This document shows positions 1-64,000 of a stretch of DNA of 64,000 nucleotides, piece after piece. This stretch comes from an uncultured Psychroserpens sp. (GTDB lineage Bacteria > Bacteroidota > Bacteroidia > Flavobacteriales > Flavobacteriaceae). The number at the start of each line of letters is the position of its first letter. The first letter of the stretch is position 1. The stretch spans positions 186,001 through 250,000 of the forward strand of contig CANKZZ010000004.1 of the NCBI GenBank assembly GCA_947488655.1, written 5' to 3'. The notes under the pieces are model-generated. The model saw nothing but the letters and a program-made list of their open reading frames with translations, was not told the origin of the DNA and searched no databases. The translations under genes were made by a program, and so were the position numbers.

Positions 1-23
1 TCGGTAAATAATAACTATTTGAT

Positions 24-731
24 TTAATAGTTTTTATGTTTAAATAAAATATTGGTATAAATTCCCATCTTTTTTCTGTGCACCAATGGGTAAATCGATA
101 CTAACTCAAAATCTTTTTTTATGACATAATCCCAAAGTTCAGTAAATTTAGGCATGTCTTTATGCCCATTGACAAAACGGGCTTCAAAAAATAGTAGTCC
201 AACTTTCTCTTCTGCGAAAGACTTCTTTGAGCCTTTAAAAACTTCTAATTCAAATCCCTCTGTATCAATTTTTAGCACGTCAATTTTTTTAATGCCATTG
301 GTTTTAGAGAAAGAATCAATTGTAGTTGTTTTTACAGATGTTTTCTTTATAAAACTACTAGGATCGTCATCGTGAATATCCAAAAAAGAATTTGTGTTTG
401 AGTGTTTGTACTCGTTTAATAACAATTCTCCATTTGAGGCACCTACACCTAAATTCCATAAGTGTAAATCCTTAATATTTGAAGTATTGTTTTTTAGAAT
501 TTTAAACGTATCAGGACTAGGCTCAAAAGCATGAATAGTACAGTCTTTAAATACTTCTTTAAAATCTTTAACCGTTTGACCAACATTTGCTCCAACATCT
601 AAAAATAAAGGATTTGTAGAATTAACAAATTTAGCCATATCATAAAATGGATAAACGCCCATTTCATTTTCTTTAAATTTGATAATATCAAAACCAAACT
701 TTCTTGATATCTTCCTAATAGCTCTTTTCAA
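24..731 (-). CDS. FkbM family methyltransferase
   Basis: This is a 235-residue SAM-dependent methyltransferase of the FkbM family, which commonly O-methylates sugars in polysaccharide clusters. The SAM-binding motif LDVGANVG lies at residues 44-51, the acidic ribose-binding strand HAFEPS at 67-72, and the family motif KIDTEGFE at 154-161. The length is normal for the family. No signal peptide or membrane segment is seen, so it should be cytoplasmic. The start is TTG at 731. It is divergent from the glycosyltransferase run to its right, with 213 bases between them, so it may end a second operon that lies to the left. The target sugar cannot be inferred. Confidence 0.88.
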   Translation of the reverse strand: MKRAIRKISRKFGFDIIKFKENEMGVYPFYDMAKFVNSTNPLFLDVGANVGQTVKDFKEVFKDCTIHAFEPSPDTFKILKNNTSNIKDLHLWNLGVGASNGELLLNEYKHSNTNSFLDIHDDDPSSFIKKTSVKTTTIDSFSKTNGIKKIDVLKIDTEGFELEVFKGSKKSFAEEKVGLLFFEARFVNGHKDMPKFTELWDYVIKKDFELVSIYPLVHRKKMGIYTNILFKHKNY

Positions 732-944
732 TTAAAATTGTTTTGTTACCCAATTTAAATTAAAAATCAATATCATTTTAATAAATTATAATAAAACTGA
801 TTAATTTTCTCATGCCTTAAAGAAAATAATTGCTCAAATCGACATTAGAATGGTTAAAATCGACTTACGATTTTAAAGTTGCTTATTATCTATGAATACT
901 TTGAATTTTCTATATTGCAAATTCATTAATGCGTGTTATACCTT
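732..944. other. Divergent intergenic region with a 7-bp inverted repeat
   Basis: This is the only intergenic DNA between the reverse-strand methyltransferase and the forward glycosyltransferase run, so promoters for both should lie here. A perfect inverted repeat AAAATCG (856-862) and CGATTTT (868-874) with a 5-base spacer is visible. It could be a hairpin or an operator. TTG at 916-918 followed by a TATACCTTTTG-like stretch near 937 resembles a loose -33/-7 pair, but it would overlap the proposed start, so I do not call a promoter. Confidence 0.3.
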
Positions 945-2024
945 TTGAAAATCTTAATACTTTTTACTTACAACAAAGGTTTACTGTCAGAATTCTATCA
1001 AGAATTATCTGCTAGATTACATAACGATAATTTTGAAGTATATAATTTCTATCTAAAACATAAAAAAAATTATTTTGAACAAGATGGTGTTAAAGTGTTT
1101 GGCGAAAAGAGAGGTAGTTTATTTTCAAACTATTATCATATTTATAAAATCATTAATAAAGTTCGTCCAGATGTAATCATATCAAACTTTAGCTATATAA
1201 ATCCTGCTGTTTTATTTGGTCGTTTACTAGGTGTTTCTCATAATATTGCATGGTTTCATACCGCATTTGGTCACACTAAGCCAAATCTTTTTAAAATTAA
1301 AAACAAAACGTACTATCTAAATAGAGCAGACTCGGTTATAGCAAACTCCAAACAATTAGAAGCTGAGATTCATACGGTTTATAAAGTACCTAAAAGTCGT
1401 ATTACTTCTATTCCATTCTGGACTAATATTGCTAGTTATAAGTCAAGTTCTAAAAAAATTAATTCTCAATATAATTTTGATGGGTATTGTTTGGGTTGTC
1501 CAGGACGTTTGGTAGATGATAAAAATCAAACCTTAGCAATAAAGGCATTAAATGAGTTGAAAAAAAACACAAATCTATCTATTAAACTATTTATTGCTGG
1601 TGATGGTCCTTATAAACCTCAGCTCAAACAATTAGTGCAATCTTTAAATTTGGAAGAAGACGTTATTTTTTTGGGGTTACTTAATGTTGATGAAATGACT
1701 AGTTTTTATAAAGCAATGGATGTAATAATATTACCAAGTTTTCATGAAGCATTTGGTTTGGTGTTTATAGAAGCAATTGCGTTAGGCAAACCAGTTTTAG
1801 TATCTAATTCGTTTGGAGCTTTAGGATTTATAAATCCACAAAAATTCTCTATTGAGGATTTTAGTTTTAATCCTCATTCGGTTGATGAATTAGTAAACAA
1901 ATTAATGCTGCATATTAATGATGAAGGAGAACATTTTAATGATTTCAAAACCATGTATGAGCACACTTTTGAAAAGGATATTATTTATAATCAAGTGAAA
2001 GCTGTAATTTTAAATCAAAAATAA
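945..2024 (+). CDS. GT4 family glycosyltransferase
   Basis: This is a GT-B fold retaining glycosyltransferase (GT4, RfaB/WcaL-like) of about 359 residues. The C-terminal half carries the donor-binding EX7E motif, read here as E-A-F-G-L-V-F-I-E, followed by ALGKPV. The N-terminal half begins with the Rossmann strand KILILFTYN. It is likely to add one sugar of the exopolysaccharide repeat at the inner face of the membrane. The start is uncertain. GTG at 933 gives four extra residues, whereas TTG at 945 places the Rossmann strand at the terminus as usual. No ATG is available near the 5' end. It opens the forward glycosyltransferase run. Donor and acceptor are unknown. Confidence 0.87.
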   Translation: MKILILFTYNKGLLSEFYQELSARLHNDNFEVYNFYLKHKKNYFEQDGVKVFGEKRGSLFSNYYHIYKIINKVRPDVIISNFSYINPAVLFGRLLGVSHNIAWFHTAFGHTKPNLFKIKNKTYYLNRADSVIANSKQLEAEIHTVYKVPKSRITSIPFWTNIASYKSSSKKINSQYNFDGYCLGCPGRLVDDKNQTLAIKALNELKKNTNLSIKLFIAGDGPYKPQLKQLVQSLNLEEDVIFLGLLNVDEMTSFYKAMDVIILPSFHEAFGLVFIEAIALGKPVLVSNSFGALGFINPQKFSIEDFSFNPHSVDELVNKLMLHINDEGEHFNDFKTMYEHTFEKDIIYNQVKAVILNQK

Positions 2025-2074
2025 CAATCTTCGCAACCTAATTATGCTAACCTCTAGAGAAGTGATATTACATA

Positions 2075-3403
2075 ATGCTATTTAAATTTCTAAAATATCT
2101 TCAGCCTACAAATTATTTTCAGTTATTTACTTCAACTGGAAAATCAGTTTTTCCTGTAGTTGAAAATTTACCCAAAGAGTTACTTGATCAATTAGAAATT
2201 GATAACACATTTAGTTCAGATATGGCTACTAATTATGATTTATCATGGCAAGCTGTTCAAAAGGGTTACATTGGTGATGTTACTACCTACTCTGAGATTA
2301 AAGAGGTATCTATAAGAGATAATTATCATTTTATTAGAAAATATTTTAATAATGTTTGGGTGTTTTATGTAGTCGTTATTAGGTTACTATCACTTAAAAA
2401 TCCTATAACCGAAATTAGAGAATATTACAATACCAGACATGTAAAAAGAACTCAAATTAGTAATATTTCTATTTACAATAAAAAGTATAACGCCTTTAAA
2501 TCTAGTTTAATAGAAGACGGTCTTAAAGTAAGTGTTATTATACCAACTTTAAATCGTTATAGCTATTTAAAAGATGTTTTAAGAGACTTAGAAAAACAAG
2601 ATTACTCAAATTTTGAAGTTATCGTTGTAGATCAATCCGTCCCATTTTTGTCAGAATTTTACAACGATTTTAATTTAGATATAAAGCTAATTCATCAAGA
2701 AGAAAAAGCACTTTGGCTAGCCAGAAATAATGCTATAAGAAATGCAAACGGAACATTTATAGCACTATCAGAAGATGATGTGCGAGTTCAACCAGATTGG
2801 ATTTCATCACATTTAAAATGCTTAGATTTTTTTAATGCCCAGGTTTCTGCAGGTGTATTTTATCCCAAAGGAGGTCAAATCCCTAAAGAGCGCTCATTTT
2901 TTGCAGTAGCCTCACAATTTGCAACTGGCAATGCAATGCTTTATAAAGAGGTATTCAAAAAAGTTAAATTATTTGATCGTCAATTCGAAAAGCAAAGAAT
3001 GGGAGATGGAGAGTTTGGCTTACGTCTTTATTTGGCAGATATAAAGAGTATATCAAACCCTAAGGCATCATGTATTGATGTAAAAGCTGGAGAAGGCGGA
3101 TTGCGAGAAATGGGAAGTTGGGACGCTTTTAGACCCTCTAATTTTTTCTCACCTAGGCCAATACCTAGTGTTTTATATTTTTTTAGACGGTATTTTGGTA
3201 ATAAACCATCAAAATTAGCATTGTTACGTACAGTACCATTATCTATATTGCCATATCAATTTAAAAAAAACAAACCCTTACTGCTGTTAGGTGTATTAAT
3301 AAGTGTTTTGCTATTGCCATTAGTAATTTATCAAGTACTAAAATCATGGAGTCTTGCCAGTAAAAAAATCAAGCAAGGTCCACTAATTAAACCACTAGAG
3401 TGA
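2075..3403 (+). CDS. GT2 family glycosyltransferase with long N-terminal extension
   Basis: This is a 442-residue inverting glycosyltransferase. The GT-A domain begins at residue 151 with VSVIIPTLNR. The metal-binding acidic cluster EDD is at 233-235, and VVDQS at 184-188 is the nucleotide-binding strand. A 150-residue N-terminal extension contains one possible hydrophobic helix near 95-107 and resembles nothing I recognise. A C-terminal hydrophobic segment near 405-425 (LLLLGVLISVLLLPLVIYQV-like) suggests membrane attachment. It starts 50 bases after the preceding gene, and its stop overlaps the next start by 4 bases (GTGA), so it is translationally coupled in the operon. The sugar added is unknown. 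Confidence 0.87.
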   Translation: MLFKFLKYLQPTNYFQLFTSTGKSVFPVVENLPKELLDQLEIDNTFSSDMATNYDLSWQAVQKGYIGDVTTYSEIKEVSIRDNYHFIRKYFNNVWVFYVVVIRLLSLKNPITEIREYYNTRHVKRTQISNISIYNKKYNAFKSSLIEDGLKVSVIIPTLNRYSYLKDVLRDLEKQDYSNFEVIVVDQSVPFLSEFYNDFNLDIKLIHQEEKALWLARNNAIRNANGTFIALSEDDVRVQPDWISSHLKCLDFFNAQVSAGVFYPKGGQIPKERSFFAVASQFATGNAMLYKEVFKKVKLFDRQFEKQRMGDGEFGLRLYLADIKSISNPKASCIDVKAGEGGLREMGSWDAFRPSNFFSPRPIPSVLYFFRRYFGNKPSKLALLRTVPLSILPYQFKKNKPLLLLGVLISVLLLPLVIYQVLKSWSLASKKIKQGPLIKPLE

Positions 3404-4503
3404 GCGTAAATAAGCAACATATAGTAATCGTTACTTCAGAGTTTCCGCCACAGCCAGGAGGTATAGGAAATCATGCCTATAATTTAGCATTACATTTGTC
3501 ACAACAAGATTTTGACATACATGTTTTGGCAGATCAACGTTCTCAAACAGGTAAAGAAGAAGAGATATTTGATAAACAATTACCATTTAATGTTACGAGA
3601 ATTAAACGACAAGATTTTAGATTTAAAATGTATATTAATCGTGTTTTACTAACGCGTAATAAAATTAAAAAGGCATCCTTTATTATAGCTACTGGAAAAT
3701 TTTCACTTTGGAATGTCGGCTTTTTAAGTATGTTTAGAACTATACCAACAATAGCAGTAATTCATGGTACAGAAGTTAATTTTAAATCATTCTTTCTTCG
3801 GAAATCTATAGACTCAGCACTTAAACAGTTTAACAAAATTGTTGCAGTATCTAACTATACAAAAGCTTTAGTAGCTCACCTAAATAAAACTATTGAAGTA
3901 ATACCTAACGGAATAAATTTGCAAGATTGGCAAGCCTCTCACAATACAGAAGTTGAGTTGCAAGGTCAACCTGTATTAACCACAGTAGGACGAGTAAGCG
4001 AAAGAAAAGGTCAATTAAATGTCATTAAGCAATTACCTGAGTTAATTAAAAAATTCCCTCAGTTGCATTATCATTGTATTGGTATACCTACTCAAGCAGA
4101 TGCTTTTATGCAAGAAGCAAAGCATTTAGATGTTAGCAATTATATTACATTTCATGGGAGCGTAGATGCGCAACATTTAAAAAGCATGTTGAGTAAAACC
4201 GATGTGTTTGTAATGTTAAGTTCCGAAGATAAAACAGGAGATGTAGAAGGGTTTGGTATTGCCATTTTAGAAGCAAATGCATTAGGAGTTCCAGCAATAG
4301 GTTCAAAAGGATGTGGTATCGAAGATGCTATAAAGGTTAACAAGTCTGGAGAATTAATTGACTATCATAATGCAACACAATTTATCAATGCCTTGGAGCA
4401 AATTATAACTCATAAAAAAACCTATCAAGTTGAAGCTAAGCAATGGGCAAAACATCATGATTGGTCAAATATTGTTAAAGACTATATGAGGTTAATGACA
4501 TGA
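3400..4503 (+). CDS. GT4 family glycosyltransferase
   Basis: This is a 367-residue GT-B glycosyltransferase. The N-terminal donor-site loop PPQPGGIGNH at residues 16-25 and the C-terminal EX7E motif E-G-F-G-I-A-I-L-E, preceded by a D-K-T-G-D-V loop, are classic GT4 features. This loop type (SSEDKTGDVEGFG) is common in PimB/WbdB-like mannosyl or related transferases, but that is not enough to name a donor. It starts with GTG inside the stop of the GT2 gene, and its own stop overlaps the next ATG by 4 bases. The three genes are therefore one tightly coupled translation unit. Confidence 0.88.
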   Translation: MSVNKQHIVIVTSEFPPQPGGIGNHAYNLALHLSQQDFDIHVLADQRSQTGKEEEIFDKQLPFNVTRIKRQDFRFKMYINRVLLTRNKIKKASFIIATGKFSLWNVGFLSMFRTIPTIAVIHGTEVNFKSFFLRKSIDSALKQFNKIVAVSNYTKALVAHLNKTIEVIPNGINLQDWQASHNTEVELQGQPVLTTVGRVSERKGQLNVIKQLPELIKKFPQLHYHCIGIPTQADAFMQEAKHLDVSNYITFHGSVDAQHLKSMLSKTDVFVMLSSEDKTGDVEGFGIAILEANALGVPAIGSKGCGIEDAIKVNKSGELIDYHNATQFINALEQIITHKKTYQVEAKQWAKHHDWSNIVKDYMRLMT

Positions 4504-5633
4504 GTACACTTACAATAATATCACATACAGAGCATTATAGAACTCCACAAGGAAACATTGTAGGATTAGGGTCTACAGTTACAGAAATTAATCACTTAGT
4601 TGAGGTTTTTGATGCGATTATTCACGTTGCGATGTTATATGATGCAGAGCCACCATTGAGTGCTTTGCCTTATACTTCAAATAAAATTCAGTTCTCTGCT
4701 TTACCTGCATTAGGTGGACCAAATATTAGTGATAAACTTGCGGTTATTTGGAAAGGGCCTCAAGTAATTAAAACTGTAAATAAGGCTCTACAACAATCAG
4801 ATTATTTTCAGTTTAGAGCTCCAACAGGAATAGGTGTATTTATGATACCTTATTTAATCATGTTTAGTTCAAAAGATGGGTGGTTTAAGTATGCAGGAAA
4901 TTGGAAACAACAAAACGCACCTGTAGCTTATAGTTTTCAACGTTGGTTATTAAAGAGACAACATAGAAAAGTTACTATTAATGGTAAATGGGAAAATCAA
5001 CAAAAGCAATGTTTAACTTTTGAAAATCCATGTTTAACTGAAGAAGAAATTTCCGAAGGAAAAAAAATAATGTCAATCAAGTCTATTGAAAATACAGCAA
5101 TAAATTTGTGTTTTGTAGGTAGATTAGAACACGAGAAAGGTATTGATTTATTAATTAAAACATTATCTAATTTAGATAAGAGTGATAAATCAAAATTGGA
5201 AACTATACATATAGTTGGAGATGGCAAAGAAAAAAATGCGTATCAGGAATTAGCCATGAAAAGTGGATTGAGTTTTATTTTTCATGGTTTTTTATCTCGT
5301 AAAGAAGTACATAATATTTATAAGAAATCACATGCTATTGTATTGCCATCTGCATCAGAAGGTTTTCCTAAAGTAATAGCCGAAGCTATGAATTATGGGT
5401 GTTTACCAATAGTATCTAATATTTCATCAATTGAGAATTATGTCAAAAATGAGATAAACGGTTTTCTGTTCTATCCAATAACATTAGCGAATCTTACTGA
5501 TAAAATTAAAAAAATGTTAAATTTGTCTAATATTCAGTATTCTAAGATGATCCAAGCCCAAAATCAAGAACTGAAAAAATTTACCTACACATATTATAAT
5601 AAACGAATAGAGCAAGAATTATTAAGGAAATAG
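4500..5633 (+). CDS. GT4 family glycosyltransferase
   Basis: This is a 377-residue GT4 glycosyltransferase. The C-terminal domain begins near residue 200 with NLCFVGRLEHEKG, a standard second-Rossmann start, and carries the EX7E motif E-G-F-P-K-V-I-A-E. The N-terminal half is divergent and lacks the usual GG loop, reading SHTEHYRTPQG instead, so it may recognise an unusual acceptor. The ATG start overlaps the preceding stop (ATGA). A stem-loop followed by T-rich sequence lies just after its stop and probably ends this transcription unit. Confidence 0.85.
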   Translation: MSTLTIISHTEHYRTPQGNIVGLGSTVTEINHLVEVFDAIIHVAMLYDAEPPLSALPYTSNKIQFSALPALGGPNISDKLAVIWKGPQVIKTVNKALQQSDYFQFRAPTGIGVFMIPYLIMFSSKDGWFKYAGNWKQQNAPVAYSFQRWLLKRQHRKVTINGKWENQQKQCLTFENPCLTEEEISEGKKIMSIKSIENTAINLCFVGRLEHEKGIDLLIKTLSNLDKSDKSKLETIHIVGDGKEKNAYQELAMKSGLSFIFHGFLSRKEVHNIYKKSHAIVLPSASEGFPKVIAEAMNYGCLPIVSNISSIENYVKNEINGFLFYPITLANLTDKIKKMLNLSNIQYSKMIQAQNQELKKFTYTYYNKRIEQELLRK

Positions 5634-5651
5634 TTGAGGGACGTCTCCTTA

Positions 5652-5691
5652 GAGTTAATTGATTAACTCACTTAATTTTTGCCTTTTTTTA
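5652..5691 (+). terminator. Possible intrinsic terminator after the glycosyltransferase run
   Basis: The 18-base near-perfect inverted repeat GAGTTAAT-TG-ATTAACTC (5652-5669) is followed by two T-runs ending at 5691. The stem is AT-rich and would be weak, so it may only partly stop transcription. Confidence 0.4.
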
Positions 5692-5778
5692 TGACTGTTA
5701 TTAGATAATATATATTATTTGGTCTAACAGCAAAAAAAAAATTACATTTAGCAGTTGCTATTAAACGACGTATTGTAA

Positions 5779-6588
5779 ATGATTTTAAAGAAAATATCTT
5801 GGGTTTTTAAACGACATCCATGGTTATATATAGCACGTTTTAAACTGCTGTCTAAAAATTCAAATATTGAGGATATTAAAGAGCAATCTTATAATGCTAA
5901 AAATCATATTAAGGATATTCCACATTATTTTAATGAAGTAAATGACATTATTTTTAAAGATGGAAAACCAAATAATGATGTAGATCTCGTCAAACAGTTA
6001 AGTGTTTGGTTACAAAACAATATAAAAGGAGGACCAGGATTAAGTGAGCCATCAGATGAGGCACTAAAAATTATGCTATCTGGTAAAGGTGGCGTCTGTA
6101 GTGATATGGCACAGGTTTTTAATAACTTTTGTGTTATAAATAATATACAAGTTAGAGAGTGGGGAAATACTAGAGCGCCATTTAGTAATGATTATGGCGG
6201 ACATTCTTTTAATGAATTTTATTCTAACACGTTAAATAAATGGATACTAATAGATGTCTCTTATAGTTTGTTTTTCTATGCGAATAATAAAACAGAACCA
6301 TTATCAGTACTAGAGATTTATGATTTTTTTCCAGATCCAAATGAAGTTTATTTTGAAACATTTAATTCTTCAAAAAAAATAGATGAAAAAAATATTATCA
6401 AAAATTATTTGCATCCAGATACAGTACCTTTTTTAATTTGCAACTATTCTAATAAAACGTATGATGCCTTTTTAAAACGAACTAGGCCTCATATTCCTGT
6501 TTTTATTACACACTTTGCAATTTTTCTTGTTGGAAAAAGTTATTATTATCGCTTTCCTTTGAGTGATTATAAAAAAATATTTAATTAA
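5779..6588 (+). CDS. Transglutaminase-like domain protein in polysaccharide cluster
   Basis: This is a 269-residue protein with a transglutaminase-like core. The putative catalytic triad is Cys107 in GGVCSDMAQ, His142 in GGHSFNEFY and Asp159 in WILIDVSY, with the usual spacing. No signal peptide is obvious; the N-terminus is basic (KKISWVFKRHP). In this superfamily the Cys-His-Asp set supports amide hydrolysis or transfer. Members in polysaccharide loci are usually uncharacterised. It lies alone between the glycosyltransferase run and the polymerase gene. Its substrate cannot be read from the sequence. A role in modifying an amino-sugar or peptide substituent is only a guess. Confidence 0.75.
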   Translation: MILKKISWVFKRHPWLYIARFKLLSKNSNIEDIKEQSYNAKNHIKDIPHYFNEVNDIIFKDGKPNNDVDLVKQLSVWLQNNIKGGPGLSEPSDEALKIMLSGKGGVCSDMAQVFNNFCVINNIQVREWGNTRAPFSNDYGGHSFNEFYSNTLNKWILIDVSYSLFFYANNKTEPLSVLEIYDFFPDPNEVYFETFNSSKKIDEKNIIKNYLHPDTVPFLICNYSNKTYDAFLKRTRPHIPVFITHFAIFLVGKSYYYRFPLSDYKKIFN

Positions 6589-6624
6589 ATATTGCTCCAA
6601 ATTATATTTTGTATCTAACATTGT

Positions 6625-6632
6625 TAAATTTG
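6625..6632 (+). promoter_or_regulatory. Possible Bacteroidota -7 box (TAAATTTG)
   Basis: This is an exact TAnnTTTG match 42 bases before the polymerase start. The nearest TTTG upstream (6608-6611) is only 13 bases away rather than about 19, so the promoter call is weak. Confidence 0.3.
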
Positions 6633-6674
6633 GAATAGTAAACGACAATAACTTATAAAACCATACTATAATTA

Positions 6675-8039
6675 GTGAAAACCAATATTACATACGTAAC
6701 AGCTGTGGTTTTTCATATTGCAATTGGACTTTTAATTTATTTAAATGAAAGTCTTGCAAAAATCTATTTTGCCTGTGCATTATTGTTTTTTGTTTATCGA
6801 ATTATTTTAGTTGGTGATAAACAAAAAACCTTCGAAATCTTAAAGGCTTGTGCCTATTTTGTTGGTGCAGAAGTTTTTTTGAGAACTACCAGAGGAGCTA
6901 TATCCTATGAAGCTGGTAAATATCTGGTAATAGTTTTTATTATTATGGGTATGTTTTACAAAGGGATCTCTGGCAAAGGCTATCCCTATTTTATTTATTT
7001 AATGCTGCTTATACCATCAATATTTGTTGCGTCAACAACATTGAGCTTTGATGCTAATTTTAGAACAAATATTGCTTTTGTATTGAGTGGACCAATATGC
7101 CTAGGCTTAGCAGCTTTGTTTTGTTATAATAAGAAAGTGACCTATAAACAAATGTCCCAGATCTTGTTATATATGCTCCTTCCCATTTTAACGCATACAG
7201 CTTATGTTTATTTTTATGCTCCAGATTTACGTGATGTATTGAGTAATACAGCATCTAATAGAGAAGCAGCAGGAGGATTTGGATCTAATCAAGTTGCTAC
7301 TGTTTTAGGACTTGGTATGTTTATACTAGGTGTTAGACTATTTATAAACTCTAGAACAATAGGTGTTAGAGTTTTAAATACACTATTATTAATATTTGTG
7401 TCTTATCGAGCTGTTGTAACCTTAAGTAGAGGAGGAGTTATCGTTGGTGTTTTATGTATTCTTATATTTTTATTTTATTACTACATTCAAGCAAAATCTA
7501 AAGCTAAAAATCAAGTTTTAGGTGTTTTCGTTCTCTTTAGCACAGCATTGGTTTTAGCATGGATGGTTAGCTCAAGCCAAAGTCGTGGATTAACTGAGAA
7601 ACGTTATGCCAATCAAAATTCAAAAGGGATTCAAAAAGAAGATTATACCACTGGACGTAAACAATTATTTCTTGAAGAAATAGATGGTTTTATTTCAAAC
7701 CCGTTTTTAGGTATTGGATCTAGTAGAGCAAAAGATAGACGAATTGAATTAGAAGGACAAGGTGTTACCTCTCATAATGAAATAAGTAGAACCTTAGCCG
7801 AACACGGAATGTTAGGTATAATGATATTGGTCATTTTAATTTTTAAACCACTTGATTTAAGAAGCAGAAATAGAAAAAATTATTACTTCTTTGCTTTTTT
7901 AGCATTTTGGTTTGCAACTATAAATCACTCATCCATGCGTATAGCTGCACCAGCTTTTATCTATGCACTCGCATTATTAAATGTCGTTAATGAAAAACAT
8001 CCTATACATAGGAAACAACTTAAAGAACAGCAAGTCTAA
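6675..8039 (+). CDS. O-antigen polymerase/ligase-like membrane protein (Wzy/WaaL family)
   Basis: This is a 454-residue polytopic membrane protein with about ten to twelve hydrophobic segments. A large hydrophilic loop near residues 300-380 contains the family pattern TTGRKQLF, NPFLGIGSS and SHNEISRTLAEHGMLG, as in the Wzy_C/O-antigen ligase domain. It is expected to polymerise or ligate lipid-linked repeat units on the periplasmic face. Sequence alone does not separate polymerase from ligase; the position inside a glycosyltransferase cluster favours polymerase. The start is GTG at 6675. The 3' end overlaps the next gene by about 50 bases in another frame. A TAAATTTG -7 box at 6625-6632 lies upstream, without a good -33 partner. 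Confidence 0.85.
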   Translation: MKTNITYVTAVVFHIAIGLLIYLNESLAKIYFACALLFFVYRIILVGDKQKTFEILKACAYFVGAEVFLRTTRGAISYEAGKYLVIVFIIMGMFYKGISGKGYPYFIYLMLLIPSIFVASTTLSFDANFRTNIAFVLSGPICLGLAALFCYNKKVTYKQMSQILLYMLLPILTHTAYVYFYAPDLRDVLSNTASNREAAGGFGSNQVATVLGLGMFILGVRLFINSRTIGVRVLNTLLLIFVSYRAVVTLSRGGVIVGVLCILIFLFYYYIQAKSKAKNQVLGVFVLFSTALVLAWMVSSSQSRGLTEKRYANQNSKGIQKEDYTTGRKQLFLEEIDGFISNPFLGIGSSRAKDRRIELEGQGVTSHNEISRTLAEHGMLGIMILVILIFKPLDLRSRNRKNYYFFAFLAFWFATINHSSMRIAAPAFIYALALLNVVNEKHPIHRKQLKEQQV

Positions 8040-9000
8040 CTTATCTGGGATTCAAATTTTGGGACCATTATTAGAAAAGGAAGGGTTTAGTGTTTACTAT
8101 GCGTCATCTCAATCTAATAAAGTGTTAAGGTTATTAGATATGATTAGAGCTTGTATAGTCTATTCTAAAAAAGTTGATGTGGTTTTAATTGATACTTATA
8201 GTACTCAAAATTTTTACTTTGCCTGGATGGTTGCTGGTATGTGTAATGTGTTAAAATTACCATATATACCTATTTTACATGGTGGAGATTTGCCAAAACG
8301 TCTAAAAAACAGTGTTAAAAAGAGTAAGTATATTTTTAATAACTCCTTGTATAATGTAGCACCATCTTTATACTTAAAGAAGGCTTTTGAAGAAAAAGGT
8401 TTTCATAACATCATTCACATACCCAATACCTTAGAAATTGAAAATTATTCTTTAAATAAAAGTGTATTTGAGATTCCAAAATTGCTTTGGGTGAGGTCAT
8501 TCTCAAAAATTTATAACCCTCAATTAGCGATTAAGGTATTAAAGTTATTAAAAGAGCAATATCCAGAAGCTCAACTTTGTATGGTAGGTCCAGATGTTGA
8601 TGGTACGCTTAAAGCTATTACCGATTTAGCCTTAAAATTAAATGTAGATGTAAAAATAACAGGAAAATTAAGTAAAAAGGACTGGATTGATCTCGCAAAA
8701 CATTACAACATTTTTATAAATACAACCAATTTTGATAATATGCCAGTTAGTGTAATTGAGGCTATGGCCTTAGGATTACCAGTTGTATCAACAAATGTAG
8801 GAGGTTTGCCTTATTTAATAGCCAATACTATAAATGGTATACTAGTAGAGCCTAATAGCGAAAAAGCTATGACCTTAGCAATAACTGCATTAATGACAGA
8901 TAATTTAATGCGAGAGAATATTATTAAAAACGCAAGGCTGCAAGCAGAAGAATACAATTGGGAAATAGTCAAAAAAAAATGGATCAATATCTTAGAGTAA
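7990..9000 (+). CDS. GT4 family glycosyltransferase
   Basis: This is a glycosyltransferase of about 336 residues. The chosen start is the ATG at 7990 (MKNILYIGNN), because it puts the Rossmann strand at the terminus. An ATG at 7981 adds three residues. Either start lies inside the 3' end of the polymerase gene, so translation is probably coupled. The EX7E region reads N-M-P-V-S-V-I-E after DNFD. The first Glu is therefore replaced, as in some GT4 members of the PelF/WbpY-like groups. LGLPVVSTNVGG is the following donor loop. The hydrophobic segment near residues 60-80 suggests peripheral membrane association. The sugar specificity is unknown. Confidence 0.85.
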   Translation: MKNILYIGNNLKNSKSNLSGIQILGPLLEKEGFSVYYASSQSNKVLRLLDMIRACIVYSKKVDVVLIDTYSTQNFYFAWMVAGMCNVLKLPYIPILHGGDLPKRLKNSVKKSKYIFNNSLYNVAPSLYLKKAFEEKGFHNIIHIPNTLEIENYSLNKSVFEIPKLLWVRSFSKIYNPQLAIKVLKLLKEQYPEAQLCMVGPDVDGTLKAITDLALKLNVDVKITGKLSKKDWIDLAKHYNIFINTTNFDNMPVSVIEAMALGLPVVSTNVGGLPYLIANTINGILVEPNSEKAMTLAITALMTDNLMRENIIKNARLQAEEYNWEIVKKKWINILE

Positions 9001-9057
9001 CATAATGCTTAAAATTTATTATAACTTGTTATATTTACAAATGAGCCTGCCTAAATA

Positions 9058-10452
9058 ATGAACCGAAAAAAAGACATACATTTTGAAATATCTGAACGTA
9101 AAATACTACTTCGTATAATAGATATATGTGGTGTAATTTTAGGTTTGTATATTTTGCAAAATTGTTTCAATTACAGCTATTTAAAGGTGAATCAAGATAG
9201 CGTAGTTTATTTAGTGGTATTAGCTATTTATATCACTGTTTTTGGGACTATTTTCGAGATTTACGATTTACAAAAAGCTAGTAAATTAGATGTTACATTT
9301 AGAAATATTGTTCTAACTGTTTCTACAACAGTGCTTTTTTATCTGTTAACTCCAGTATTAACACCATTTCTTCCAGAGCAGCGCCTTCAAATCATATATT
9401 TTTATGTCTGCATAATTGTGATGATTTTTTTATGGAGATGTTTGTATGTTACATTCATATCTACACCTCGATTTTATAAAAAAGTATTACTTGTTGGCGA
9501 AATTTCTAATATAGAAAATATTATAAAACCATTAAATCAGGCAGATCCAAACTATAAAATTGTAGGTTTTATAAATTCTGAAACCGAAGCAGAATCTCCA
9601 ATAAAATTTAAAGGTTTAAAGGAGTTCGAGTCTCATGACCTACTTCAAGTTATTAGAGATGAAAAAATCTCTGAAATTCTTGTAGCTAGTTATAATTCTG
9701 AAACGATAACACCAGAGATTTATCATGATTTAATCTCACTCTTAGATCAAGGGTTCATTATTAGAGAGTACACGCAAGTTTTTGAAGAGATTACATCTCG
9801 CGTACCTATTCAATTTGTAGGTAAAGACTTTTATAAATATTTCCCGTTTAGTCGCAGTAATCAAAATACGTTATACCTGTTTTTTCATAGAACTTTTGAT
9901 ATTTTATTTTCTGTGATAGGTTTATTATTTGGTGTTATGATTTTGCCATTTATTACCATAGGAAACGTACTAGCAAACAGAGGACCACTTTTTTATTTTC
10001 AAGAACGTGTAGGTCAAAATGGTAAGCTTTTTCAAATTGTAAAGCTTCGTAGCATGATTGTAAATGCCGAAACTGGTGGTGCAAAATGGGCTCAAAAAAA
10101 TGATGTGAGAATTACTAAGTTTGGTAAATTTCTAAGACGCTCTCGCATAGACGAAATCCCACAATTTATTAACGTGTTAAAAGGAGATATGAGCATTATT
10201 GGACCACGACCTGAGCGTCCATTTTTTGTGAATGAACTTTCTAGAATCATCCCATTTTATGAAACCAGACATATAGTTAAACCAGGACTCACAGGTTGGG
10301 CTCAGGTAAATACGCGTTATGGATCATCTGTTGATGATAGCTTGACTAAACTCCAATATGATTTGTATTATATCAAACACAGAAGTGTGTTTTTAGATAT
10401 TAACATTGTGGTTAAAACCTTGAGTACAATTTTGTACTACAGAGGTCAATAG
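9058..10452 (+). CDS. Polyprenyl-phosphate sugar-1-phosphate transferase (WcaJ/WbaP type), initiates exopolysaccharide synthesis
   Basis: This 464-residue membrane enzyme transfers a sugar-1-phosphate from a UDP-sugar to undecaprenyl phosphate, the first step of repeat-unit assembly. Four N-terminal transmembrane helices lie within residues 15-135. A central CoA-binding-like Rossmann domain (KKVLLVGEISN) follows. A fifth membrane segment lies near 275-300. The catalytic bacterial-sugar-transferase domain carries VKLRSM, RSRIDEIPQ, GPRPERPFF and VKPGLTGWAQV. The full architecture is that of the WcaJ/WbaP long form. It is the last forward gene of the cluster and meets lnt tail to tail 15 bases later. 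Glucose versus galactose or an amino sugar cannot be decided here. Confidence 0.93.
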   Translation: MNRKKDIHFEISERKILLRIIDICGVILGLYILQNCFNYSYLKVNQDSVVYLVVLAIYITVFGTIFEIYDLQKASKLDVTFRNIVLTVSTTVLFYLLTPVLTPFLPEQRLQIIYFYVCIIVMIFLWRCLYVTFISTPRFYKKVLLVGEISNIENIIKPLNQADPNYKIVGFINSETEAESPIKFKGLKEFESHDLLQVIRDEKISEILVASYNSETITPEIYHDLISLLDQGFIIREYTQVFEEITSRVPIQFVGKDFYKYFPFSRSNQNTLYLFFHRTFDILFSVIGLLFGVMILPFITIGNVLANRGPLFYFQERVGQNGKLFQIVKLRSMIVNAETGGAKWAQKNDVRITKFGKFLRRSRIDEIPQFINVLKGDMSIIGPRPERPFFVNELSRIIPFYETRHIVKPGLTGWAQVNTRYGSSVDDSLTKLQYDLYYIKHRSVFLDINIVVKTLSTILYYRGQ

Positions 10453-10467
10453 CAACTTTGCTTACAA

Positions 10468-12066
10468 TTAAAACTTTTCTTTTTTTCTTCGGAAAAATCC
10501 AATCAAACCAACAAAAATTAAAATAAAAATGCTAATTCTGGCGATGTAATCTCCTGCCATTACATAGAAAGTAATCTTATCATTAGTGATGAGTTGACCA
10601 GATAACGCACCTTTTTCTCCATATGCAAGGCTACTTGTTATTTCTCCTTTAGCATTTATAATTGCAGAGATACCTGTATTAGCACTCCTTACAATATCTC
10701 GTCTTGTTTCTACAGCTCTCAATTTGGCATAACTTAAATGTTGTTTATGACCTTGAGTTTCGTTCCACCAAGCATCATTTGTAATAATAGCCAAAAAATT
10801 AGCTTCGTTTCTAACGTAACCAGTTACAAACTCACCATAATCAGATTCATAACAAATTATAGGAGCTGCTTTAAATTTTGAGTTTGATGAGGTAAAGACG
10901 GTTCTATAATTTTGCGTTGTCTTCATTGAAACCGTACCTCCAAGATCTATCATGAAATCTCCAATTAAAGGTTTTAAAACATCTTGATATGGAAAATTTT
11001 CTACACCAACCACTAACTTTGATTTATTGTATTGTTGTAGTGATGACGAGCTATTTATTAAAAGCGCAGAGTTGTAATCATCATACCAAGTATTTGGTGT
11101 GTATTTATAAATATTAGTTTCTTTTCTTATTTTACTCTCATCATTAAATAAGTCGTAAAAAGAAATACCTGTTAGTAGATTTACATTAGGATGCTTACTT
11201 ACATATTGATCAAACCTATTTTTTAATAACGAATTATTAAACTGTGTAAGTCTTGTACTTTCTGCTAAAAAGGTTTCGGGAGCAATAACAAAATCTGTAG
11301 AGTCTGTGATTTTTGTATTTGACAATTCAAAAAATAGCTCTGCAAACTTTAAATTAGTCATATTATATTTTTCCGAATAGGGATCAATATTAGGTTGCAA
11401 AGCAATAACATTCACCGTTTCGCCTTCATGTGAATATGTACTAAATATTCCGAAGGAAATAAGAATAGGTAAAATTATGAGTGCAGCACATTTCAGAAGT
11501 AAAGATGTTAAATCTTGTTTAGATTTTTCATCCTGATACGTTAAAACACCTTTGTAGATAACTGCATTCAAAATCCAAACCCAAAGCGTGCCTCCAAAGG
11601 TACCTGTGTATTCGTACCACTGTATCCAACTAATATATTCTGAAAAACCATTGCCAAGATTAAGCCAAGGCCAGGAGAACTCCCATCCTAAATGTAGTTT
11701 TTCAAAACTAATCCAAAGTACTACTAGAAATAATAAGGACCTATGAATTGATTGTCTTTTGGCATATTTATGATATATCAAAAAAATAAGTGCCATTAAC
11801 GCTGAGTTTACAAAAACAGCAAAACTTGCACCAAATAAATCGGCATAACGTAACCAGCTTGTAGTAAATATATTCCAGATTAAGAAAGTGATATATGACA
11901 GTCCAAACACCAGCAATCCCTTACGTTTTGGGTTAGAAATACGTACGTGTCGCTCAGCTAGTAATAAGGGTACAAATGCAAAAAATAATAAAAGTGGAAA
12001 ACCATAGGTTGGCCAACCTAATGCTAAAATAATTCCTGAAAGTAATGCGAGTAAAAATTTGTTCAC
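10468..12066 (-). CDS. lnt: Apolipoprotein N-acyltransferase
   Basis: This inner-membrane enzyme of 532 residues N-acylates the diacylglyceryl-Cys of lipoproteins, the last step of lipoprotein maturation. Five to six N-terminal membrane helices precede a periplasmic nitrilase domain. The catalytic Glu lies in FVIAPETFLAE, the Lys in YNKSKLVVGVENFP and the Cys in APIICYESDYGEF, matching the Glu-Lys-Cys triad of E. coli Lnt. One C-terminal helix follows, and the protein ends in a basic tail (RRKKEKF). The start is GTG at 12066, which overlaps the stop of the upstream PorV/PorQ-like gene (TAGTG), so the two are co-translated. It converges on the sugar transferase gene. Confidence 0.94.
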   Translation of the reverse strand: MNKFLLALLSGIILALGWPTYGFPLLLFFAFVPLLLAERHVRISNPKRKGLLVFGLSYITFLIWNIFTTSWLRYADLFGASFAVFVNSALMALIFLIYHKYAKRQSIHRSLLFLVVLWISFEKLHLGWEFSWPWLNLGNGFSEYISWIQWYEYTGTFGGTLWVWILNAVIYKGVLTYQDEKSKQDLTSLLLKCAALIILPILISFGIFSTYSHEGETVNVIALQPNIDPYSEKYNMTNLKFAELFFELSNTKITDSTDFVIAPETFLAESTRLTQFNNSLLKNRFDQYVSKHPNVNLLTGISFYDLFNDESKIRKETNIYKYTPNTWYDDYNSALLINSSSSLQQYNKSKLVVGVENFPYQDVLKPLIGDFMIDLGGTVSMKTTQNYRTVFTSSNSKFKAAPIICYESDYGEFVTGYVRNEANFLAIITNDAWWNETQGHKQHLSYAKLRAVETRRDIVRSANTGISAIINAKGEITSSLAYGEKGALSGQLITNDKITFYVMAGDYIARISIFILIFVGLIGFFRRKKEKF

Positions 12067-13184
12067 TATCTAAAGATACTTAAATCAAGTTTTAAAGAAA
12101 AGACATTGGAGTATAAAGCTGCACTTTGATCGCCAATATCTGTAAAAGCATAATCTATTTGAATGCCTCTATATTTAAATCCTAACCCTAAACTAGGTTG
12201 GAAAGTTAAATTTTCTGAATTATCTAATTGTAATTCATTTTGAAAATTACCAGCTCCAGCTCTCAAAAATACTAAGTCTGTATAACCAAATTCAAACCCT
12301 AAAGCAGGATTAAAACTGGCAAAGGATGAAGATATAATGTCGTTATTTTGTTCAAATCTAACATTTAAATCAAATGATGCTAATAGAGAATAATCATAAT
12401 GAAAGATGAACTTTTTAGACATCCCAATTTGTAATTTAGGGATAGTTAGCTCTGTACTTTCTGGTACTGTTTGATTTTGACCTTCTATTGCATTTTGTAT
12501 ATCGGCTAATTTATCATCATCAAACGACCAGGCATTAAATGTAGTTGTGATATCTCTTGCCATGATGCCAAATTTCCAGTCGTTTTTACTTTCAAATTGA
12601 ATTCCTGCATCGAGACCAAATCCCCAAGAATTAGCAAAATCACCAATAATACGCCTTACAACCTTGGCATTTACACCATAACTCAAACCGTCTAAAGGTA
12701 ATTTTCTAGCATATGAAAACGTTAAAGCATAATCTGCAGTTGAGAATAGGCTAACGCGATCATAGTTGATGTTTCCTTGGTCGTCTATTAATTGTGTGGT
12801 ATCTAAAATATCATCAACTCCAAATCTAATAAGAGATAATGCAATAGCACTCCTATCATCTAGAGGTTTTGCAAAGGCAATATAGTTGTAGTTGGCAATA
12901 TTGGCAAAATAGCTAGAGTGCAAAAGTGCTAATTGGCTGTCTTCTATATTAACAAGACCAGCAGGATTCCAATACCCAGAGTTAACATCTGCAGTATGAG
13001 AACTTACACTATTACTCATGCCAAGTGCAGCTGCATCTACACCAATATTCAAAAATTCATTAGAATATTTAGTTTGACCAGCGCACAATAAGGTTATTAA
13101 TGTGGTAGCAATGAATAGATATTTTTTCAATAGCAAAAATTTTTTTACAAAGATGCACAATATTTTCCATCTATTAAACTGCAA
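12066..13184 (-). CDS. PorV/PorQ family outer-membrane beta-barrel protein
   Basis: This is a 372-residue outer-membrane protein of the PorV/PorQ (FadL-like) family. PorV itself shuttles T9SS cargo to the attachment complex, but this family also has many members of unknown role. A signal peptide is visible (KKYLFIATTLITLLCAGQ). The family N-terminal motif AALGMSNSVSSHTADVNSGY-like follows, then the WNPAGL box and repeated amphipathic strands. The C-terminal aromatic residue is near the end (LSIFR). The ATG at 13184 would put 18 residues before the signal peptide. TTG at 13130 (MKKYLF) makes a far more normal signal peptide and is a likely true start. It sits in an operon with lnt. Confidence 0.8.
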   Translation of the reverse strand: MQFNRWKILCIFVKKFLLLKKYLFIATTLITLLCAGQTKYSNEFLNIGVDAAALGMSNSVSSHTADVNSGYWNPAGLVNIEDSQLALLHSSYFANIANYNYIAFAKPLDDRSAIALSLIRFGVDDILDTTQLIDDQGNINYDRVSLFSTADYALTFSYARKLPLDGLSYGVNAKVVRRIIGDFANSWGFGLDAGIQFESKNDWKFGIMARDITTTFNAWSFDDDKLADIQNAIEGQNQTVPESTELTIPKLQIGMSKKFIFHYDYSLLASFDLNVRFEQNNDIISSSFASFNPALGFEFGYTDLVFLRAGAGNFQNELQLDNSENLTFQPSLGLGFKYRGIQIDYAFTDIGDQSAALYSNVFSLKLDLSIFR

Positions 13185-13245
13185 ATATGCTTAGATATTG
13201 TACTACTTTTATGTTAGTCGTTAATAGTTTGCTATTTTTACACAA

Positions 13246-13995
13246 ATGTTATTTATGTCTATAAAAAAGTATATCCCAAACTTAGTAACCTTACTCAATT
13301 TGTTCTGCGGAAGCATAGCAGTAATATTTGCAGTGCATAATAATTTTGTAGCTACAGCATTATTTGTTTTCTTAGGTATTTTCTTTGACTTTTTTGATGG
13401 TCTTTTAGCTAGGAAATTGAATGTACAAAGCCCTTTGGGAGTTCAATTAGATTCTCTTGCAGATATGGTAACTAGTGGTTTAGTACCAGGAATTGTGATG
13501 TTTAAATTAATTTCTATTAGTACTAATTCTCCAGAAATTGAAACACTCAATGATTGGGCAACAAATTCAACTTGGTCTATTCATATTTCTTGGCTTGCTT
13601 TAATTGGTCTTTTTATCACGTTAGCTTCCTGCTATCGTTTAGCAAAATTTAATTTAGATGAAGATCAACAAACGTATTTTAAAGGGTTACCAACGCCTGC
13701 CAATACTTTATTAATTATATCATTACCTCTAATTATAGAATTTCAGAATAGTAGCTTTGCAACCAATCTCATATTAAACCAATGGTTTTTAATTGCGCTT
13801 ACCATATTGAGTTGTTATTTGTTGAATTCAAAAATTAAACTATTTGCCTTAAAGTTTAAAGATTACAGTTTTGCTAATAATAAGTTTAGGTACGCACTTA
13901 TTATTGCTACAGCAGCTTTATTAGCCATTTTTCACTTTATGGCAATACCATTAATAATTTTACTATACATTCTATTATCCTTAATTAAAAAATAA
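13246..13995 (+). CDS. pssA: CDP-diacylglycerol--serine O-phosphatidyltransferase
   Basis: This is an integral membrane enzyme of 249 residues that makes phosphatidylserine from CDP-diacylglycerol and serine, the route to phosphatidylethanolamine. The CDP-alcohol phosphotransferase signature D-G-x2-A-R-x8-G-x3-D-x3-D is complete, starting at FFDGLLAR and ending at QLDSLADM. About seven hydrophobic segments are present. A second ATG lies nine bases into the frame (MSIKKYIPN), and either could be used; homologues usually begin close to IKKxIPN. The gene is divergent from the PorV/PorQ-lnt operon, and the TerC gene follows 8 bases after its stop. Confidence 0.9.
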   Translation: MLFMSIKKYIPNLVTLLNLFCGSIAVIFAVHNNFVATALFVFLGIFFDFFDGLLARKLNVQSPLGVQLDSLADMVTSGLVPGIVMFKLISISTNSPEIETLNDWATNSTWSIHISWLALIGLFITLASCYRLAKFNLDEDQQTYFKGLPTPANTLLIISLPLIIEFQNSSFATNLILNQWFLIALTILSCYLLNSKIKLFALKFKDYSFANNKFRYALIIATAALLAIFHFMAIPLIILLYILLSLIKK

Positions 13996-14003
13996 AAAAA
14001 AAC

Positions 14004-14837
14004 ATGTTAGAAGTCATTTTTACACTATTAATGCTTGTGCTTTTACAAGCTGTTTTAGGATTTGATAACCTCCTTTATATTTCTTTAGAATCTAAAAAAG
14101 CTCCCGTTGAGGACCAAAAGCGCGTTCGTAAAGTTGGGATTTTAATTGCTATAGTGTTAAGAATTGTTTTACTCTTTGTTTTGGTGCGTGTTATTGGATA
14201 TTTTCAAGAACCTTTCTCTTGGCTAACAGGTAATATGGAAGATGTGCTAGAATTTGCCTTTAATGGTCATAGCCTAATTGTATTAGCAGGTGGTGGTTTT
14301 ATCATTTATACAGCAATTAAAGAAATTTGGCATATGATTGGTAAAGTAGATTTGCATGAAGAAGTTGATGGCGACGGTAAAAGTAGAAAGACTGCAAACG
14401 CAGTAATTACTAGCATTGTTATAATGAATTTGGTTTTCTCTTTTGACTCAATTCTTGCAGCTATTGGTTTAACAAGCGAGATTGAGAATTCTACAACTGC
14501 ATTTATTGTAATGGCAATTGCGATTGTATTAAGCGGATTATTAATGCTATTATTAGCCGATAAAATCTCTACATTTTTAGCAAAAAACAGAATGTATGAA
14601 GTACTTGGTTTATTTATTTTATTTATTGTAGGTATAATGTTAGTGACAGAAGGTGGTCACTTAGCGCATCTTAAAATCTTCGGAAATGAGATTGTTCCAA
14701 TGAGTAAAACAACATTCTATTTTGTGATTGTGGTTTTAGTTATTGTAGATATTGTGCAAGGTCGCTATCAAAAAAAGTTGATTGCTGAGCAAGAAAGCAA
14801 TAACATAAATGCAACAACTAAAAGTGATAATGCTTAA
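14004..14837 (+). CDS. TerC/Alx family integral membrane protein
   Basis: This is a 277-residue polytopic protein of the TerC family, whose members are linked to tellurite resistance and manganese efflux. The family motif is at the start (LLQAVLGFDNLLYIS), with conserved Asp in a membrane helix, and it is repeated as the second conserved Asp motif VFSFDSILAAIGL. About seven hydrophobic helices are visible, and a basic cytoplasmic tail ends the protein. It lies 8 bases after pssA and 9 bases before the LURP-one-like gene, so the three genes are probably one transcript. Metal export is the best functional guess. Confidence 0.85.
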   Translation: MLEVIFTLLMLVLLQAVLGFDNLLYISLESKKAPVEDQKRVRKVGILIAIVLRIVLLFVLVRVIGYFQEPFSWLTGNMEDVLEFAFNGHSLIVLAGGGFIIYTAIKEIWHMIGKVDLHEEVDGDGKSRKTANAVITSIVIMNLVFSFDSILAAIGLTSEIENSTTAFIVMAIAIVLSGLLMLLLADKISTFLAKNRMYEVLGLFILFIVGIMLVTEGGHLAHLKIFGNEIVPMSKTTFYFVIVVLVIVDIVQGRYQKKLIAEQESNNINATTKSDNA

Positions 14838-14846
14838 GCCAAACTC

Positions 14847-15443
14847 ATGAAAGATTTAAACTACCCAATACACTTTACTTTTAATGTTACGACATTATCT
14901 AACGACTTTACAGCAAAAGATGCCAGTGGTAGAACAGTGGCTTATGTGAGACAAAAAATGTTTAAGCTTAAAGAGGCCATTAATATTTATGATAATACTA
15001 ATAAAACCAATTTAACACATACTATAGCAGCAGATAAATGGATAGATTTCTCAGCAGCATATAGTTTTAAAGATGCTAACGGTAAAGAACTTGGTAAAAT
15101 AGCAAGAAAAGGTTGGGCTTCTATTTGGAAAGCACATTACGAACTCATAGACCAACACCAAAAATTGCAATATCATATTAGAGAAGATAACGCTTGGGTA
15201 AAAGTCTTAGATTCAGTTTTAGGTCAAATACCTATACTAGGTGGTTTAACAGGTTATTTATTCAATCCAAGTTATACAGTAAGCGATTTGAAAGGTCAAG
15301 CTGTATGTCAATTAAAAAAGGAACCTTCTTTCTTCGGAAGAAAATTTAAACTCTCTAAACTCAAGCCAATAGATAATGATGATGACGAGCGTATCATTTT
15401 AGGTTTTATGATGATGGTGTTGTTGGAGAGACGTAGAGGTTAG
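14847..15443 (+). CDS. LURP-one-related (tubby-like fold) protein
   Basis: This is a 198-residue protein with the beta-rich pattern of LURP-one-related proteins, which share a fold with tubby and scramblase domains. Visible elements are DFTAKDASGRTVAYVRQKMFKL-like N-terminal strands, the central YSFKDANGKELGKIARKG repeat-like strands, and a glycine-rich segment (LGQIPILGGLTGYLF) corresponding to the central hydrophobic helix of the barrel. There is no signal peptide. The function of bacterial members is unknown; membrane lipid association is plausible from the fold and from its place behind pssA and the TerC gene. Confidence 0.72.
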   Translation: MKDLNYPIHFTFNVTTLSNDFTAKDASGRTVAYVRQKMFKLKEAINIYDNTNKTNLTHTIAADKWIDFSAAYSFKDANGKELGKIARKGWASIWKAHYELIDQHQKLQYHIREDNAWVKVLDSVLGQIPILGGLTGYLFNPSYTVSDLKGQAVCQLKKEPSFFGRKFKLSKLKPIDNDDDERIILGFMMMVLLERRRG

Positions 15444-15464
15444 TCAATTTAATTTTAAAATAAT

Positions 15465-15487
15465 TGTTGGTGGAAAACACCAACAAA
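15465..15487 (-). terminator. Hairpin between convergent genes, likely lptB terminator
   Basis: A perfect 9-bp stem TTGTTGGTG (15465-15473) and CACCAACAA (15479-15487) has a 5-base loop. Read on the reverse strand it is followed by a T-rich stretch, which suits termination of the lptB transcript. The forward strand lacks a T-run. A third copy of the 3' arm (CCACCAACA at 15520-15528) could compete for pairing. Confidence 0.5.
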
Positions 15488-15557
15488 GGCAGAATAATAT
15501 AAAGTATTGGAGTTTACCACCAACATATTAAATTATGTTAACAATCGATAAATTTTA

Positions 15558-16325
15558 TTATTCTATATCTTTTTGAACCGCTTCGAAATTCAATTTTTTC
15601 TTACGCAACTCAAAGTTCTGTCCTAAATACACTTTACGTACCATTTCATCACTAGCTAGTTCTTCTGGTTTTCCAGCTTTTAGAATGCTACCTTCAAACA
15701 TCAAATAAGTTCTATCTGTAATAGCTAAAGTTTCTTGTACATTGTGATCTGTAATAAGAATACCTATATTCTTTTTTGTGAGCTGGGCAATAATACGTTG
15801 AATATCCTCAACAGCAACTGGATCTACACCAGCAAAAGGCTCATCTAATAAAATAAAATCTGGATCTGTGGCAAGCGCACGAGCAATCTCTGTACGACGA
15901 CGTTCTCCACCAGATAATAAATCACCTCTGCTTTTTCTAATATGGCCCAAACTAAATTCATCAATTAACGATTCCATTTTAGCTTGTTGCTCCTTCTTAC
16001 TCAATTTTGTCATTTGCAATACGCTCAAAATATTATCTTCAATACTTAATTTTCTAAATACCGAAGCTTCTTGAGCCAAATACCCAATACCATTTTGGGC
16101 ACGTTTATACATTGGAAAATTGGTAATATTATCACCTTCTAGAAAAATATTGCCACCATTAGGCTTTATGAGTCCAACAATCATGTAAAATGATGTTGTT
16201 TTACCAGCACCATTTGGGCCTAATAATCCGACAATTTCTCCTTGTTTAACTTCTAGAGAAACATCCTTCACTACTTTTCGTCCGTTATAGGACTTCATTA
16301 AATTTTCGGCTCTGAGTATTTTCAT
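15558..16325 (-). CDS. lptB: LPS export ABC transporter ATPase
   Basis: This is the 255-residue ATPase of the LptB2FG transporter, which extracts LPS from the inner membrane and drives it along the Lpt bridge. Walker A is GPNGAGKT at residues 36-43, the ABC signature is LSGGERRR, Walker B with the catalytic Glu is [13 protein letters not shown], and the switch His lies in ILITDHNV. These motifs and the length are typical of LptB. The C-terminal extension after FELRKKKL is slightly longer than in E. coli. It is the last gene of the kdsD-tatC-AhpD-like-lptB run, whose two KDO/LPS members (kdsD and lptB) act in the same pathway. Confidence 0.94.
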
Positions 16326-16389
16326 AAATGAGGTTATAATCGCTAAAATAGCAATTTCATTAACAATTGCTTTTTAGTTTATTATAAGT

Positions 16390-16740
16390 TTAACGGTCGG
16401 CAGTTTCTAATGCATCCCAATACTCATAAGCTTTACGCAAATGCGGTATTACAATTGTGCCACCAACTAAGGTAGCAATACTCAAAGCTTCTACAACCTC
16501 TTCTTTATTTAAACCAGCTTGGTGGCTAGACTCTAAATGGTATTTTACACAATCATCACATCTTAAAACAGTTGATGCAACTAGACCTAGTAATTCTTTG
16601 GTTTTTTTGTCTAAAGCACCTTCAGTAAAAGCGTTAGTATCTAAGTTAAAAATACGTTTGATAATTTTATTATTATCTGCAAGTATGGCATCGTTCATTT
16701 TAGAACGATAGGCATTAAATTCATTTACAATATCAGACAT
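16390..16740 (-). CDS. AhpD-like carboxymuconolactone decarboxylase family protein
   Basis: This is a small alpha-helical protein with the AhpD-type redox motif Cys61-x2-Cys64-x3-His68 (CDDCVKYH), typical of alkylhydroperoxidase AhpD-like members of the CMD family. I chose the ATG at 16740 (MSDIVNEF), which gives 116 residues. An upstream ATG at 16779 would add a basic 13-residue leader and a 47-base overlap with tatC. The chosen start overlaps the tatC 3' end by only 8 bases. A role in peroxide or thiol chemistry is inferred from the motif. No partner AhpC is nearby. Confidence 0.82.
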   Translation of the reverse strand: MSDIVNEFNAYRSKMNDAILADNNKIIKRIFNLDTNAFTEGALDKKTKELLGLVASTVLRCDDCVKYHLESSHQAGLNKEEVVEALSIATLVGGTIVIPHLRKAYEYWDALETADR

Positions 16741-17563
16741 GGGTTTTCTTTTCTTTTTTAGTTTGATTTCTAACAACAACTTTAGAAATATATATACTTA
16801 CTTGATATAAAATTAATATTGGGATAGCAACAATTACTTGACTCGCTAAATCTGGAGGTGTAATAACTGCAGATAAAATTAAAACAATTACTAATGCAAA
16901 TTTTCTGTATTTTTTCATTAACTGCGGTGTAACTAAACCTATTTTAGTTAAGAAATAAATTATTATTGGCAACTCAAATACAAAACCAGACGCTAATGAT
17001 GATGACCTAATTAACGCTATATAAGAGCTAATTTGAAATTGGTTTACAATATCTGGACTAACACTATAATTGGCTAAAAAGTTAATAGACAAAGGCGTTA
17101 CTATATAATAACCAAAAAGCACTCCTAAGAAAAAGAGTAACGAAGTAATTATTATAAAACCTCTAGAGTATTTTCGCTCACTAGAATGTAAACCAGGACT
17201 TATAAAACTCCAAAACTGGTAAATAACATAAGGAAAAGCAATAATAAAACCAGCATAAATAGAGGTCCAGATATCTGCACTAAATTGGGCCGACATTTCT
17301 AAACTTTGAATTTTAAAAGGAAACTCGGTAGCACAAAAAGTAGTGTCATTAATACCTATAAATTGCGATGCTTGACAAAGCCATTTATAAGTAGGGAAGT
17401 CCATTTGTTTTGGTGCAAATATAACATATTTAAATATCCATTTACTAAAAATAAATGCAACGGTAGCACATATAAGTATAGATAAAGTAATTCTAATTAA
17501 ATGCCATCTTAAGTCTTCGAGATGGTCTAGAAACGACATCTCTTCGGTATTTGTCTTTGCCAT
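16733..17563 (-). CDS. tatC: Twin-arginine translocase subunit TatC
   Basis: This is the 276-residue multispanning core of the Tat translocase, which binds twin-arginine signal peptides and exports folded proteins. The N-terminal motif MSFLDHLEDLRWHLIR contains the conserved HLxELR-like segment, and six hydrophobic helices follow in the TatC spacing. The Glu of the conserved periplasmic loop is present (SFISPGLHSSERKYSR region). Its start overlaps the kdsD stop (TAATG), and its end overlaps the AhpD-like gene. No tatA is within the window. Confidence 0.93.
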   Translation of the reverse strand: MAKTNTEEMSFLDHLEDLRWHLIRITLSILICATVAFIFSKWIFKYVIFAPKQMDFPTYKWLCQASQFIGINDTTFCATEFPFKIQSLEMSAQFSADIWTSIYAGFIIAFPYVIYQFWSFISPGLHSSERKYSRGFIIITSLLFFLGVLFGYYIVTPLSINFLANYSVSPDIVNQFQISSYIALIRSSSLASGFVFELPIIIYFLTKIGLVTPQLMKKYRKFALVIVLILSAVITPPDLASQVIVAIPILILYQVSIYISKVVVRNQTKKEKKTHV

Positions 17564-18528
17564 TATATAATACCTTCTTTTATTAAATCATGAATATGAA
17601 TTACACCAGCATACTCACCATTTTTTTCAACTAATAATTGAGAAATACCATGTGTTTCCATAAGCTCCATAGCATCAATTGCCATAGCATCTTCATCAAT
17701 TCGTTTAGGATTACTACTCATAATATCTTTTGCTGTAAGATGAATAAATGCATCACTTTTTGTGAGCATTCGTCTTAAATCTCCATCAGTTATAATACCT
17801 GCAATTTTATTATTATCAACTACTGCAGTGACACCAAGCATTTTTTCTGAAATCTCTACAATTACTTGCTTAGCAGTTGTATGAAGTTCTACTCTTGGTT
17901 TTTGGTTTACAGAAGATAAATCGCTTACACGCAAATACAAACGTTTACCTAATGCACCACCTGGATGATATTTTGCAAAATCCTTACTCGAAAATCCACG
18001 AAGTTCTAATAAACATACAGCTAGAGCATCTCCAATAACTAATTGTGCAGTCGTACTGGTTGTTGGAGCCAAATTATTAGGGCAAGCCTCTTGTTCAACA
18101 TAAGTATTTAAAATATAATCTGCTTGTTGCGCTAAAAATGATTTATCATTGCCAGTTATAGCAATCATCTTATTTTTTGCGTTTTTAATTAGAGGAACAA
18201 GCACTTTTATTTCTGGTGTATTTCCGCTTTTAGAAATACAAATAACAACATCATCTTCTAAAATTAAGCCCAAATCACCATGTATCGCATCAGCTGCATG
18301 CATAAATACAGCAGGTGTACCAGTAGAGTTTAGCGTCGCTACAATTTTATTAGCAATTATAGCACTCTTACCAATACCAGTAATGATAACACGTCCTTTA
18401 GAATTATAGATTAGTGATACAGCATTAGCAAAATCATTAGTTAAAAGCTGACTTAAATTTGCTATAGCATCACGCTCTAAATCAATTGTCTTTCTTGCTG
18501 TATTAAGGATAGATTGAATACTGTTCAA
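17563..18528 (-). CDS. kdsD: Arabinose-5-phosphate isomerase (KpsF/GutQ/KdsD family)
   Basis: This is a 321-residue enzyme that converts ribulose-5-phosphate to arabinose-5-phosphate, the first step of KDO synthesis for LPS. The N-terminal SIS domain shows GIGKSAIIANKIVATLNSTG and FMHAADAIHGDLG, with the catalytic-region His of the family. Two CBS repeats occupy about residues 205-321. The start codon is TTG at 18528. It leads the run through tatC and the AhpD-like gene to lptB and is divergent from recQ. Confidence 0.92.
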   Translation of the reverse strand: MNSIQSILNTARKTIDLERDAIANLSQLLTNDFANAVSLIYNSKGRVIITGIGKSAIIANKIVATLNSTGTPAVFMHAADAIHGDLGLILEDDVVICISKSGNTPEIKVLVPLIKNAKNKMIAITGNDKSFLAQQADYILNTYVEQEACPNNLAPTTSTTAQLVIGDALAVCLLELRGFSSKDFAKYHPGGALGKRLYLRVSDLSSVNQKPRVELHTTAKQVIVEISEKMLGVTAVVDNNKIAGIITDGDLRRMLTKSDAFIHLTAKDIMSSNPKRIDEDAMAIDAMELMETHGISQLLVEKNGEYAGVIHIHDLIKEGII

Positions 18529-18545
18529 AATTAATTTTTTTTGAG

Positions 18546-18576
18546 TTTGATGGGTATAAAGAAATTGTTATCTTTA
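18546..18576 (+). promoter_or_regulatory. recQ promoter, TTTG-N19-TATCTTTA
   Basis: TTTG at 18546-18549 is followed after exactly 19 bases by TATCTTTA at 18569-18576. This is one base off the Bacteroidota consensus TAnnTTTG, with ideal spacing and about 38 bases before the recQ ATG. Confidence 0.6.
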
Positions 18577-18614
18577 GGTTTATGCAAATGTATCAAAAAT
18601 ACTAATAGGGATTA

Positions 18615-20816
18615 ATGAGTACAACAAAAATTGATATACATTCTGCACTTAAACAATACTTTGGTTTTTCTCAGTTTAAAGGACTGCAAGAGAGCGTAAT
18701 TAAAAGTGTTGTGGCAGGTGAGGATGTATTTGTTATTATGCCAACAGGTGGAGGGAAATCGTTATGTTATCAACTTCCAGCATTAATATCAGAAGGAACA
18801 GCAATAATAGTGTCGCCACTTATTGCGCTAATGAAGAATCAAGTAGATGCTATTAGAGGTATTTCAGATCATGATGGCGTTGCCCATGTTCTAAACTCTT
18901 CACTTAATAAAACAGAAGTCAAACAGGTCAAAGAAGACATCGTAAATGGTGTTACCAAACTGCTATATGTTGCTCCAGAGTCTCTTACAAAAGAAGAGCA
19001 CGTAGAGTTTTTACGTACAGTAACAATTTCTTTTATGGCAGTTGATGAAGCTCATTGTATTAGCGAATGGGGACACGATTTTAGACCAGAGTATAGAAAT
19101 CTTCGTCATATAATTAAGCGCATTGGAGATAATATACCTATTATAGGTTTAACAGCAACAGCAACTCCAAAAGTTCAAGAAGATATCTTAAAGAGTTTAG
19201 ATATTCAAAATGCTACAACATTTAAAGCTTCATTTAATAGACCTAATTTATATTATGAAATACGACCTAAAACCAAAAATGTAGATGCAGATATTATTCG
19301 GTTTGTAAAAAAGAATGAAGGAAAATCTGGTATCGTTTACTGTTTAAGTAGAAAAAGAGTAGAAGAGCTGGCCCAAGTTTTACAAGTTAATGGTGTAAAG
19401 GCAGTACCATATCATGCAGGTTTAGATCCCAAAACAAGAGTTAAACATCAGGACATGTTTTTGATGGAAGATTGCGATGTTGTTGTAGCTACAATAGCAT
19501 TTGGTATGGGAATTGACAAGCCAGATGTTAGATTTGTGATTCATCATGATATACCTAAAAGTATAGAAAGTTATTATCAAGAAACTGGTCGTGCAGGTAG
19601 AGATGGAGGAGAAGGTCATTGTCTTGCATATTACGCTTATAAAGATATTGAGAAGTTAGAAAAATTCATGTCTGGAAAGCCAGTGGCAGAGCAAGAAATT
19701 GGTCACGCTTTACTTCAAGAAGTAGTTGCATTTGCAGAAACATCTGTGTCTCGACGTAAATTTATATTACATTATTTTGGAGAAGAATTTGACAATGCTA
19801 CAGGAGAAGGTGGTGATATGGATGATAACGTTCGTTTTCCTAAAAAGCAAAATGAAGCAAAGGATGATGTTATAATTGTATTAGAGACGGTTGATAAAAC
19901 TAACGAAAAATATAAAGCCAAAGATTTAGTTCAAGTTTTGGTGGGAGAAACTAACGCCTTAATTTCTTCACATAAAACAGATACTTTTCCTTTCTTCGGA
20001 ATAGGGAAACATAAAGGCAAACGTTATTGGATGGCATTAATTCGTCAAATACTTGTTGCTGGATTTCTTAAAAAGGATATAGAAACTTATGGTGTTTTAA
20101 GAATTCCTGAAGCTGGCCACGACTATTTAAAGTTACCACAATCTTTCATGATGGCAGAAGATCACGTCTTTGATGAGACAGCAGATGATGGTATAGTTAC
20201 AGCAGCCAAAGGCGCAGGAGCTGTAGCAGATGAGACTTTAATGAAAATGCTTAAAGATTTAAGAAAACGTAATGCTAAATCTTTAGGTGTACCACCATTT
20301 GTGATTTTTCAAGATCCTTCATTAGAAGATATGGCTCTTAAATATCCAATAACTTTAGAAGAGTTAGGTAATGTTCATGGTGTAGGAGAAGGTAAAGCAA
20401 AAAAATATGGTAAAGATTTTGTTGCCTTAATCTCACAGTATGTAGAAGATAACGACATCGAAAGACCAGATGATTTTGTAGTAAAAAGTACAGGATCAAA
20501 TTCTGCCATTAAATTATACATAATACAAAATGTAGACAGAAAATTGCCACTTACAGATATTTCATCTAGTAAAGGGATGTCTATGGCAGATTTTATTAAA
20601 GAAATGGAGGCAATCGTATATTCTGGCACCAAATTAAATATTAATTATTGGTTAGATGAAATTTTAGATGAAGATCAACAAGAAGAAATTCATGACTATT
20701 TTATGGAGTCTGAAACCGATAAAATAGATGATGCTATAGAAGAGTTTGATGGCGATTATGATGACGAAGAGTTACGTCTCTATCGTATAAAATTTATTAG
20801 TGAAGTGGCTAATTAA
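18615..20816 (+). CDS. recQ: RecQ family ATP-dependent DNA helicase
   Basis: This is a 733-residue 3'-5' DNA helicase for recombination and fork repair. Walker A is TGGGKS at residues 44-49, the DEAH box is at 144-147, motif III is LTATATPK, and motif VI is QETGRAGRDG at 322-331. An RQC/winged-helix region and an HRDC domain (near 550-620) follow, then an acidic C-terminal tail. Oddly, the four Cys of the RecQ zinc site are missing. Ser379 stands where the first Cys lies before RRKFILHYFGE, and GGDMDDN at 399-405 replaces CGNCDNC. The start is ATG at 18615 behind a good promoter. It is divergent from kdsD. Confidence 0.94.
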   Translation: MSTTKIDIHSALKQYFGFSQFKGLQESVIKSVVAGEDVFVIMPTGGGKSLCYQLPALISEGTAIIVSPLIALMKNQVDAIRGISDHDGVAHVLNSSLNKTEVKQVKEDIVNGVTKLLYVAPESLTKEEHVEFLRTVTISFMAVDEAHCISEWGHDFRPEYRNLRHIIKRIGDNIPIIGLTATATPKVQEDILKSLDIQNATTFKASFNRPNLYYEIRPKTKNVDADIIRFVKKNEGKSGIVYCLSRKRVEELAQVLQVNGVKAVPYHAGLDPKTRVKHQDMFLMEDCDVVVATIAFGMGIDKPDVRFVIHHDIPKSIESYYQETGRAGRDGGEGHCLAYYAYKDIEKLEKFMSGKPVAEQEIGHALLQEVVAFAETSVSRRKFILHYFGEEFDNATGEGGDMDDNVRFPKKQNEAKDDVIIVLETVDKTNEKYKAKDLVQVLVGETNALISSHKTDTFPFFGIGKHKGKRYWMALIRQILVAGFLKKDIETYGVLRIPEAGHDYLKLPQSFMMAEDHVFDETADDGIVTAAKGAGAVADETLMKMLKDLRKRNAKSLGVPPFVIFQDPSLEDMALKYPITLEELGNVHGVGEGKAKKYGKDFVALISQYVEDNDIERPDDFVVKSTGSNSAIKLYIIQNVDRKLPLTDISSSKGMSMADFIKEMEAIVYSGTKLNINYWLDEILDEDQQEEIHDYFMESETDKIDDAIEEFDGDYDDEELRLYRIKFISEVAN

Positions 20817-20987
20817 TTGGTTTTTAAATAGATGTAAAATTTTAAAAAGTATTACATACTAATTTCGTTTCACTAACTTTTTAAGATAGATAAAGAAATA
20901 TGTATTAATTAAATAAAGCGCAGAGGCAATATTTTTATCAATAACTATATTGTCTTAGTAAGCGTATTTGTTATAATTGTAAATGCG

Positions 20988-21431
20988 TTATTCTTCCTCA
21001 TCACTTACATATTTAGTGAAAACTATTTTCTCCTTTTTATAAGTTAAGACCAATTGCTTTATAGTAGAACGTTTAATATTTTCAACAGCTTCTTTTTCAA
21101 TTTCAAAATCAATTCTGGTGACATAGCCTTTAATAAAATCATCAATTTGATCAGATTCTATTTCATCCATATCAGATTTTAAATCTAAAGTGTAATTTTG
21201 ACCTTCTATTAGTAGTTTAGCACCAGTTTTTATTTTCATTTTCAAAGTTCCTATAATATAGGTTTGAAAATAATAATAGCCACCTAGCTCATTATAACCA
21301 GCGTAAATTACATTTTGATTAGAGATACCAAGAGGTTCATTTTCACTATGAGCTAATATGGTTTCAATATAATTATCATCAACTGCGTCTTCTTTTATTC
21401 GTTTCTTTCCAAAACCACCAAAAATTCCCAT
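20988..21431 (-). CDS. Conserved hypothetical protein
   Basis: I do not recognise this 147-residue protein. It begins MGIFGGFGKKRIKED and has a hydrophilic, strand-rich pattern with a Gly/Tyr patch (YNELGGYYYFQTY). It ends in an acidic tail (VSDEEE). There is no signal peptide or membrane helix, so it should be cytoplasmic. It is divergently arranged from the immunophilin gene, with no obvious partner. Codon use matches its neighbours, which argues that it is a native gene. Confidence 0.6.
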   Translation of the reverse strand: MGIFGGFGKKRIKEDAVDDNYIETILAHSENEPLGISNQNVIYAGYNELGGYYYFQTYIIGTLKMKIKTGAKLLIEGQNYTLDLKSDMDEIESDQIDDFIKGYVTRIDFEIEKEAVENIKRSTIKQLVLTYKKEKIVFTKYVSDEEE

Positions 21432-21515
21432 AGATTAATTTAATTTTTTTCAAAACTAATAAAATTCAGAATAAAAACTTATAAGGCATTGCTCATAACT
21501 TTTAACTTAGTTTAT

Positions 21516-21523
21516 TATCTTTG
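21516..21523 (+). promoter_or_regulatory. -7 box TATCTTTG of the immunophilin gene
   Basis: This is an exact TAnnTTTG match 16 bases before the ATG at 21540. TTG at 21489-21491 could be the -33 element, but the 24-base gap is longer than ideal. The leader would be only about ten bases. This box lies downstream of the upstream TTG codon, which supports the ATG as start. Confidence 0.5.
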
Positions 21524-21539
21524 CAGTTCATTAAAAATC

Positions 21540-22478
21540 ATGAAAATGCAAGACGGTTTATACGCAAAATTTAACACAACAAAAGGCGAAATTTTAGTCG
21601 CTTTAGAATTTGAGAAAACACCAGGAACAGTAGGTAATTTCGTAGCATTAGCTGAAGGAAATTTAGAAAATGAAGTGAAACCTCAAGGAACTCCTTATTA
21701 TGATGGATTAAAATTTCACAGAGTTATTCCAGATTTTATGATTCAAGGAGGTTGCCCTCAAGGCACAGGTACGGGAAATCCAGGTTACAAGTTTGACGAT
21801 GAATTTCATCCAGATTTAAAGCACAGCGGACCAGGTGTATTGTCAATGGCAAATGCAGGACCAGGGACAAACGGTAGTCAGTTTTTTATTACTCACATCG
21901 CAACAGATTGGTTAGATAATAAGCATACTGTCTTCGGAAATGTGATAGAAGGACAAGATGTCGTTGACGCTATTGCTCAAGGCGATGAAATTAAAACTTT
22001 AGAAATTGTTAGGGTTGGTGAAGCTGCAGAGCAATTTAATGCTGTAGAAGCTTTTAGAACATTTGAAGGTTCTAGAGAAAAAAGAATAGCTGCAGAGCGT
22101 GAAGCTGCAAGAGCAGAATTAGATAAGTTAGCTTCTGGTTTTGATGAGACAGAGAGTGGTTTGCGTTACCAAATTATACAAAAAGGTAACGGTAAAGCTG
22201 CCGAAAAAGGTAAAATGGTTTCAGTACATTATAAAGGTCAATTAGCAGATGGTACTGTGTTTGATTCTTCGTACAAAAGAAATGCACCATTAGATTTTCA
22301 AGTAGGAGTAGGACAAGTTATTGCTGGTTGGGATGAAGGTATTTGTCTTTTAAATGTAGGAGATAAAGCACGTTTAGTAATACCAAGTGACTTAGGATAT
22401 GGATCTGCAGGAGCAGGAGGAGTTATACCACCAGACGCTACATTAGTATTTGACGTAGAATTAATGGACGTAAAATAG
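21540..22478 (+). CDS. Dual-family peptidylprolyl isomerase: cyclophilin plus FKBP fusion
   Basis: This is a 312-residue cytoplasmic prolyl isomerase with two unrelated catalytic domains. Residues 1 to about 165 are a cyclophilin ([13 protein letters not shown] active-site segment, [19 protein letters not shown]). A charged helical linker ([19 protein letters not shown]) follows. Residues about 205-312 are an FKBP domain ([54 protein letters not shown]). The ATG at 21540 is chosen because a -7 promoter box lies between it and the in-frame TTG at 21489. Such cyclophilin-FKBP fusions are known from a few organisms including flavobacteria. A strong terminator follows. Confidence 0.92.
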
Positions 22479-22539
22479 AGATATAACCGATTATAAAAAT
22501 CTTAGATACTATATTGTATCTCAGTAAATAAATAGTCTT

Positions 22540-22572
22540 AAAAAGCACCAATTAAAACTGGTGCTTTTTTTT
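22540..22572 (+). terminator. Intrinsic terminator of the immunophilin gene
   Basis: A perfect stem AAAAAGCACCA (22540-22550) and TGGTGCTTTTT (22559-22569) has an 8-base loop and continues into a T-run. It lies 62 bases after the stop. Confidence 0.9.
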
Positions 22573-22695
22573 GTTTATATATAATGTTAGGTAAGTGTTA
22601 AATGATTGATATATTGTTTATTATGTCAGTATTTTCCTTTAAAATCTCCTTTTAAATTATTATATTTAAAAGACCTATTTATAATTTAAGTGTTT

Positions 22696-23118
22696 ATGGT
22701 AAGCATTAGACAGACTCCTTATTATGTTGATGTACTAAAAGAGTTTAATTACGATTTTGGGTCATTTTTTGTGTTTGATGGGTTTGTTGTTTCAGAGATT
22801 AATGAAGGGGTTACAGTTACATGGGAAGATCATATGAAAGTGATGACAATTGATGTATGTGATTTTTTAGATACCAATGGAGAACATTTAATTTATATAT
22901 CACATCGTATAAATTCATACGCAGGTAAACCTACCGACTGGTTACAGTTTTTTAAGTATAGCTATAATTTAAAAGGATATGGTGTAGTAGGTTATTCTCA
23001 GGTAAGCACACTTAATACCGCAATAGAAAATCTGTTTTTTAATAAAAAGATTATTAGATTTAATTCTTTAGATACAGCAATACAATGGGCTAATGATAAA
23101 GTTTTGTCTCAACTATAA
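22696..23118 (+). CDS. Hypothetical protein, paralogue of the gene at 23668
   Basis: This is a protein of about 140 residues with no signal peptide. It shares most of its length with the product at 23668. Common blocks are KEFNYDFG, FVFDG, VSEINEGVT, LIYISHRI-SY, and GYGVVGY, then NT-IENLFF-KKI-RF. The alternating hydrophobic strands and helices resemble the SpoIIAA/STAS-like folds often called in flavobacteria for such proteins, but I cannot confirm this. The start is the ATG at 22696; a GTG two codons upstream is possible. Its partner copy is 550 bases downstream, with a reverse-strand gene between them. Confidence 0.65.
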   Translation: MVSIRQTPYYVDVLKEFNYDFGSFFVFDGFVVSEINEGVTVTWEDHMKVMTIDVCDFLDTNGEHLIYISHRINSYAGKPTDWLQFFKYSYNLKGYGVVGYSQVSTLNTAIENLFFNKKIIRFNSLDTAIQWANDKVLSQL

Positions 23119-23139
23119 TAGTAGATTTTATCTTACCGC

Positions 23140-23520
23140 CTAATTAGATTTATAAGTTAAATTTATAATTAACTCTGCAGTTTGTTTATTTAACGTTACT
23201 CTATAAGTCGAATTCTCATTATCATTTTCTTTAACATATAAGTCATGTACTAATCTAAAATTGTTTTTAGAGACGTAATTTTCTAAATCTACCTCTTGCT
23301 TATTAATAATAAATTTGGCCTCTTTATGGTTATTGTGGCAATCACAATCTGAAGACGTAATTTCTGGGATGTTTACACCAGTTCTTAATTCAATGTTATC
23401 AATATTAAAAAGCTCACAAGATTGCGTATTATAAATATACCTACCAAAGAGATGTATAGCACCATAGAATGCAGCAAAAATTGTAAATAAAACTGTGACA
23501 ACCAGAAACACTTTTTTCAT
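23140..23520 (-). CDS. Hypothetical membrane-anchored protein
   Basis: This is a 126-residue protein with an N-terminal hydrophobic segment (residues 4-26) that acts as a signal anchor, followed by a hydrophilic extracytoplasmic domain. It contains three Cys: one at SCEL near residue 34 and a CDC pair near 59-61, which could form disulfides or bind metal. I recognise no family. It lies in the opposite orientation between two paralogous forward genes, so it may have been inserted between duplicates or flipped. Confidence 0.55.
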   Translation of the reverse strand: MKKVFLVVTVLFTIFAAFYGAIHLFGRYIYNTQSCELFNIDNIELRTGVNIPEITSSDCDCHNNHKEAKFIINKQEVDLENYVSKNNFRLVHDLYVKENDNENSTYRVTLNKQTAELIINLTYKSN

Positions 23521-23667
23521 AATAGCTAACCCCTTTCATTTTAACGATTAAAAATACTCAAATATTATATAAGCATTGTATGTAAGAATTATCTTATTAC
23601 ATATGTATTTCATCGATTTTTTATGTATTTAGAGGGTTAGTCGTTATAATTTTTTTAAATTCAAATT

Positions 23668-24096
23668 ATGAATAGTATAAAAAACACACCTTTAATTGAT
23701 ACCTTACTTAAAGAATTTAATTATGACTTTGGTAACGTTTTTGTTTTTGATGGTTATATCGTATCAGAAATAAACGAGGGAGTTACATTTACTTGGGATC
23801 ATCATGCAAGCCTAGTTGTTAATGATGTTACAGGATTTTTAGGAACCTATGGAGGAGATTTAATTTATATTTCTCATCGTATACATTCATACTCTGTAAT
23901 GCCTAATGACTGGATAAAGTTTTTTAGACACAGTTATAGTCTTCGTGGTTATGGTGTTGTTGGTTATACAAATGGTAGTTTATTAAATACCGTTATAGAA
24001 AACTTATTTTTTACTAAAAAAATTAAACGTTTTAATAATTTAATAGAAGCTGTCCAGTGGGCAACAAATGACATTTTGGTGGAAGTTGAAGATTAA
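23668..24096 (+). CDS. Hypothetical protein, paralogue of the gene at 22696
   Basis: This is a 142-residue cytoplasmic-looking protein closely related to the product at 22696, by eye well over half identical and without gaps after the first residues. Conserved acidic, Tyr and His-Arg positions (YDFG, NEGVTxTW, YISHRI) suggest a shared binding surface. Function is unknown. It starts with ATG. Its stop is followed immediately by a stem-loop that can end transcription in both directions. Confidence 0.65.
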   Translation: MNSIKNTPLIDTLLKEFNYDFGNVFVFDGYIVSEINEGVTFTWDHHASLVVNDVTGFLGTYGGDLIYISHRIHSYSVMPNDWIKFFRHSYSLRGYGVVGYTNGSLLNTVIENLFFTKKIKRFNNLIEAVQWATNDILVEVED

Positions 24097-24102
24097 AAAA
24101 AA

Positions 24103-24123
24103 AAGCACTCTATTAGAGTGCTT
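24103..24123. terminator. Bidirectional terminator between convergent genes
   Basis: The stem AAGCACTCT (24103-24111) and AGAGTGCTT (24115-24123) has a 3-base loop and a run of ten A on its left side. This reads as a strong U-tract for the reverse-strand serine hydrolase transcript and a weaker one forward. Confidence 0.8.
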
Positions 24124-24141
24124 CTTATATTTTACAATGTT

Positions 24142-25938
24142 TTATTCTTTTCGCTTTGCGATAAATGTCCCATTAGGCTGGATCATTTTTACCTCATTAA
24201 TTTTACCGTCTTCAGATTCTAAAAATTCAATTTTAAATCCTTCTAATGCTTTAAAAGAAAATTTATGTTTTGAAGTAGCGATTTGCTCATATTCTGGTTG
24301 CCCTTTTACAAATAAGTACAATACATCTTTTTTTGTATATACTTTTATTTCTGTACCTGAGATATCATAAGAGCCTGTATACAAGTCTAAAGTTTTAGGG
24401 TCTACGTCAATAGTGTTTGGTGTACGTTTAAACATAATTGCCTTAACTGCAGGTTCTATCTTTATTTCTGCTCCAGAAATGTCACCAGCTTCATTTGTAA
24501 TAAATGATGCTTTTACAGATTTACCATATTGAGTAGTATCTACTTTGCCTCCATAAACTTCAATAAGTTCATAAACATCATAATGATAATGGTGCAAATA
24601 CATTTTGTCATTATTAAGTTTAGAAAATAATGAGTCATTTTCTACATAAATTTTAAAGTTGCCATAAGCTTCATTAGCATAAGAACCTGTATAATCTAAA
24701 TTGATATGTGACGGTTTAGTGTTTTTTACAAATGAGGTTTCAGAGTTTTCCTCAACTTCTTTTTGAGATTTCTTCCCTTTTTCTTTGTTTTCTTCATAAC
24801 GCCCAATCCAATCTGTACGTTCTTCACCAATCATTCTATCGGCAAGTGTATTTCTAACTAACGATGGTACTGGAGAACCATTTTGGTTGGCTAATACTAC
24901 AATACCAATATTGTCACTTGGAAAAAATGCTACATTAGCAGAGAATCCATCAATGTTTCCACCATGGTCTACACGATAATGACCTTTATATGATTGTAAA
25001 AACCAACCATAACCATAATTTGCAAAATGTATGTCTGGAAACTTGTCATCAGGAATATTAGCACCAACAACCATTTGTGAACTCATAGCTTCATTGATAT
25101 AGCTCTCTGGAATAATTTCTTCGCCTTTATATTTCCCATCATTAACCCAGGTTATTAACCATTTAGACATATCATTTACACTACTATTAATACTTCCTGC
25201 AGGAGACATTCCAGCAATATCATAATAGTCCATTTTTTTAATGATATCATTTTTTACTTCATAGCCATAAGATGCATTGCTTGCCAATTTCATTTCGGCA
25301 ATTGTAGCATTCGTTCTGGTCATTTCTAAAGGTGTAAAAAAGAGCTCTTTTAGGTTGTCTTCCCAGCTTTTGCCAGTTATACGCTCTGCAATAACGCCTT
25401 GCGCTAAAAATCCAAAGTTATTATAAAACCATTGTTGACGTATCCCAGTAAATGGTTCTTGATATTTTAAACGCATAAGTAGGCTATCCTTGTCATGAGA
25501 AGGAAAATAATACCATGAACCATCATGACGAGGTAAACCAGTACTATGTCTCATCAAATCTTTTATAATAATGTTGTTATTCATATCATCATTATAGAAT
25601 TCTAATTCTGGAATGTATTTTTTAGGATGGTCATCAAAAGATAATTTGTCATCGGCTCTTAACAATCCTAATATAGAAGAGGTAAATGCCTTAGTAGAAG
25701 AACCAATGGCAAAAAGCGTGTTAGCATCTACAGGAACTTTGTTTTCATAATCTCTAAAACCAAATCCTTTTGCATAAATGACTTTGTCACCTTCTACAAC
25801 TGCTACTGCAAAACCTGCAGCTTGAGTAGATTCTAGAATTTTATTTAATTCTTTATCTATGTTTTTAAGACGTTTATCTTGTGCGTTAATAGAGAAGGTG
25901 ATAAGAAAACCTAAAGTGAGTAAAGCTAATTTTTTCAT
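24142..25938 (-). CDS. Serine hydrolase, class C beta-lactamase/DD-peptidase family
   Basis: This is a 598-residue exported protein with a signal peptide (KKLALLTLGFLITFSINAQ). The penicillin-binding-like domain has the nucleophile motif SxxK in AIGSSTKAFTS, the Tyr motif YNN in WFYNNFGFLAQG, and HGG in VDHGGNIDGFSA replacing KTG. These are the three catalytic motifs of AmpC/EstB-like hydrolases. A charged linker near 395-415 leads to a C-terminal beta domain of the DUF3471 type. A true beta-lactamase role is not implied; esterase or peptidase activity on D-amino acid substrates is equally likely. It appears monocistronic. Confidence 0.85.
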   Translation of the reverse strand: MKKLALLTLGFLITFSINAQDKRLKNIDKELNKILESTQAAGFAVAVVEGDKVIYAKGFGFRDYENKVPVDANTLFAIGSSTKAFTSSILGLLRADDKLSFDDHPKKYIPELEFYNDDMNNNIIIKDLMRHSTGLPRHDGSWYYFPSHDKDSLLMRLKYQEPFTGIRQQWFYNNFGFLAQGVIAERITGKSWEDNLKELFFTPLEMTRTNATIAEMKLASNASYGYEVKNDIIKKMDYYDIAGMSPAGSINSSVNDMSKWLITWVNDGKYKGEEIIPESYINEAMSSQMVVGANIPDDKFPDIHFANYGYGWFLQSYKGHYRVDHGGNIDGFSANVAFFPSDNIGIVVLANQNGSPVPSLVRNTLADRMIGEERTDWIGRYEENKEKGKKSQKEVEENSETSFVKNTKPSHINLDYTGSYANEAYGNFKIYVENDSLFSKLNNDKMYLHHYHYDVYELIEVYGGKVDTTQYGKSVKASFITNEAGDISGAEIKIEPAVKAIMFKRTPNTIDVDPKTLDLYTGSYDISGTEIKVYTKKDVLYLFVKGQPEYEQIATSKHKFSFKALEGFKIEFLESEDGKINEVKMIQPNGTFIAKRKE

Positions 25939-26113
25939 GGTATTGGTTTTTGTGTTAGAATAAATCTTAAATCGTACATAGGTTAGTAGCTATTTGATGT
26001 AATTAGTTACTTAATTCTTTAATTTTTATACAATTCGTCATAAAGAAATTACAGTTCGGTTACTCTCTTTTTAAAAATCTAGACGTCTGTTAGATATTTG
26101 TCACATCAATCAA

Positions 26114-26130
26114 GCTGATAACATTTCAGC
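26114..26130 (+). promoter_or_regulatory. Small hairpin just upstream of the DUF2141 gene
   Basis: The stem GCTGA (26114-26118) and TCAGC (26126-26130) is followed by an A-rich stretch and the ATG at 26146. Its position in the leader is similar to the start-proximal hairpins of the T9SS cargo genes, but the sequence differs. Function is unknown. Confidence 0.3.
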
Positions 26131-26145
26131 ATAAAAAAAAATATC

Positions 26146-26568
26146 ATGAGCACAATAGTCAAAATTTTTATCTTCTTATTATTTAGTCAATTGCTAAATG
26201 CGCAAATATCAACTGGACAAGATGTTACAGTTAAAATTAAAAATCTTGAGAGTAACAAAGGAAAAGTTTATGTTGCAGTATATGACTCAGAAGGAGCTTT
26301 TTTAAACACAGGTTTAAAATCAATCATGACAAAAATTACAGGTAATAGTTGTGAAGTTACTTTCAAAGACATCCCAAAAGGAGTTTATGCTATTTCTATG
26401 TTTCATGATGAAAACGACAACAAAAAATTAGACAGCAATTTTCTTGGCATCCCAAAAGAAGATTATGGATGCTCCAACAATGCGAGAGGCTTAATGGGTC
26501 CACCAAAGTGGGACGATGCTAAATTTGAAGTAAAAGATAAATCAATAACAAAAACTATAACACTATAA
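26146..26568 (+). CDS. DUF2141 domain-containing secreted protein
   Basis: This is a 140-residue protein with a signal peptide (residues 1-20, ending LLNAQ) and one DUF2141 domain. Typical blocks are NLESNKGKVYVAVYDSEGAF, IPKGVYAISMFHDENDNKKLDSNFLGIPKEDYGCSNNA and GPPKWDDAKF. The fold is beta-rich and the protein should be periplasmic or surface exposed. The function of the family is not known. It begins a tight forward run: the next gene starts 4 bases after its stop, which links it to the LytS-type kinase downstream. Confidence 0.85.
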   Translation: MSTIVKIFIFLLFSQLLNAQISTGQDVTVKIKNLESNKGKVYVAVYDSEGAFLNTGLKSIMTKITGNSCEVTFKDIPKGVYAISMFHDENDNKKLDSNFLGIPKEDYGCSNNARGLMGPPKWDDAKFEVKDKSITKTITL

Positions 26569-26572
26569 CATT

Positions 26573-27196
26573 ATGAGAAAAATTATACTTATCGCAATTA
26601 TTTTGGTTTCGGGAGTTACTTCTGCACAAACCAACTACGAAAAAGGTATGCAAAAAGCTTTTGCACTTTGGCAAGACAATAAAACAGACGAAGCAGAAAA
26701 TATGTTTGAGCGTATATCAAATGCAGAGACTAACGAATGGCTTCCTCATTATTACATCGCTCAAATTAATAGTTTAAAAAGTTGGAATGAGAAAGATGAA
26801 AAAGTTTTAAAAGCACAGTTAGAAAAAGCACAAGAGCACATAAATAGTGCATTAGCAATTAGTAAGGATAATCCAGAAATTCTTGTTATGCAAGCTCAAA
26901 TTTTAACCAATTGGGTAGCTTTTGACGGAGCTGTTTATGGAATGAAGTACGCTGGCAAAATAACAGAACTTTATAATAAAGCATATAAACTTGCTCCTAA
27001 TAATCCTAGAGTAGCTTTTAATAAAGCAGATTGGGCCATGGGAAGCGCTAGATACTTTGGTCAAGACACCAAACCGTTTTGCGCAGAGATAGAAAAATCA
27101 ATAGAACTTTTTGCTACCTTTAAACCAGAAAGCAATTTACATCCAAACTGGGGAATAGAGAGAGCTAAAGAGGTTTCTAAATCTTGTAAAGAATAA
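26573..27196 (+). CDS. Secreted protein with TPR-like helices
   Basis: This is a 207-residue exported protein (signal peptide residues 1-18, ending TSAQ). The rest is helical with TPR-like spacing (YEKGMQKAFALWQDNKTDEAENMFERI, then LEKAQEHINSALAISKDNPEILVMQAQI). Flavobacterial relatives are uncharacterised. It lies 4 bases after the DUF2141 gene and 6 bases before the kinase gene, so the three should share a transcript. It may act as a periplasmic protein-interaction module. Confidence 0.7.
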   Translation: MRKIILIAIILVSGVTSAQTNYEKGMQKAFALWQDNKTDEAENMFERISNAETNEWLPHYYIAQINSLKSWNEKDEKVLKAQLEKAQEHINSALAISKDNPEILVMQAQILTNWVAFDGAVYGMKYAGKITELYNKAYKLAPNNPRVAFNKADWAMGSARYFGQDTKPFCAEIEKSIELFATFKPESNLHPNWGIERAKEVSKSCKE

Positions 27197-27202
27197 TATA
27201 AT

Positions 27203-28552
27203 ATGTCAAAATCAGCTAAAAATATCATTATAACTTTTATTATTGGATGCATTGTGTTTCTTGTAGGCAATCTGTTTTCTGGAGGCTTCAATTTTAAAAC
27301 AGTTAATGATTTTCTAATTGATTTTGGGTTTTACCAGTTGTATGCCTTTGTACTTGGTTACTCAAATATGGCCTTATTTGATTATATGGAGCGTCGTACA
27401 TGGCAAAAAGGAGAATCTCTAAAACGTATATTAATAGGTATTTTTTGTTCTACAATAATAACTTTAATTGGCTTATTTCTTTTAAGAGCAGCTACATCGG
27501 TTTTATTATACGGTAATACTTTTGAAAACTTTTTTAAAAATGAAACCTGGCAAGGCTACACATTTGGGCTCTGGATCACGTTAACTATAGTTACTGTTTT
27601 TCATGTTATATTTTTTTACAATAAGTATCAAAAAAATAAAATTAAAGAACAAAAAGTAATAGCAGGTACTGCAAGCGCTAAGTTTGATGCCTTAAAAAAT
27701 CAATTAGATCCTCACTTTTTATTTAACAGCTTAAATGTATTAACAAGCTTAATAGAAGAAAACCCACAAAATGCACAAAAGTTTACAACCTCTTTATCTA
27801 AAGTATATCGTTATGTACTCGAACAAAAAAACAAAGATTTAATACCTGTAGATGAAGAGTTAAATTTTGCAAGAACATATATGTCGCTGTTAAAAATGCG
27901 ATTTGAAGACAGCATAATTTTTGAAATCCCAGATCAAGCTACAAATCCAGAAAGTAAAGTAGTACCATTATCCTTACAGTTATTATTAGAAAATGCTGTA
28001 AAACATAATATGGTTACAAGTAATAAACCATTACACATTAAAATTTATGAAAATGGCGGAATGTTAATTGTAGAAAACAATCTCCAACCAAAACAAATAG
28101 TAAAAAAGAGCAGTGGAGTTGGATTAGAAAACATCAAACAACGCTATAAATTATTATCAAATAAAACAGTATCAATCAATCAACAAGCAAACAGTTTTGC
28201 AGTAGCAATACCAATGCTTACTAAACAAGTATCAACAATGAGAGCAATAGAACCAAAAACACAATTTGACGATAGATATGTTAGAGCACGCAAACGTGTA
28301 GAAGACATGAAAGAATTTTATTATAGCTTAATATCTTACTGTATTGTAATACCTTTTTTAATATTTATCTGGTTTCGTTATACACCAAATACCATACAAT
28401 GGTTCTGGTTCCCGATGTTAGGATGGGGAATGGGACTAGCTTTTCATGCTTACAAAGTATATGTTAACGATGGCGTATTAGGAAATAGCTGGGAAAAACG
28501 TAAGATTGAAAAATTTATGCGAGAAGAAGAAGAAAATCAACGTTGGAATTAA
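27203..28552 (+). CDS. LytS/YpdA-type sensor histidine kinase with C-terminal 2TM domain
   Basis: This is a 449-residue membrane kinase of the His_kinase (PF06580) type. Four N-terminal hydrophobic segments lie within residues 5-140. The phosphoacceptor His171 is in LDPHFLFNSLN, and the ATP-binding region shows PLSLQLLLENAVKHN and SGVGLENIKQRYKL. Residues about 355-449 form a 2TM domain ending W-E-K-R-K-I-E-K-F-M and a terminal W-N. It is followed by two small genes that encode the same 2TM module alone and then by its LytTR regulator, a common flavobacterial layout. The signal sensed is unknown. Confidence 0.9.
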   Translation: MSKSAKNIIITFIIGCIVFLVGNLFSGGFNFKTVNDFLIDFGFYQLYAFVLGYSNMALFDYMERRTWQKGESLKRILIGIFCSTIITLIGLFLLRAATSVLLYGNTFENFFKNETWQGYTFGLWITLTIVTVFHVIFFYNKYQKNKIKEQKVIAGTASAKFDALKNQLDPHFLFNSLNVLTSLIEENPQNAQKFTTSLSKVYRYVLEQKNKDLIPVDEELNFARTYMSLLKMRFEDSIIFEIPDQATNPESKVVPLSLQLLLENAVKHNMVTSNKPLHIKIYENGGMLIVENNLQPKQIVKKSSGVGLENIKQRYKLLSNKTVSINQQANSFAVAIPMLTKQVSTMRAIEPKTQFDDRYVRARKRVEDMKEFYYSLISYCIVIPFLIFIWFRYTPNTIQWFWFPMLGWGMGLAFHAYKVYVNDGVLGNSWEKRKIEKFMREEEENQRWN

Positions 28553-28564
28553 ACTCAAATAATC

Positions 28565-28903
28565 ATGAGAAGTAATATAGAACCCTACGGAAATAGTAAC
28601 CCTCAAAAAGCTTGGGAAAAGGAAGAAGCATATTTAAGAGCTCAAAAAAAAGTGAAAGCCATTATGGGATTTTACTGGCATTTAGCCTCATACATAATTA
28701 TTAATATTTTTATTATAATCGTAATAACAAGTAACGGTGTAGGGCTCTTTAGCTTTGGTACATGGTCAACAGCAATATTTTGGGGAATTGGTCTTTTCTT
28801 TCATTTTGTTGGCGTATATGGTCCTAATTTTTTCTTCGGAAAAAACTGGGAACAACGAAAAATTAAAGAATTAATGGATAAAGATGAAAAATACTGGGAA
28901 TAA
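28565..28903 (+). CDS. Stand-alone 2TM domain protein
   Basis: This is a 112-residue protein made almost wholly of one 2TM module. It has an amphipathic RAQKKVKAIMGFYWHL helix, two membrane helices, and the signature FGKNWEQRKIKELM with a terminal WE. It is homologous to the C-terminus of the upstream kinase. Its stop overlaps the next ATG (TAATG). The role of these modules is unknown; a modulatory or scaffolding partner of the kinase is a reasonable guess. Confidence 0.85.
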   Translation: MRSNIEPYGNSNPQKAWEKEEAYLRAQKKVKAIMGFYWHLASYIIINIFIIIVITSNGVGLFSFGTWSTAIFWGIGLFFHFVGVYGPNFFFGKNWEQRKIKELMDKDEKYWE

Positions 28904-29217
28904 TGGATAAAAACGAATTTTCACACAAAGAGCGTTATCAACTCGCAGCAAAAAGAGTAAAACAAATAAAAGGTTTTTACACGCATGCTTTAATTTATGT
29001 TTTAATAAATCTAGTATTTGTATATATTAATTTTCAAAATTTAGATGAAGGAGAAAGTTACTTTCAATGGCGTAATTTTATAACTTTTTCATTTTGGGGA
29101 ATTGGATTATTAGCACATGGAGCCTCTGTGTTTTTACCAAATATAATCTTTGGTAAAAACTGGGAAGAAAAGAAAATAAGAGAGTTTATGGATAAAGAAG
29201 ATCAACGTTGGGAGTAA
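28903..29217 (+). CDS. Stand-alone 2TM domain protein
   Basis: This is a 104-residue 2TM protein, the third copy of the module in a row. The pattern is RYQLAAKRVKQIKGFYTHA, two membrane helices, then FGKNWEEKKIREFMDKEDQRWE. It is translationally coupled to the previous copy. An 8-bp inverted repeat (29221-29228 and 29239-29246) lies between its stop and the LytTR gene. Confidence 0.85.
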   Translation: MDKNEFSHKERYQLAAKRVKQIKGFYTHALIYVLINLVFVYINFQNLDEGESYFQWRNFITFSFWGIGLLAHGASVFLPNIIFGKNWEEKKIREFMDKEDQRWE

Positions 29218-29299
29218 GTCATTCTAAAAAACTAAAGATTTAGAATAAAACCTGTTTATAGTAAGAGATAATAACTTAATGTCAAAAAAATATAATTAA

Positions 29300-30055
29300 A
29301 TGAATGTAATAATTATAGAAGATGAAAAACCATCGGCAAGACGTTTACAACGTATGTTAACTGCCTTAGATATGGAAGCAGAAACAATGTTACACTCTGT
29401 AGAGGAGTCTATAGATTGGTTTCAAAATAATGCTCATCCAGATTTAATTTTTTTAGACATACAGCTTAGTGATGGTTTATCGTTTGAAATTTTTGATACA
29501 ATAGATATTAAATCTGCTGTAATATTTACAACAGCCTATGATGAGTATGCGTTACAAGCTTTTAAATTAAACAGCATAGATTATTTATTAAAACCTATAG
29601 ACGAAGATGATTTGGCTAAGGCAGTTTCTAAATATAAAGAGCGTGCACCTAAGCAAGAGTCTGTTACCTTAGATTTTGACGACATTAAAAAGTTATTGGT
29701 AAATCCTATTGAAAGAGAATATAAAAAACGATTTTCTGTTAAGGTTGGTCAACATCTAAGACTTATAAACATAGATGATATAGAATGCTTTTATAGTGAG
29801 AATAAAGGTACTTACGCTTATACCAAAGACCGAAGAAATTATTTATTAGACACAACTCTAGAGCAATTAGAGAGCGAGTTAGAACCACATAAATTTTTTA
29901 GAATTAACAGGAAATTTTATATCAATGTAAATGCCATTAATGATATGGTGAGTTACACAAACTCTAGACTTCAAATAAAACTAGATAATTTTAATGAGCA
30001 AGATGTAATCGTTGCAAGAGAGCGAGTTAAGGATTTTAAAGAGTGGTTGTCTTAA
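29300..30055 (+). CDS. LytTR family response regulator
   Basis: This is a 251-residue two-component regulator. The receiver domain (residues 1-115) has the acidic pocket IIIEDEKPSARR, the phosphoacceptor Asp53 in LIFLDIQLSDG, Thr/Ala in FTTAYDEYA and Lys in LLKPID. The LytTR DNA-binding domain spans about 140-250 (GQHLRLINIDDIECFYSENKG, HKFFRINRKFYINV). It is the cognate regulator of the kinase at 27203. It converges on the DnaJ-like gene with only 2 bases between stops. Confidence 0.93.
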   Translation: MNVIIIEDEKPSARRLQRMLTALDMEAETMLHSVEESIDWFQNNAHPDLIFLDIQLSDGLSFEIFDTIDIKSAVIFTTAYDEYALQAFKLNSIDYLLKPIDEDDLAKAVSKYKERAPKQESVTLDFDDIKKLLVNPIEREYKKRFSVKVGQHLRLINIDDIECFYSENKGTYAYTKDRRNYLLDTTLEQLESELEPHKFFRINRKFYINVNAINDMVSYTNSRLQIKLDNFNEQDVIVARERVKDFKEWLS

Positions 30056-30057
30056 GC

Positions 30058-30501
30058 TTAAAAAACATCAAATGCATCACCTAGAGCGTCTCCTAAACCT
30101 TCTAGTATATTTCCGTCTATTGAAAATAAACCTTGCAAACCAGCTTCAATAAAGACATCCTGAGCTAATAGCTTTGCAACAGAGTACTGGCTATAGGAAT
30201 CTGCCTTTTTCTTAGATTCGTGTTTCCATTCTTTATATTGAAACTGCTCTATTGGTTCATCGATAATAACAAGTTTATCGGTTTTTGAAGAACCCAACAT
30301 TTTATCATACGCATTGCGTCTTTCTGGATTAGATAGTATATGAAAACCTTCAACCAATGCATTAAATTGAACTTTTGCATCATCAGTTGAGTTATTGTCT
30401 GGATGATAAATGGCAATTTCTTTTCTAAACGCTTTTTTAATACTGTTTAAATCTGCTGTATCTTCAATATTAAATATGTTGTAGTAATTAATTAAATCCA
30501 T
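30058..30501 (-). CDS. J-domain (DnaJ-like) protein
   Basis: This is a 147-residue protein with an N-terminal J domain (residues 2-68). The helix II region KKAFRKEIAIYHPDNN contains the HPD triad at 33-35 that stimulates the ATPase of DnaK. No zinc finger or G/F region follows. The C-terminal half is unrelated to DnaJ and ends in DALGDAFDVF. It is therefore a class III-type J protein with an unknown client. It lies 69 bases downstream of the LETM1-like gene on the same strand. Confidence 0.85.
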   Translation of the reverse strand: MDLINYYNIFNIEDTADLNSIKKAFRKEIAIYHPDNNSTDDAKVQFNALVEGFHILSNPERRNAYDKMLGSSKTDKLVIIDEPIEQFQYKEWKHESKKKADSYSQYSVAKLLAQDVFIEAGLQGLFSIDGNILEGLGDALGDAFDVF

Positions 30502-30570
30502 TATAATAGTATTCTACTTATAAGTTAATTCTAACGTCAATTTGTTACAATAATACTTTAAAAAAAAAGT

Positions 30571-31758
30571 CTACTCATCAATACGATTATCATCAAAAGC
30601 AGATGGCAGTAAATTAGGAATTAGCTTAGCAAATAACGGTAATAAAATAGCACCTCCAGGTAGCATAAAAATGGCTAAACTTGGTATGGCTTTTAAGGTA
30701 TCTAGAAGTTGCGCTTGCATTCGCTTTTGCTCATCTTTTGTAAGGTCTGTATGTGTAGATTTTGTTATTAGTAACATTAAATCTTTACTTTGACGCATTT
30801 CTTTTATTAAACGTTTGCTATTTCGTCTAATTAATTTATTTACTAGTTGTGATGAGTTTTCATAAAAATTTGATAAAGGGTTGCTTTGCTGAAATAGCAA
30901 TACCTCTTTTTTATGTTCTATATGAAATTGAGATACCGATAAAATAGAATCTTGTATTTCACTTACATCTAGCTCTATTCGTTTTGTTAGTTGTTTTAAA
31001 AATTGATATTCAGATCGTTCTAAAATTTCATCATCCCAAACAGAAAGACACATTAAATCGAGTAAGTATTTTTTCTCATGCAGATTAATATCATAATCTA
31101 TATCATAAATTAAGTCCTCTGTATCAATATCATCATCGTCCATATAAGAAGCAGACGATTCTATAATATTTATAATCTCTTTATCGTAATCTGTAATCTT
31201 ACTTTTGGAGTTTAGAGATTTATATAATGTACCAACGATGATACTCTCTAAATGCGCAGCGTAAGATTTTGGATCTTTCTCATCTCTTAAATAAGCCTCA
31301 AAAGCTAAAACATCTACAAAGAGTAAAGAGTTGGTAATAGACTTATTAAAATTTCTGGTTAATAAATTATCATCTATTTGAATGCGATCATGTAATAGAC
31401 GCTCTAAAAGCGAGCCATCAGTTTTGCCTATAAAAAGCTTGTCCCACATTGAAAGATCTGATACTTCTAAAGTTTTATAAAAGGTTAAAAGATCTTTTAT
31501 AAAAGCCTTAGTAGAGAAAGTTTTTTTATTAAAATAATAAATATGAAATAAACCTGTCATGAGGTTTACTTTGGCCAATTCATCTTCAGAGTATTTATGA
31601 ATTTTTTCAATATTATTGGTAACATTAATATTAACTCCATAAATAAAACCAAACTGTTTTAAGTTGTTATACAGTGAGTTATAGTCGTTAAAAGGTATTC
31701 CGTTTTTTAATAACTGAGAACAGAATTTTTCTATCCAACCACTTGTAGATGGGTTCAT
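30571..31758 (-). CDS. LETM1-related biofilm-associated type protein
   Basis: This is a 395-residue, mostly helical protein. The C-terminus carries a LETM1-like helix and hydrophobic hairpin (DTLKAIPSLAIFMLPGGAILLPLFAKLIPNLLPSAF), which is the hallmark of the flavobacterial family usually named after LETM1. The long N-terminal portion has an acidic block near residues 215-235. No signal peptide is present, so the single hydrophobic region probably anchors it to the inner membrane from the cytoplasm. In eukaryotes LETM1 affects mitochondrial ion balance; the bacterial role is not established. Confidence 0.75.
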   Translation of the reverse strand: MNPSTSGWIEKFCSQLLKNGIPFNDYNSLYNNLKQFGFIYGVNINVTNNIEKIHKYSEDELAKVNLMTGLFHIYYFNKKTFSTKAFIKDLLTFYKTLEVSDLSMWDKLFIGKTDGSLLERLLHDRIQIDDNLLTRNFNKSITNSLLFVDVLAFEAYLRDEKDPKSYAAHLESIIVGTLYKSLNSKSKITDYDKEIINIIESSASYMDDDDIDTEDLIYDIDYDINLHEKKYLLDLMCLSVWDDEILERSEYQFLKQLTKRIELDVSEIQDSILSVSQFHIEHKKEVLLFQQSNPLSNFYENSSQLVNKLIRRNSKRLIKEMRQSKDLMLLITKSTHTDLTKDEQKRMQAQLLDTLKAIPSLAIFMLPGGAILLPLFAKLIPNLLPSAFDDNRIDE

Positions 31759-31913
31759 TTAATTGTTTTTTAAGACGCTGTAAAGTTACTTTTTTCTTTC
31801 AATAATTAGTTGTTTTTAATAAATATCAAAAATAAAATAAAACCGCTATCGTCATTTTCTCGTATGTAGAATAGAGACAATAAATAATTAACAAAAATCT
31901 CAAAAATAGTATT

Positions 31914-32576
31914 ATGAAAAAATCTAAAATTTTAATTGGAGCTGCAGTTTTAACAATTGCTGGCTTTTTCGCAATCGCAGCAGATCATATTGATGCTCCT
32001 GCAGTTGCTGGTGGTACAAGTGATATCACAGACATTTACGCTTTTCAAAGTGAAGAAGACAATGACAACATTGTGTTTGTTGCAAACGTACAAGGATTAA
32101 TTAGTCCTGGAGATACTGGTGCAGCATCTTTTGATGAAAACGTATTAGTAGAGTTTAACATTGATAATAATGGAGATGCAGTTGCAGACCTTGTTATTCA
32201 AGCTACACCAAGAGATGGTAAAATGTATTTCTTTGGACCAGCTGCTCCATCTCAAGCAGGTTTAAACAGTACAATCTTAGCAGATACAGCAACACAAAAT
32301 AATGTTGATATTACTGCTTATGGATCTAGTGCAATTGTAGAAACCAATAATGGTATGAGCTTTTTTGCTGGACCAAGAGATGATCCTTTCTTTATGGATT
32401 TCTTTCGTTATGGAGATATCTTAACTCCAGATAATGGAATCAATTCTTTCAACGATCCAGGAACAGATAGTTTTGCAGGTACAAATGTAATGTCTATCGT
32501 AGTAGAATTACCTAAATCAATGGTAGGTTCTGGAGATTCAGTTAATATCTGGGTAGAATCTAAAAGAAAACAATAA
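31914..32576 (+). CDS. DUF4331 family secreted protein
   Basis: This is a 220-residue protein with an N-terminal hydrophobic signal (residues 4-22) followed by the DUF4331 opening motif ADHIDAPA at 23-30 and the family blocks DITDIYAFQSEEDNDNIVFVANVQGL and PDNGINSFNDPGTDSFAGTNV. The His-Asp rich opening is typical, and the fold is beta-rich. Members are found next to TPR proteins and TonB receptors in Bacteroidota and have no settled function. It is the first gene of a forward run that ends with a TonB-dependent receptor. Confidence 0.85.
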   Translation: MKKSKILIGAAVLTIAGFFAIAADHIDAPAVAGGTSDITDIYAFQSEEDNDNIVFVANVQGLISPGDTGAASFDENVLVEFNIDNNGDAVADLVIQATPRDGKMYFFGPAAPSQAGLNSTILADTATQNNVDITAYGSSAIVETNNGMSFFAGPRDDPFFMDFFRYGDILTPDNGINSFNDPGTDSFAGTNVMSIVVELPKSMVGSGDSVNIWVESKRKQ

Positions 32577-32633
32577 ATAGATTCTTCAAATTTCAGAAGA
32601 AAAATAAATTAAAATATTAAAAACATAAAGAAC

Positions 32634-33185
32634 ATGAAATTCAATAATATAAAAATAGCAGCAATTGCTTTGCTAGTATCATTTTCAGCATACAACTGTA
32701 GTAATGACGATGATAACACACCAACAGGACCAACAGGACCTAACTTTACAGGTACTTATGCCCAAGAAGATCAAATGGGTAGACCAGCTATAAATACAGT
32801 TTTTGTAACTATGGCAGATAAAAATGCGTTTAACACAACGTTACCTTCTAACCAAGGTGCTGCGTTTCAATCTAAATTTCAAGATAGACTTTTAGCGTTA
32901 AACCCAGATTATACAACCAATGCTTTAACATTTACAGCAGAGCAGTTTACAACAGCTTTAGCTACAGATGTTTTAACAGTGTCGTTAACAGGTACTACTA
33001 CATTTTTTGATGGTACTAACGTATTAACAGGTCGTGCATTAGCCGATGATGTAATTTCAACTGAGTTATTATTAATCTTTGGTGGACCTGATGGGACTGA
33101 AAAGCCAGGATTATCAGATGATAACGTAGACGGAAATGATAAACCATTTTTATCATCTTTTCCTTACTTAGCATCACCTCACTAA
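32634..33185 (+). CDS. DUF4331-like lipoprotein
   Basis: This is a 183-residue lipoprotein. The lipobox ends at Cys22 and is followed by S-N-D-D-D, an acidic sequence of the kind that sends flavobacterial lipoproteins to the cell surface. The body has QMGRPAINTVF, LADDVISTELLLIFGG and a C-terminal PFLSSFPYLASPH, which match the second half of DUF4331 domains. It may act together with the upstream DUF4331 protein. A strong terminator follows 9 bases after its stop, so read-through to the TPR gene is probably reduced. Confidence 0.8.
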   Translation: MKFNNIKIAAIALLVSFSAYNCSNDDDNTPTGPTGPNFTGTYAQEDQMGRPAINTVFVTMADKNAFNTTLPSNQGAAFQSKFQDRLLALNPDYTTNALTFTAEQFTTALATDVLTVSLTGTTTFFDGTNVLTGRALADDVISTELLLIFGGPDGTEKPGLSDDNVDGNDKPFLSSFPYLASPH

Positions 33186-33193
33186 TAATTTTT

Positions 33194-33240
33194 AATTCTG
33201 AAATGGGCTGCTAACAAGCCCATTTCAGAATTTATTTTTT
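33194..33240 (+). terminator. Strong intrinsic terminator after the DUF4331 pair
   Basis: A perfect 16-bp stem (33194-33209 with 33217-33232, containing TGAAATGGGCT) has a 7-base loop followed by TTATTTTTT. Confidence 0.92.
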
Positions 33241-33277
33241 AAAAAACTCTTCAAACACTCACTCAAATTACTTTAAT

Positions 33278-34576
33278 ATGAACTCTAGATACACATTCTT
33301 TCTTACAGTATTAGCAGTAGTTCTATTTACGAATTGCTCACAAACTACTAATAACAATATCACAGATACAAACGACTATAATGCGTATTTGGCAATGACA
33401 GATAATGAAACTCTCAATCGTGCTAAAGAAAACGAAGTCTTTTGGTCTGAAAAATTAGAAAAATCGCCAGGACAATATGGGTATCATAGTAAACTGGCAT
33501 CTACTTACACAGCTTATTTTACTGCAACAGGAGAAGTTGAGTATCTAAAAAAAGCAGAAACCGAACTTTTAAAAGTCAATGAGACCACCCGTTACGAAAA
33601 CCCTTCGTATTTAAAAAGTTTAGCTTACAATTATATCTCGCAACACAAATTTAAAGAAGCTTTAGAGTTATTAGAAAAAGCCGAAGCATTAAAAGAAAAT
33701 TTAAGCGAGACCCAAAAAATGCTATTTGATGTGCACCTAGAATTAGGTAATTATAACGAAGCACAAGCATACCTAAACAAATTTGAAAATTTTGGAGATT
33801 TTGATTATCTCATTCGTTTATCAAAATGGAGTGATCATAAAGGAAATTTAGATGCTGCAATAAAATATATGGAAAAAGCAATGGCAATTGCAGAGTCGTC
33901 TAATTTAAAGGGACTAAAGCAATGGTCGTATACTAATATAGCAGATTTTTATGGTCATGCAGGCGAAATAGAAAAATCATATAATCACTTTTTAAAAGCA
34001 TTAGAGCTAGATCCTAATGATGCGTACGCAAAAAAAGGAATAGCCTGGATAGTTTACTCTCATGAGAAAAATCCTGATGAAGCCTTAAGAATTTTAAATA
34101 CCGTTACCAATGCATATAAAGCTCCAGATTATTATTTATTAAAATCTGAAATTGCAGATTTTAAAGGTGATGAGTCTATGCGCAAAGAGCAAATAGAATT
34201 ATACAAATCTGCTATGCAAAATAAAGCCTATGGAGATATGTATAATAAATATAATGTGCTTTTATATACAGACGAAAATATAAATACGCAAGAAGCATTA
34301 CAAATTGCAAAGCTCGAGGTAGAGAATAGGCCAACACCACAATCGTATGATTTACTGGCTTGGGTTTATTTTAAAAATGGCAATCTTAAAGAGGCTGTAA
34401 ATATTGTAGACCAACATATTATAGATAAAACTTATGAGCCAGCAACTTTATATCATGTAGCCGAAATTTACAAAGCTGCAGGAAAAACAGAAGAGTTAAA
34501 ACCCTTAAAAAAGGAATTAATGGCGAGTCTTTATGAGTTAGGGCCAACTATGGAAGATAAAATTAATCAACTGTAA
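33278..34576 (+). CDS. TPR-repeat lipoprotein
   Basis: This is a 432-residue lipoprotein with its lipobox at Cys20 (LFTNCSQT). The rest is built of about six to eight tetratricopeptide repeats, for example HKFKEALELLEKAEAL, GNLDAAIKYMEKAMAIA and EIEKSYNHFLKALELDPNDAYA. It should be an envelope scaffold. It sits between the DUF4331 genes and the TonB receptor gene, 14 bases before the latter, so it is probably co-transcribed and may serve the same uptake or surface complex. Confidence 0.82.
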   Translation: MNSRYTFFLTVLAVVLFTNCSQTTNNNITDTNDYNAYLAMTDNETLNRAKENEVFWSEKLEKSPGQYGYHSKLASTYTAYFTATGEVEYLKKAETELLKVNETTRYENPSYLKSLAYNYISQHKFKEALELLEKAEALKENLSETQKMLFDVHLELGNYNEAQAYLNKFENFGDFDYLIRLSKWSDHKGNLDAAIKYMEKAMAIAESSNLKGLKQWSYTNIADFYGHAGEIEKSYNHFLKALELDPNDAYAKKGIAWIVYSHEKNPDEALRILNTVTNAYKAPDYYLLKSEIADFKGDESMRKEQIELYKSAMQNKAYGDMYNKYNVLLYTDENINTQEALQIAKLEVENRPTPQSYDLLAWVYFKNGNLKEAVNIVDQHIIDKTYEPATLYHVAEIYKAAGKTEELKPLKKELMASLYELGPTMEDKINQL

Positions 34577-34590
34577 AAGCCACTATCATC

Positions 34591-36825
34591 ATGACACATA
34601 TTGAAAAAATTATCCTGCTTTTAATAGCAGCATTGTCGAGTAGTGCCTACGCTCAAAAAGTAAAAGGTCAAATTATTAATGAAATAGATCAACCCTTAGA
34701 GGCTGCTTATATATATAATATAAATTCTCAAAGTCACTCTCACTCTTCAGAAAATGGTGAGTTTATAATTGAGAATAATAATATTGGAGACACTTTAAGA
34801 ATAGGTTTGTTGGGTTATCAAAATAAAATTATGGTATTGCAACCAGAAAATTTTAAGACCAACCTTATTATAATATTAGAAGAAAAAACCTTCCAATTAG
34901 AAGAGATGACTATAACAGAAGAACTTAACGCTTTAAGTACGATAACTAGATTAGATATAAACACTAATCCTGTAAATTCGTCACAAGAAGTATTGCGTAA
35001 AGTTCCTGGTTTAATAATTGGTCAACATGCAGGAGGAGGTAAAGCAGAGCAATTATTTTTGCGAGGTTTTGATGTAGATCATGGTACAGATGTTTCTATC
35101 TCTGTAGACGGTATGCCAGTAAATATGGTATCTCACGCACACGGTCAAGGATATAGTGATTTACATTTTTTAATACCAGAAACGGTCAATAAAATTAACT
35201 TCGGAAAAGGGCCATACTATGCTCAACAAGGCGATTTTAATACTGCTGGTTATGTAGATTTTTCTACTAAAGATTATTTAAGAGATAGTCAAATTTCAAT
35301 GTCTGTAGGAGATTTTAATTCCATACGAACACTAGGAATGTTTAATCTCTTAGAAAACACAAAAAATCAAAACGCATATATTGCTACAGAGTATATAGCA
35401 ACCGATGGACCTTTTGAATCACCACAAAATTTTAATCGTCTTAATATCTTCGCAAAATATGTAACCTTCTCACCAGAGAATGATAAATTAACATTAACAG
35501 CTTCTCATTTTACAAGTCGATGGGATGCCTCAGGTCAAATCCCACAAAGAGAAGTTGATAATGGCAACATTACTCGTTTTGGCGCTATTGATGATACCGA
35601 AGGTGGAGAAACAGAACGTACAAATTTTAATGCAGAGTTTAGCAAACGCATATCAGACAAAACAACTTTTAAAACCAATGCGTTTTATTCACATTATGCT
35701 TTTGAGTTGTACTCTAACTTTACATTTTTCTTAGAAGATCCTATAAATGGAGATCAAATAAGACAAAAAGAAGACAGACAAATTTTTGGTGTAAATACAA
35801 CTTTAGAGCATACGACCTTTTTGGGTAGTACAGAGTTTACGTTAACTAGTGGATTAGGTTTTAGACATGATATTGTTGATGATATAGAGTTGTCAAGAAC
35901 ATTAAATAGACAAACCACATTAGAGAATATACAATTAGGAGACATTAACCAAACAAATGTAGATGCATTTGTTAATGCAACTTTTGAAATTGGAAACTTA
36001 AAAATAGCTCCAGCGTTACGTCTAGATTATTATAAGTTTTTATATACAGATAAATTACAAACCGAATATACTTTACAGTCTGAAACAAAGACAATCGTTA
36101 GTCCAAAATTAAATTTCTTTTACAATGCAAAAGATAATTTACAGTTGTTTTTAAAATCAGGAATTGGATTTCACTCTAATGATACACGAGTGGTTGTAAA
36201 TAATATGGGTGAAGATATTTTACCAAGAGCATACGGTTTAGACTTAGGGTCTATTTACAAACCAACCAAAAAATTAGTAGTTAATACTGCATTGTGGTAT
36301 TTGTTTTTAGAGCAAGAATTTGTGTACGTTGGTGATGCAGGTATTGTAGAGCCTAGTGGCAAAACAGAACGTTTTGGAGTAGATTTAGGTTTACGTTATC
36401 AAGTAAATGATTGGTTGTATTTAGATACAGATGCAACATATACAAAAGCAAGAAGCTTAGAAGCTGTTGATGGTGAAGATTTTATACCATTAGCTCCAGA
36501 TTTTACAATGGCTGGAGGATTATCTGTAAACAATCTTAATGGTTTCTCTGGCGGTATTAGATACCGTTATATAGATGATAGACCAGCAAATGAAGATAAT
36601 AGTTTGGTGGCAGATGGATATTTTGTGACAGATTTTAATGCTAATTACACCTTTAGCAATATCACTCTAGGTTTAATTATAGAAAACATGTTTGATGTAG
36701 AATGGAATGAAACTCAATTTGCCACAGAATCTCGTTTGCAAAATGAGGTACAATCTGTTGAAGAGATTCATTTTACACCAGGAACTCCTTTTTTTATAAA
36801 AGGTAGTATTAGTTATAAATTTTAA
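34591..36825 (+). CDS. TonB-dependent receptor with carboxypeptidase-regulatory-like N-terminal domain
   Basis: This is a 744-residue outer-membrane receptor. The signal peptide is 1-22. A CarboxypepD_reg-like domain occupies about 23-105, and the plug domain about 125-235 (VLRKVPGLIIGQHAGGGKAEQLFLRGFD). The beta-barrel ends in an aromatic residue (SISYKF). The plug has a His-rich surface (NMVSHAHGQGYSDLHF), which could hint at a metal or metal-complex substrate, but this is only an inference. No SusD partner is present, so it is not a classic SusCD pair. It is the last gene of the DUF4331-TPR run. Confidence 0.9.
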   Translation: MTHIEKIILLLIAALSSSAYAQKVKGQIINEIDQPLEAAYIYNINSQSHSHSSENGEFIIENNNIGDTLRIGLLGYQNKIMVLQPENFKTNLIIILEEKTFQLEEMTITEELNALSTITRLDINTNPVNSSQEVLRKVPGLIIGQHAGGGKAEQLFLRGFDVDHGTDVSISVDGMPVNMVSHAHGQGYSDLHFLIPETVNKINFGKGPYYAQQGDFNTAGYVDFSTKDYLRDSQISMSVGDFNSIRTLGMFNLLENTKNQNAYIATEYIATDGPFESPQNFNRLNIFAKYVTFSPENDKLTLTASHFTSRWDASGQIPQREVDNGNITRFGAIDDTEGGETERTNFNAEFSKRISDKTTFKTNAFYSHYAFELYSNFTFFLEDPINGDQIRQKEDRQIFGVNTTLEHTTFLGSTEFTLTSGLGFRHDIVDDIELSRTLNRQTTLENIQLGDINQTNVDAFVNATFEIGNLKIAPALRLDYYKFLYTDKLQTEYTLQSETKTIVSPKLNFFYNAKDNLQLFLKSGIGFHSNDTRVVVNNMGEDILPRAYGLDLGSIYKPTKKLVVNTALWYLFLEQEFVYVGDAGIVEPSGKTERFGVDLGLRYQVNDWLYLDTDATYTKARSLEAVDGEDFIPLAPDFTMAGGLSVNNLNGFSGGIRYRYIDDRPANEDNSLVADGYFVTDFNANYTFSNITLGLIIENMFDVEWNETQFATESRLQNEVQSVEEIHFTPGTPFFIKGSISYKF

Positions 36826-36901
36826 AAAATTTATTAATAACCTGTGAGGGGATTATTAGTAAACGCTAACATATAAAATTGATTGATTGGTATTTAAAAC
36901 T

Positions 36902-36986
36902 TACCATGTGGAGACATGGTATTTTTAGAGTTTTTTTGTTAGTTGAAAGCATCTACTTCTAGTTTGTGAGTGGGTGCTTTCTTTTT
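36902..36986. terminator. Two tandem stem-loops with T-runs after the TonB receptor gene
   Basis: The first hairpin is TACCATGT (36902-36909) with ACATGGTA (36914-36921) followed by TTTT and later seven T. The second is a 14-bp imperfect stem (36945-36958 with 36968-36981, starting GAAAGCA and ending TGCTTTC) followed by TTTTT. Both are oriented to end the forward transcript before the convergent sigma-factor gene. Nothing else is visible in this 279-base gap except a short inverted repeat CAAACT/AGTTTG near 37050-37070. Confidence 0.7.
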
Positions 36987-37104
36987 GGGATCTATTTAGA
37001 TTTGAATAATAATATTTGAAGTAGATTTAAAACAATTTAAAACTTTTGTCAAACTAAATATAAGTTTGGGAAGTCTTATATAATGTAAACAATTTGATGG
37101 AATT

Positions 37105-37635
37105 TTATAAGACCATTTGTCTCAATTGTAAAATGCCATTTCTACTCCTTGTCTTTACTGTACCAATTGGTATGTTTAAATGCTTTGAAGCTTCTTTTTG
37201 AGTAAAACCTTCTATAAATAATAAATTAATTATTTCACATCGTTTTACAGATAATTTTGGTAAAAATTTAGTAATGCCAATAGAGTTAGTGCTTTCTTCC
37301 ATATCATCATGACTCGTAATCATATTTTCAAACCAATCTGGACTAAAGTTTCGTTTTGTGTTTTTAAATGATTTTGATCTTAATTTATCGATAGCTGTGT
37401 TACGAGCAATATTTAAAATCCAAGTATAAAAACGACCTTTTTCTGCTGAATATGTTTTGGCGTTTTTCCAGGCTTTCATGAAGGTATCTTGAACTAGCTC
37501 ATCTGCTATTGATTGATCTTTAACAATATTAAATAATATACCATGAATACTTTTTGAATACATGTGATACAATTTCTCAAATGCTTTTTCATCTTTATTT
37601 TGAAACTGCATAACTAAATCATTAAGTTTTATCAT
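37105..37635 (-). CDS. ECF sigma factor without adjacent anti-sigma gene
   Basis: This is a 176-residue RNA polymerase sigma factor of the ECF type. Region 2 contains FEKLYHMYSKSIHGILFNIV and ELVQDTFMKAWKN, and FYTWILNIARNTAIDKLRS. Region 4 contains INLLFIEGFTQKEASKHLNIPIGTVKTRSRNG. It is the same length as, and clearly paralogous to, the sigma factor at 40880, whose operon has an RskA-type anti-sigma gene. This copy has none next to it. It lies downstream of the PAS kinase gene across a terminator, with a TACATTTG -7-like box on the reverse strand at 37663-37656. Confidence 0.9.
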   Translation of the reverse strand: MIKLNDLVMQFQNKDEKAFEKLYHMYSKSIHGILFNIVKDQSIADELVQDTFMKAWKNAKTYSAEKGRFYTWILNIARNTAIDKLRSKSFKNTKRNFSPDWFENMITSHDDMEESTNSIGITKFLPKLSVKRCEIINLLFIEGFTQKEASKHLNIPIGTVKTRSRNGILQLRQMVL

Positions 37636-37751
37636 AGAAGTAAATTGATTGAAACCAAATGTAGAAAGGTTGTAGTTTGATGAGTAATCGAATGAATTAA
37701 ATAATTAACTCATTTCAAATCATAACTATGGCAGTTATAAAACTTTTAAGT

Positions 37752-37811
37752 CTAAGTAAAAAAAAAGTCAAACTTAAGTTTAGCTTTTTTCAGAATAAAA
37801 AAATTATACTT
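37752..37811 (-). terminator. Terminator of the RsbQ-like/kinase operon, copy A of a repeated terminator
   Basis: The palindromic core AAACTTAAGTTT is flanked by AAAAAAG/CTTTTTT arms and long A/T runs, so on the reverse strand it reads as an intrinsic terminator 77 bases after the kinase stop. About 55 bases match copy B at 40015-40074 nearly base for base, including the trailing CAGAAT and A-run. Confidence 0.75.
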
Positions 37812-37866
37812 TTCATTTTAATGTTTATACAAATGAGCTGCGTATAAATTAAAATCTGGTTAAAAA

Positions 37867-39090
37867 TTAGTGTAATAGAGGTTTGGTAGGTTTATGAATT
37901 GGAAGTAATATAGTATAGTATAAACCTTCTCCAGGAACAGATTTTGCTTTAATAGACCCTGAGTGTTTTTCAACAATCTCTTTACAATAGGCGAGTCCAA
38001 GATTAACCTTATTTAATTCTACCGAAATGTTTACAATTTCAAATATTTTACTATTAAATCCTAATCCGTTATAGGTATAAGTGATTTTTACAAACTTATC
38101 GTATTTGTAAGTATCAGTAACAACGAAAAAACTATTTTTAATCGTTTCAATTGCTGAAATTTCAATGTTTAATTTACTATTGTCTGGATTTTGATCATTT
38201 TGAGAATTAATCAACAATTCTGTAAATAATCGCGTAATCATCTTTTTATCTGCATAAAATTGAGGGTAACTTTTAGGATAAGAAATAACTACTGATTTAT
38301 CGTTATGCAAATCTAAATCTATAGTGGCTTGTTCTATAATTTCATTTAAATCTATACTACTATACTCAAGTTCTAATTCTTCTAATTCTTTAAAACGGAG
38401 TAGAGTAAGTAGCATACTTCTCATTTTAGAGGTAAACGTTTTAATCTTTTCTAATTGATTAACAACCGTAGTTGGTAATCCAACGTTTTTATTTAAAATA
38501 TAATTACTATAAAATACAGTTTTGCGTAAAGGCTCTTGAAAATCGTGAGCAATTAACTTAAAAATTTCTTGTTGTTGCTCTTTAAGAGATTTAAGATTGC
38601 GAAGTTGAGATTCTAAAAGCTGCTTGTTTAACACCAAATCATCTTTAGCTTTTTTAAGTCCAACATTTTCAGATAACGCTTTTTCGGCCGATTTTTTCGC
38701 ATCAATTAATTCTTTTTCATAGCGATTTCTATTGGTTATTTCCATAGCTGAGCAAATCAATTCAACACTAGAACCCGAACGATTGATTTCTACATTTAGC
38801 AAAACCGGAATTCGTCTATCTGTACCTTTAAAGATTAGATAGATTTCGTTAGCGGAGTTTTGCATTTTTATGAGCGGATAAAAGTGCGTTTGATAAAATA
38901 TTTTGCTCCCAATTGTTAACAAATTTTCAAACTGACATCCAATAACTTCACTGGGTTGTAGACCGAGCTTAGTCTGCATCGTAAGATTCATAGAATTTAT
39001 AATTCCAGTTTCAGAAAATGAAAAAAGAAAACACGGTGTAGAGTTATAGAGGCTTTCCCAATGGTTTTGATGTGAGGATTCAGGTTTAAT
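37867..39090 (-). CDS. PAS-domain sensor histidine kinase coupled to the RsbQ-like hydrolase (possible AUU start)
   Basis: The reading frame holds an N-terminal PAS domain, a coiled coil, a dimerisation/phosphoacceptor region (LIAHDFQEPLRK) and a HATPase_c domain ending in GLAYCKEIVEKHSGSIKAKS. The first ATG is at 38991, but it lies inside the PAS domain. The PAS-like sequence (STPCFLFSFSETGIINS) continues upstream to a stop at 39103-39105 without ATG, GTG, TTG or CTG. ATT at 39090-39088, overlapping the stop of the hydrolase gene (ATTAA), is the best candidate start and would give 408 residues. In the ATP lid the usual D-N-G-x-G reads Y-N-G-L-G, so the key Asp is lost and kinase activity is doubtful. 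Partner: the RsbQ-like gene. Confidence 0.75.
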   Translation of the reverse strand: MKPESSHQNHWESLYNSTPCFLFSFSETGIINSMNLTMQTKLGLQPSEVIGCQFENLLTIGSKIFYQTHFYPLIKMQNSANEIYLIFKGTDRRIPVLLNVEINRSGSSVELICSAMEITNRNRYEKELIDAKKSAEKALSENVGLKKAKDDLVLNKQLLESQLRNLKSLKEQQQEIFKLIAHDFQEPLRKTVFYSNYILNKNVGLPTTVVNQLEKIKTFTSKMRSMLLTLLRFKELEELELEYSSIDLNEIIEQATIDLDLHNDKSVVISYPKSYPQFYADKKMITRLFTELLINSQNDQNPDNSKLNIEISAIETIKNSFFVVTDTYKYDKFVKITYTYNGLGFNSKIFEIVNISVELNKVNLGLAYCKEIVEKHSGSIKAKSVPGEGLYYTILLPIHKPTKPLLH

Positions 39091-39898
39091 AGTCTGGCTG
39101 TATTAAAAATTTCTGTATCAGCTCAATTGTTTCTTCGGGATGACTTAAATGCGGGCAATGACCAGTAGCTTTCATTTTTTTAAACGTACTGTTTTTTATT
39201 TGTTTATGGACAAACAATCCTACTTCATCAGGAGCTATTGCATCATCCGAACATTGCATTATTAAACAAGGTTGAGTAATATTAGCGAGATCATCACGAT
39301 TATCAGAGAAGAAGGTAACTTCGGCAAATTTACGTGTAATGACAGGATCTGTTGAGCAAAAACTCTCTTCAAGTTCTTCGGCTAATTCTGGCTTGTCTTC
39401 GTTTCTCATAACTAATGGAGCTAAAAAGTTAGCCCAACCTAGATAGTTATTATCCATAACCGCAAGTAGCTCTTCAAGGTCTTGTTGTGAAAAACCTCCT
39501 TCATAATCTAAATCATTAATATATTTAGCCGAAGGACCAATAAAAATCATTTTACTAAATAAATCTGGTTGCTCTATAGCAGCCAGAGCTCCAATCATTG
39601 AGCTTACACTATGACCAATAAAAAGAATATCATGAAGTTGGAGAACCGAGCAAATTTCTAATAAATCTTGTGTATAGCCTTGCAAAACTGAGTAGCGCTC
39701 AACGTTATAAGCCGAAAAATCTGATTTACCACAACCAACATAATCAAAAAGTACTATTTTATAATCTTCCTCAAATGCAGGAGTGATGAATCGCCACATA
39801 TCCTGGTCACACCCAAATCCATGAGCTAAAAGCATGATTTTTTCACCCTTACCTCTAAACTGAATATTATTTCGGTTGATAATTTCTTGTTTGGTCAT
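39086..39898 (-). CDS. RsbQ/KAI2-like alpha/beta hydrolase
   Basis: This is a 270-residue cytoplasmic alpha/beta hydrolase that resembles Bacillus RsbQ over its whole length. Shared blocks are HGFGCDQDMW (26-35), PAFEEDYKIVLFDYVG (40-55) and the nucleophile elbow GHSVSS with Ser97. Others are NYLGWANF, FCSTDPVI, FFSDNRDDL, Asp218/Asp219 in QCSDDAI, and His247 in GHCPHLSHP. RsbQ works with the PAS protein RsbP, probably by making a small ligand for the PAS domain; plant KAI2/D14 receptors are the same family. Here the gene overlaps a PAS kinase gene, which supports the same logic with a different output. Confidence 0.88.
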   Translation of the reverse strand: MTKQEIINRNNIQFRGKGEKIMLLAHGFGCDQDMWRFITPAFEEDYKIVLFDYVGCGKSDFSAYNVERYSVLQGYTQDLLEICSVLQLHDILFIGHSVSSMIGALAAIEQPDLFSKMIFIGPSAKYINDLDYEGGFSQQDLEELLAVMDNNYLGWANFLAPLVMRNEDKPELAEELEESFCSTDPVITRKFAEVTFFSDNRDDLANITQPCLIMQCSDDAIAPDEVGLFVHKQIKNSTFKKMKATGHCPHLSHPEETIELIQKFLIQPDY

Positions 39899-40014
39899 AA
39901 ATTTAATAAGATAGCAAAAGTAAAGTTAAAAATTATTATAACAATTATCTGTTACTAAATATTAGAGTTTAATTTAATCTAAAAGTTACAAAGCGCTTTT
40001 AAGATTTTTTCACT

Positions 40015-40074
40015 CTAAGATAAAAAAAACGCCAAACTTAAGTTTAGCGTTTTTCAGAATTAAAAAAATTTATG
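40015..40074 (-). terminator. Terminator of the sigma/anti-sigma operon, copy B of a repeated terminator
   Basis: On the reverse strand AAAAACGC-TAAACTTAAGTTTG-GCGTTTTTTTT forms a strong stem with a T-run directly after the anti-sigma stop at 40075. It is nearly identical to the element at 37752-37811. Confidence 0.85.
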
Positions 40075-40878
40075 TTATGGTTGTGATACCACACCTAATG
40101 TATGAAGTTGCTCCATTGTAGGAGTTTCACTACCACCTGCTGGTTCTAAAGTGATACCAAAGGCTTGACTTTCATTTGCATTTGCGATATTAAAAATCTT
40201 ATTATCGTCGTCATTAAAATTGTCAATTGTACCTAAGCTCGTTGGAGTTAACGGGTTGAGAGTTAACGACCATACTTGCCACACTTTACCTTCTGGCGCA
40301 TTAGGTAAGCCTTGTGCGTCTAGGTAGATTGAATTATCAGACTTATTCCAATACACTTTTGCATAGCTATTAGCAAAATCGCCTTGACCTCCTAGAGGTA
40401 CTGAGATTATATCTCTATCTCTTAATACATTTAGTAAATTCTGCTTAACTGCTAAATCGGTTTTTGCTTCTTCGATTTGTACTTCTAAATAAGCTTTTTC
40501 TATTTCAGCGTCAGATACTTGAACTTCTAACTGTTTATTTTGGTTCATAGTCCATAAAAGTCCTGCACCAACTATCAATGCTGCAGCCCATCCTGTATAA
40601 GTTAACCAATTATATTTGGCTTTTTCTATAGAGACTACTTTTACGTCTTTACCACCTAAATGCAATTTGTCCTTTATAAGTTGTAACAAATGTTTGTTAT
40701 TACCTGGAGACATTGCAGATGATAATTTAATTACTGCACTTTCTATTTGCAGTACCTCTTGCAAAACTTCAGGATGTTTAAGCATAAGCTCTTGAACCTC
40801 TTTGTTTTCTTGGTCTGTTAATTGACCTGCAACAAATAGTTCTAGTACTCCTGAGTCTATGTATGCTTGTAAATCCAT
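40075..40878 (-). CDS. RskA-type anti-sigma factor
   Basis: This is a 267-residue single-pass membrane protein. Residues 1 to about 85 are a cytoplasmic helical sigma-binding domain (YIDSGVLELFVAGQLTDQE). A transmembrane helix lies near 92-109 (WLTYTGWAAALIVGAGLLW), followed by a predicted coiled coil and the RskA periplasmic domain (AKVYWNKSDNSIYLDAQGLP, GKVWQVWSL, FGITLEPAGGSETPT). It should hold the adjacent ECF sigma factor at the membrane until a signal triggers release. It starts 1 base after the sigma stop. Its own terminator follows immediately. Confidence 0.9.
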   Translation of the reverse strand: MDLQAYIDSGVLELFVAGQLTDQENKEVQELMLKHPEVLQEVLQIESAVIKLSSAMSPGNNKHLLQLIKDKLHLGGKDVKVVSIEKAKYNWLTYTGWAAALIVGAGLLWTMNQNKQLEVQVSDAEIEKAYLEVQIEEAKTDLAVKQNLLNVLRDRDIISVPLGGQGDFANSYAKVYWNKSDNSIYLDAQGLPNAPEGKVWQVWSLTLNPLTPTSLGTIDNFNDDDNKIFNIANANESQAFGITLEPAGGSETPTMEQLHTLGVVSQP

Positions 40879-40879
40879 A

Positions 40880-41410
40880 TTATTCTAATACCATTGCTCT
40901 CAAATCTTTGATGCAATTTCTATTTCTAGTTTTGATTGTTCCTATTGGTATATCTAATTCTTCTGAGGTTTCTTTTTGGGTATAACCTTTAAAGTATAAA
41001 TACTCAATAATTTTTTTACATTTTTCACCAAGTGCTTTTACGTACTTGCCAATTCCTATAGTGTCCATCTTGTCATTAAGATTTTCACTGGTTTCAAGAA
41101 TATCTACGAAAAATTCGGCATTAAGGTTTTTATTAGAATTTTTATAAGCTTTAGATCTTGTTTTATCAATTGCAGCGTTTCGAGCAATGTTAAGTATCCA
41201 AGTAAAAAAACGTCCTTTACTAGCATTATATGAATCTGCTTTATGCCATGCTTTTATAAAAACATCTTGCATAACTTCTTCTGCTATTTCATGATCTCTT
41301 ACAATATTAAAAATAACCCCATGCATGCTGTCGCTATACATATTGTAAAGCTTCTCAAAAGCTTTTTCGTCTTTGTTTTTAAAATTGGAGACTAATAAAT
41401 CTAATTCCAT
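40880..41410 (-). CDS. ECF sigma factor (SigK-like)
   Basis: This is a 176-residue ECF sigma factor. Region 2 contains FEKLYNMYSDSMHGVIFNIV and EEVMQDVFIKAWHK, then RFFTWILNIARNAAIDKTRS. Region 4 contains IEYLYFKGYTQKETSEELDIPIGTIKTRNRN. It is co-transcribed with the RskA-type anti-sigma gene. The Cu/Zn superoxide dismutase gene lies 82 bases upstream on the same strand and could be in the same transcript or regulon, which would fit an envelope or oxidative stress role. The paralogue at 37105 shares the exact length and most motifs. Confidence 0.92.
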   Translation of the reverse strand: MELDLLVSNFKNKDEKAFEKLYNMYSDSMHGVIFNIVRDHEIAEEVMQDVFIKAWHKADSYNASKGRFFTWILNIARNAAIDKTRSKAYKNSNKNLNAEFFVDILETSENLNDKMDTIGIGKYVKALGEKCKKIIEYLYFKGYTQKETSEELDIPIGTIKTRNRNCIKDLRAMVLE

Positions 41411-41460
41411 GATACTTAAATTTCGATAGTTAATCTTGTAATATAGGATGTTACAAAATT

Positions 41461-41498
41461 AAATAATGATGTTATTGTAAAAAATAATGATGTTATTG
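41461..41498. repeat. Two 17-base direct repeats at the sodC 3' end
   Basis: AAATAATGATGTTATTG occurs at 41461-41477 and again at 41482-41498 with a 21-base period. The second copy overlaps the sodC stop codon. Each copy is itself an imperfect inverted repeat (AATAA/TTATT). It could arise from slippage or serve as a weak terminator or protein-binding site. Confidence 0.75.
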
Positions 41499-42119
41499 AA
41501 TAATACCACCACAACTTACTCGAGTGCCTGCAGCTCCAGATGGTTGAGATGTAAAATCATCAACACCTTCATGTACAATTACTGCTTTACCTAAAATATC
41601 TTTAGAATCATCTCCACATCCTATGCACCATTCATCTGTGATTTTTGAAATAGTTGCTTGCCCTTTAGCATTAGCACTAAAGTTACCTATATCTCCTTTA
41701 TGATAACCTGCTGCATCTCCCCATTTACCATGTTGTTGAGCTGTTGGGTTCCAATGACCACCAGACGATTTTCCGTCATTAGACGAGCAATCTGCCTTTT
41801 CATGAATATGTATAGCATGCTCTCCTTCTGTTAAACCGCTTAAAACCGCTACCATGCTTACGATACCTTTTTCTTGTTTAAAAACAACATTACCTTTAAC
41901 ACCACTATTGCTTTTAGGATCCAGACTTAATGTAACTTTTTTAGTTTCATCATAATATGCTGGTCTTTCTTTAGCAGTTGTATTAGTTTGTACTTTTTCT
42001 TCTGTTTCAGTAACAGTAGTTTCTGTATCTGCATCATTAGGCATTTCTTTCTTGTCAGATTTGCAAGAGAAACTCAAGCCTAAAGTTAAAATTGAAATGT
42101 ATAAAATTGATTTTTTCAT
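41493..42119 (-). CDS. sodC: Cu/Zn superoxide dismutase lipoprotein
   Basis: This is a 208-residue extracytoplasmic enzyme that dismutates superoxide. The lipobox ends at Cys19. A low-complexity acidic/Thr linker (about 20-55) precedes the SOD_Cu domain. Metal ligands visible are His104 and His106 (HAIHIHEK), His122 (GGHWNP), His130, His140, Asp143 and His183 (VIVHEG). The disulfide pair is Cys111 and Cys203, and Arg200 guides substrate. An extra CIGC pair at 165-168 is unusual. It is oriented with the ECF sigma operon and may be controlled by it. Confidence 0.92.
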   Translation of the reverse strand: MKKSILYISILTLGLSFSCKSDKKEMPNDADTETTVTETEEKVQTNTTAKERPAYYDETKKVTLSLDPKSNSGVKGNVVFKQEKGIVSMVAVLSGLTEGEHAIHIHEKADCSSNDGKSSGGHWNPTAQQHGKWGDAAGYHKGDIGNFSANAKGQATISKITDEWCIGCGDDSKDILGKAVIVHEGVDDFTSQPSGAAGTRVSCGGIIQ

Positions 42120-42330
42120 TGGTTTATGTTTAATGTGTTTTATATGTTGAAATATACTGATTATTTAGTACGTAAGAAAATTAATCAATTATATATTTAA
42201 ATTAGAAATCTATTAGTAATTGGTTTATTTACTGAAGCTTTCGTAATGTAGATGTTGCTAACCTTGCAATCTGGCTTTTGATCACTTTTAAAACATTTAT
42301 AATCATACGCTAGCATTAATTTAATTAAAA

Positions 42331-42359
42331 AAAAGCCTGAGCATATTGCTCAAGCTTTT
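42331..42359 (-). terminator. Intrinsic terminator of the S9 peptidase gene
   Basis: The stem is AAAAGC-c-TGAGCA (42331-42343) with TGCTCA-a-GCTTTT (42347-42359) and a 3-base loop. On the reverse strand a run of eight T follows. It lies 27 bases downstream of the peptidase stop. Confidence 0.85.
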
Positions 42360-42385
42360 ATATGCTTAATTTTAAATTAAAACTG

Positions 42386-44338
42386 TTAATTGGTTTCTTC
42401 AACCTCAATTTCAGTACTTTCTGTATCTCCATCAAGAGGAGCGTTCTCCTTTTTAAGATGTTTATCTAAAAACTTTAAAATTCTGCTGTAAGATTCTATT
42501 TGGTTTTCTTTTTTTACAAAACCATGGCCTTCATCTTCAAATAAAACATACTCTACAGGTACACCGTTTTTTCTAACTCCAGCAACAATCTCATCACTCT
42601 CTACTTGTAAAACTCTAGGATCTTGTGCGCCTTGTAAAACAATTAAAGGTTTGGTCACTTTATCTGTATGAAATAAAGGTGAAATTCGCTTTAATCGAAT
42701 AGAATCTGCCGAAAAAGGATCACCCAATTCTAGGTACAACGATTCTCTAAATGATTCCCAATATGGTGGAATGCTCTTTAATGTACGCATCCAATTAGTT
42801 ACTCCAAATAAATTTACACCCACATCAAACTCTTCTGGAGTATATGTTAAAGCAGCCATCGTCATGTATCCACCATAAGATCCACCAATAATACCAATTT
42901 TATCACCATCAATTTCGGTTTGTTCTGCTAGCCAGTTTTTACCTTCTACACAATCTTGCAAATCCTTTTCTCCATGGTTAAGATCATCCATTTTGTAAAA
43001 CGTTTTTCCGTAGCCACTACTACCACGATTATTTACTGCCAAAACAGCGTAACCATGATTAACCATATACTGTATTAGAGAGCTAAATCCTTGGCGAGTT
43101 TGACCTCCTGGTCCACCATGAACCCAAACCATAGCAGGAACTTTATTGTCTTTTGAAGCTTGCTTTGGTAAATAATATATTGCAGGAATCTCTGTACCAT
43201 CAAAAGATTTATATCGTACTACTTTTGCAGTGACTAAATCTTCTGGATTAATTTCTTCGTTGAGTACATTTGTGAGTTTATATTGCTCTTGTGTATCAAA
43301 ATTGTAAGTATACAAATCACTTGGAGAATTTGAACCACCAACATACATACGCATCCATTTTTCGTCGCTACTAAAACCAACACTTGTAATGCTTTTATCT
43401 CCAAAGTTAGGTAGCGTAATAGGCTCCATAGTTTTAGAATCTAAAACTTCTATTGCATTTTTACCGTCTTCATTAACGTATACAACCATGTATTTTCCAT
43501 CTTGAGTAAAACCTGCACCCATAATATCCCAAGACTTTTCGGCTACTTTTTTCTTTTCTTTAGTTTCTAAATTATAAGACATTAAGTATGAAAATTCAGC
43601 ACCATCATCTGTCGTATAATAAAATGTCGAATTATCTTTTGAAAAATCTTGTGAAGAATTAGCGCTTAAATTCTCATTGATTTTTGTCATCTCTTTAGTT
43701 GTAACGTTATATAGCGATAAATCACTATCGTTGGTGTTTAGAGATTTGGTGAGCGCAAAATAATTCTCGTCGTTAGACATGCCAGAAAACGTAAGACCAC
43801 TTTCATCTTTATAGATCATTTCCGAAGAAAAATCATCAATAGACATTTTATAAACATCAAAATATCTTGGGTCTCTCTTATTAGATCCAAAATACAAGTA
43901 TTTATCGTCGTTAGACCAGCCATAAAAACTTGCCTTAGCACCTGTCTCTGAAGTAATATCTGAAATATTACCGTCTAAATCTCTTACAAATAAATGGTCT
44001 ATTTCATCACCATTACCATCTGCACTTAATAACATTCTATCATCATTTGGAAAATAAGATTCTGCGAAGATTGATGTACTATCAGATGACGTTATGGCTG
44101 TCATTTCGCCACCTTTTGTAGGTATACTATAAACGTTATAAATACCAGACCTGTTGCTAGAGACTAATAATTTACTGTTATCTGCAGAAAAACTTCCGCC
44201 TGCTACAGCTTCATTATCCATAAACTGCTCAATGGAGTATTGCTTAATGTCTCGTTTTGCTATAGCATTTTCTTTAGTGTCTTCTTTACAAGAAAACATT
44301 AAAATTGCTAAGCATAATCCTAAAAGTTTTGTTTGCAT
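42386..44338 (-). CDS. S9 family serine peptidase (prolyl oligopeptidase type), lipoprotein
   Basis: This is a 650-residue exported peptidase. The N-terminus has a lipobox (LMFSCKEDTKEN) with acidic residues after Cys. An N-terminal TolB/WD40-like beta-propeller spans about residues 30-360, and the alpha/beta hydrolase domain about 370-630. The nucleophile is in GGSYGGYMTM, the Asp in GAQDPRVLQ and the His in DEGHGF. Such dipeptidyl-peptidase or acylaminoacyl-peptidase-like enzymes trim peptides in the envelope. It starts 15 bases after the Asp-box protein gene, so the two are an operon. Confidence 0.9.
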   Translation of the reverse strand: MQTKLLGLCLAILMFSCKEDTKENAIAKRDIKQYSIEQFMDNEAVAGGSFSADNSKLLVSSNRSGIYNVYSIPTKGGEMTAITSSDSTSIFAESYFPNDDRMLLSADGNGDEIDHLFVRDLDGNISDITSETGAKASFYGWSNDDKYLYFGSNKRDPRYFDVYKMSIDDFSSEMIYKDESGLTFSGMSNDENYFALTKSLNTNDSDLSLYNVTTKEMTKINENLSANSSQDFSKDNSTFYYTTDDGAEFSYLMSYNLETKEKKKVAEKSWDIMGAGFTQDGKYMVVYVNEDGKNAIEVLDSKTMEPITLPNFGDKSITSVGFSSDEKWMRMYVGGSNSPSDLYTYNFDTQEQYKLTNVLNEEINPEDLVTAKVVRYKSFDGTEIPAIYYLPKQASKDNKVPAMVWVHGGPGGQTRQGFSSLIQYMVNHGYAVLAVNNRGSSGYGKTFYKMDDLNHGEKDLQDCVEGKNWLAEQTEIDGDKIGIIGGSYGGYMTMAALTYTPEEFDVGVNLFGVTNWMRTLKSIPPYWESFRESLYLELGDPFSADSIRLKRISPLFHTDKVTKPLIVLQGAQDPRVLQVESDEIVAGVRKNGVPVEYVLFEDEGHGFVKKENQIESYSRILKFLDKHLKKENAPLDGDTESTEIEVEETN

Positions 44339-44353
44339 AATGATTGGTTTTGG

Positions 44354-47300
44354 TTAATTTAATTTAAATGTCTTAATATCTTTAAATAGATTCATTTGTA
44401 ATGTTTCCATTTTAGTTTGATATGGCTTCCAGTCGTCACTAAAAAACGTATTAACTTCATTGAGAACTTTCTCCAAAGCATCTTTTGCATTTTTAACTAG
44501 AGTTGTCTCTGTTGAGGTAATACCATTTTGTCTAGAACCAACATATTGTCTGGCTTGACCTAATCTTTGCATAACCGTAACGTCAGGATTTCTGGTAATA
44601 CCTTGGCGTTTATCTTCTTTACCTAAAAATGTATCTACAATGCTGTCAATGTTTTTAATAATTTCTTTAGAGGCTTTAATCTCATCTTTGTATTTTTTCT
44701 CATCTAATTTTTTAAGTAGAGATTCATAATCACTAGCAATTGTTTTACTTTCTACGAGCTGTTTAACAGCATCTGCAGCAGTTTGTTGCATGTCCTCTAA
44801 TTGTTTAGATGCCTCATAAACCTGATTAATATTATCCATAGAAACATCAACTCGAGGATCTGTTTTAACACTTATCATTTCTTCAGCAACTACATCACCA
44901 AAACTCATCACCAATTTATAATTACCAGGTTTTACAGAAACACCACCTCGCTCATTAGTACGTTTTCTAATACGTTTTGATGGATAATCAACTCCTGCTT
45001 CATCCATAAACCAAGTCCATTTGTACACACCAGTTGAGTCTGGAGCTTTTTGCTTTAAAGTTCTAATTAAACGATCACCATCATATATTTTTAGATGAAT
45101 AGAATCCCATTTAATTGCTTTTTCTTTTTCTTCGGAAACAGTATCACTATCATCATTTTTATCATCTAATTGCTCTTCTTCTTTCTTAGAACTTTTAGCA
45201 TCATCGATTTTTACAAAATATGAAAGCCTAGCTCCATAACCTCTGTTTTCTCCATGGTACATGGCATCTGCTCCAAAACGACTACCTGTTGGTTGTTGAT
45301 AAGCTGCTTGATACGCTGTAGGAGGTTCAAACAATTCTAGCTTTTTATTTATAACTTCTTTGTTTTGTGCAATAGCGCGTAATGGTCTTAGATCATCTAA
45401 AACCCAAGCAGCACGTCCAAATGTACCAATGACTAAATCATGCTCTCTTGGGTGTATCACTAAATCTTTAACCGAAACAGTTGGGAATCCATTAGTCCAC
45501 TTTGTCCATTTATTTCCTGCGTCAAAAGAAATGTATAACCCATCGTCTGTTCCTAAAAACATAAGGTTTTTTTCAATAGGATCTTCTATAATAGATAAAG
45601 TGTAACTTTCTACATCTTGTGCGTCTACAATACGCGACCAGGATTTACCATAATTGGTAGTTCTATAGGCATAAGGTGTATAATTAAATCGTCTGTAATC
45701 ATTAGCCACTAACAACGCTTCTCCCTTATTTTTGTTTGAAGCTTTTATTTGAGCAATCCAACTACCAGAAGGAAGTCCCTTTAAATTATTAGTAACATCA
45801 CTCCATGTGTCACCACCATTTGTTGAGTAATGTACTTTACCATCATCTGTACCTACCCATAGCATATCTTTTTCTAAAGGAGAAGGCTCAATTACTAATA
45901 TTGTTGTGTGATTTTCTGCACCTGTGGCATCCAAAGTAAGACCACCACTTTCAGACTGCTTTTGTTTTTCGGGATTGTTAGTTGTTAAATCTGGAGAGAT
46001 GACTGTCCAGGTATCTCCTTTATCTGTTGATTTGTGAACAAATTGACTTCCGAAGTACAACGTATTATTATCAAACGGATCTATATTTATAGCAGAGTTC
46101 CAATTAAATCGTAAATCTACATTTGGGTCGGGATGTGTAGGTTTTACCGAGTAATTATTACCAGTTTGCCAATCGTATCGACTCACAAAACCTTGTTGAC
46201 TCATTGACCAACCATAGCGAGAATCATCTCGATCTGGTACAACATCAAATCCATCTCCAAAACTAATTTCTTGCCAGTAACTATTACGAATGCCTTGAGT
46301 TTTCCAAACATAAGCAGGTCCTCTCCAAGACCCATTGTCTTGCATGCCTCCATATACGTTATACGGTATCTCGTTATCTACATTAATATGATAAAATTGC
46401 GCAACAGGTAAATTTCCAATGAAACGCCAGGATGTTCCGCCATCATGTGTAATATTCATACCACCATCATTGCCATCTATCATAAAACTATCATCGGTTG
46501 GGTGTATCCACCAGGCATGATGATCTGGATGTACACCATTGTCTACACCATAAGCAGGCATAAGTTGTTTAAAGTTTTTTCCTCCGTCTTCAGATACATT
46601 TACATACGTGTAAATAGAATACACTCGATTTTCGTTTTGAGGATCTACGTAAATTTCAGAGTAATAAAATGGTCTGTTACCAATATCATTTTTCTTGTTT
46701 ATCATAGTCCACGAAAAACCACCATCTTCACTTTTGTACAGTGCATTTTTCTTGGCTTCAACTAGAGCGTAAATTATGTTTGGTTTATTTGGAGCAATTG
46801 CTACACCAATTCGACCTAAATTCCCTTTTGGAAACCCTTCTTTATCGGTGATTTTTTTCCAAGTTTTACCTCCATCATGTGTGATGTGTAAGCCAGAGCC
46901 TTCGCCTCCTGAGTTAAAAAACCATGGGTCTCTTTTATGCTCCCACATTGCAGCAATTAACTTATTAGGGTTTGTTGGGTCCATCACTAAATCTGCAACA
47001 CCAGTTTTATTATTTGCAAATAAAATTTTATTCCAGGTTTTACCACCATCAACGGTTTTAAAAACACCACGTTCTGGGTGTTCTCCCCAAGGAGAACCAA
47101 TAGCGCCAACATAGACCACATCTGGATTTGTTGGGTCAATAATTACACGATGTATGTGTCTCGTGTTTTCCAATCCCATAGATTGCCAACTTTTGCCACC
47201 ATCCAAAGATTTGTAAATACCATAACCACCGTTTAAACTATTTCTTGGGTTTCCTTCTCCAGTACCAACCCAAATCACACTTGGATTTGATTGTTGTATA

Positions 47301-47572
47301 GCAACAGCACCAATAGAAGCAGTAAGCTCATTGTCAAAAATTGGCGACCATTTAATACCACCAGATTCACTTTTCCAAAGACCACCAGAAGCAGTTCCTA
47401 CATACATAACATCTGTGTTATTATGCACAACATCAATAGCTGTTACACGACCTGACATTCCGCCAGGACCTATGTTTCGAGGCTTCATGTTTTTTAGAAG
47501 GTTTAAAGAAATATCTTGTGCAATAAGAGAAAATGATGCTAAGAAAAGCATCAAGAAAATTGATTTTTTCAT
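44354..47572 (-). CDS. Sortilin/VPS10-like Asp-box beta-propeller protein
   Basis: This is a 1072-residue secreted protein (signal peptide 1-18, ending LIAQ). Residues about 30-720 form beta-propellers with around eleven Asp-box (BNR) repeats of the form S-x-D-x-G-x-T-W, such as SLDGGKSW, TVDGGKTW, THDGGKTW, STDKGDTW and STNGGDTW. The conserved opening PRNIGPGGMSGRVTAI is typical of the large Bacteroidota family often mislabelled glycosyl hydrolase. An Ig-like region and a helical C-terminus (about 920-1060) follow. No sialidase active-site set is visible, so binding rather than hydrolysis is more likely. It is coupled to the S9 peptidase gene. Confidence 0.85.
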   Translation of the reverse strand: MKKSIFLMLFLASFSLIAQDISLNLLKNMKPRNIGPGGMSGRVTAIDVVHNNTDVMYVGTASGGLWKSESGGIKWSPIFDNELTASIGAVAIQQSNPSVIWVGTGEGNPRNSLNGGYGIYKSLDGGKSWQSMGLENTRHIHRVIIDPTNPDVVYVGAIGSPWGEHPERGVFKTVDGGKTWNKILFANNKTGVADLVMDPTNPNKLIAAMWEHKRDPWFFNSGGEGSGLHITHDGGKTWKKITDKEGFPKGNLGRIGVAIAPNKPNIIYALVEAKKNALYKSEDGGFSWTMINKKNDIGNRPFYYSEIYVDPQNENRVYSIYTYVNVSEDGGKNFKQLMPAYGVDNGVHPDHHAWWIHPTDDSFMIDGNDGGMNITHDGGTSWRFIGNLPVAQFYHINVDNEIPYNVYGGMQDNGSWRGPAYVWKTQGIRNSYWQEISFGDGFDVVPDRDDSRYGWSMSQQGFVSRYDWQTGNNYSVKPTHPDPNVDLRFNWNSAINIDPFDNNTLYFGSQFVHKSTDKGDTWTVISPDLTTNNPEKQKQSESGGLTLDATGAENHTTILVIEPSPLEKDMLWVGTDDGKVHYSTNGGDTWSDVTNNLKGLPSGSWIAQIKASNKNKGEALLVANDYRRFNYTPYAYRTTNYGKSWSRIVDAQDVESYTLSIIEDPIEKNLMFLGTDDGLYISFDAGNKWTKWTNGFPTVSVKDLVIHPREHDLVIGTFGRAAWVLDDLRPLRAIAQNKEVINKKLELFEPPTAYQAAYQQPTGSRFGADAMYHGENRGYGARLSYFVKIDDAKSSKKEEEQLDDKNDDSDTVSEEKEKAIKWDSIHLKIYDGDRLIRTLKQKAPDSTGVYKWTWFMDEAGVDYPSKRIRKRTNERGGVSVKPGNYKLVMSFGDVVAEEMISVKTDPRVDVSMDNINQVYEASKQLEDMQQTAADAVKQLVESKTIASDYESLLKKLDEKKYKDEIKASKEIIKNIDSIVDTFLGKEDKRQGITRNPDVTVMQRLGQARQYVGSRQNGITSTETTLVKNAKDALEKVLNEVNTFFSDDWKPYQTKMETLQMNLFKDIKTFKLN

Positions 47573-47680
47573 TTGTAATTGGTTTGATTGCTTTAAAGAT
47601 AAATAATCTTATCGAAGGATATGTAAAATTGTTGTTAATGCTTTTATTCCAAATTAAAATTGTCGTATTTTTATAGTGCT

Positions 47681-48808
47681 ATGATAAATGATAAAAATTT
47701 TAAAAAAGGCTTCGTTTTTAAACCTTACGAAGCGCCTAACCAATCTCCTTTTGATAAACTTTTTGAAATCTTTAAAGAGTTAATAACCCACACCTCTGGA
47801 GATTTTGATGAAGCTATTTCCTGGCTTAGAGAGTTGGATAAAGAGTATGAGTTAACTACTGCAGAATATACAATAGACGATTTTATAGAAGACCTCAAAA
47901 AGAAAGGATATATTAAAGAAGAAATAGATCCAGATGGTCAAGGTGGTATGGCAATTACTGCTAAAACCGAACGCGCTATTAGACAGCAAGCGTTGGAGCA
48001 TATCTTCGGAAAAATAAAACGCAGCGGTCAAGGTAATCATAAGAGTAAAAGTCCAGGAATAGGAGATGAGCACACTGGAGATTTTAGAAACTACCAATTT
48101 GGTGATGCTTTAGATAAAGTATCAATGACCGAAAGTTTGCGAAATGCGCAAATAAATCATGGTATTGGAGACTTTAATATTACTGAAGATGACCTGGTTG
48201 TAGAAGAAACTTTACATAAATCCCAAATGAGTACTGTACTAATGATAGATATTAGTCACAGTATGATATTATATGGCGAAGATAGAATTACACCTGCAAA
48301 GCGAGTGGCAATGGCTTTAGCAGAATTAATCACAACACGTTACCCAAAAGATACGTTAGATATTATTGTTTTTGGTAATGACTCTTGGCAAATAGAAATC
48401 AAAGATTTACCATACCTTAAAGTAGGACCATATCATACAAATACAGTTGCAGGTTTACAATTAGCGATGGATTTGTTGAGAAGAAAACGTAATACAAATA
48501 AGCAAATTTTTATGATTACAGATGGTAAACCGAGTTGCTTAAAATTGCCAGATGGTCAATATTATAAAGATAGTAATGGTCTTAATCCCTACATAACTAA
48601 TAAATGTTATGCAATGGCAGGTCAGGCTAGAAAATTACACATCCCAATCACTACATTTATGATTGCCCAAGATAGATATCTTATGCAATTTGTAGAAGAG
48701 TTTACAAGAGCCAATCAAGGCAAAGCATTTTACACAGGATTAAAAGGTTTAGGTGAAATGATTTTTGAAGATTATGAAACAAATAGAAAAAAAAGAATTA
48801 GAGGATAG
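47681..48808 (+). CDS. VWA domain protein paired with a MoxR-like AAA+ ATPase
   Basis: This is a protein of about 375 residues, cytoplasmic by lack of signal. The C-terminal von Willebrand A domain contains the MIDAS motif D-I-S-H-S in VLMIDISHSM and the conserved Asp/Thr positions (ITDGKPS). The N-terminal half is helical and charged. I chose the ATG at 47681 (MINDKNFKKG); a TTG at 47660 would add seven residues without support. The neighbouring gene encodes a chelatase-type ATPase, so the pair resembles BchD/BchI or CbbO/CbbQ couples, in which the ATPase remodels a target delivered by the VWA partner. The target is unknown. Confidence 0.82.
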   Translation: MINDKNFKKGFVFKPYEAPNQSPFDKLFEIFKELITHTSGDFDEAISWLRELDKEYELTTAEYTIDDFIEDLKKKGYIKEEIDPDGQGGMAITAKTERAIRQQALEHIFGKIKRSGQGNHKSKSPGIGDEHTGDFRNYQFGDALDKVSMTESLRNAQINHGIGDFNITEDDLVVEETLHKSQMSTVLMIDISHSMILYGEDRITPAKRVAMALAELITTRYPKDTLDIIVFGNDSWQIEIKDLPYLKVGPYHTNTVAGLQLAMDLLRRKRNTNKQIFMITDGKPSCLKLPDGQYYKDSNGLNPYITNKCYAMAGQARKLHIPITTFMIAQDRYLMQFVEEFTRANQGKAFYTGLKGLGEMIFEDYETNRKKRIRG

Positions 48809-48855
48809 AAAAAACTTAAGCCACTAGCTGTAACTATTTTAAATTATATTAATTA

Positions 48856-48902
48856 TAAGAGTAAGAGTAAGAGCTAAAGGCAAAAGGCTAATAGCCAAAA
48901 GC
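48856..48902 (+). repeat. Short hexanucleotide repeat and hairpin between the VWA and AAA+ genes
   Basis: TAAGAG is repeated three times in a row (48856-48873), followed by AAGGC/AAAAGC-type purine repeats and a small inverted repeat GGCTA-A-TAGCC (48886-48896). Similar purine-rich strings are common between flavobacterial genes. They could vary in copy number and tune expression of the ATPase. Confidence 0.55.
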
Positions 48903-48907
48903 ATAAT

Positions 48908-50380
48908 ATGAATATGAAAATAGAAACTATAAAAACTTTAGGAGAGTTAAAAAAAGCAGGTTATCAAAGCAAATCTATAAAAGATGAATTGCGTGATAAT
49001 TTGATTGAGAAAATAAAAAATAAAGAAACCGCTTTTGAAGGTGTTCATGGTTATGAAAATACTGTGATACCAGAATTAGAACGTGCTATTTTATCGAGAC
49101 ACAATATAAATTTATTGGGACTTCGCGGACAAGCAAAGACGAGATTAGCACGATTGATGTTAAATTTGTTGGATGAGCATATTCCATATGTTGCAGGATC
49201 TGAAATTAACGATGATCCTTTAAATCCAATATCTCGTTTTGCTTCTGAATTAATTTCTGAAAAAGGCGATGATACTCCAATTGCTTGGTTGCATAGAAGT
49301 GAACGCTTTGCCGAAAAACTAGCAACTCCAGATGTAACTGTTGCAGATCTTATTGGAGATGTAGACCCTATAAAAGCAGCCAATTTAAAATTGAGTTATG
49401 CAGATGATCGTGTGATTCACTACGGAATGATACCAAGAGCAAATCGTTGCATTTTTGTTATCAATGAGTTACCAGATTTACAAGCAAGAATACAAGTTGC
49501 ACTTTTTAATATTCTACAAGAAGGAGACATTCAAATTAGAGGTTTTAAATTGAGGCTGCCTTTAGATGTTCAGTTTATTTTTACTGCAAATCCAGAAGAT
49601 TATACCAATAGAGGTAGTATTGTTACACCATTAAAAGACAGAATTGGAAGTCAAATTTTAACCCATTACCCTGTTGATATTGAAACTGCTAGATTAATTA
49701 CAGAGCAAGAGGCCAAAGTAGTTGTGAGTCAAAAAGACACGGTAATAGTTCCAGATTTGGCAAGAGATTTATTAGAGCAAATTGTATTTGAAGCTAGAGA
49801 AAGTGAATATGTTGATGCTAAAAGTGGAGTAAGTGCCAGACTAAGTATAACTGCTTTAGAGAATTTATTGAGTACAGCAGAGCGTCGCGCTCTAATGGTT
49901 GGTGATGATAAAACGATGCTAAGGTTGAGTGACTTTGTTGGCATTATTCCTTCAATAACAGGTAAGGTTGAATTAGTTTATGAAGGCGAGCAGGAAGGTG
50001 CAGCAATGGTAGCGTATAACTTAATTGGTGAAGCAGTTAAAAGTTTGTTTCCAGAGTTTTTTCCGAAGATAGAAAAATTGAAAAAAGATACTGATGAAAC
50101 ACCTTATGATGATATTATATCTTGGTTTTTTAACCAGCAAGATGCTTTTGAAATTCTAGATGATTTAAGGGATAAAGAATATATGAATTTGTTGGATGCA
50201 GTAACACCTTTAGATGATTTACTGGGAGAATACCAACCTAAGTTATCTAAAGAAGATAGTTATTTTGTTAAAGAATTTGTGCTTTGGGCACTCGTTGAGT
50301 TTAAGCAATTAAGTAAATATCGTTTTACAGAGGGAATTCAATTTAAAGATCCTTACGGTAGTTATATAAGTGGTATATAA
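48908..50380 (+). CDS. MoxR/Mg-chelatase-like AAA+ ATPase
   Basis: This is a 490-residue AAA+ ATPase. Walker A is GLRGQAKT at residues 71-78. The Walker B equivalent is CIFVINELPDL, and sensor I is FIFTANPEDYTNRG. The arginine-finger region is PLKDRIGSQI, and a helical lid follows. This is the ChlI/MoxR class that works with VWA partners. An in-frame ATG also occurs two codons in (MKIETIK). It lies 99 bases after the VWA gene and is presumably co-transcribed. The pair probably matures or remodels a protein or metal cofactor; no substrate gene is adjacent. Confidence 0.85.
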   Translation: MNMKIETIKTLGELKKAGYQSKSIKDELRDNLIEKIKNKETAFEGVHGYENTVIPELERAILSRHNINLLGLRGQAKTRLARLMLNLLDEHIPYVAGSEINDDPLNPISRFASELISEKGDDTPIAWLHRSERFAEKLATPDVTVADLIGDVDPIKAANLKLSYADDRVIHYGMIPRANRCIFVINELPDLQARIQVALFNILQEGDIQIRGFKLRLPLDVQFIFTANPEDYTNRGSIVTPLKDRIGSQILTHYPVDIETARLITEQEAKVVVSQKDTVIVPDLARDLLEQIVFEARESEYVDAKSGVSARLSITALENLLSTAERRALMVGDDKTMLRLSDFVGIIPSITGKVELVYEGEQEGAAMVAYNLIGEAVKSLFPEFFPKIEKLKKDTDETPYDDIISWFFNQQDAFEILDDLRDKEYMNLLDAVTPLDDLLGEYQPKLSKEDSYFVKEFVLWALVEFKQLSKYRFTEGIQFKDPYGSYISGI

Positions 50381-50944
50381 TTACCAAGTATTTCTACTTT
50401 TAATATTAGCATCGCAGAGTTTAATAATCTCTGCGATTCTTTTTTGTTTCGTTTCTTCTCTTTTGGCTTGCTCCAGCCAGTAGAGGTAACCTTTTTTGTA
50501 AGAAGGCGCAAAGTTATTAAAGTTTTTAAATGCATTTGCATTTTTGTTAAAGGCTTGCTGTAAATTTAATGGTATTATACCTTTTTCTACATTATCTAAA
50601 GCTGCCCAGCTACCGTTTTCTCTTGCAATTTTAATAGATTGAAGTCCGCTTTCGTGCATCAAGTTGTTTTTAATTAATTCTTTAATATGCTTTTTATTAA
50701 GCGCACTCCAAACGCTTTTAGGTTTTCTTGGGCAGAAATATTGCCTGCGTTTACCCTTACCTAAACTTTTAACGGTAGAATCAATCCATCCATAACATAA
50801 TGCTACTTTTACAGCTTCTTCCCATGTCATAGACGCTTCTTCATTTTCAATTTTGTAAAAAATGAGATAGATGCCATGGGTGTTTTTATGATTATTTTTA
50901 AGCCACTGTCTCCATTCTTTTGCTGTTTTAAAATATAATTCCAT
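50381..50944 (-). CDS. YdeI/OmpD-associated family protein
   Basis: This is a 187-residue protein of the YdeI-like family. It has an N-terminal region WRQWLKNNHKNTHGIYLIFYK, the conserved TWEEAVKVALCYGWIDSTVK, the signature FCPRKPKSVWSALNKKHI, and a Lys/Arg-rich C-terminal helix region with YKKGYLYWLEQAKREETKQKRI. Members have been connected to antimicrobial or bacteriocin tolerance, but the biochemical role is not settled. It converges exactly on the AAA+ gene: stop codons abut at 50380/50381. Confidence 0.8.
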   Translation of the reverse strand: MELYFKTAKEWRQWLKNNHKNTHGIYLIFYKIENEEASMTWEEAVKVALCYGWIDSTVKSLGKGKRRQYFCPRKPKSVWSALNKKHIKELIKNNLMHESGLQSIKIARENGSWAALDNVEKGIIPLNLQQAFNKNANAFKNFNNFAPSYKKGYLYWLEQAKREETKQKRIAEIIKLCDANIKSRNTW

Positions 50945-51142
50945 AATAATTTGATTTTATTTGTGACCTTTTTAAAATCTAAAATGGTCATATGCTAGCA
51001 ATATGTTTTAACAAAAATAGTTTTAAAATCTATTCATTTAATCTGAAATTTTAACATTTTAGTGTATTTCGTCGAATATTTAATACATTTAATCGATAAT
51101 TTCTTTGTTTGTTGTTAAAACTAATCTACATTTACGTCGTTA

Positions 51143-51503
51143 TTGAAATTGTGATTTTTTTACAATTAAATATTTGGCCCCAAGCCTATGAAACAAATTT
51201 ACCTACTTAGAAGCAGAAATATCTGCAATGTTATGTTATCTCATTCCTTAGTTCTGAATTTTCAGAATTCCAAGAATTTTATAGCTTAATTTCGTTTTAC
51301 CAACTGGTAAGTAAGCTTTCATATTATTTTCTCAATATCTAATTAATCCAAAAAATACTTTTCGTAATAGCGAAGTATTTTCCCTCATTATGCTTTACTG
51401 ACAATTGTTAGTAAAGGCATAACATTTGAATAGCATTTTTTAAAAAACAAAGTAAGGGAATTTACTAAACCTATGATGCCGACACATCATTAAAACTACT
51501 ATT
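51143..51503 (+). promoter_or_regulatory. Long hairpin-rich leader of the large T9SS protein (copy 1)
   Basis: The 559-base gap before the gene holds no gene but a set of elements shared with the gap at 55962-56191. In order: an AATTGT/ACAATT inverted repeat (51147-51152, 51162-51167); a TATTTGG box, then GGC/AGCC (51171-51186); a 9-bp hairpin AAAATACTT/AAGTATTTT (51352-51381) followed by TCCCTCA; a long stem TTATGC-TTTACT with AGTAAA-g-GCATAA (51388-51422); GGGAATTTACTAA; and a stem ATGATG/CATCAT (51473-51490) 13 bases before ATG. Copy 1 also has extra hairpins between 51210 and 51315. It looks like a structured 5' leader. No known riboswitch class was recognised. Confidence 0.6.
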
Positions 51504-54500
51504 ATGAAAGCTACTAACAATTTTGGAAGACCTACTATTGCAAAATTACTTGTATTAATTATCATCTTTTTGTTTAACACTATTGCAGTGTTTGCTCAAG
51601 AAGCTCCTGCAGCAGCAGCTTCTACATCTCCTGGTAACGTACCCAACAGTTTAGAATTGTGGATGAAGGCAGGATCTGGTACAAGTACGACTGTTAATAA
51701 CCAAAAGGTTTCAAGCTGGTTAGATAATTCTCCAAATGCTTTTTATGTAGAAGATGGACTAGATGGAAAAGGTCCTAGATACGTTAATAACGCTATTAAC
51801 TTTAATCCTGCATTAAAATTTACTAGAAGTGGTGGTGAGTATATGAAGATACCTTTAGCAGCTGTTACTGGTACAGGTCTAGATGTAACACCTTCTCCAG
51901 CAGCAGGTATTTCTAATCCTTCTAGTATGTCAATTTTTGCTGCTTTTTTAACAGATCAAAGTGGAGCAGGTACCATACTTTCTCGAGCAACAAGTAGTTC
52001 TAGAAGTTACCAATTATGGCTAGGCGATAGAGATCGTGTAGTGCATTATACTTTAGGGCGAACATCTGGTACAGGTCAAAGTCACCCAGATAGTGGGATT
52101 AACTACGGAATAACACATGCTAGAAATGATCCAAAAATTTCATCTTTAGTTGTAGATATTTCTGGTGCGTCTATGGCTAATGACCCTAATGAAGCTACAG
52201 GTAAAATAAAAAAATACGTTAATGGTTATTTAGACCCATTAACAACTTATACAGATGGTGATGCTGGTTTTGGTACTGGACAAACTACTAATATGGATGT
52301 GACTATTGGAGCTCGAAGAAATTCTAATAACACTAATGTTGGTAATTTATTACAAGGTAATGTTGCCGAAATTATCGTTTATGATAGAGCTTTGACTGCT
52401 CTAGAAAGACAACGAGTTGAGACTTATATGGCCATAAAATATGGAATAACCTTAGGTTATAATGATGAGTATTATAAATGGGAAAACTCACCAAATCATA
52501 CAACTACTTTTGGATACTCTGGAACCAGTAATGATTACATTCTATCTAATAACTCTCATGCGTGGACAGGATCTAGTAATGCTGGATTTGGTTATAATGT
52601 CTTTGGTATTGCTAGAGATGATAATTCAGGATTATTACAACTTAAATCTAAAAGTGTACACGTAGCCGAAATTACTAAAGAAACGTCTGTTTTAACTATG
52701 CAGGATGAATCTAATTCTATAGCTAATGATAGAAGTTATTTACTCGTTGGAAACAATGGAGCTAATATTCAATTTAAAACCTCTGGAGTGCCTGAGCGTG
52801 TGAATAGTACAATTAACAGAGTTTGGAAAGCAAGAAAAAGTACAAATGATGTAGGTTCTATTAGATTAGATTTTGACTTAAGTCAATGGAATCTTTCTGG
52901 AAGTAGTGATTTAGAAATGATAATATCAGACAATAGTAACTTAACGAATTATAAAAATGTTACTGGTACTTATAATTCAAGTACAAAAACCATGACGTTT
53001 ACCAATCTTAATTTAGAAGATGGAGAGTATTTTACGCTAGCTAAATTACAAGAGATGGATGATTCGTATCATTTTAATTTTGATGGATCATCAACTTATG
53101 TAGACTTAGGTGATAATTTTAATATCAATTCTTCAGGTTTTACAATTTCAGCATGGATAAAAAGAGATGCTACTTCTGGAGATCGTTCGATAGTATCTAA
53201 GAGAAATAATAATAACTCTCAAGGTTTTGATTTTAAAATAAACTCTGTTGGTAGATTAGTTGCAACCTGGAGAACGAGTTTAGGATTCTATCAAACTATT
53301 AATACATCTACAATTATACCGGTAAATGAATGGCATCATGTTGCTGTTAGCTATAATGGTGTACGAGCTTATTTATATATAGATGGCGTTGAAGCCAAAA
53401 ATGCTATTAAAGCACAACCAGGTTCGAGTAATAATCGATTGTTAGTTGGTGCATCTGGAAATACTCCTGGTAGATTTTTTAATGGAGATATTGATGAGGT
53501 TCGTATTTGGAATACAGATTTAACTGAGTCTCAACTTAGATTTACAATGAATCAAGAAGTTGAAAATAAATCTAATAAAGTAGTAGGAGCATTTTTTGAA
53601 AAAAGAAATATAACACCTACTAACAATGATATTGCTACTTTACCTTGGAGTAGTCTAGAGTTATATCTTCCGTTTTCGCATGTAAGAGGTAATTGTTTGT
53701 TTAATAAATCATCTTTTACATCTGTAAATGGTAGATTATACAATACACCAAATAGTGCTATTGATACACAAACTGCACCATTACCTTATAAGTCTTCTCA
53801 AAACGGAAATTGGGATACTAAATCGTCTTGGTCAAATGGTAATATTCAAACCTTACCTGGAGCAAAATCTTTGGTTAACTCTTCGATATCTGTAGATTGG
53901 AATATTGTACAAACGTCACATAATTTAACAATGAACAATAATAATATTACTTCTAAAAACAGGAAGTTATTAGGTCTGTTTGTTGATGCCAATAAAATTA
54001 CTTTAGAAGGTAATAATACATCCAAAACAGGTAATGGTTTAACGATAACTCATTATTTAAGTTTAGATGGTAAACTCGATTTACAAGGAGAATCTCAACT
54101 AATACAAGAAGAAGGAAGTGATTTAAAGGTTTCTAGTTCAGGCTCATTAGAAAAAGACCAGCAAGGTACAAGAGATATGTTTACCTATAATTATTGGTCT
54201 TCGCCTGTTGGGCAAACAAGTACGACTTCTAATAATACAAACTATGCTATAAATGCAGTTTTTAAAGATGGTACAAATCCAAATGTAGCACAAAATATAA
54301 ATTTCGTAACAAATAGTTATAATGGTAGTGCAGGTAATCCAATTACTATAGCAGATTATTGGATTTGGAAATTTGCCAATCAACCAGATGACACCTATTC
54401 TGCTTGGCAACATGTAAGAAGTACTGGAAGTTTAAAACCAGGTGAAGGATTCACAATGAAAGGTGTTACAAATACTGCTGGTAATGTAGGCTTAGAACAA

Positions 54501-55679
54501 AATTACACATTAAGAGGAAAACCTAATAATGGTGACATAACACTGCCTCTTACCGCAGGAAATGATTATTTAATTGGTAATCCTTATGCTTCTGCAATAG
54601 ATGCTCATGCATTTATTCTAGATAATGCTCCAACAATAGAAGGAGGAGGTAATACTACAGGTACCTTATATTTTTGGGAACATTGGGGAGGAGGATCTCA
54701 TGTGTTGGCAGAATATCAAGGTGGTTATGCAACATACAATTTATCTGGAGCAGTACCAGCAGCTGCTTTTGGTACACCAGATCCTGATGTTGATCAAAGT
54801 ACACTTATTGGCACAAAGTTGCCAGGACGATATATACCAGTGAGTCAAGGATTTTTTGTTGTAGGAGAAAATACTGGTACAATTAGATTTAAGAATAGCC
54901 AACGTATTTTTATGTCTGAAGCCAATAACTCATCAACTTTTATGAGAAATGATAGTACAACATCAGGTGCTGAGGATACTGATGAAGAAGGCGATACACG
55001 TATGAAAATTGGATTAAAATTTAATTCGGTTAGTACTTACACAAGAAAAATATTGGTTACTGCAGATGAAGATGCTACAATGGGCTATGATTGGGGTTAT
55101 GATGCAGAGTTATATGATAATCAAGCAGATGATATGTATTGGTTAATAGAAGATGGTAAATATGTAATACAAGGTGTTAACGCACTTAATATTGAAACAG
55201 TATTACCGTTAGGCGTGCATACATCATCTGGTGGATCTAATACAATTTCAATAGATAAGTTAGAAAATATACCAAATACAATGGATATTTTTCTTCATGA
55301 TATAGAATTAGGTGTATTTCATAATCTAAAAGAAGGTGATTATAGTTTTACTGCAGCAGCAGGTCTTCATTTGGAACGTTTTAGAGTGGTATTTAATAAT
55401 GAAGATACTTTAAGTGTTGAAACTACCGACTTAGAAACAGATATTTTAAACATTCTTTATGATAAAGATAAAAAGCAAATAGCCATATTAAATCCTCAAA
55501 ATTTAAGTATTGAAGGTTACGAAGTGATAACATTACTAGGCCAAAGTATAATTGAGTCTAACGATTTAACTACTGTAGATGAACTACGATTAGATACAAA
55601 ATTATTTAGTGCAGGAGTTTATGTAGTAAATGTAAAAACCAATAAAGGAAAGATCTCAAAGAAAGTTATAGTTAATTAG
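51504..55679 (+). CDS. Large T9SS-secreted protein with LamG-like domains and type A sorting tail
   Basis: This is a 1391-residue surface or secreted protein. The signal peptide is 1-31 (LLVLIIIFLFNTIAVFA). A LamG/concanavalin-like domain spans about 45-315, and a further beta domain (YYKWENSPNHTTTFGYSG onward) about 320-510. A second LamG domain spans about 520-690 (FNFDGSSTYVDLGDNF, VNEWHHVAVSYNGVRAYLYIDG). A glycine/Asn-rich stalk follows. A module at about 1160-1310 is shared with the neighbouring protein. The last 80 residues are a type A T9SS sorting domain (LSIEGYEVITLLGQ, FSAGVYVVNVKTNKGKISKKVIV). It is probably an adhesin or polysaccharide-binding protein. Confidence 0.88.
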   Translation: MKATNNFGRPTIAKLLVLIIIFLFNTIAVFAQEAPAAAASTSPGNVPNSLELWMKAGSGTSTTVNNQKVSSWLDNSPNAFYVEDGLDGKGPRYVNNAINFNPALKFTRSGGEYMKIPLAAVTGTGLDVTPSPAAGISNPSSMSIFAAFLTDQSGAGTILSRATSSSRSYQLWLGDRDRVVHYTLGRTSGTGQSHPDSGINYGITHARNDPKISSLVVDISGASMANDPNEATGKIKKYVNGYLDPLTTYTDGDAGFGTGQTTNMDVTIGARRNSNNTNVGNLLQGNVAEIIVYDRALTALERQRVETYMAIKYGITLGYNDEYYKWENSPNHTTTFGYSGTSNDYILSNNSHAWTGSSNAGFGYNVFGIARDDNSGLLQLKSKSVHVAEITKETSVLTMQDESNSIANDRSYLLVGNNGANIQFKTSGVPERVNSTINRVWKARKSTNDVGSIRLDFDLSQWNLSGSSDLEMIISDNSNLTNYKNVTGTYNSSTKTMTFTNLNLEDGEYFTLAKLQEMDDSYHFNFDGSSTYVDLGDNFNINSSGFTISAWIKRDATSGDRSIVSKRNNNNSQGFDFKINSVGRLVATWRTSLGFYQTINTSTIIPVNEWHHVAVSYNGVRAYLYIDGVEAKNAIKAQPGSSNNRLLVGASGNTPGRFFNGDIDEVRIWNTDLTESQLRFTMNQEVENKSNKVVGAFFEKRNITPTNNDIATLPWSSLELYLPFSHVRGNCLFNKSSFTSVNGRLYNTPNSAIDTQTAPLPYKSSQNGNWDTKSSWSNGNIQTLPGAKSLVNSSISVDWNIVQTSHNLTMNNNNITSKNRKLLGLFVDANKITLEGNNTSKTGNGLTITHYLSLDGKLDLQGESQLIQEEGSDLKVSSSGSLEKDQQGTRDMFTYNYWSSPVGQTSTTSNNTNYAINAVFKDGTNPNVAQNINFVTNSYNGSAGNPITIADYWIWKFANQPDDTYSAWQHVRSTGSLKPGEGFTMKGVTNTAGNVGLEQNYTLRGKPNNGDITLPLTAGNDYLIGNPYASAIDAHAFILDNAPTIEGGGNTTGTLYFWEHWGGGSHVLAEYQGGYATYNLSGAVPAAAFGTPDPDVDQSTLIGTKLPGRYIPVSQGFFVVGENTGTIRFKNSQRIFMSEANNSSTFMRNDSTTSGAEDTDEEGDTRMKIGLKFNSVSTYTRKILVTADEDATMGYDWGYDAELYDNQADDMYWLIEDGKYVIQGVNALNIETVLPLGVHTSSGGSNTISIDKLENIPNTMDIFLHDIELGVFHNLKEGDYSFTAAAGLHLERFRVVFNNEDTLSVETTDLETDILNILYDKDKKQIAILNPQNLSIEGYEVITLLGQSIIESNDLTTVDELRLDTKLFSAGVYVVNVKTNKGKISKKVIVN

Positions 55680-55703
55680 TTAGTTTTTTAAATTATGTCA
55701 GCA

Positions 55704-55735
55704 AAAAAGGCTGCCTCTTCGAGGTAGCCTTTTTG
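55704..55735 (+). terminator. Intrinsic terminator of the large T9SS protein gene
   Basis: The stem is AAAAAGGCT-g-CCTC (55704-55717) with GAGG-t-AGCCTTTTT (55721-55735) and a 3-base loop. It lies 24 bases after the stop. Confidence 0.88.
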
Positions 55736-55961
55736 TGTTTATTACGTTTTTTATTTGCACAAAATATGTACTAGTTTAAAAAAGACTTAAAAAGAGCTTT
55801 TATATTGATAATAGGCTGTTTGTGAGACGTATATCTTGTAAATAAATAGTGTGCACATTAACGAGATTATTAACCTTTTTGTTCTCTTAAACGAGTATCT
55901 AATGCAAATTGGCGAGTTTATAATCTATCAAGTGTACTTTGGATTTACCTTTGGAAATGTA

Positions 55962-56191
55962 TTGATATTGTAGTATTTACAATTAAATATTAGGCTCTAA
56001 GCTTTTGAAATTTATTATCCATTTAAATTTCATAATATAATGTCAATACAAAATTAATCCACAATACTTTTCATAAGCAAAGTATTCTCCCTCAAGTGTT
56101 TAAAGACTTAAGTCTTACGAAGCACAATTAACATTTTACAAAAAGAGAATTTAACTAAGCAATGATGCTCGTCATCATTAAACCTACAAAT
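55962..56191 (+). promoter_or_regulatory. Hairpin-rich leader of the small T9SS protein (copy 2)
   Basis: This is the shorter homologue of the leader at 51143. It has an ATTGT/ACAAT inverted repeat (55967-55971, 55979-55983), then AATTAAATATTAGGCTCTAAGC. An AATACTTT/AAAGTATT hairpin (56063-56070, 56079-56086) is followed by TCCCTCA. Next comes a different central stem with the palindrome AAGACTTAAGTCTT (56103-56116). GAGAATTTAACTAA follows, then AATGATG/CATCATT (56161-56179), 12 bases before ATG 56192. The central stems differ in sequence but keep position. The stretch 55736-55961 before it shows no gene or clear signal. Confidence 0.6.
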
Positions 56192-57001
56192 ATGAAAACT
56201 ATGGAAAGATTTTTACTTAACACGATTAACAAATTATCATCGGTAACTTTTATTTTAATATTGAGTACCACATGTTTATTTGCAACTAACCCATCAACTA
56301 CAGCTGAAGAATCAGATCAAAGAATGAAGATTAGTTTAAAGCTAAATTCGGCTGGTACTTATGAAAGAGAATTGTTTGTTTTAGCAGATGAGTCTGCAAC
56401 TGCAGGTTATGATTCTGACTTTGATATAGAAATTGATAATGTACAATCAGACGATATGTATTGGTTAATTAATTCTGGTAAATATACAGATCAAGGAATT
56501 AATGAGTTTGATGAAGAAACTATTATTCCTATTGGATTACATACCGATACTAATGGATATAACACTATATCTATTCATAAAATAGAGAACATACCAAATA
56601 CAATGAAAATATTTGTATTTGACAATCAAACAGGTGAGTACCATAGTTTAAAAGAAGGTTCATTTGAAGTGTACTTAAATGCAGGTGTGTATTTAAATAG
56701 ATTTGAAATTGTATTCTCTCAACCAGAAACTTTAAGTACTACAGAGTTTCAAGCAAATGAAAATCAATTAGATATTCGTTTTGATTATGCTACAAAAAGT
56801 ATAGAAGTTATAAATACAGCGAATTTAAAAATCGAAGACATTAATGTGTATTCACTTTTAGGACAATCTGTTTATAAGTCTAATAAATCAAATACAGATA
56901 ATACGGTTAGTATTAACACAAATTCTATGAGTACAGGTACTTATATTGTTATAGTAAATACTAAAAATGGTTTTACTTCAAAGAAAGTTTTAGTTAATTA
57001 G
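56192..57001 (+). CDS. Small T9SS-secreted protein sharing the C-terminal module of its neighbour
   Basis: This protein of about 269 residues has a signal peptide (INKLSSVTFILILSTTCLFA). A beta-rich module (RMKISLKLNSAGTYERELFV, DDMYWLINSGKYTDQGIN, NTISIHKIENIPNTMKIFV) aligns with residues about 1160-1310 of the 1391-residue neighbour. It ends with a type A T9SS sorting domain (LKIEDINVYSLLGQSVYKS, SMSTGTYIVIVNTKNGFTSKKVLV). An upstream ATG at 56162 lies inside the ATGATG arm of the leader hairpin. By comparison with the neighbour's leader, ATG 56192 is the true start. It is probably a duplicate of the cargo's terminal module that became a separate gene. Confidence 0.82.
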   Translation: MKTMERFLLNTINKLSSVTFILILSTTCLFATNPSTTAEESDQRMKISLKLNSAGTYERELFVLADESATAGYDSDFDIEIDNVQSDDMYWLINSGKYTDQGINEFDEETIIPIGLHTDTNGYNTISIHKIENIPNTMKIFVFDNQTGEYHSLKEGSFEVYLNAGVYLNRFEIVFSQPETLSTTEFQANENQLDIRFDYATKSIEVINTANLKIEDINVYSLLGQSVYKSNKSNTDNTVSINTNSMSTGTYIVIVNTKNGFTSKKVLVN

Positions 57002-57021
57002 TTAGTTTATTTATGTCAATT

Positions 57022-57052
57022 AAAAAGACCGCTTTATAGCGGTCTTTTTTTA
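57022..57052. terminator. Bidirectional terminator
   Basis: A perfect stem AAAAAGACCGCT (57022-57033) and AGCGGTCTTTTT (57038-57049) with a TTAT loop and T-run serves both the forward T9SS gene and the convergent M28 peptidase gene. Confidence 0.9.
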
Positions 57053-57077
57053 TTTAATAAATAGCTCATAGCTTTTA

Positions 57078-58409
57078 TTACCTCATGATTTCGTTAGGAA
57101 ATACGATAACACTTTCAAAACCTTCTTCATCAACTGCAGCAATTCCGAAGTAAAAATTATCTATAACAATTCCTTCTAAAGTAAATTGAGTAACATCACC
57201 AACATATCTACTATAATCCCATGTTGGAGATGTAGTATCTCTCCAATAAATTTTGTAGCCCTTTGCACCATCAACTGCATTCCATTTTAATTTTACAGAT
57301 GGTTCAACAATACCACCTATAGCAACTGTAGATGGAGCAGGAGGAGCAGAAGCTAAACTAGCCATATTAATAGCATTTACTGCAGTTAACTTTTTAGCAT
57401 AGTCAAAATTAACGTGCTCAAAGGTATCTCCATAATCAATACCATTTTCTGTTCTTATGTCTTGGTGTTGTTGCGTATAGTTTTCATGAGCTTCCATAAT
57501 TCTAATTCCTGCAAACCCTAAATCATTAAAAGGTCTATGGTGCCCTCCACGACCAAAACGGTCTAAGCGATACACCATCATTGGGTTCATCTCTGGCATA
57601 TAGGTTTTTACGGTTTTATGAACGTAACGTGCTAATTGACGAGAAACTCCGTCTACTTCACCACCATAAAAGCGTCTAGCTCGTCGTTGTTGTTCGGTCT
57701 CGTTAGCTGGTACAGGTTCAGAAAAAATTCTAAATGTTCTATTATCAATAACTCCATCTACACCTTCAATATTTCCTATCATATCATTATTTAAAATTCC
57801 AATGATGTCCCAACCTTGATCTTGAGCATATTTTGCTAATCCTGCTCCACCAAATAAACCTTGTTCTTCTCCAGAGAGACCAACGTAGATAATACTACTT
57901 TCAAATTTATATTTAGACAATACTCTAGCAGCTTCAATAGCTCCAGCCATACCAGATGCGTTATCATTTGCTCCTGGAGCATCTGTTGTAAAATCCATAG
58001 TATCACTAGCTCGAGAGTCTATATCTCCACTCATAATGATATAGCGATTAGGGTATTTTGTTCCTTTTTGGATTGCAACAACATTAACTATCCACGCATC
58101 ATGTGGTACACGACGATTGCCTTCTTTGGTAACAAAATCTTTTTGGTAAAACACATCTAAACAATTATTGCAATTTTTAGAGATGGTTTCGAATTCGTTT
58201 TTAATCCATCGTCTTGCAGCTCCAATTCCTCTAGTATTACTAATGGTATCGCTAAAAGTATTTCTGGTACCAAACTCTGTGAGTGTTTTAACATCTTGTC
58301 TAAGTCTTTCTTCAGATACATCTTCTATAATATCATATATTTTTTGATTGGTCTGAGCAGTTATAGAATAACTGAAAATAAAAATTACTAGTGTGAATAT
58401 GTATTTCAT
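57078..58409 (-). CDS. M28 family metallopeptidase with C-terminal Fn3-like domain
   Basis: This is a 443-residue exported aminopeptidase-like protein (signal peptide 1-19, ending ITAQ). In the M28 core the first motif reads MSGDIDSR at 126-133, so Asp129 replaces the usual metal-binding His of HxDS. The rest is present: Asp149 in GANDNASG, Glu181-Glu182 in LSGEEQG, Asp209 in NNDMIGN and His290/His291 in GRGGHHRPFND. An Fn3-like domain fills about 350-440 (VKLKWNAVDGAKGYKIYWRDT). It is the last gene of a three-gene reverse run, 6 bases after the CBM9 protein gene. Confidence 0.86.
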   Translation of the reverse strand: MKYIFTLVIFIFSYSITAQTNQKIYDIIEDVSEERLRQDVKTLTEFGTRNTFSDTISNTRGIGAARRWIKNEFETISKNCNNCLDVFYQKDFVTKEGNRRVPHDAWIVNVVAIQKGTKYPNRYIIMSGDIDSRASDTMDFTTDAPGANDNASGMAGAIEAARVLSKYKFESSIIYVGLSGEEQGLFGGAGLAKYAQDQGWDIIGILNNDMIGNIEGVDGVIDNRTFRIFSEPVPANETEQQRRARRFYGGEVDGVSRQLARYVHKTVKTYMPEMNPMMVYRLDRFGRGGHHRPFNDLGFAGIRIMEAHENYTQQHQDIRTENGIDYGDTFEHVNFDYAKKLTAVNAINMASLASAPPAPSTVAIGGIVEPSVKLKWNAVDGAKGYKIYWRDTTSPTWDYSRYVGDVTQFTLEGIVIDNFYFGIAAVDEEGFESVIVFPNEIMR

Positions 58410-58415
58410 AGTGGT

Positions 58416-59585
58416 TTAATTTTTTAATTTTAAAGTTGCAAAAATATTAGCATCAATCCAGCCTTGATTTTTATCTTCTCCATCTACTTGTACAGATCCA
58501 ATAAAGTTTTCTCGTGTTTGACTGCTGTCATTATCACAATATGCTAAAGCAAAACCAATTAATTGACCAGGTTTTAGCGCTGTAGGTTTATTATTTTTAT
58601 CATCTTGGTAAGTGTCATCATATAAAGAAATTTTTACTTCCCAAATAGAAATATTACCATGTGTTATACGCTTAGATTCTACATGAGAATTATATAATTT
58701 ACCTTCTTTATTAGTAGACATATCAACAACATTACCATCTAATGCAATATGATAGGCAAAGGCATTGTGATTGTATTGATGCTCGCCACCACTATTATCT
58801 TGGTCTATAAAAATTTCTAGACAATCATCATCCCACCAATTTACTAAAGGGTCCTTGTTATTATCTATAAGGATGTCGTCATGTATTTCGGCTAAAAGAT
58901 AAAGTGCATTATTAGTATATGTTAATTTATATCTCCCAAAAAAGTCTTCTTTTGTGTAAGTATTACCCAGCCATAATTGATCTAAAGGTAACCATTGTAC
59001 AGTGGGCCAAATGGTCTCATCTGCTTTTCCATCAATTGTAGGTTTAATATTAGCTTTGTCTACGTTAATAAGTTGTTTTGTAGGTTTGGTGTTATTGATT
59101 TCCTTTTTGTAATTAAACTTAACTATTTCAATATTGCCTTCCTCATTTTTGATATCAACATAAATATTCATTTCGTTTTCACTAATTTTCTCAAAACTCA
59201 TTCCTTCAAAGATAACTTGAGTTGGCGTTATTTTTTTTAGAGGAAAATCTACAGTTTCATTTCTAGACTCCCATCCTTTTAAATCATTATCAAAATGTTT
59301 TAATTGAAGTACTAGAGAATTCTCTATCTCTCTAATTATTTCTATTTCATAAAAAGAAACTTCACCATCATTTATTAATTTAAATGTAGCCATCATAGAA
59401 CCACCAGAAGGTTCGCTCCAGTTTTCTTCGGTTATACCACCAAAAGCTTCACCTTTCCAATTACCAGCAATCCATTTAATATTTTCTAGTTTTGGAGCTA
59501 AAGAATCGTTTAAATTCGTATTCTTTTCGGTTTGAGCATTTATATTCAGGCTTAATAAAAGTAAAAGGGTTATTATATATTTCAT
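58416..59585 (-). CDS. DUF6265 plus CBM9-like domain fusion, secreted
   Basis: This is a 389-residue secreted protein (signal peptide 1-17, ending INAQ). Residues about 30-165 form a DUF6265-like beta-barrel (IKWIAGNWKGEAFGGITEENWSEPSGG-type opening). Residues about 175-388 form a carbohydrate-binding family 9-like domain (IDGKADETIWPTVQW, LTYTNNALYLLAEIHDD, DDDCLEIFIDQDNSGGEHQYNHNAFAYHIALDG, SIWEVKISL). The combination suggests a ligand-binding protein, possibly for sugars or glycans. It lies in the middle of the reverse run with 6-base gaps on both sides. Confidence 0.8.
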   Translation of the reverse strand: MKYIITLLLLLSLNINAQTEKNTNLNDSLAPKLENIKWIAGNWKGEAFGGITEENWSEPSGGSMMATFKLINDGEVSFYEIEIIREIENSLVLQLKHFDNDLKGWESRNETVDFPLKKITPTQVIFEGMSFEKISENEMNIYVDIKNEEGNIEIVKFNYKKEINNTKPTKQLINVDKANIKPTIDGKADETIWPTVQWLPLDQLWLGNTYTKEDFFGRYKLTYTNNALYLLAEIHDDILIDNNKDPLVNWWDDDCLEIFIDQDNSGGEHQYNHNAFAYHIALDGNVVDMSTNKEGKLYNSHVESKRITHGNISIWEVKISLYDDTYQDDKNNKPTALKPGQLIGFALAYCDNDSSQTRENFIGSVQVDGEDKNQGWIDANIFATLKLKN

Positions 59586-59591
59586 ATCATT

Positions 59592-61169
59592 TTATTGAAT
59601 AAATGTCACTTTGGTAATTAATCCATTTTCAACTTCATAGATTGCAATCGCATAAAAAAATTCTCCATTAATGGTAACTTTTTCTTTATCTATAATCATA
59701 TTGCCAAGGATTATTCTATTTACTATTTCAGCATTTAAATCTGGTGTATTTTTAAAAAAAGAATCATAGCTTTTTTTCAATGCAGACCTTCCATCTATAG
59801 TTAACGTATTAGGAAACGTGTATACTTTTACATTTTTGGCATATGTATTTGTAAAAGCTTTTATATCTCTTTCATTATACTTTTCTAATTGATTATTAAT
59901 TACGGTCTCTGGGTTTTCTGTAATTGTAGAAGTAGATAAAAATGTCATGGCATTTATACCGTTTCTATCTGTTTCATAAATAGTAGCCTGTCGTCGAGTT
60001 ATGTTATTAATAATTGCTAACTCCTCATCAATGACAAAATTTTTAAAGGTAATTCTATTTAATACTTTAATATTTAATTTATCGTGCTCGTCAAAAATTT
60101 TCTTGTAAGTTTCTTGAAGTTTGGTCTTACCTTCATATAATATATCATCTGGAAAAAACCTAACCGTAACACCTTCATTAAATGTGATGAGAAATTCGTT
60201 AAGCTGTTTTGTATTATATGGTTCAATATGCTTGTCAACAACAAGAGCAGCTTCTTCTTCACTTATAGGTCTGTTAGGATCTAATTTAGGTTCTTCCTTT
60301 TTAGGAACAGATTTAATTTCTCCTGTAATTACCAATTTACTACCGTTTTCATTTGTTGCTAAGCGCGAAATCTTTAAAACACCTTCTTGATAAAGATCAA
60401 TTACTTTTTTCCAATTATTATCTACCTTTAAAGTAAGTTTGTAGAGCGTGCTACCATCACTAGACAGCAGATTGTTTTTATTGAGCCAGCATATATCTTC
60501 TACATTTGTAAGTGTATTAGCAATTAGTCTTATTTTACCCGTAATAGGATTTAACGACTTAATTTGCCATTGTTTTTGGTTGTCTTTAGAAATAAAACTA
60601 ACCAATCCCGTACCAGGAATTTTATGAAAAGAGCGACCCACGTTATTAGCCATTTTTTTACTCTCACCAGTACTTATATTGGTACGATATAAATTAAGTT
60701 GGTCACCCTCAATTACTGCAGATACAATTATGTGTTCATTAAACCAAGTGTAGTAAGCAACGACCATATCTTTAATAAGCTCGTTAGATTCTCCTATATC
60801 TATATTGTAACGATATAAACGTTGTTTACCATCAAGATCTAATCGTACTGCAGATATATCTTTTTTCTTCGGAAATTTTAAAGGTGTGTATTCGCCACCT
60901 TTGGTATCACTTAAATAGGTAATTGTGTCGCTATTTAAATCATATTTTGCTATATCAGTTTGATCATTTCTTGTAGACGAAAATATGATAGTTTGACTAT
61001 CATAAAATGAAGGTTGATTGTCGTAACCATCATTATTAGAAAGGTTTTTTAAATTTTTAATTTCAATTTGAGATGCATTAGATGTGATATCAAAAAGGAA
61101 AATTTCTGGATTATTTTGAGCAAATAATGCTAATGGAAGAAAACAAAAAAATAATAAAAAATAACGCAT
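59592..61169 (-). CDS. Beta-propeller protein fused to two SnoaL-like domains, secreted
   Basis: This is a 525-residue exported protein (signal peptide 1-17, ending LFAQ). Residues about 20-290 contain WD40/TolB-like propeller strands (NDGYDNQPSFYDSQTIIFSSTRNDQTDIAKYDL). Residues about 310-410 and 415-525 are two copies of a SnoaL/NTF2-like domain. The copies match as YNTKQLNEFLITF and YNERDIKAFTNTY, then GKTKLQETYKKIF and GRSALKKSYDSFF, then NRITFKNFVIDEE and NRIILGNMIIDKE. It is the first gene of the reverse run and is divergent from the BlaI regulator. Confidence 0.8.
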   Translation of the reverse strand: MRYFLLFFCFLPLALFAQNNPEIFLFDITSNASQIEIKNLKNLSNNDGYDNQPSFYDSQTIIFSSTRNDQTDIAKYDLNSDTITYLSDTKGGEYTPLKFPKKKDISAVRLDLDGKQRLYRYNIDIGESNELIKDMVVAYYTWFNEHIIVSAVIEGDQLNLYRTNISTGESKKMANNVGRSFHKIPGTGLVSFISKDNQKQWQIKSLNPITGKIRLIANTLTNVEDICWLNKNNLLSSDGSTLYKLTLKVDNNWKKVIDLYQEGVLKISRLATNENGSKLVITGEIKSVPKKEEPKLDPNRPISEEEAALVVDKHIEPYNTKQLNEFLITFNEGVTVRFFPDDILYEGKTKLQETYKKIFDEHDKLNIKVLNRITFKNFVIDEELAIINNITRRQATIYETDRNGINAMTFLSTSTITENPETVINNQLEKYNERDIKAFTNTYAKNVKVYTFPNTLTIDGRSALKKSYDSFFKNTPDLNAEIVNRIILGNMIIDKEKVTINGEFFYAIAIYEVENGLITKVTFIQ

Positions 61170-61208
61170 AACAAATTGTTTCTTGAAAGATAGAAATTTT
61201 AAGATTGA

Positions 61209-61239
61209 TTTGCATGTTAATTTTTTATTACTACATTTG
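61209..61239 (+). promoter_or_regulatory. blaI-like gene promoter, TTTG-N19-TACATTTG
   Basis: TTTG at 61209-61212 and TACATTTG at 61232-61239 are separated by exactly 19 bases, an ideal match to the Bacteroidota consensus. The leader before GTG 61259 would be about 13 bases. Confidence 0.78.
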
Positions 61240-61244
61240 TAGTA
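61229..61244. promoter_or_regulatory. BlaI/MecI-type operator overlapping the -7 box
   Basis: The perfect dyad TACTACA-TT-TGTAGTA covers the -7 box. It has the TACA/TGTA core typical of BlaI/MecI operators. Repressor binding here would block its own promoter and possibly the divergent operon that starts at 61169. Confidence 0.8.
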
Positions 61245-61258
61245 TTAAAACTATATTT

Positions 61259-61639
61259 GTGGATATAAAACAATTAAATAAAACCGAATTACAAATCATG
61301 AAATATTTATGGACGCTTAAAAAAGCTTTCATGAAGGATATCGTTGAGCAATTTCCTGAGCCTAAGCCTGCCTATACTACTATCTCTACACTATTAAAAC
61401 GTATGTGCGATAAAGATTATATTAGTTTTAACAGGTTGGGTAGAGATAAGCAATATTATCCAGTGCTTAAGAAAAACGATTACTTTTCAAAACAAGTAAA
61501 CGGTATGATTACGCATTTTTTTAACGATTCTAAATCTCAATTTGCTTCGTTTTTTACTAAAAATGCAGATTTATCAATTCAAGAATTAGAAGAATTACAA
61601 CAATTACTACAAGAAAAAATTAATAATAAAAGGCAATAA
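61259..61639 (+). CDS. BlaI/MecI/CopY family transcriptional repressor
   Basis: This is a winged-helix repressor of about 126 residues. The start is GTG at 61259 (MDIKQLNKTELQIMKYLW), chosen because the promoter and operator lie upstream of it. An in-frame TTG at 61205 would add 18 hydrophobic residues encoded by the promoter itself. The DNA-binding domain shows KKAFMKDIVEQFPEPKPAYTTISTLLKRMCDKDYI, typical of the flavobacterial BlaI group. A C-terminal dimerisation helix follows. The M56 protease gene begins directly after its stop (TAAATG). Regulated proteolysis of BlaI by the M56 partner is the expected circuit. Confidence 0.92.
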   Translation: MDIKQLNKTELQIMKYLWTLKKAFMKDIVEQFPEPKPAYTTISTLLKRMCDKDYISFNRLGRDKQYYPVLKKNDYFSKQVNGMITHFFNDSKSQFASFFTKNADLSIQELEELQQLLQEKINNKRQ

Positions 61640-63067
61640 ATGATAGATTACATATTTTATACTTTTATAAGTTTAGGATGTTCGTTCTTGCTTTATTTTT
61701 TTCTTCTTAGACGTCAAAAGACCTTTCAGTTTAATCGCTTTTATTTAATAGTAAGCTTATCACTTTGTTTGCTAGCTCCATTATTAGAGTTTAATACTTT
61801 TAAACCTTTACCAAGCATAACTAAAATTTCATTGCAAATTTCCGAAGAAAATAGTGATATTGATGACATTGAAAATTTTATAGCTATAGAGGAGACGACA
61901 TCAACAAAATTTACTGTAAATGACTTACTGTGGTCTATATATGTAATCCTGTCAATAGGCTTCCTTTCAAGATTTTCAAAAAATTTAATTCATTTATTAA
62001 AACTTACTACTCAAAGTTCTTCTCGTATAGAGCGTTTCAAGATAATTGAGACTAAAGACTTAAAGAACGCATCAAGCTTTTTTAATTATTTATTTATTAA
62101 TTCTCAAAATTTAAATGACGAGCACTATCTCAAAAGTGTAATAAAGCATGAGCAAATTCATAGTAAAGATTTACATACTATAGATGTTATATTTATTGAA
62201 TTGATACTTTGCTTTTTCTGGTTTAATCCATTTGTATGGTTGTATAAAAGGGTAATGATTCAAAATCATGAATTTATAGCAGATAGTCTCACAGTTAAAT
62301 CAGGTTTTAATCTTGAAGACTACTCGCAAACCATTATAAATGCAGGATATAAGGAATACCGTGTTCCTCTAACCAGCGGATTTAATTTCATTCAAATCAA
62401 AAATAGAATTATTATGCTACATCAATCAAAATCATCATTATTAAAACGAACTTTAAAAATTTCTACTGCCTTACTTATTTTTTCATGTATTTTTATTTTT
62501 AGTTGTACTTACAGAGATTTAAATAAAGAGCCATTAGTCGTGGTCATAGATGCTGCTCATGGTGGTAATGACTCTGGCAATTTGAGCGCGAGTAGAGAAG
62601 AAAAACAAATTGTACTGCAAATTTCTAATATTTTAGAAACTTTTAGTAATGATAAAGTTGAAATAATTCTCACTAGGAGTCATGACGAGTTTTTAAGTTT
62701 AAGGTCTCGCGTAGCCTTAATAAATAATAGAAATCCAGATCTATTTTTAAGTTTACATACTAATGCGAGTTCAAACAAAGCAATTAAAGGTATAGAAGCT
62801 TATTATGATATAGATAATGTGCATCATGATAAGAGTTTAATTTATGCTGAAATTTTAATTGAAAATCAATTAGATAATTTTACGAGTCGAGGCGTTAAGA
62901 CCGCAAATTTTTATATTACAAAAAATACAACTGTACCTGGTGTACTATTAGAATTAGGTTTTCTAACAAACGAAAGTGATAGAGCAGTGCTTATTGATGA
63001 CAATCAACAAATTAAAATAGCGACTTCAATCTTTGAAAGTTTGTTAGATATAAGAGAAATTAAATAG
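61640..63067 (+). CDS. BlaR1-like M56 metalloprotease fused to an Amidase_3 (N-acetylmuramoyl-L-alanine amidase) domain
   Basis: This is a 475-residue membrane protein. Residues 1-270 are a BlaR1/MecR1-type M56 domain with membrane helices near 5-24, 33-52, 92-112 and 181-200. The zinc motif is HEQIH at 170-174, with Glu211 in QNHEFIADS. A further helix at about 273-290 leads to an extracytoplasmic Amidase_3 domain at about 298-471. Its putative zinc ligands are His307 (DAAHGG), Glu321 and His373 (SLHTNAS), and the catalytic Glu438 is in LLELGFLTN. In BlaR1 the sensor is a penicillin-binding domain; here a peptidoglycan amidase fold takes that place, so it may sense or cleave muropeptides. 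It is coupled to the repressor gene. Confidence 0.88.
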   Translation: MIDYIFYTFISLGCSFLLYFFLLRRQKTFQFNRFYLIVSLSLCLLAPLLEFNTFKPLPSITKISLQISEENSDIDDIENFIAIEETTSTKFTVNDLLWSIYVILSIGFLSRFSKNLIHLLKLTTQSSSRIERFKIIETKDLKNASSFFNYLFINSQNLNDEHYLKSVIKHEQIHSKDLHTIDVIFIELILCFFWFNPFVWLYKRVMIQNHEFIADSLTVKSGFNLEDYSQTIINAGYKEYRVPLTSGFNFIQIKNRIIMLHQSKSSLLKRTLKISTALLIFSCIFIFSCTYRDLNKEPLVVVIDAAHGGNDSGNLSASREEKQIVLQISNILETFSNDKVEIILTRSHDEFLSLRSRVALINNRNPDLFLSLHTNASSNKAIKGIEAYYDIDNVHHDKSLIYAEILIENQLDNFTSRGVKTANFYITKNTTVPGVLLELGFLTNESDRAVLIDDNQQIKIATSIFESLLDIREIK

Positions 63068-63261
63068 TAGTTTTTTTGCTTTACTCAGGTTAAATTCTAA
63101 ATCTTTAATATAGTATTGTATTGCGTTTTGCGCTTATACAATAGTGCTATCTTTAGAAAATAGATTATACTAAATTAGTAATATATAAACGAGCAAGAAT
63201 TGAAAATAAATGTTAATAGTTTGAATAGTTTCTTGTTTCCGAAGGTTATAAAAATAAAAAA

Positions 63262-63286
63262 AGCTAAACCTTGAGTTGGTTTAGCT
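63262..63286 (-). terminator. Intrinsic terminator of the MscS gene
   Basis: The stem AGCTAAACC (63262-63270) and GGTTTAGCT (63278-63286) has a 7-base loop and a left-hand A-run that reads as a T-tract on the reverse strand, 22 bases after the MscS stop. The preceding stretch 63068-63260 shows no gene. Confidence 0.82.
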
Positions 63287-63308
63287 ATAATGGTATTAAT
63301 TATAAATT

Positions 63309-64000
63309 TTATTCTTCTTCACTGTTTTTTTTGAGTTTCATCATTTCTTTAGCTTCTTTGTGATCATGAGCATTTTGAATTTCGATATTAGTAGGAAATG
63401 GTAAGTCTATACCAGCATCATCCATTGCATTTTGAGTATTTAAAATCACGCTAGAAAAGACTTTAACGACATTAGCACGCTCGCTCTCTGTCCACCATCT
63501 AACTCTAACTGTTAACCAGCTATCTGCCTGGTCCCAAGGTAAAACATCAACTGGTTTATCTTTGCTAACTCCTGATGTGTTTTCTATTGTTTCCTTTAAA
63601 ATTTTAAACGCTTTATCTCTATCTTGATCGTAACCTAAACCAATATCGTATTGTGAACGTATGAGTTCATTAGCAGTAATTACTTTAACTGAGTTGGTAT
63701 ATATTTCGCTATTTGGCACAACAATTCTTTGTCCATCATATTGTCTTATAATAGTTGCTCGCGTTTGAATGCGCTCAACTGTTCCTTCAAAGTTGTTAAC
63801 TATGATTTGATCACCAATTTCAAATGGCTGACGCATTAATATTAGAATTCCTGCGAGCCAATTTTGTAGAATGTCTTTAAATGCAAAACCAATTGCAACA
63901 GAACTTACACCAAGACCAGCAATTAAATCGGCAGGACTTAAATTTGGAGAAATAATTGTTAAACTCAACATTAAACCAACAATGGTTAATGCCCATCTTA
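63309..64000 (-). CDS. MscS family mechanosensitive channel (N-terminus outside window)
   Basis: This is the C-terminal part of a small-conductance mechanosensitive channel that releases solutes under osmotic down-shock. The reading frame stays open to the window edge (upstream codons continue as a hydrophobic helix, WALTIVGLM), so the gene is truncated by the window. The pore helix and beta domain are clear: GLGVSSVAIGFAFKDILQNWLAGILILMRQPF, then FEIGDQIIVNNFEGTVERI, RATIIRQYDGQRIVVPNSEIYTNSV. A charged C-terminus (KEMMKLKKNSEEE) ends it. Confidence 0.9.
   Translation of the reverse strand, partial: RWALTIVGLMLSLTIISPNLSPADLIAGLGVSSVAIGFAFKDILQNWLAGILILMRQPFEIGDQIIVNNFEGTVERIQTRATIIRQYDGQRIVVPNSEIYTNSVKVITANELIRSQYDIGLGYDQDRDKAFKILKETIENTSGVSKDKPVDVLPWDQADSWLTVRVRWWTESERANVVKVFSSVILNTQNAMDDAGIDLPFPTNIEIQNAHDHKEAKEMMKLKKNSEEE

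Follow-up and report, generated by a model that had tools for sequence, protein, structure and literature searches.

Translational riboswitches conceal the ribosome site by means of their expression platforms, and the ompA-type leaders of E. coli are stabilizing 5' leaders of surface-protein mRNA. The phylum Bacteroidota makes no use of Shine-Dalgarno sequences, and one RNA motif described from Bacteroidetes is the Flavo-1 RNA (RF01705). Within the Flavobacteriaceae, 64 structured 5' UTRs have been listed for Flavobacterium psychrophilum, some of them without an Rfam match; among the genes named there are pheA, hisG, ftsY, acsA, alaS and rimP (PMC9723704).

In this study, two tandem T9SS-cargo genes with structured 5' leaders were analyzed in a 64,000-nt stretch of DNA from an uncultured marine Psychroserpens sp. 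(contig CANKZZ010000004.1, positions 186,001 to 250,000), hereafter the window; all features below lie on its + strand. Gene 1 (51504..55679) encodes 1391 aa with a Laminin_G_3 domain, its Por_Secre_tail match falling just under the cut-off, and follows a leader of ~365 nt. Gene 2 (56192..57001) encodes 269 aa from the conserved start with a Por_Secre_tail, is related to the C-terminal part of gene 1, and follows a leader of ~234 nt. Judged from sequence, the two leaders are members of a single cis-acting, structured RNA family that Psychroserpens retains at this tandem gene pair.

The leader resembles translational riboswitches in having a folded upstream domain followed by a switch hairpin, one strand of which is predicted to pair within the hairpin or, alternatively, with the translation start. 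It differs in containing no known aptamer or Rfam match, in its restriction to one genus and two genes, and in that the start codon, not a Shine-Dalgarno sequence, is predicted to be covered. Like the ompA-type leaders, it belongs to surface-protein mRNA and has a stem upstream of the start, along with a helix predicted at the very 5' end; however, it is longer and multi-domain, and one of its strands is complementary to the start codon.

Distribution of the leader family

The shared, ordered elements that a preliminary description had listed upstream of the two genes were all found on direct reading, and they recur at the same gene pair within the genus. In 13 of 23 Psychroserpens genomes both genes of the pair carry the leader, and in a 14th only one gene does (14/23 in total). 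These 14 genomes gave no further leader match at E 0.1, each having one or two copies, in tandem. A mobile or repeat element was rejected, as the dispersed multiple copies expected of one were not seen. A third DNA match in the window's own genome covers 39 nt at 85% within an apparent coding sequence, where the R1 leader search reports none.

A search across the Flavobacteriaceae, as the preliminary description had proposed, did not extend the leader to the family. Among 397 sampled family genomes, the convincing matches were the same-genus ones only, both family-wide searches having been run with stricter filters that lose weak matches; a decayed copy was found in Arcticiflavibacter luteus. 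Of three R2 matches beyond the genus (E 0.013-0.084 each over 397 genomes), the two inspected lacked GGCCCCAAGCC and were taken as chance. Four contigs from other phyla had exact 18-mer matches and gave nothing in the R1 search at E up to 10. Rfam returned no match, to Flavo-1 or otherwise, at gathering scores for the window and six related loci, and no + strand match in either leader at E up to 10. The leader is structured, conserved and without an Rfam match. On the sequence evidence it is a new cis-RNA, as had been suspected when no riboswitch was recognized in it, and is limited to one genus among the genomes sampled.

Promoter and predicted 5' end of the transcript

The promoter of gene 1 contains a -7 box, TACATTTA (51127..51134), and CGA operator-like sites (51073..51096) at 51073 and 51094, 21 bp apart. 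That of gene 2 contains the -7 box TACCTTTG (55946..55953) and CGA sites (55862..55915) at 55862, 55892 and 55913. CGA occurs at -67 in 26/27 leaders and at -46 in 21/27. With the box placed at -12 to -5, as given for F. psychrophilum (PMC9723704), the predicted +1 is 51139 for gene 1 and 55958 for gene 2.

The distance from the -7 box to the first base of the long-range helix P1 is 4 nt in 21/27 leaders and 3-5 nt in 26/27, and the predicted +1 is the first P1 base in 21 of the 27. The first P1 pair is G-C in 20 of 25 parsed leaders and U-A in three. Since the -7 box places the predicted +1 on the first pair of P1, transcription would begin on that pair and the 5' end of the mRNA would be sealed. 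The bounds originally given, 51143 and 55962, each lie four bases inside the element, which begins at 51139 and 55958, the 5' end of P1 having been overlooked. Placed from the promoter box, the predicted transcript starts are upstream of all hairpins, where starts downstream had been named as evidence against a leader RNA.

A paired 5' end would also suit an ompA-like stabilizer, in which pairing from the first nucleotide hinders 5'-end-dependent decay and yields long-lived surface-protein mRNAs, with the start pairing an AT-rich by-product. The mostly G-C first pair at the predicted +1 favors this explanation, as do the folds, in which the 5' end is mostly paired (over the first 10 nt folded, the unpaired value is 0.27, against 0.59 in shuffles), and an RNase E/G homolog in the genome; RppH and RNase E have been described as hindered by 5' structures (PMC3997798). 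It accounts neither for P7 and the P4 apical strand nor for the unpaired motifs that are nearly invariant, however, and a start codon predicted to be closed should lower translation. We consider it a possible but rather unlikely account.

The same operator-like array precedes a lipoprotein-like gene elsewhere, whose predicted UTR is 23 nt long. One operator search gave 3 matches, but its reversed-pattern control likewise gave 3; another gave 42 matches against 359 for the control, so weight is placed only on the single mismatch-free match, that before the lipoprotein-like gene. The shared operator-like array and -7 box would fit a mainly DNA-level promoter region, in which the dyad and boxes serve as operator and promoter while the remainder is passive 5' UTR. 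The array and the -7 box lie upstream of the leader, however, and five helices keep pairing 3' of the predicted +1. The G-U/A-C strand test is weak and reads both ways: G-U exceeds A-C in P1/Pa/GGC/P2 (15 vs 6), which speaks for RNA, whereas P4/P6/P7 are indecisive at 18 vs 23 cells (18 vs 13 without one pair). A mainly DNA-level explanation is very improbable.

Helices of the leader

Sequence comparison gives the element order P1 (closing helix), Pa, GGC mini-hairpin, P2, AATTAATCC, P4, P5/P6, P7 and ATG. In leader 1, the P1 strands (51139..51146 and 51332..51339) pair with a T.T mismatch at 51140/51338. Hairpin Pa, the ATTGT/ACAAT dyad, occupies 51147..51167, and the dyad with AATTAAATATT spans 51147-51175 on direct reading. 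Next come the nearly invariant GGC-CCCAA-GCC mini-hairpin (51176..51186), the P2 5' strand TATGAAA (51187..51193), identical in letters to the start-codon context, and, beyond the P2 3' strand, AATTAATCC (51341..51349), which lies between P1 and P4 and varies little. The P4 hairpin, AATACTT/AAGTATT (51354..51379), is followed by TCCCTCA, the P5 5' strand TTCCCT (51380..51385), the long central stem P6 (51388..51422) and the near-start stem P7, ATGATG/CATCAT (51473..51490). Leader 2 repeats this order at 55968-56179 on direct reading, with P1 strands of 8 bp (55958..55965 and 56043..56050), Pa (55968..55987), P4 (56063..56086), P6 (56095..56126) and P7 (56161..56179). P7 ends 13 nt before the ATG in leader 1 and 12 nt in leader 2.

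Each helix was tested by comparing its own arms with arms swapped between leaders, three near-identical rows being dropped. Six helices pair better within their own leader than between leaders, an effect that random windows as a group do not show (250 window pairs, mean z -0.2, sd 1.1, 1% quantile -2.6; a single far outlier, at -5.9, falls inside P6 itself). The values are z -4.7 for P1, -4.4 for Pa (22 leaders), -4.0 for P4 (24 leaders), -3.5 for P7 (24 leaders) and -3.0 for an insert hairpin GCAG/CTGC (51213..51226; 14/5000 swaps, 13 leaders), which is present in gene-1 type leaders and one gene-2 leader. P6 is the best supported, at z -6.8 in 18 leaders (20 of 27 usable, 18 after near-duplicates were dropped). 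The earlier claim that the central stem keeps pairing despite changed bases is thereby borne out in other leaders; leader 1 of the window is among the seven not parsed, and its P6 is read directly and from folds. Pairing of AGGGAA/GAGAA with TCCCT/TTCTC, which in leader 1 could join the P5 strand to 51455-51460, is suggestive (z -1.7, 225/5000 swaps, 22 leaders).

P2, P2b, P3, ins2 and the AAGTAA hairpin gave no covariation in the arm tests; P2 and AAGTAA hardly vary. Our all-pairs covariation test, R-scape-like with a tree-based null, found no significant pair among 27 sequences with a strong gene-1/gene-2 split. The absence of significant covariation, named beforehand as evidence against the idea, is thus countered only in part, by the helix-wise tests. 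All 27 leaders fold with lower energy than the average of 12 dinucleotide shuffles (mean z -3.8), these leaders being homologs and mutually dependent.

Conservation beyond pairing needs is seen in the GGCCCCAAGCC loop, AATTAATCC and CCCTCA. At these putative single-stranded sites an RNA-binding protein or a small RNA might dock on the leader and control both cargo genes, which we regard as unlikely; the genomes contain no extra leader copy that would reveal a regulon.

A leader-peptide attenuator and a conserved upstream ORF were rejected. The ORF from the P2 ATG ranges from 2 to 38 codons where it occurs and is missing in 6/27 leaders, and the only terminator-like match within a leader, at 51213-51226, ends in a mixed tail that lacks a U run.

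Pairing of the start codon

The preliminary description had suggested that P7 could gate ribosome entry. The stem is real, but in the folds it does not cover the start codon; the predicted partner is P4, whose conserved apical strand UUUUC(A/G)UAAUAG, previously missed, is complementary to the start region CUAUUAUGAAAA. In leader 1 this strand, TTTTCGTAATAG (51359..51370), could form 12 pairs with 51499-51510; in leader 2, TTTTCATA (56068-56075) is complementary to 56191-56198 over 8 bp. In folding calculations, bases -3 to +6 are unpaired at 0.16 in the 27 leaders vs 0.47-0.61 in 41 other window genes. P4 is the main predicted start-codon partner in 21/27 leaders, where it supplies 0.7 or more of the start pairing, and its deletion in silico raises the unpaired value to 0.44, while an equal-sized deletion elsewhere leaves it at 0.16. 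The region -12 to +12 is only slightly less open than shuffles (0.46 vs 0.52).

In a fixed register, 290 of 324 cells of P4 and start pair. The base opposite the U of AUG is A in 16, G in 9 and U in 2 leaders (n=27), and the outermost two pairs vary in type (A-U 19, U-A 2, U-G 1; G-U 10, G-C 7, A-U 7). Covariation between P4 and start is moderate (z -2.5, 46/5000; fixed register 284/20000), by statistics that ignore kinship. The gene 2 leader of G017 was dropped as a case of compensatory change, since in the fixed register it has a mismatch, with U facing the U of AUG.

P4 is the best anti-start window of its leader in 16/27. Pairing with it is partly generic for AT-rich ATGAAA starts, at a mean of -5.8 kcal/mol, against -5.0 for all other starts and -9.0 for the own start, and for 25/27 leaders the 42 other gene starts of the window include one or more that pair with P4 equally well. 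Six leaders have folds not using P4 for the start: gene 1 of G000 (the window), G004, G007, G017, G037 and G015. For the window, P4 supplies 0.71 of the predicted start pairing in leader 2; in leader 1, the P2 3' strand supplies 0.73 and P4 0.10. The P2 3' strand, AGCTTTCATA (51314..51323), has 10 bp of complementarity with 51503-51512, though its pairing with the start shows no covariation across leaders (z +1.2).

AU-rich helices over the start would also suit an RNA thermometer opened by warmth, and Psychroserpens includes cold-water species. The predicted start is, however, nearly as closed at 37 C (0.16 unpaired) as at 5 C (0.13), and this explanation is scarcely credible.

Start-codon sequestration by the structured leader is our leading explanation, to which we give an even chance of being right. 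P4 would pair its apical strand with the start-codon region and so hide the AUG. As this pairing and closure of the inner part of P4 as a hairpin are mutually exclusive, translation-off and translation-on forms are possible, and in a phylum without Shine-Dalgarno pairing, control would act on the start codon itself. The upstream P1-P2 domain may sense a factor or merely stabilize the mRNA. A bolder and more doubtful proposal is a riboswitch-like RNA class suited to bacteria without Shine-Dalgarno pairing, in which a P1-closed sensor domain would govern the switch hairpin that pairs with the start codon and so set surface-protein output; its two exclusive pairings, one blocking translation, are a sequence-level prediction. 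For comparison, structure around the start has been described as one factor tuning initiation in F. johnsoniae, with an effect that the authors term subtle (PMC6847099).

Significance

This leader offers a compact test case of how translation is controlled in Bacteroidota, which do without Shine-Dalgarno pairing: one of its conserved strands is antisense to the start codon, and among natural variants that pairing is retained, displaced or lost. Literature searches returned no title reporting post-transcriptional control of T9SS surface cargo. If start-codon sequestration is true, such cargo would be under post-transcriptional control in Psychroserpens, where the leader may set the amount of surface protein made.

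Leader architecture and distribution

Two tandem T9SS-cargo genes, each with a long intergenic leader upstream, are found in the window. Gene 1 (51504-55679, + strand; leader at 51139-51503) encodes a 1391-aa product that carries a Laminin_G_3 domain; its Por_Secre_tail score of 23.7 bits falls just below the 27-bit cut-off. The product of gene 2 (56192-57001, + strand; leader at 55958-56191), 269 aa counted from the conserved start, is similar to the C-terminal region of the gene-1 product and scores 33.9 bits for Por_Secre_tail (cut-off 27).

The leader architecture was derived by reading 27 leaders. From 5' to 3', it consists of the 5' strand of helix P1, the Pa hairpin, a GGC-CCCAA-GCC hairpin, P2 (arms TATGAAA/TTTCATA), in some leaders an insert, AATTAATCC, P4 (AATACTT/AAGTATT), TCCCTCA and the central long stem P6, followed by GGGA or GAGAA, the near-start stem P7 (ATGATG/CATCAT), a short A-rich stretch and ATG. 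P1 is a long-range helix, in which the extreme 5' start pairs with the bases immediately before AATTAATCC. Pa is the dyad of the preliminary description, whose listed elements are all present in both leaders. Leaders of gene 1, and the gene-2 leader of genome G001, carry the insert with its extra hairpins; the GGC hairpin is missing in the gene-2 leaders of G018 and G010. P5/P6 are missing in the gene-1 leader of G037 (locus L087), a natural variant that also lacks the P4 anti-start strand and has the start context ATGGAA. In 27/27 leaders an upstream ATG lies at most 40 nt from the start, mostly within P7 (51473-51478 for gene 1, 56162-56167 for gene 2, and orthologues); ORF length and frame vary. 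The upstream ATG of gene 2 in the window is in frame, and automatic ORF calls therefore begin at 56162.

A DNA search revealed relatives in the same genus. R1, a covariance model built on 24 leaders and covering the 3' half, was positive in 14 of 23 genus genomes: 13 carry two leaders each and G015 one, 27 in all. Among 397 sampled genomes of the family (237 genera), scanned with stricter filters under which weak matches are lost, R1 matched three, all of the same genus. The model of the 5' half (R2, built on nine leaders) matched the same three genomes; its three weak matches in other genera look like chance, two of them having been inspected. The 18-mer GGCCCCAAGCCTATGAAA occurs in contigs of Psychroserpens, in one Arcticiflavibacter luteus contig and in one with the label Algicola; it was absent from the viral contigs searched, and four contigs of other phyla that contain it had no R1 match. 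In Arcticiflavibacter luteus (locus L098, ~560-830, - strand), a leader without P4-P6 precedes a 52-aa ORF (404-562, - strand) and adjoins a 187-aa ORF which, by reading, is like the window's OmdA-type gene. This copy is a decayed locus, and its 52-aa ORF opens signal-peptide-like. The cargo protein family is wider, gene 2 being matched in 103 of the 397 family genomes at E 1e-30. Because the leader is confined by comparison, it looks young and bound to this gene pair.

Evidence for pairing

An unrestricted all-pairs covariation test with a tree-based null (27 leaders) found nothing. In a helix-wise test, the binding of a leader's own arms was compared with that of arms exchanged among leaders of the same gene. 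After removal of three near-identical rows, z was -4.7 for P1 (24 leaders), -4.4 for Pa (22), -4.0 for P4 (24), -6.8 for P6 (18), -3.5 for P7 (24) and -0.4 for P2 (22); with all parsed rows, the observed value was reached by 1514 of 5000 swaps for P2 and by 0 of 5000 for the other five. The insert hairpin gave z -3.0 (14/5000 swaps, 13 leaders) and P5 z -1.7 (225/5000, 22 leaders). P6 was parsed in 20 of the 27 leaders; the seven others include that of gene 1 in the window. The arms were picked by hand from the same sequences, and swaps retain subfamily, not closer kinship; because both could bias the test, 250 random window pairs treated alike were used as a control (mean -0.2, sd 1.1, 1% quantile -2.6), with a single far outlier, located in P6. 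Counts from tool alignments agreed: both sides had changed in 14 cells versus 5.0 shuffled (24 leaders) and in 6 versus 2.9 (nine leaders), whereas the number of pairs with such changes in the nine-leader alignment was no more than in shuffles (3 vs 2.5). Folding stability exceeded the mean of 12 dinucleotide shuffles in 27/27 leaders (mean z -3.8, range -0.6 to -7.6). Conserved structure is thus supported helix by helix for P1, Pa, P4, P6 and P7 but not by the all-pairs test, and the value for P6 bears out the earlier observation that the central stem keeps pairing with changed bases.

Predicted transcript 5' end and upstream sites

A TAnnTTTG box lies just upstream of P1 in 13/13 gene-2 leaders, and gene-1 leaders have TAnnTTTA or TAnnTTTG; G015 has no box at the expected place. 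The distance from the box end to the first P1 base is exactly 4 nt in 21/27 leaders and 3-5 nt in 26/27. PMC9723704 places the same box at -12 to -5 in F. psychrophilum, so the predicted +1 is the first base of P1. It also gives a median 5' UTR of 24 nt, in comparison with which the Psychroserpens leaders are long for the family. Of 25 parsed leaders, 20 have G-C as the first P1 pair, 3 have U-A and 2 leave it unpaired; at the second position, U.U occurs in 11, U-A in 5, A-U in 4, G-C in 3, U-G in 1 and U.C in 1. When the folded stretch began 2 nt before P1, the first ten bases were unpaired at 0.27 versus 0.59 in shuffles. Such a sealed 5' end would be in keeping with a role in mRNA stability, either besides translation control or in its place (PMC3997798); an RNase E/G homologue is present in the genome.

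Further upstream, CGA occurs at -67 in 26/27 leaders, at -46 in 21/27 and at -97 in 17/27; CGA repeats with 30 + 21 bp spacing precede both promoters (51073-51096, 55862-55915). The same array precedes, mismatch-free, a 145-aa lipoprotein-like gene (predicted UTR 23 nt) and, with 2 mismatches, another large gene, for which a control search did no worse; the array elsewhere lies at G000:C3:568071-568126 (L125, L127) and G000:C10:156-181 (L126) of the window's own genome. It is possibly an activator operator with a small regulon, given pattern controls that were not clean. At L126 (~210-360), the weaker operator match precedes a ~150-nt leader in which TACTT-CCCTC-AAAGTA might fold into a hairpin; its loop would contain CCCTC, recalling TCCCTCA.

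Predicted pairing of the start codon

In folding, bases -3 to +6 were unpaired at a mean of 0.16 in leaders versus 0.43 in shuffles (five per leader), and at 0.47 to 0.61, varying with assumed UTR length, in 41 other window genes; openness was below 0.2 in 20/27 leaders versus 0 to 2 of the 41. Over the wider stretch from -12 to +12, the difference from shuffles was small (0.46 vs 0.52). The preliminary description suggested that the near-start stem could be the gate; P4 is the likelier one, as the predicted start partner (share at least 0.7) in 21/27 leaders. In silico removal of P4 raised start openness to 0.44, versus 0.16 when an equal piece beyond P4 was removed.

The conserved P4 strand UUUUC(A/G)UAAUAG is reverse-complementary to CUAUUAUGAAAA. 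In fixed register the two pair at 290 of 324 cells; facing the U of AUG, 16 leaders have A, 9 have G and the other 2 have U. P4 is the leader's best anti-start window in 16/27, and a run of at least nine pairs covers A of AUG in 20/27 leaders versus 126/1134 combinations with other genes' starts. ATGAAA starts, being AT-rich, pair with P4 generically, and own-versus-swapped support was moderate (46/5000 swaps; 284/20000 in fixed register). In gene 2 of G012, P4 and start have both changed and pairing is retained over 10 bp. Folding predicts little or no use of P4 for the start in gene 1 of G037, G015, G017, G004 and G007. In the window, the gene-2 start is predicted to pair with P4 over 8 bp (share 0.71), and the gene-1 start with the 3' strand of P2 (0.73), P4 being a 12-pair alternative (0.10).

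Discussion

The structural claim of the preliminary description holds: judged from sequence, the leader is a genuine cis-RNA, conserved in one genus and absent from Rfam. No Rfam match reached the gathering score for the window and six related loci, in agreement with the earlier failure to recognise a riboswitch. PMC2864571 tabulates 104 candidate RNAs, with Flavo-1 and others in Bacteroidetes; a literature search for Psychroserpens and untranslated regions found nothing, and titles listed for T9SS together with UTRs or riboswitches included none on post-transcriptional control of its cargo. Leader-peptide attenuation was not supported, the upstream ORF being unconserved and neither leader containing a U-run terminator.

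The inner stem of P4 and the pairing of P4 with the start would compete for the same bases; because they share these bases, closed P4 would free the start and opened P4 would hide it. The balance might be shifted by a ligand, a protein or the order of folding, if by anything; temperature alone hardly changed the predicted start openness. Bacteroidota mRNAs lack Shine-Dalgarno sequences, and in F. johnsoniae structure near the start partly tunes initiation, which the authors describe as subtle (PMC6847099). Gating by P4, the more likely gate in these folding models, would be a sensible translation control for such a phylum.
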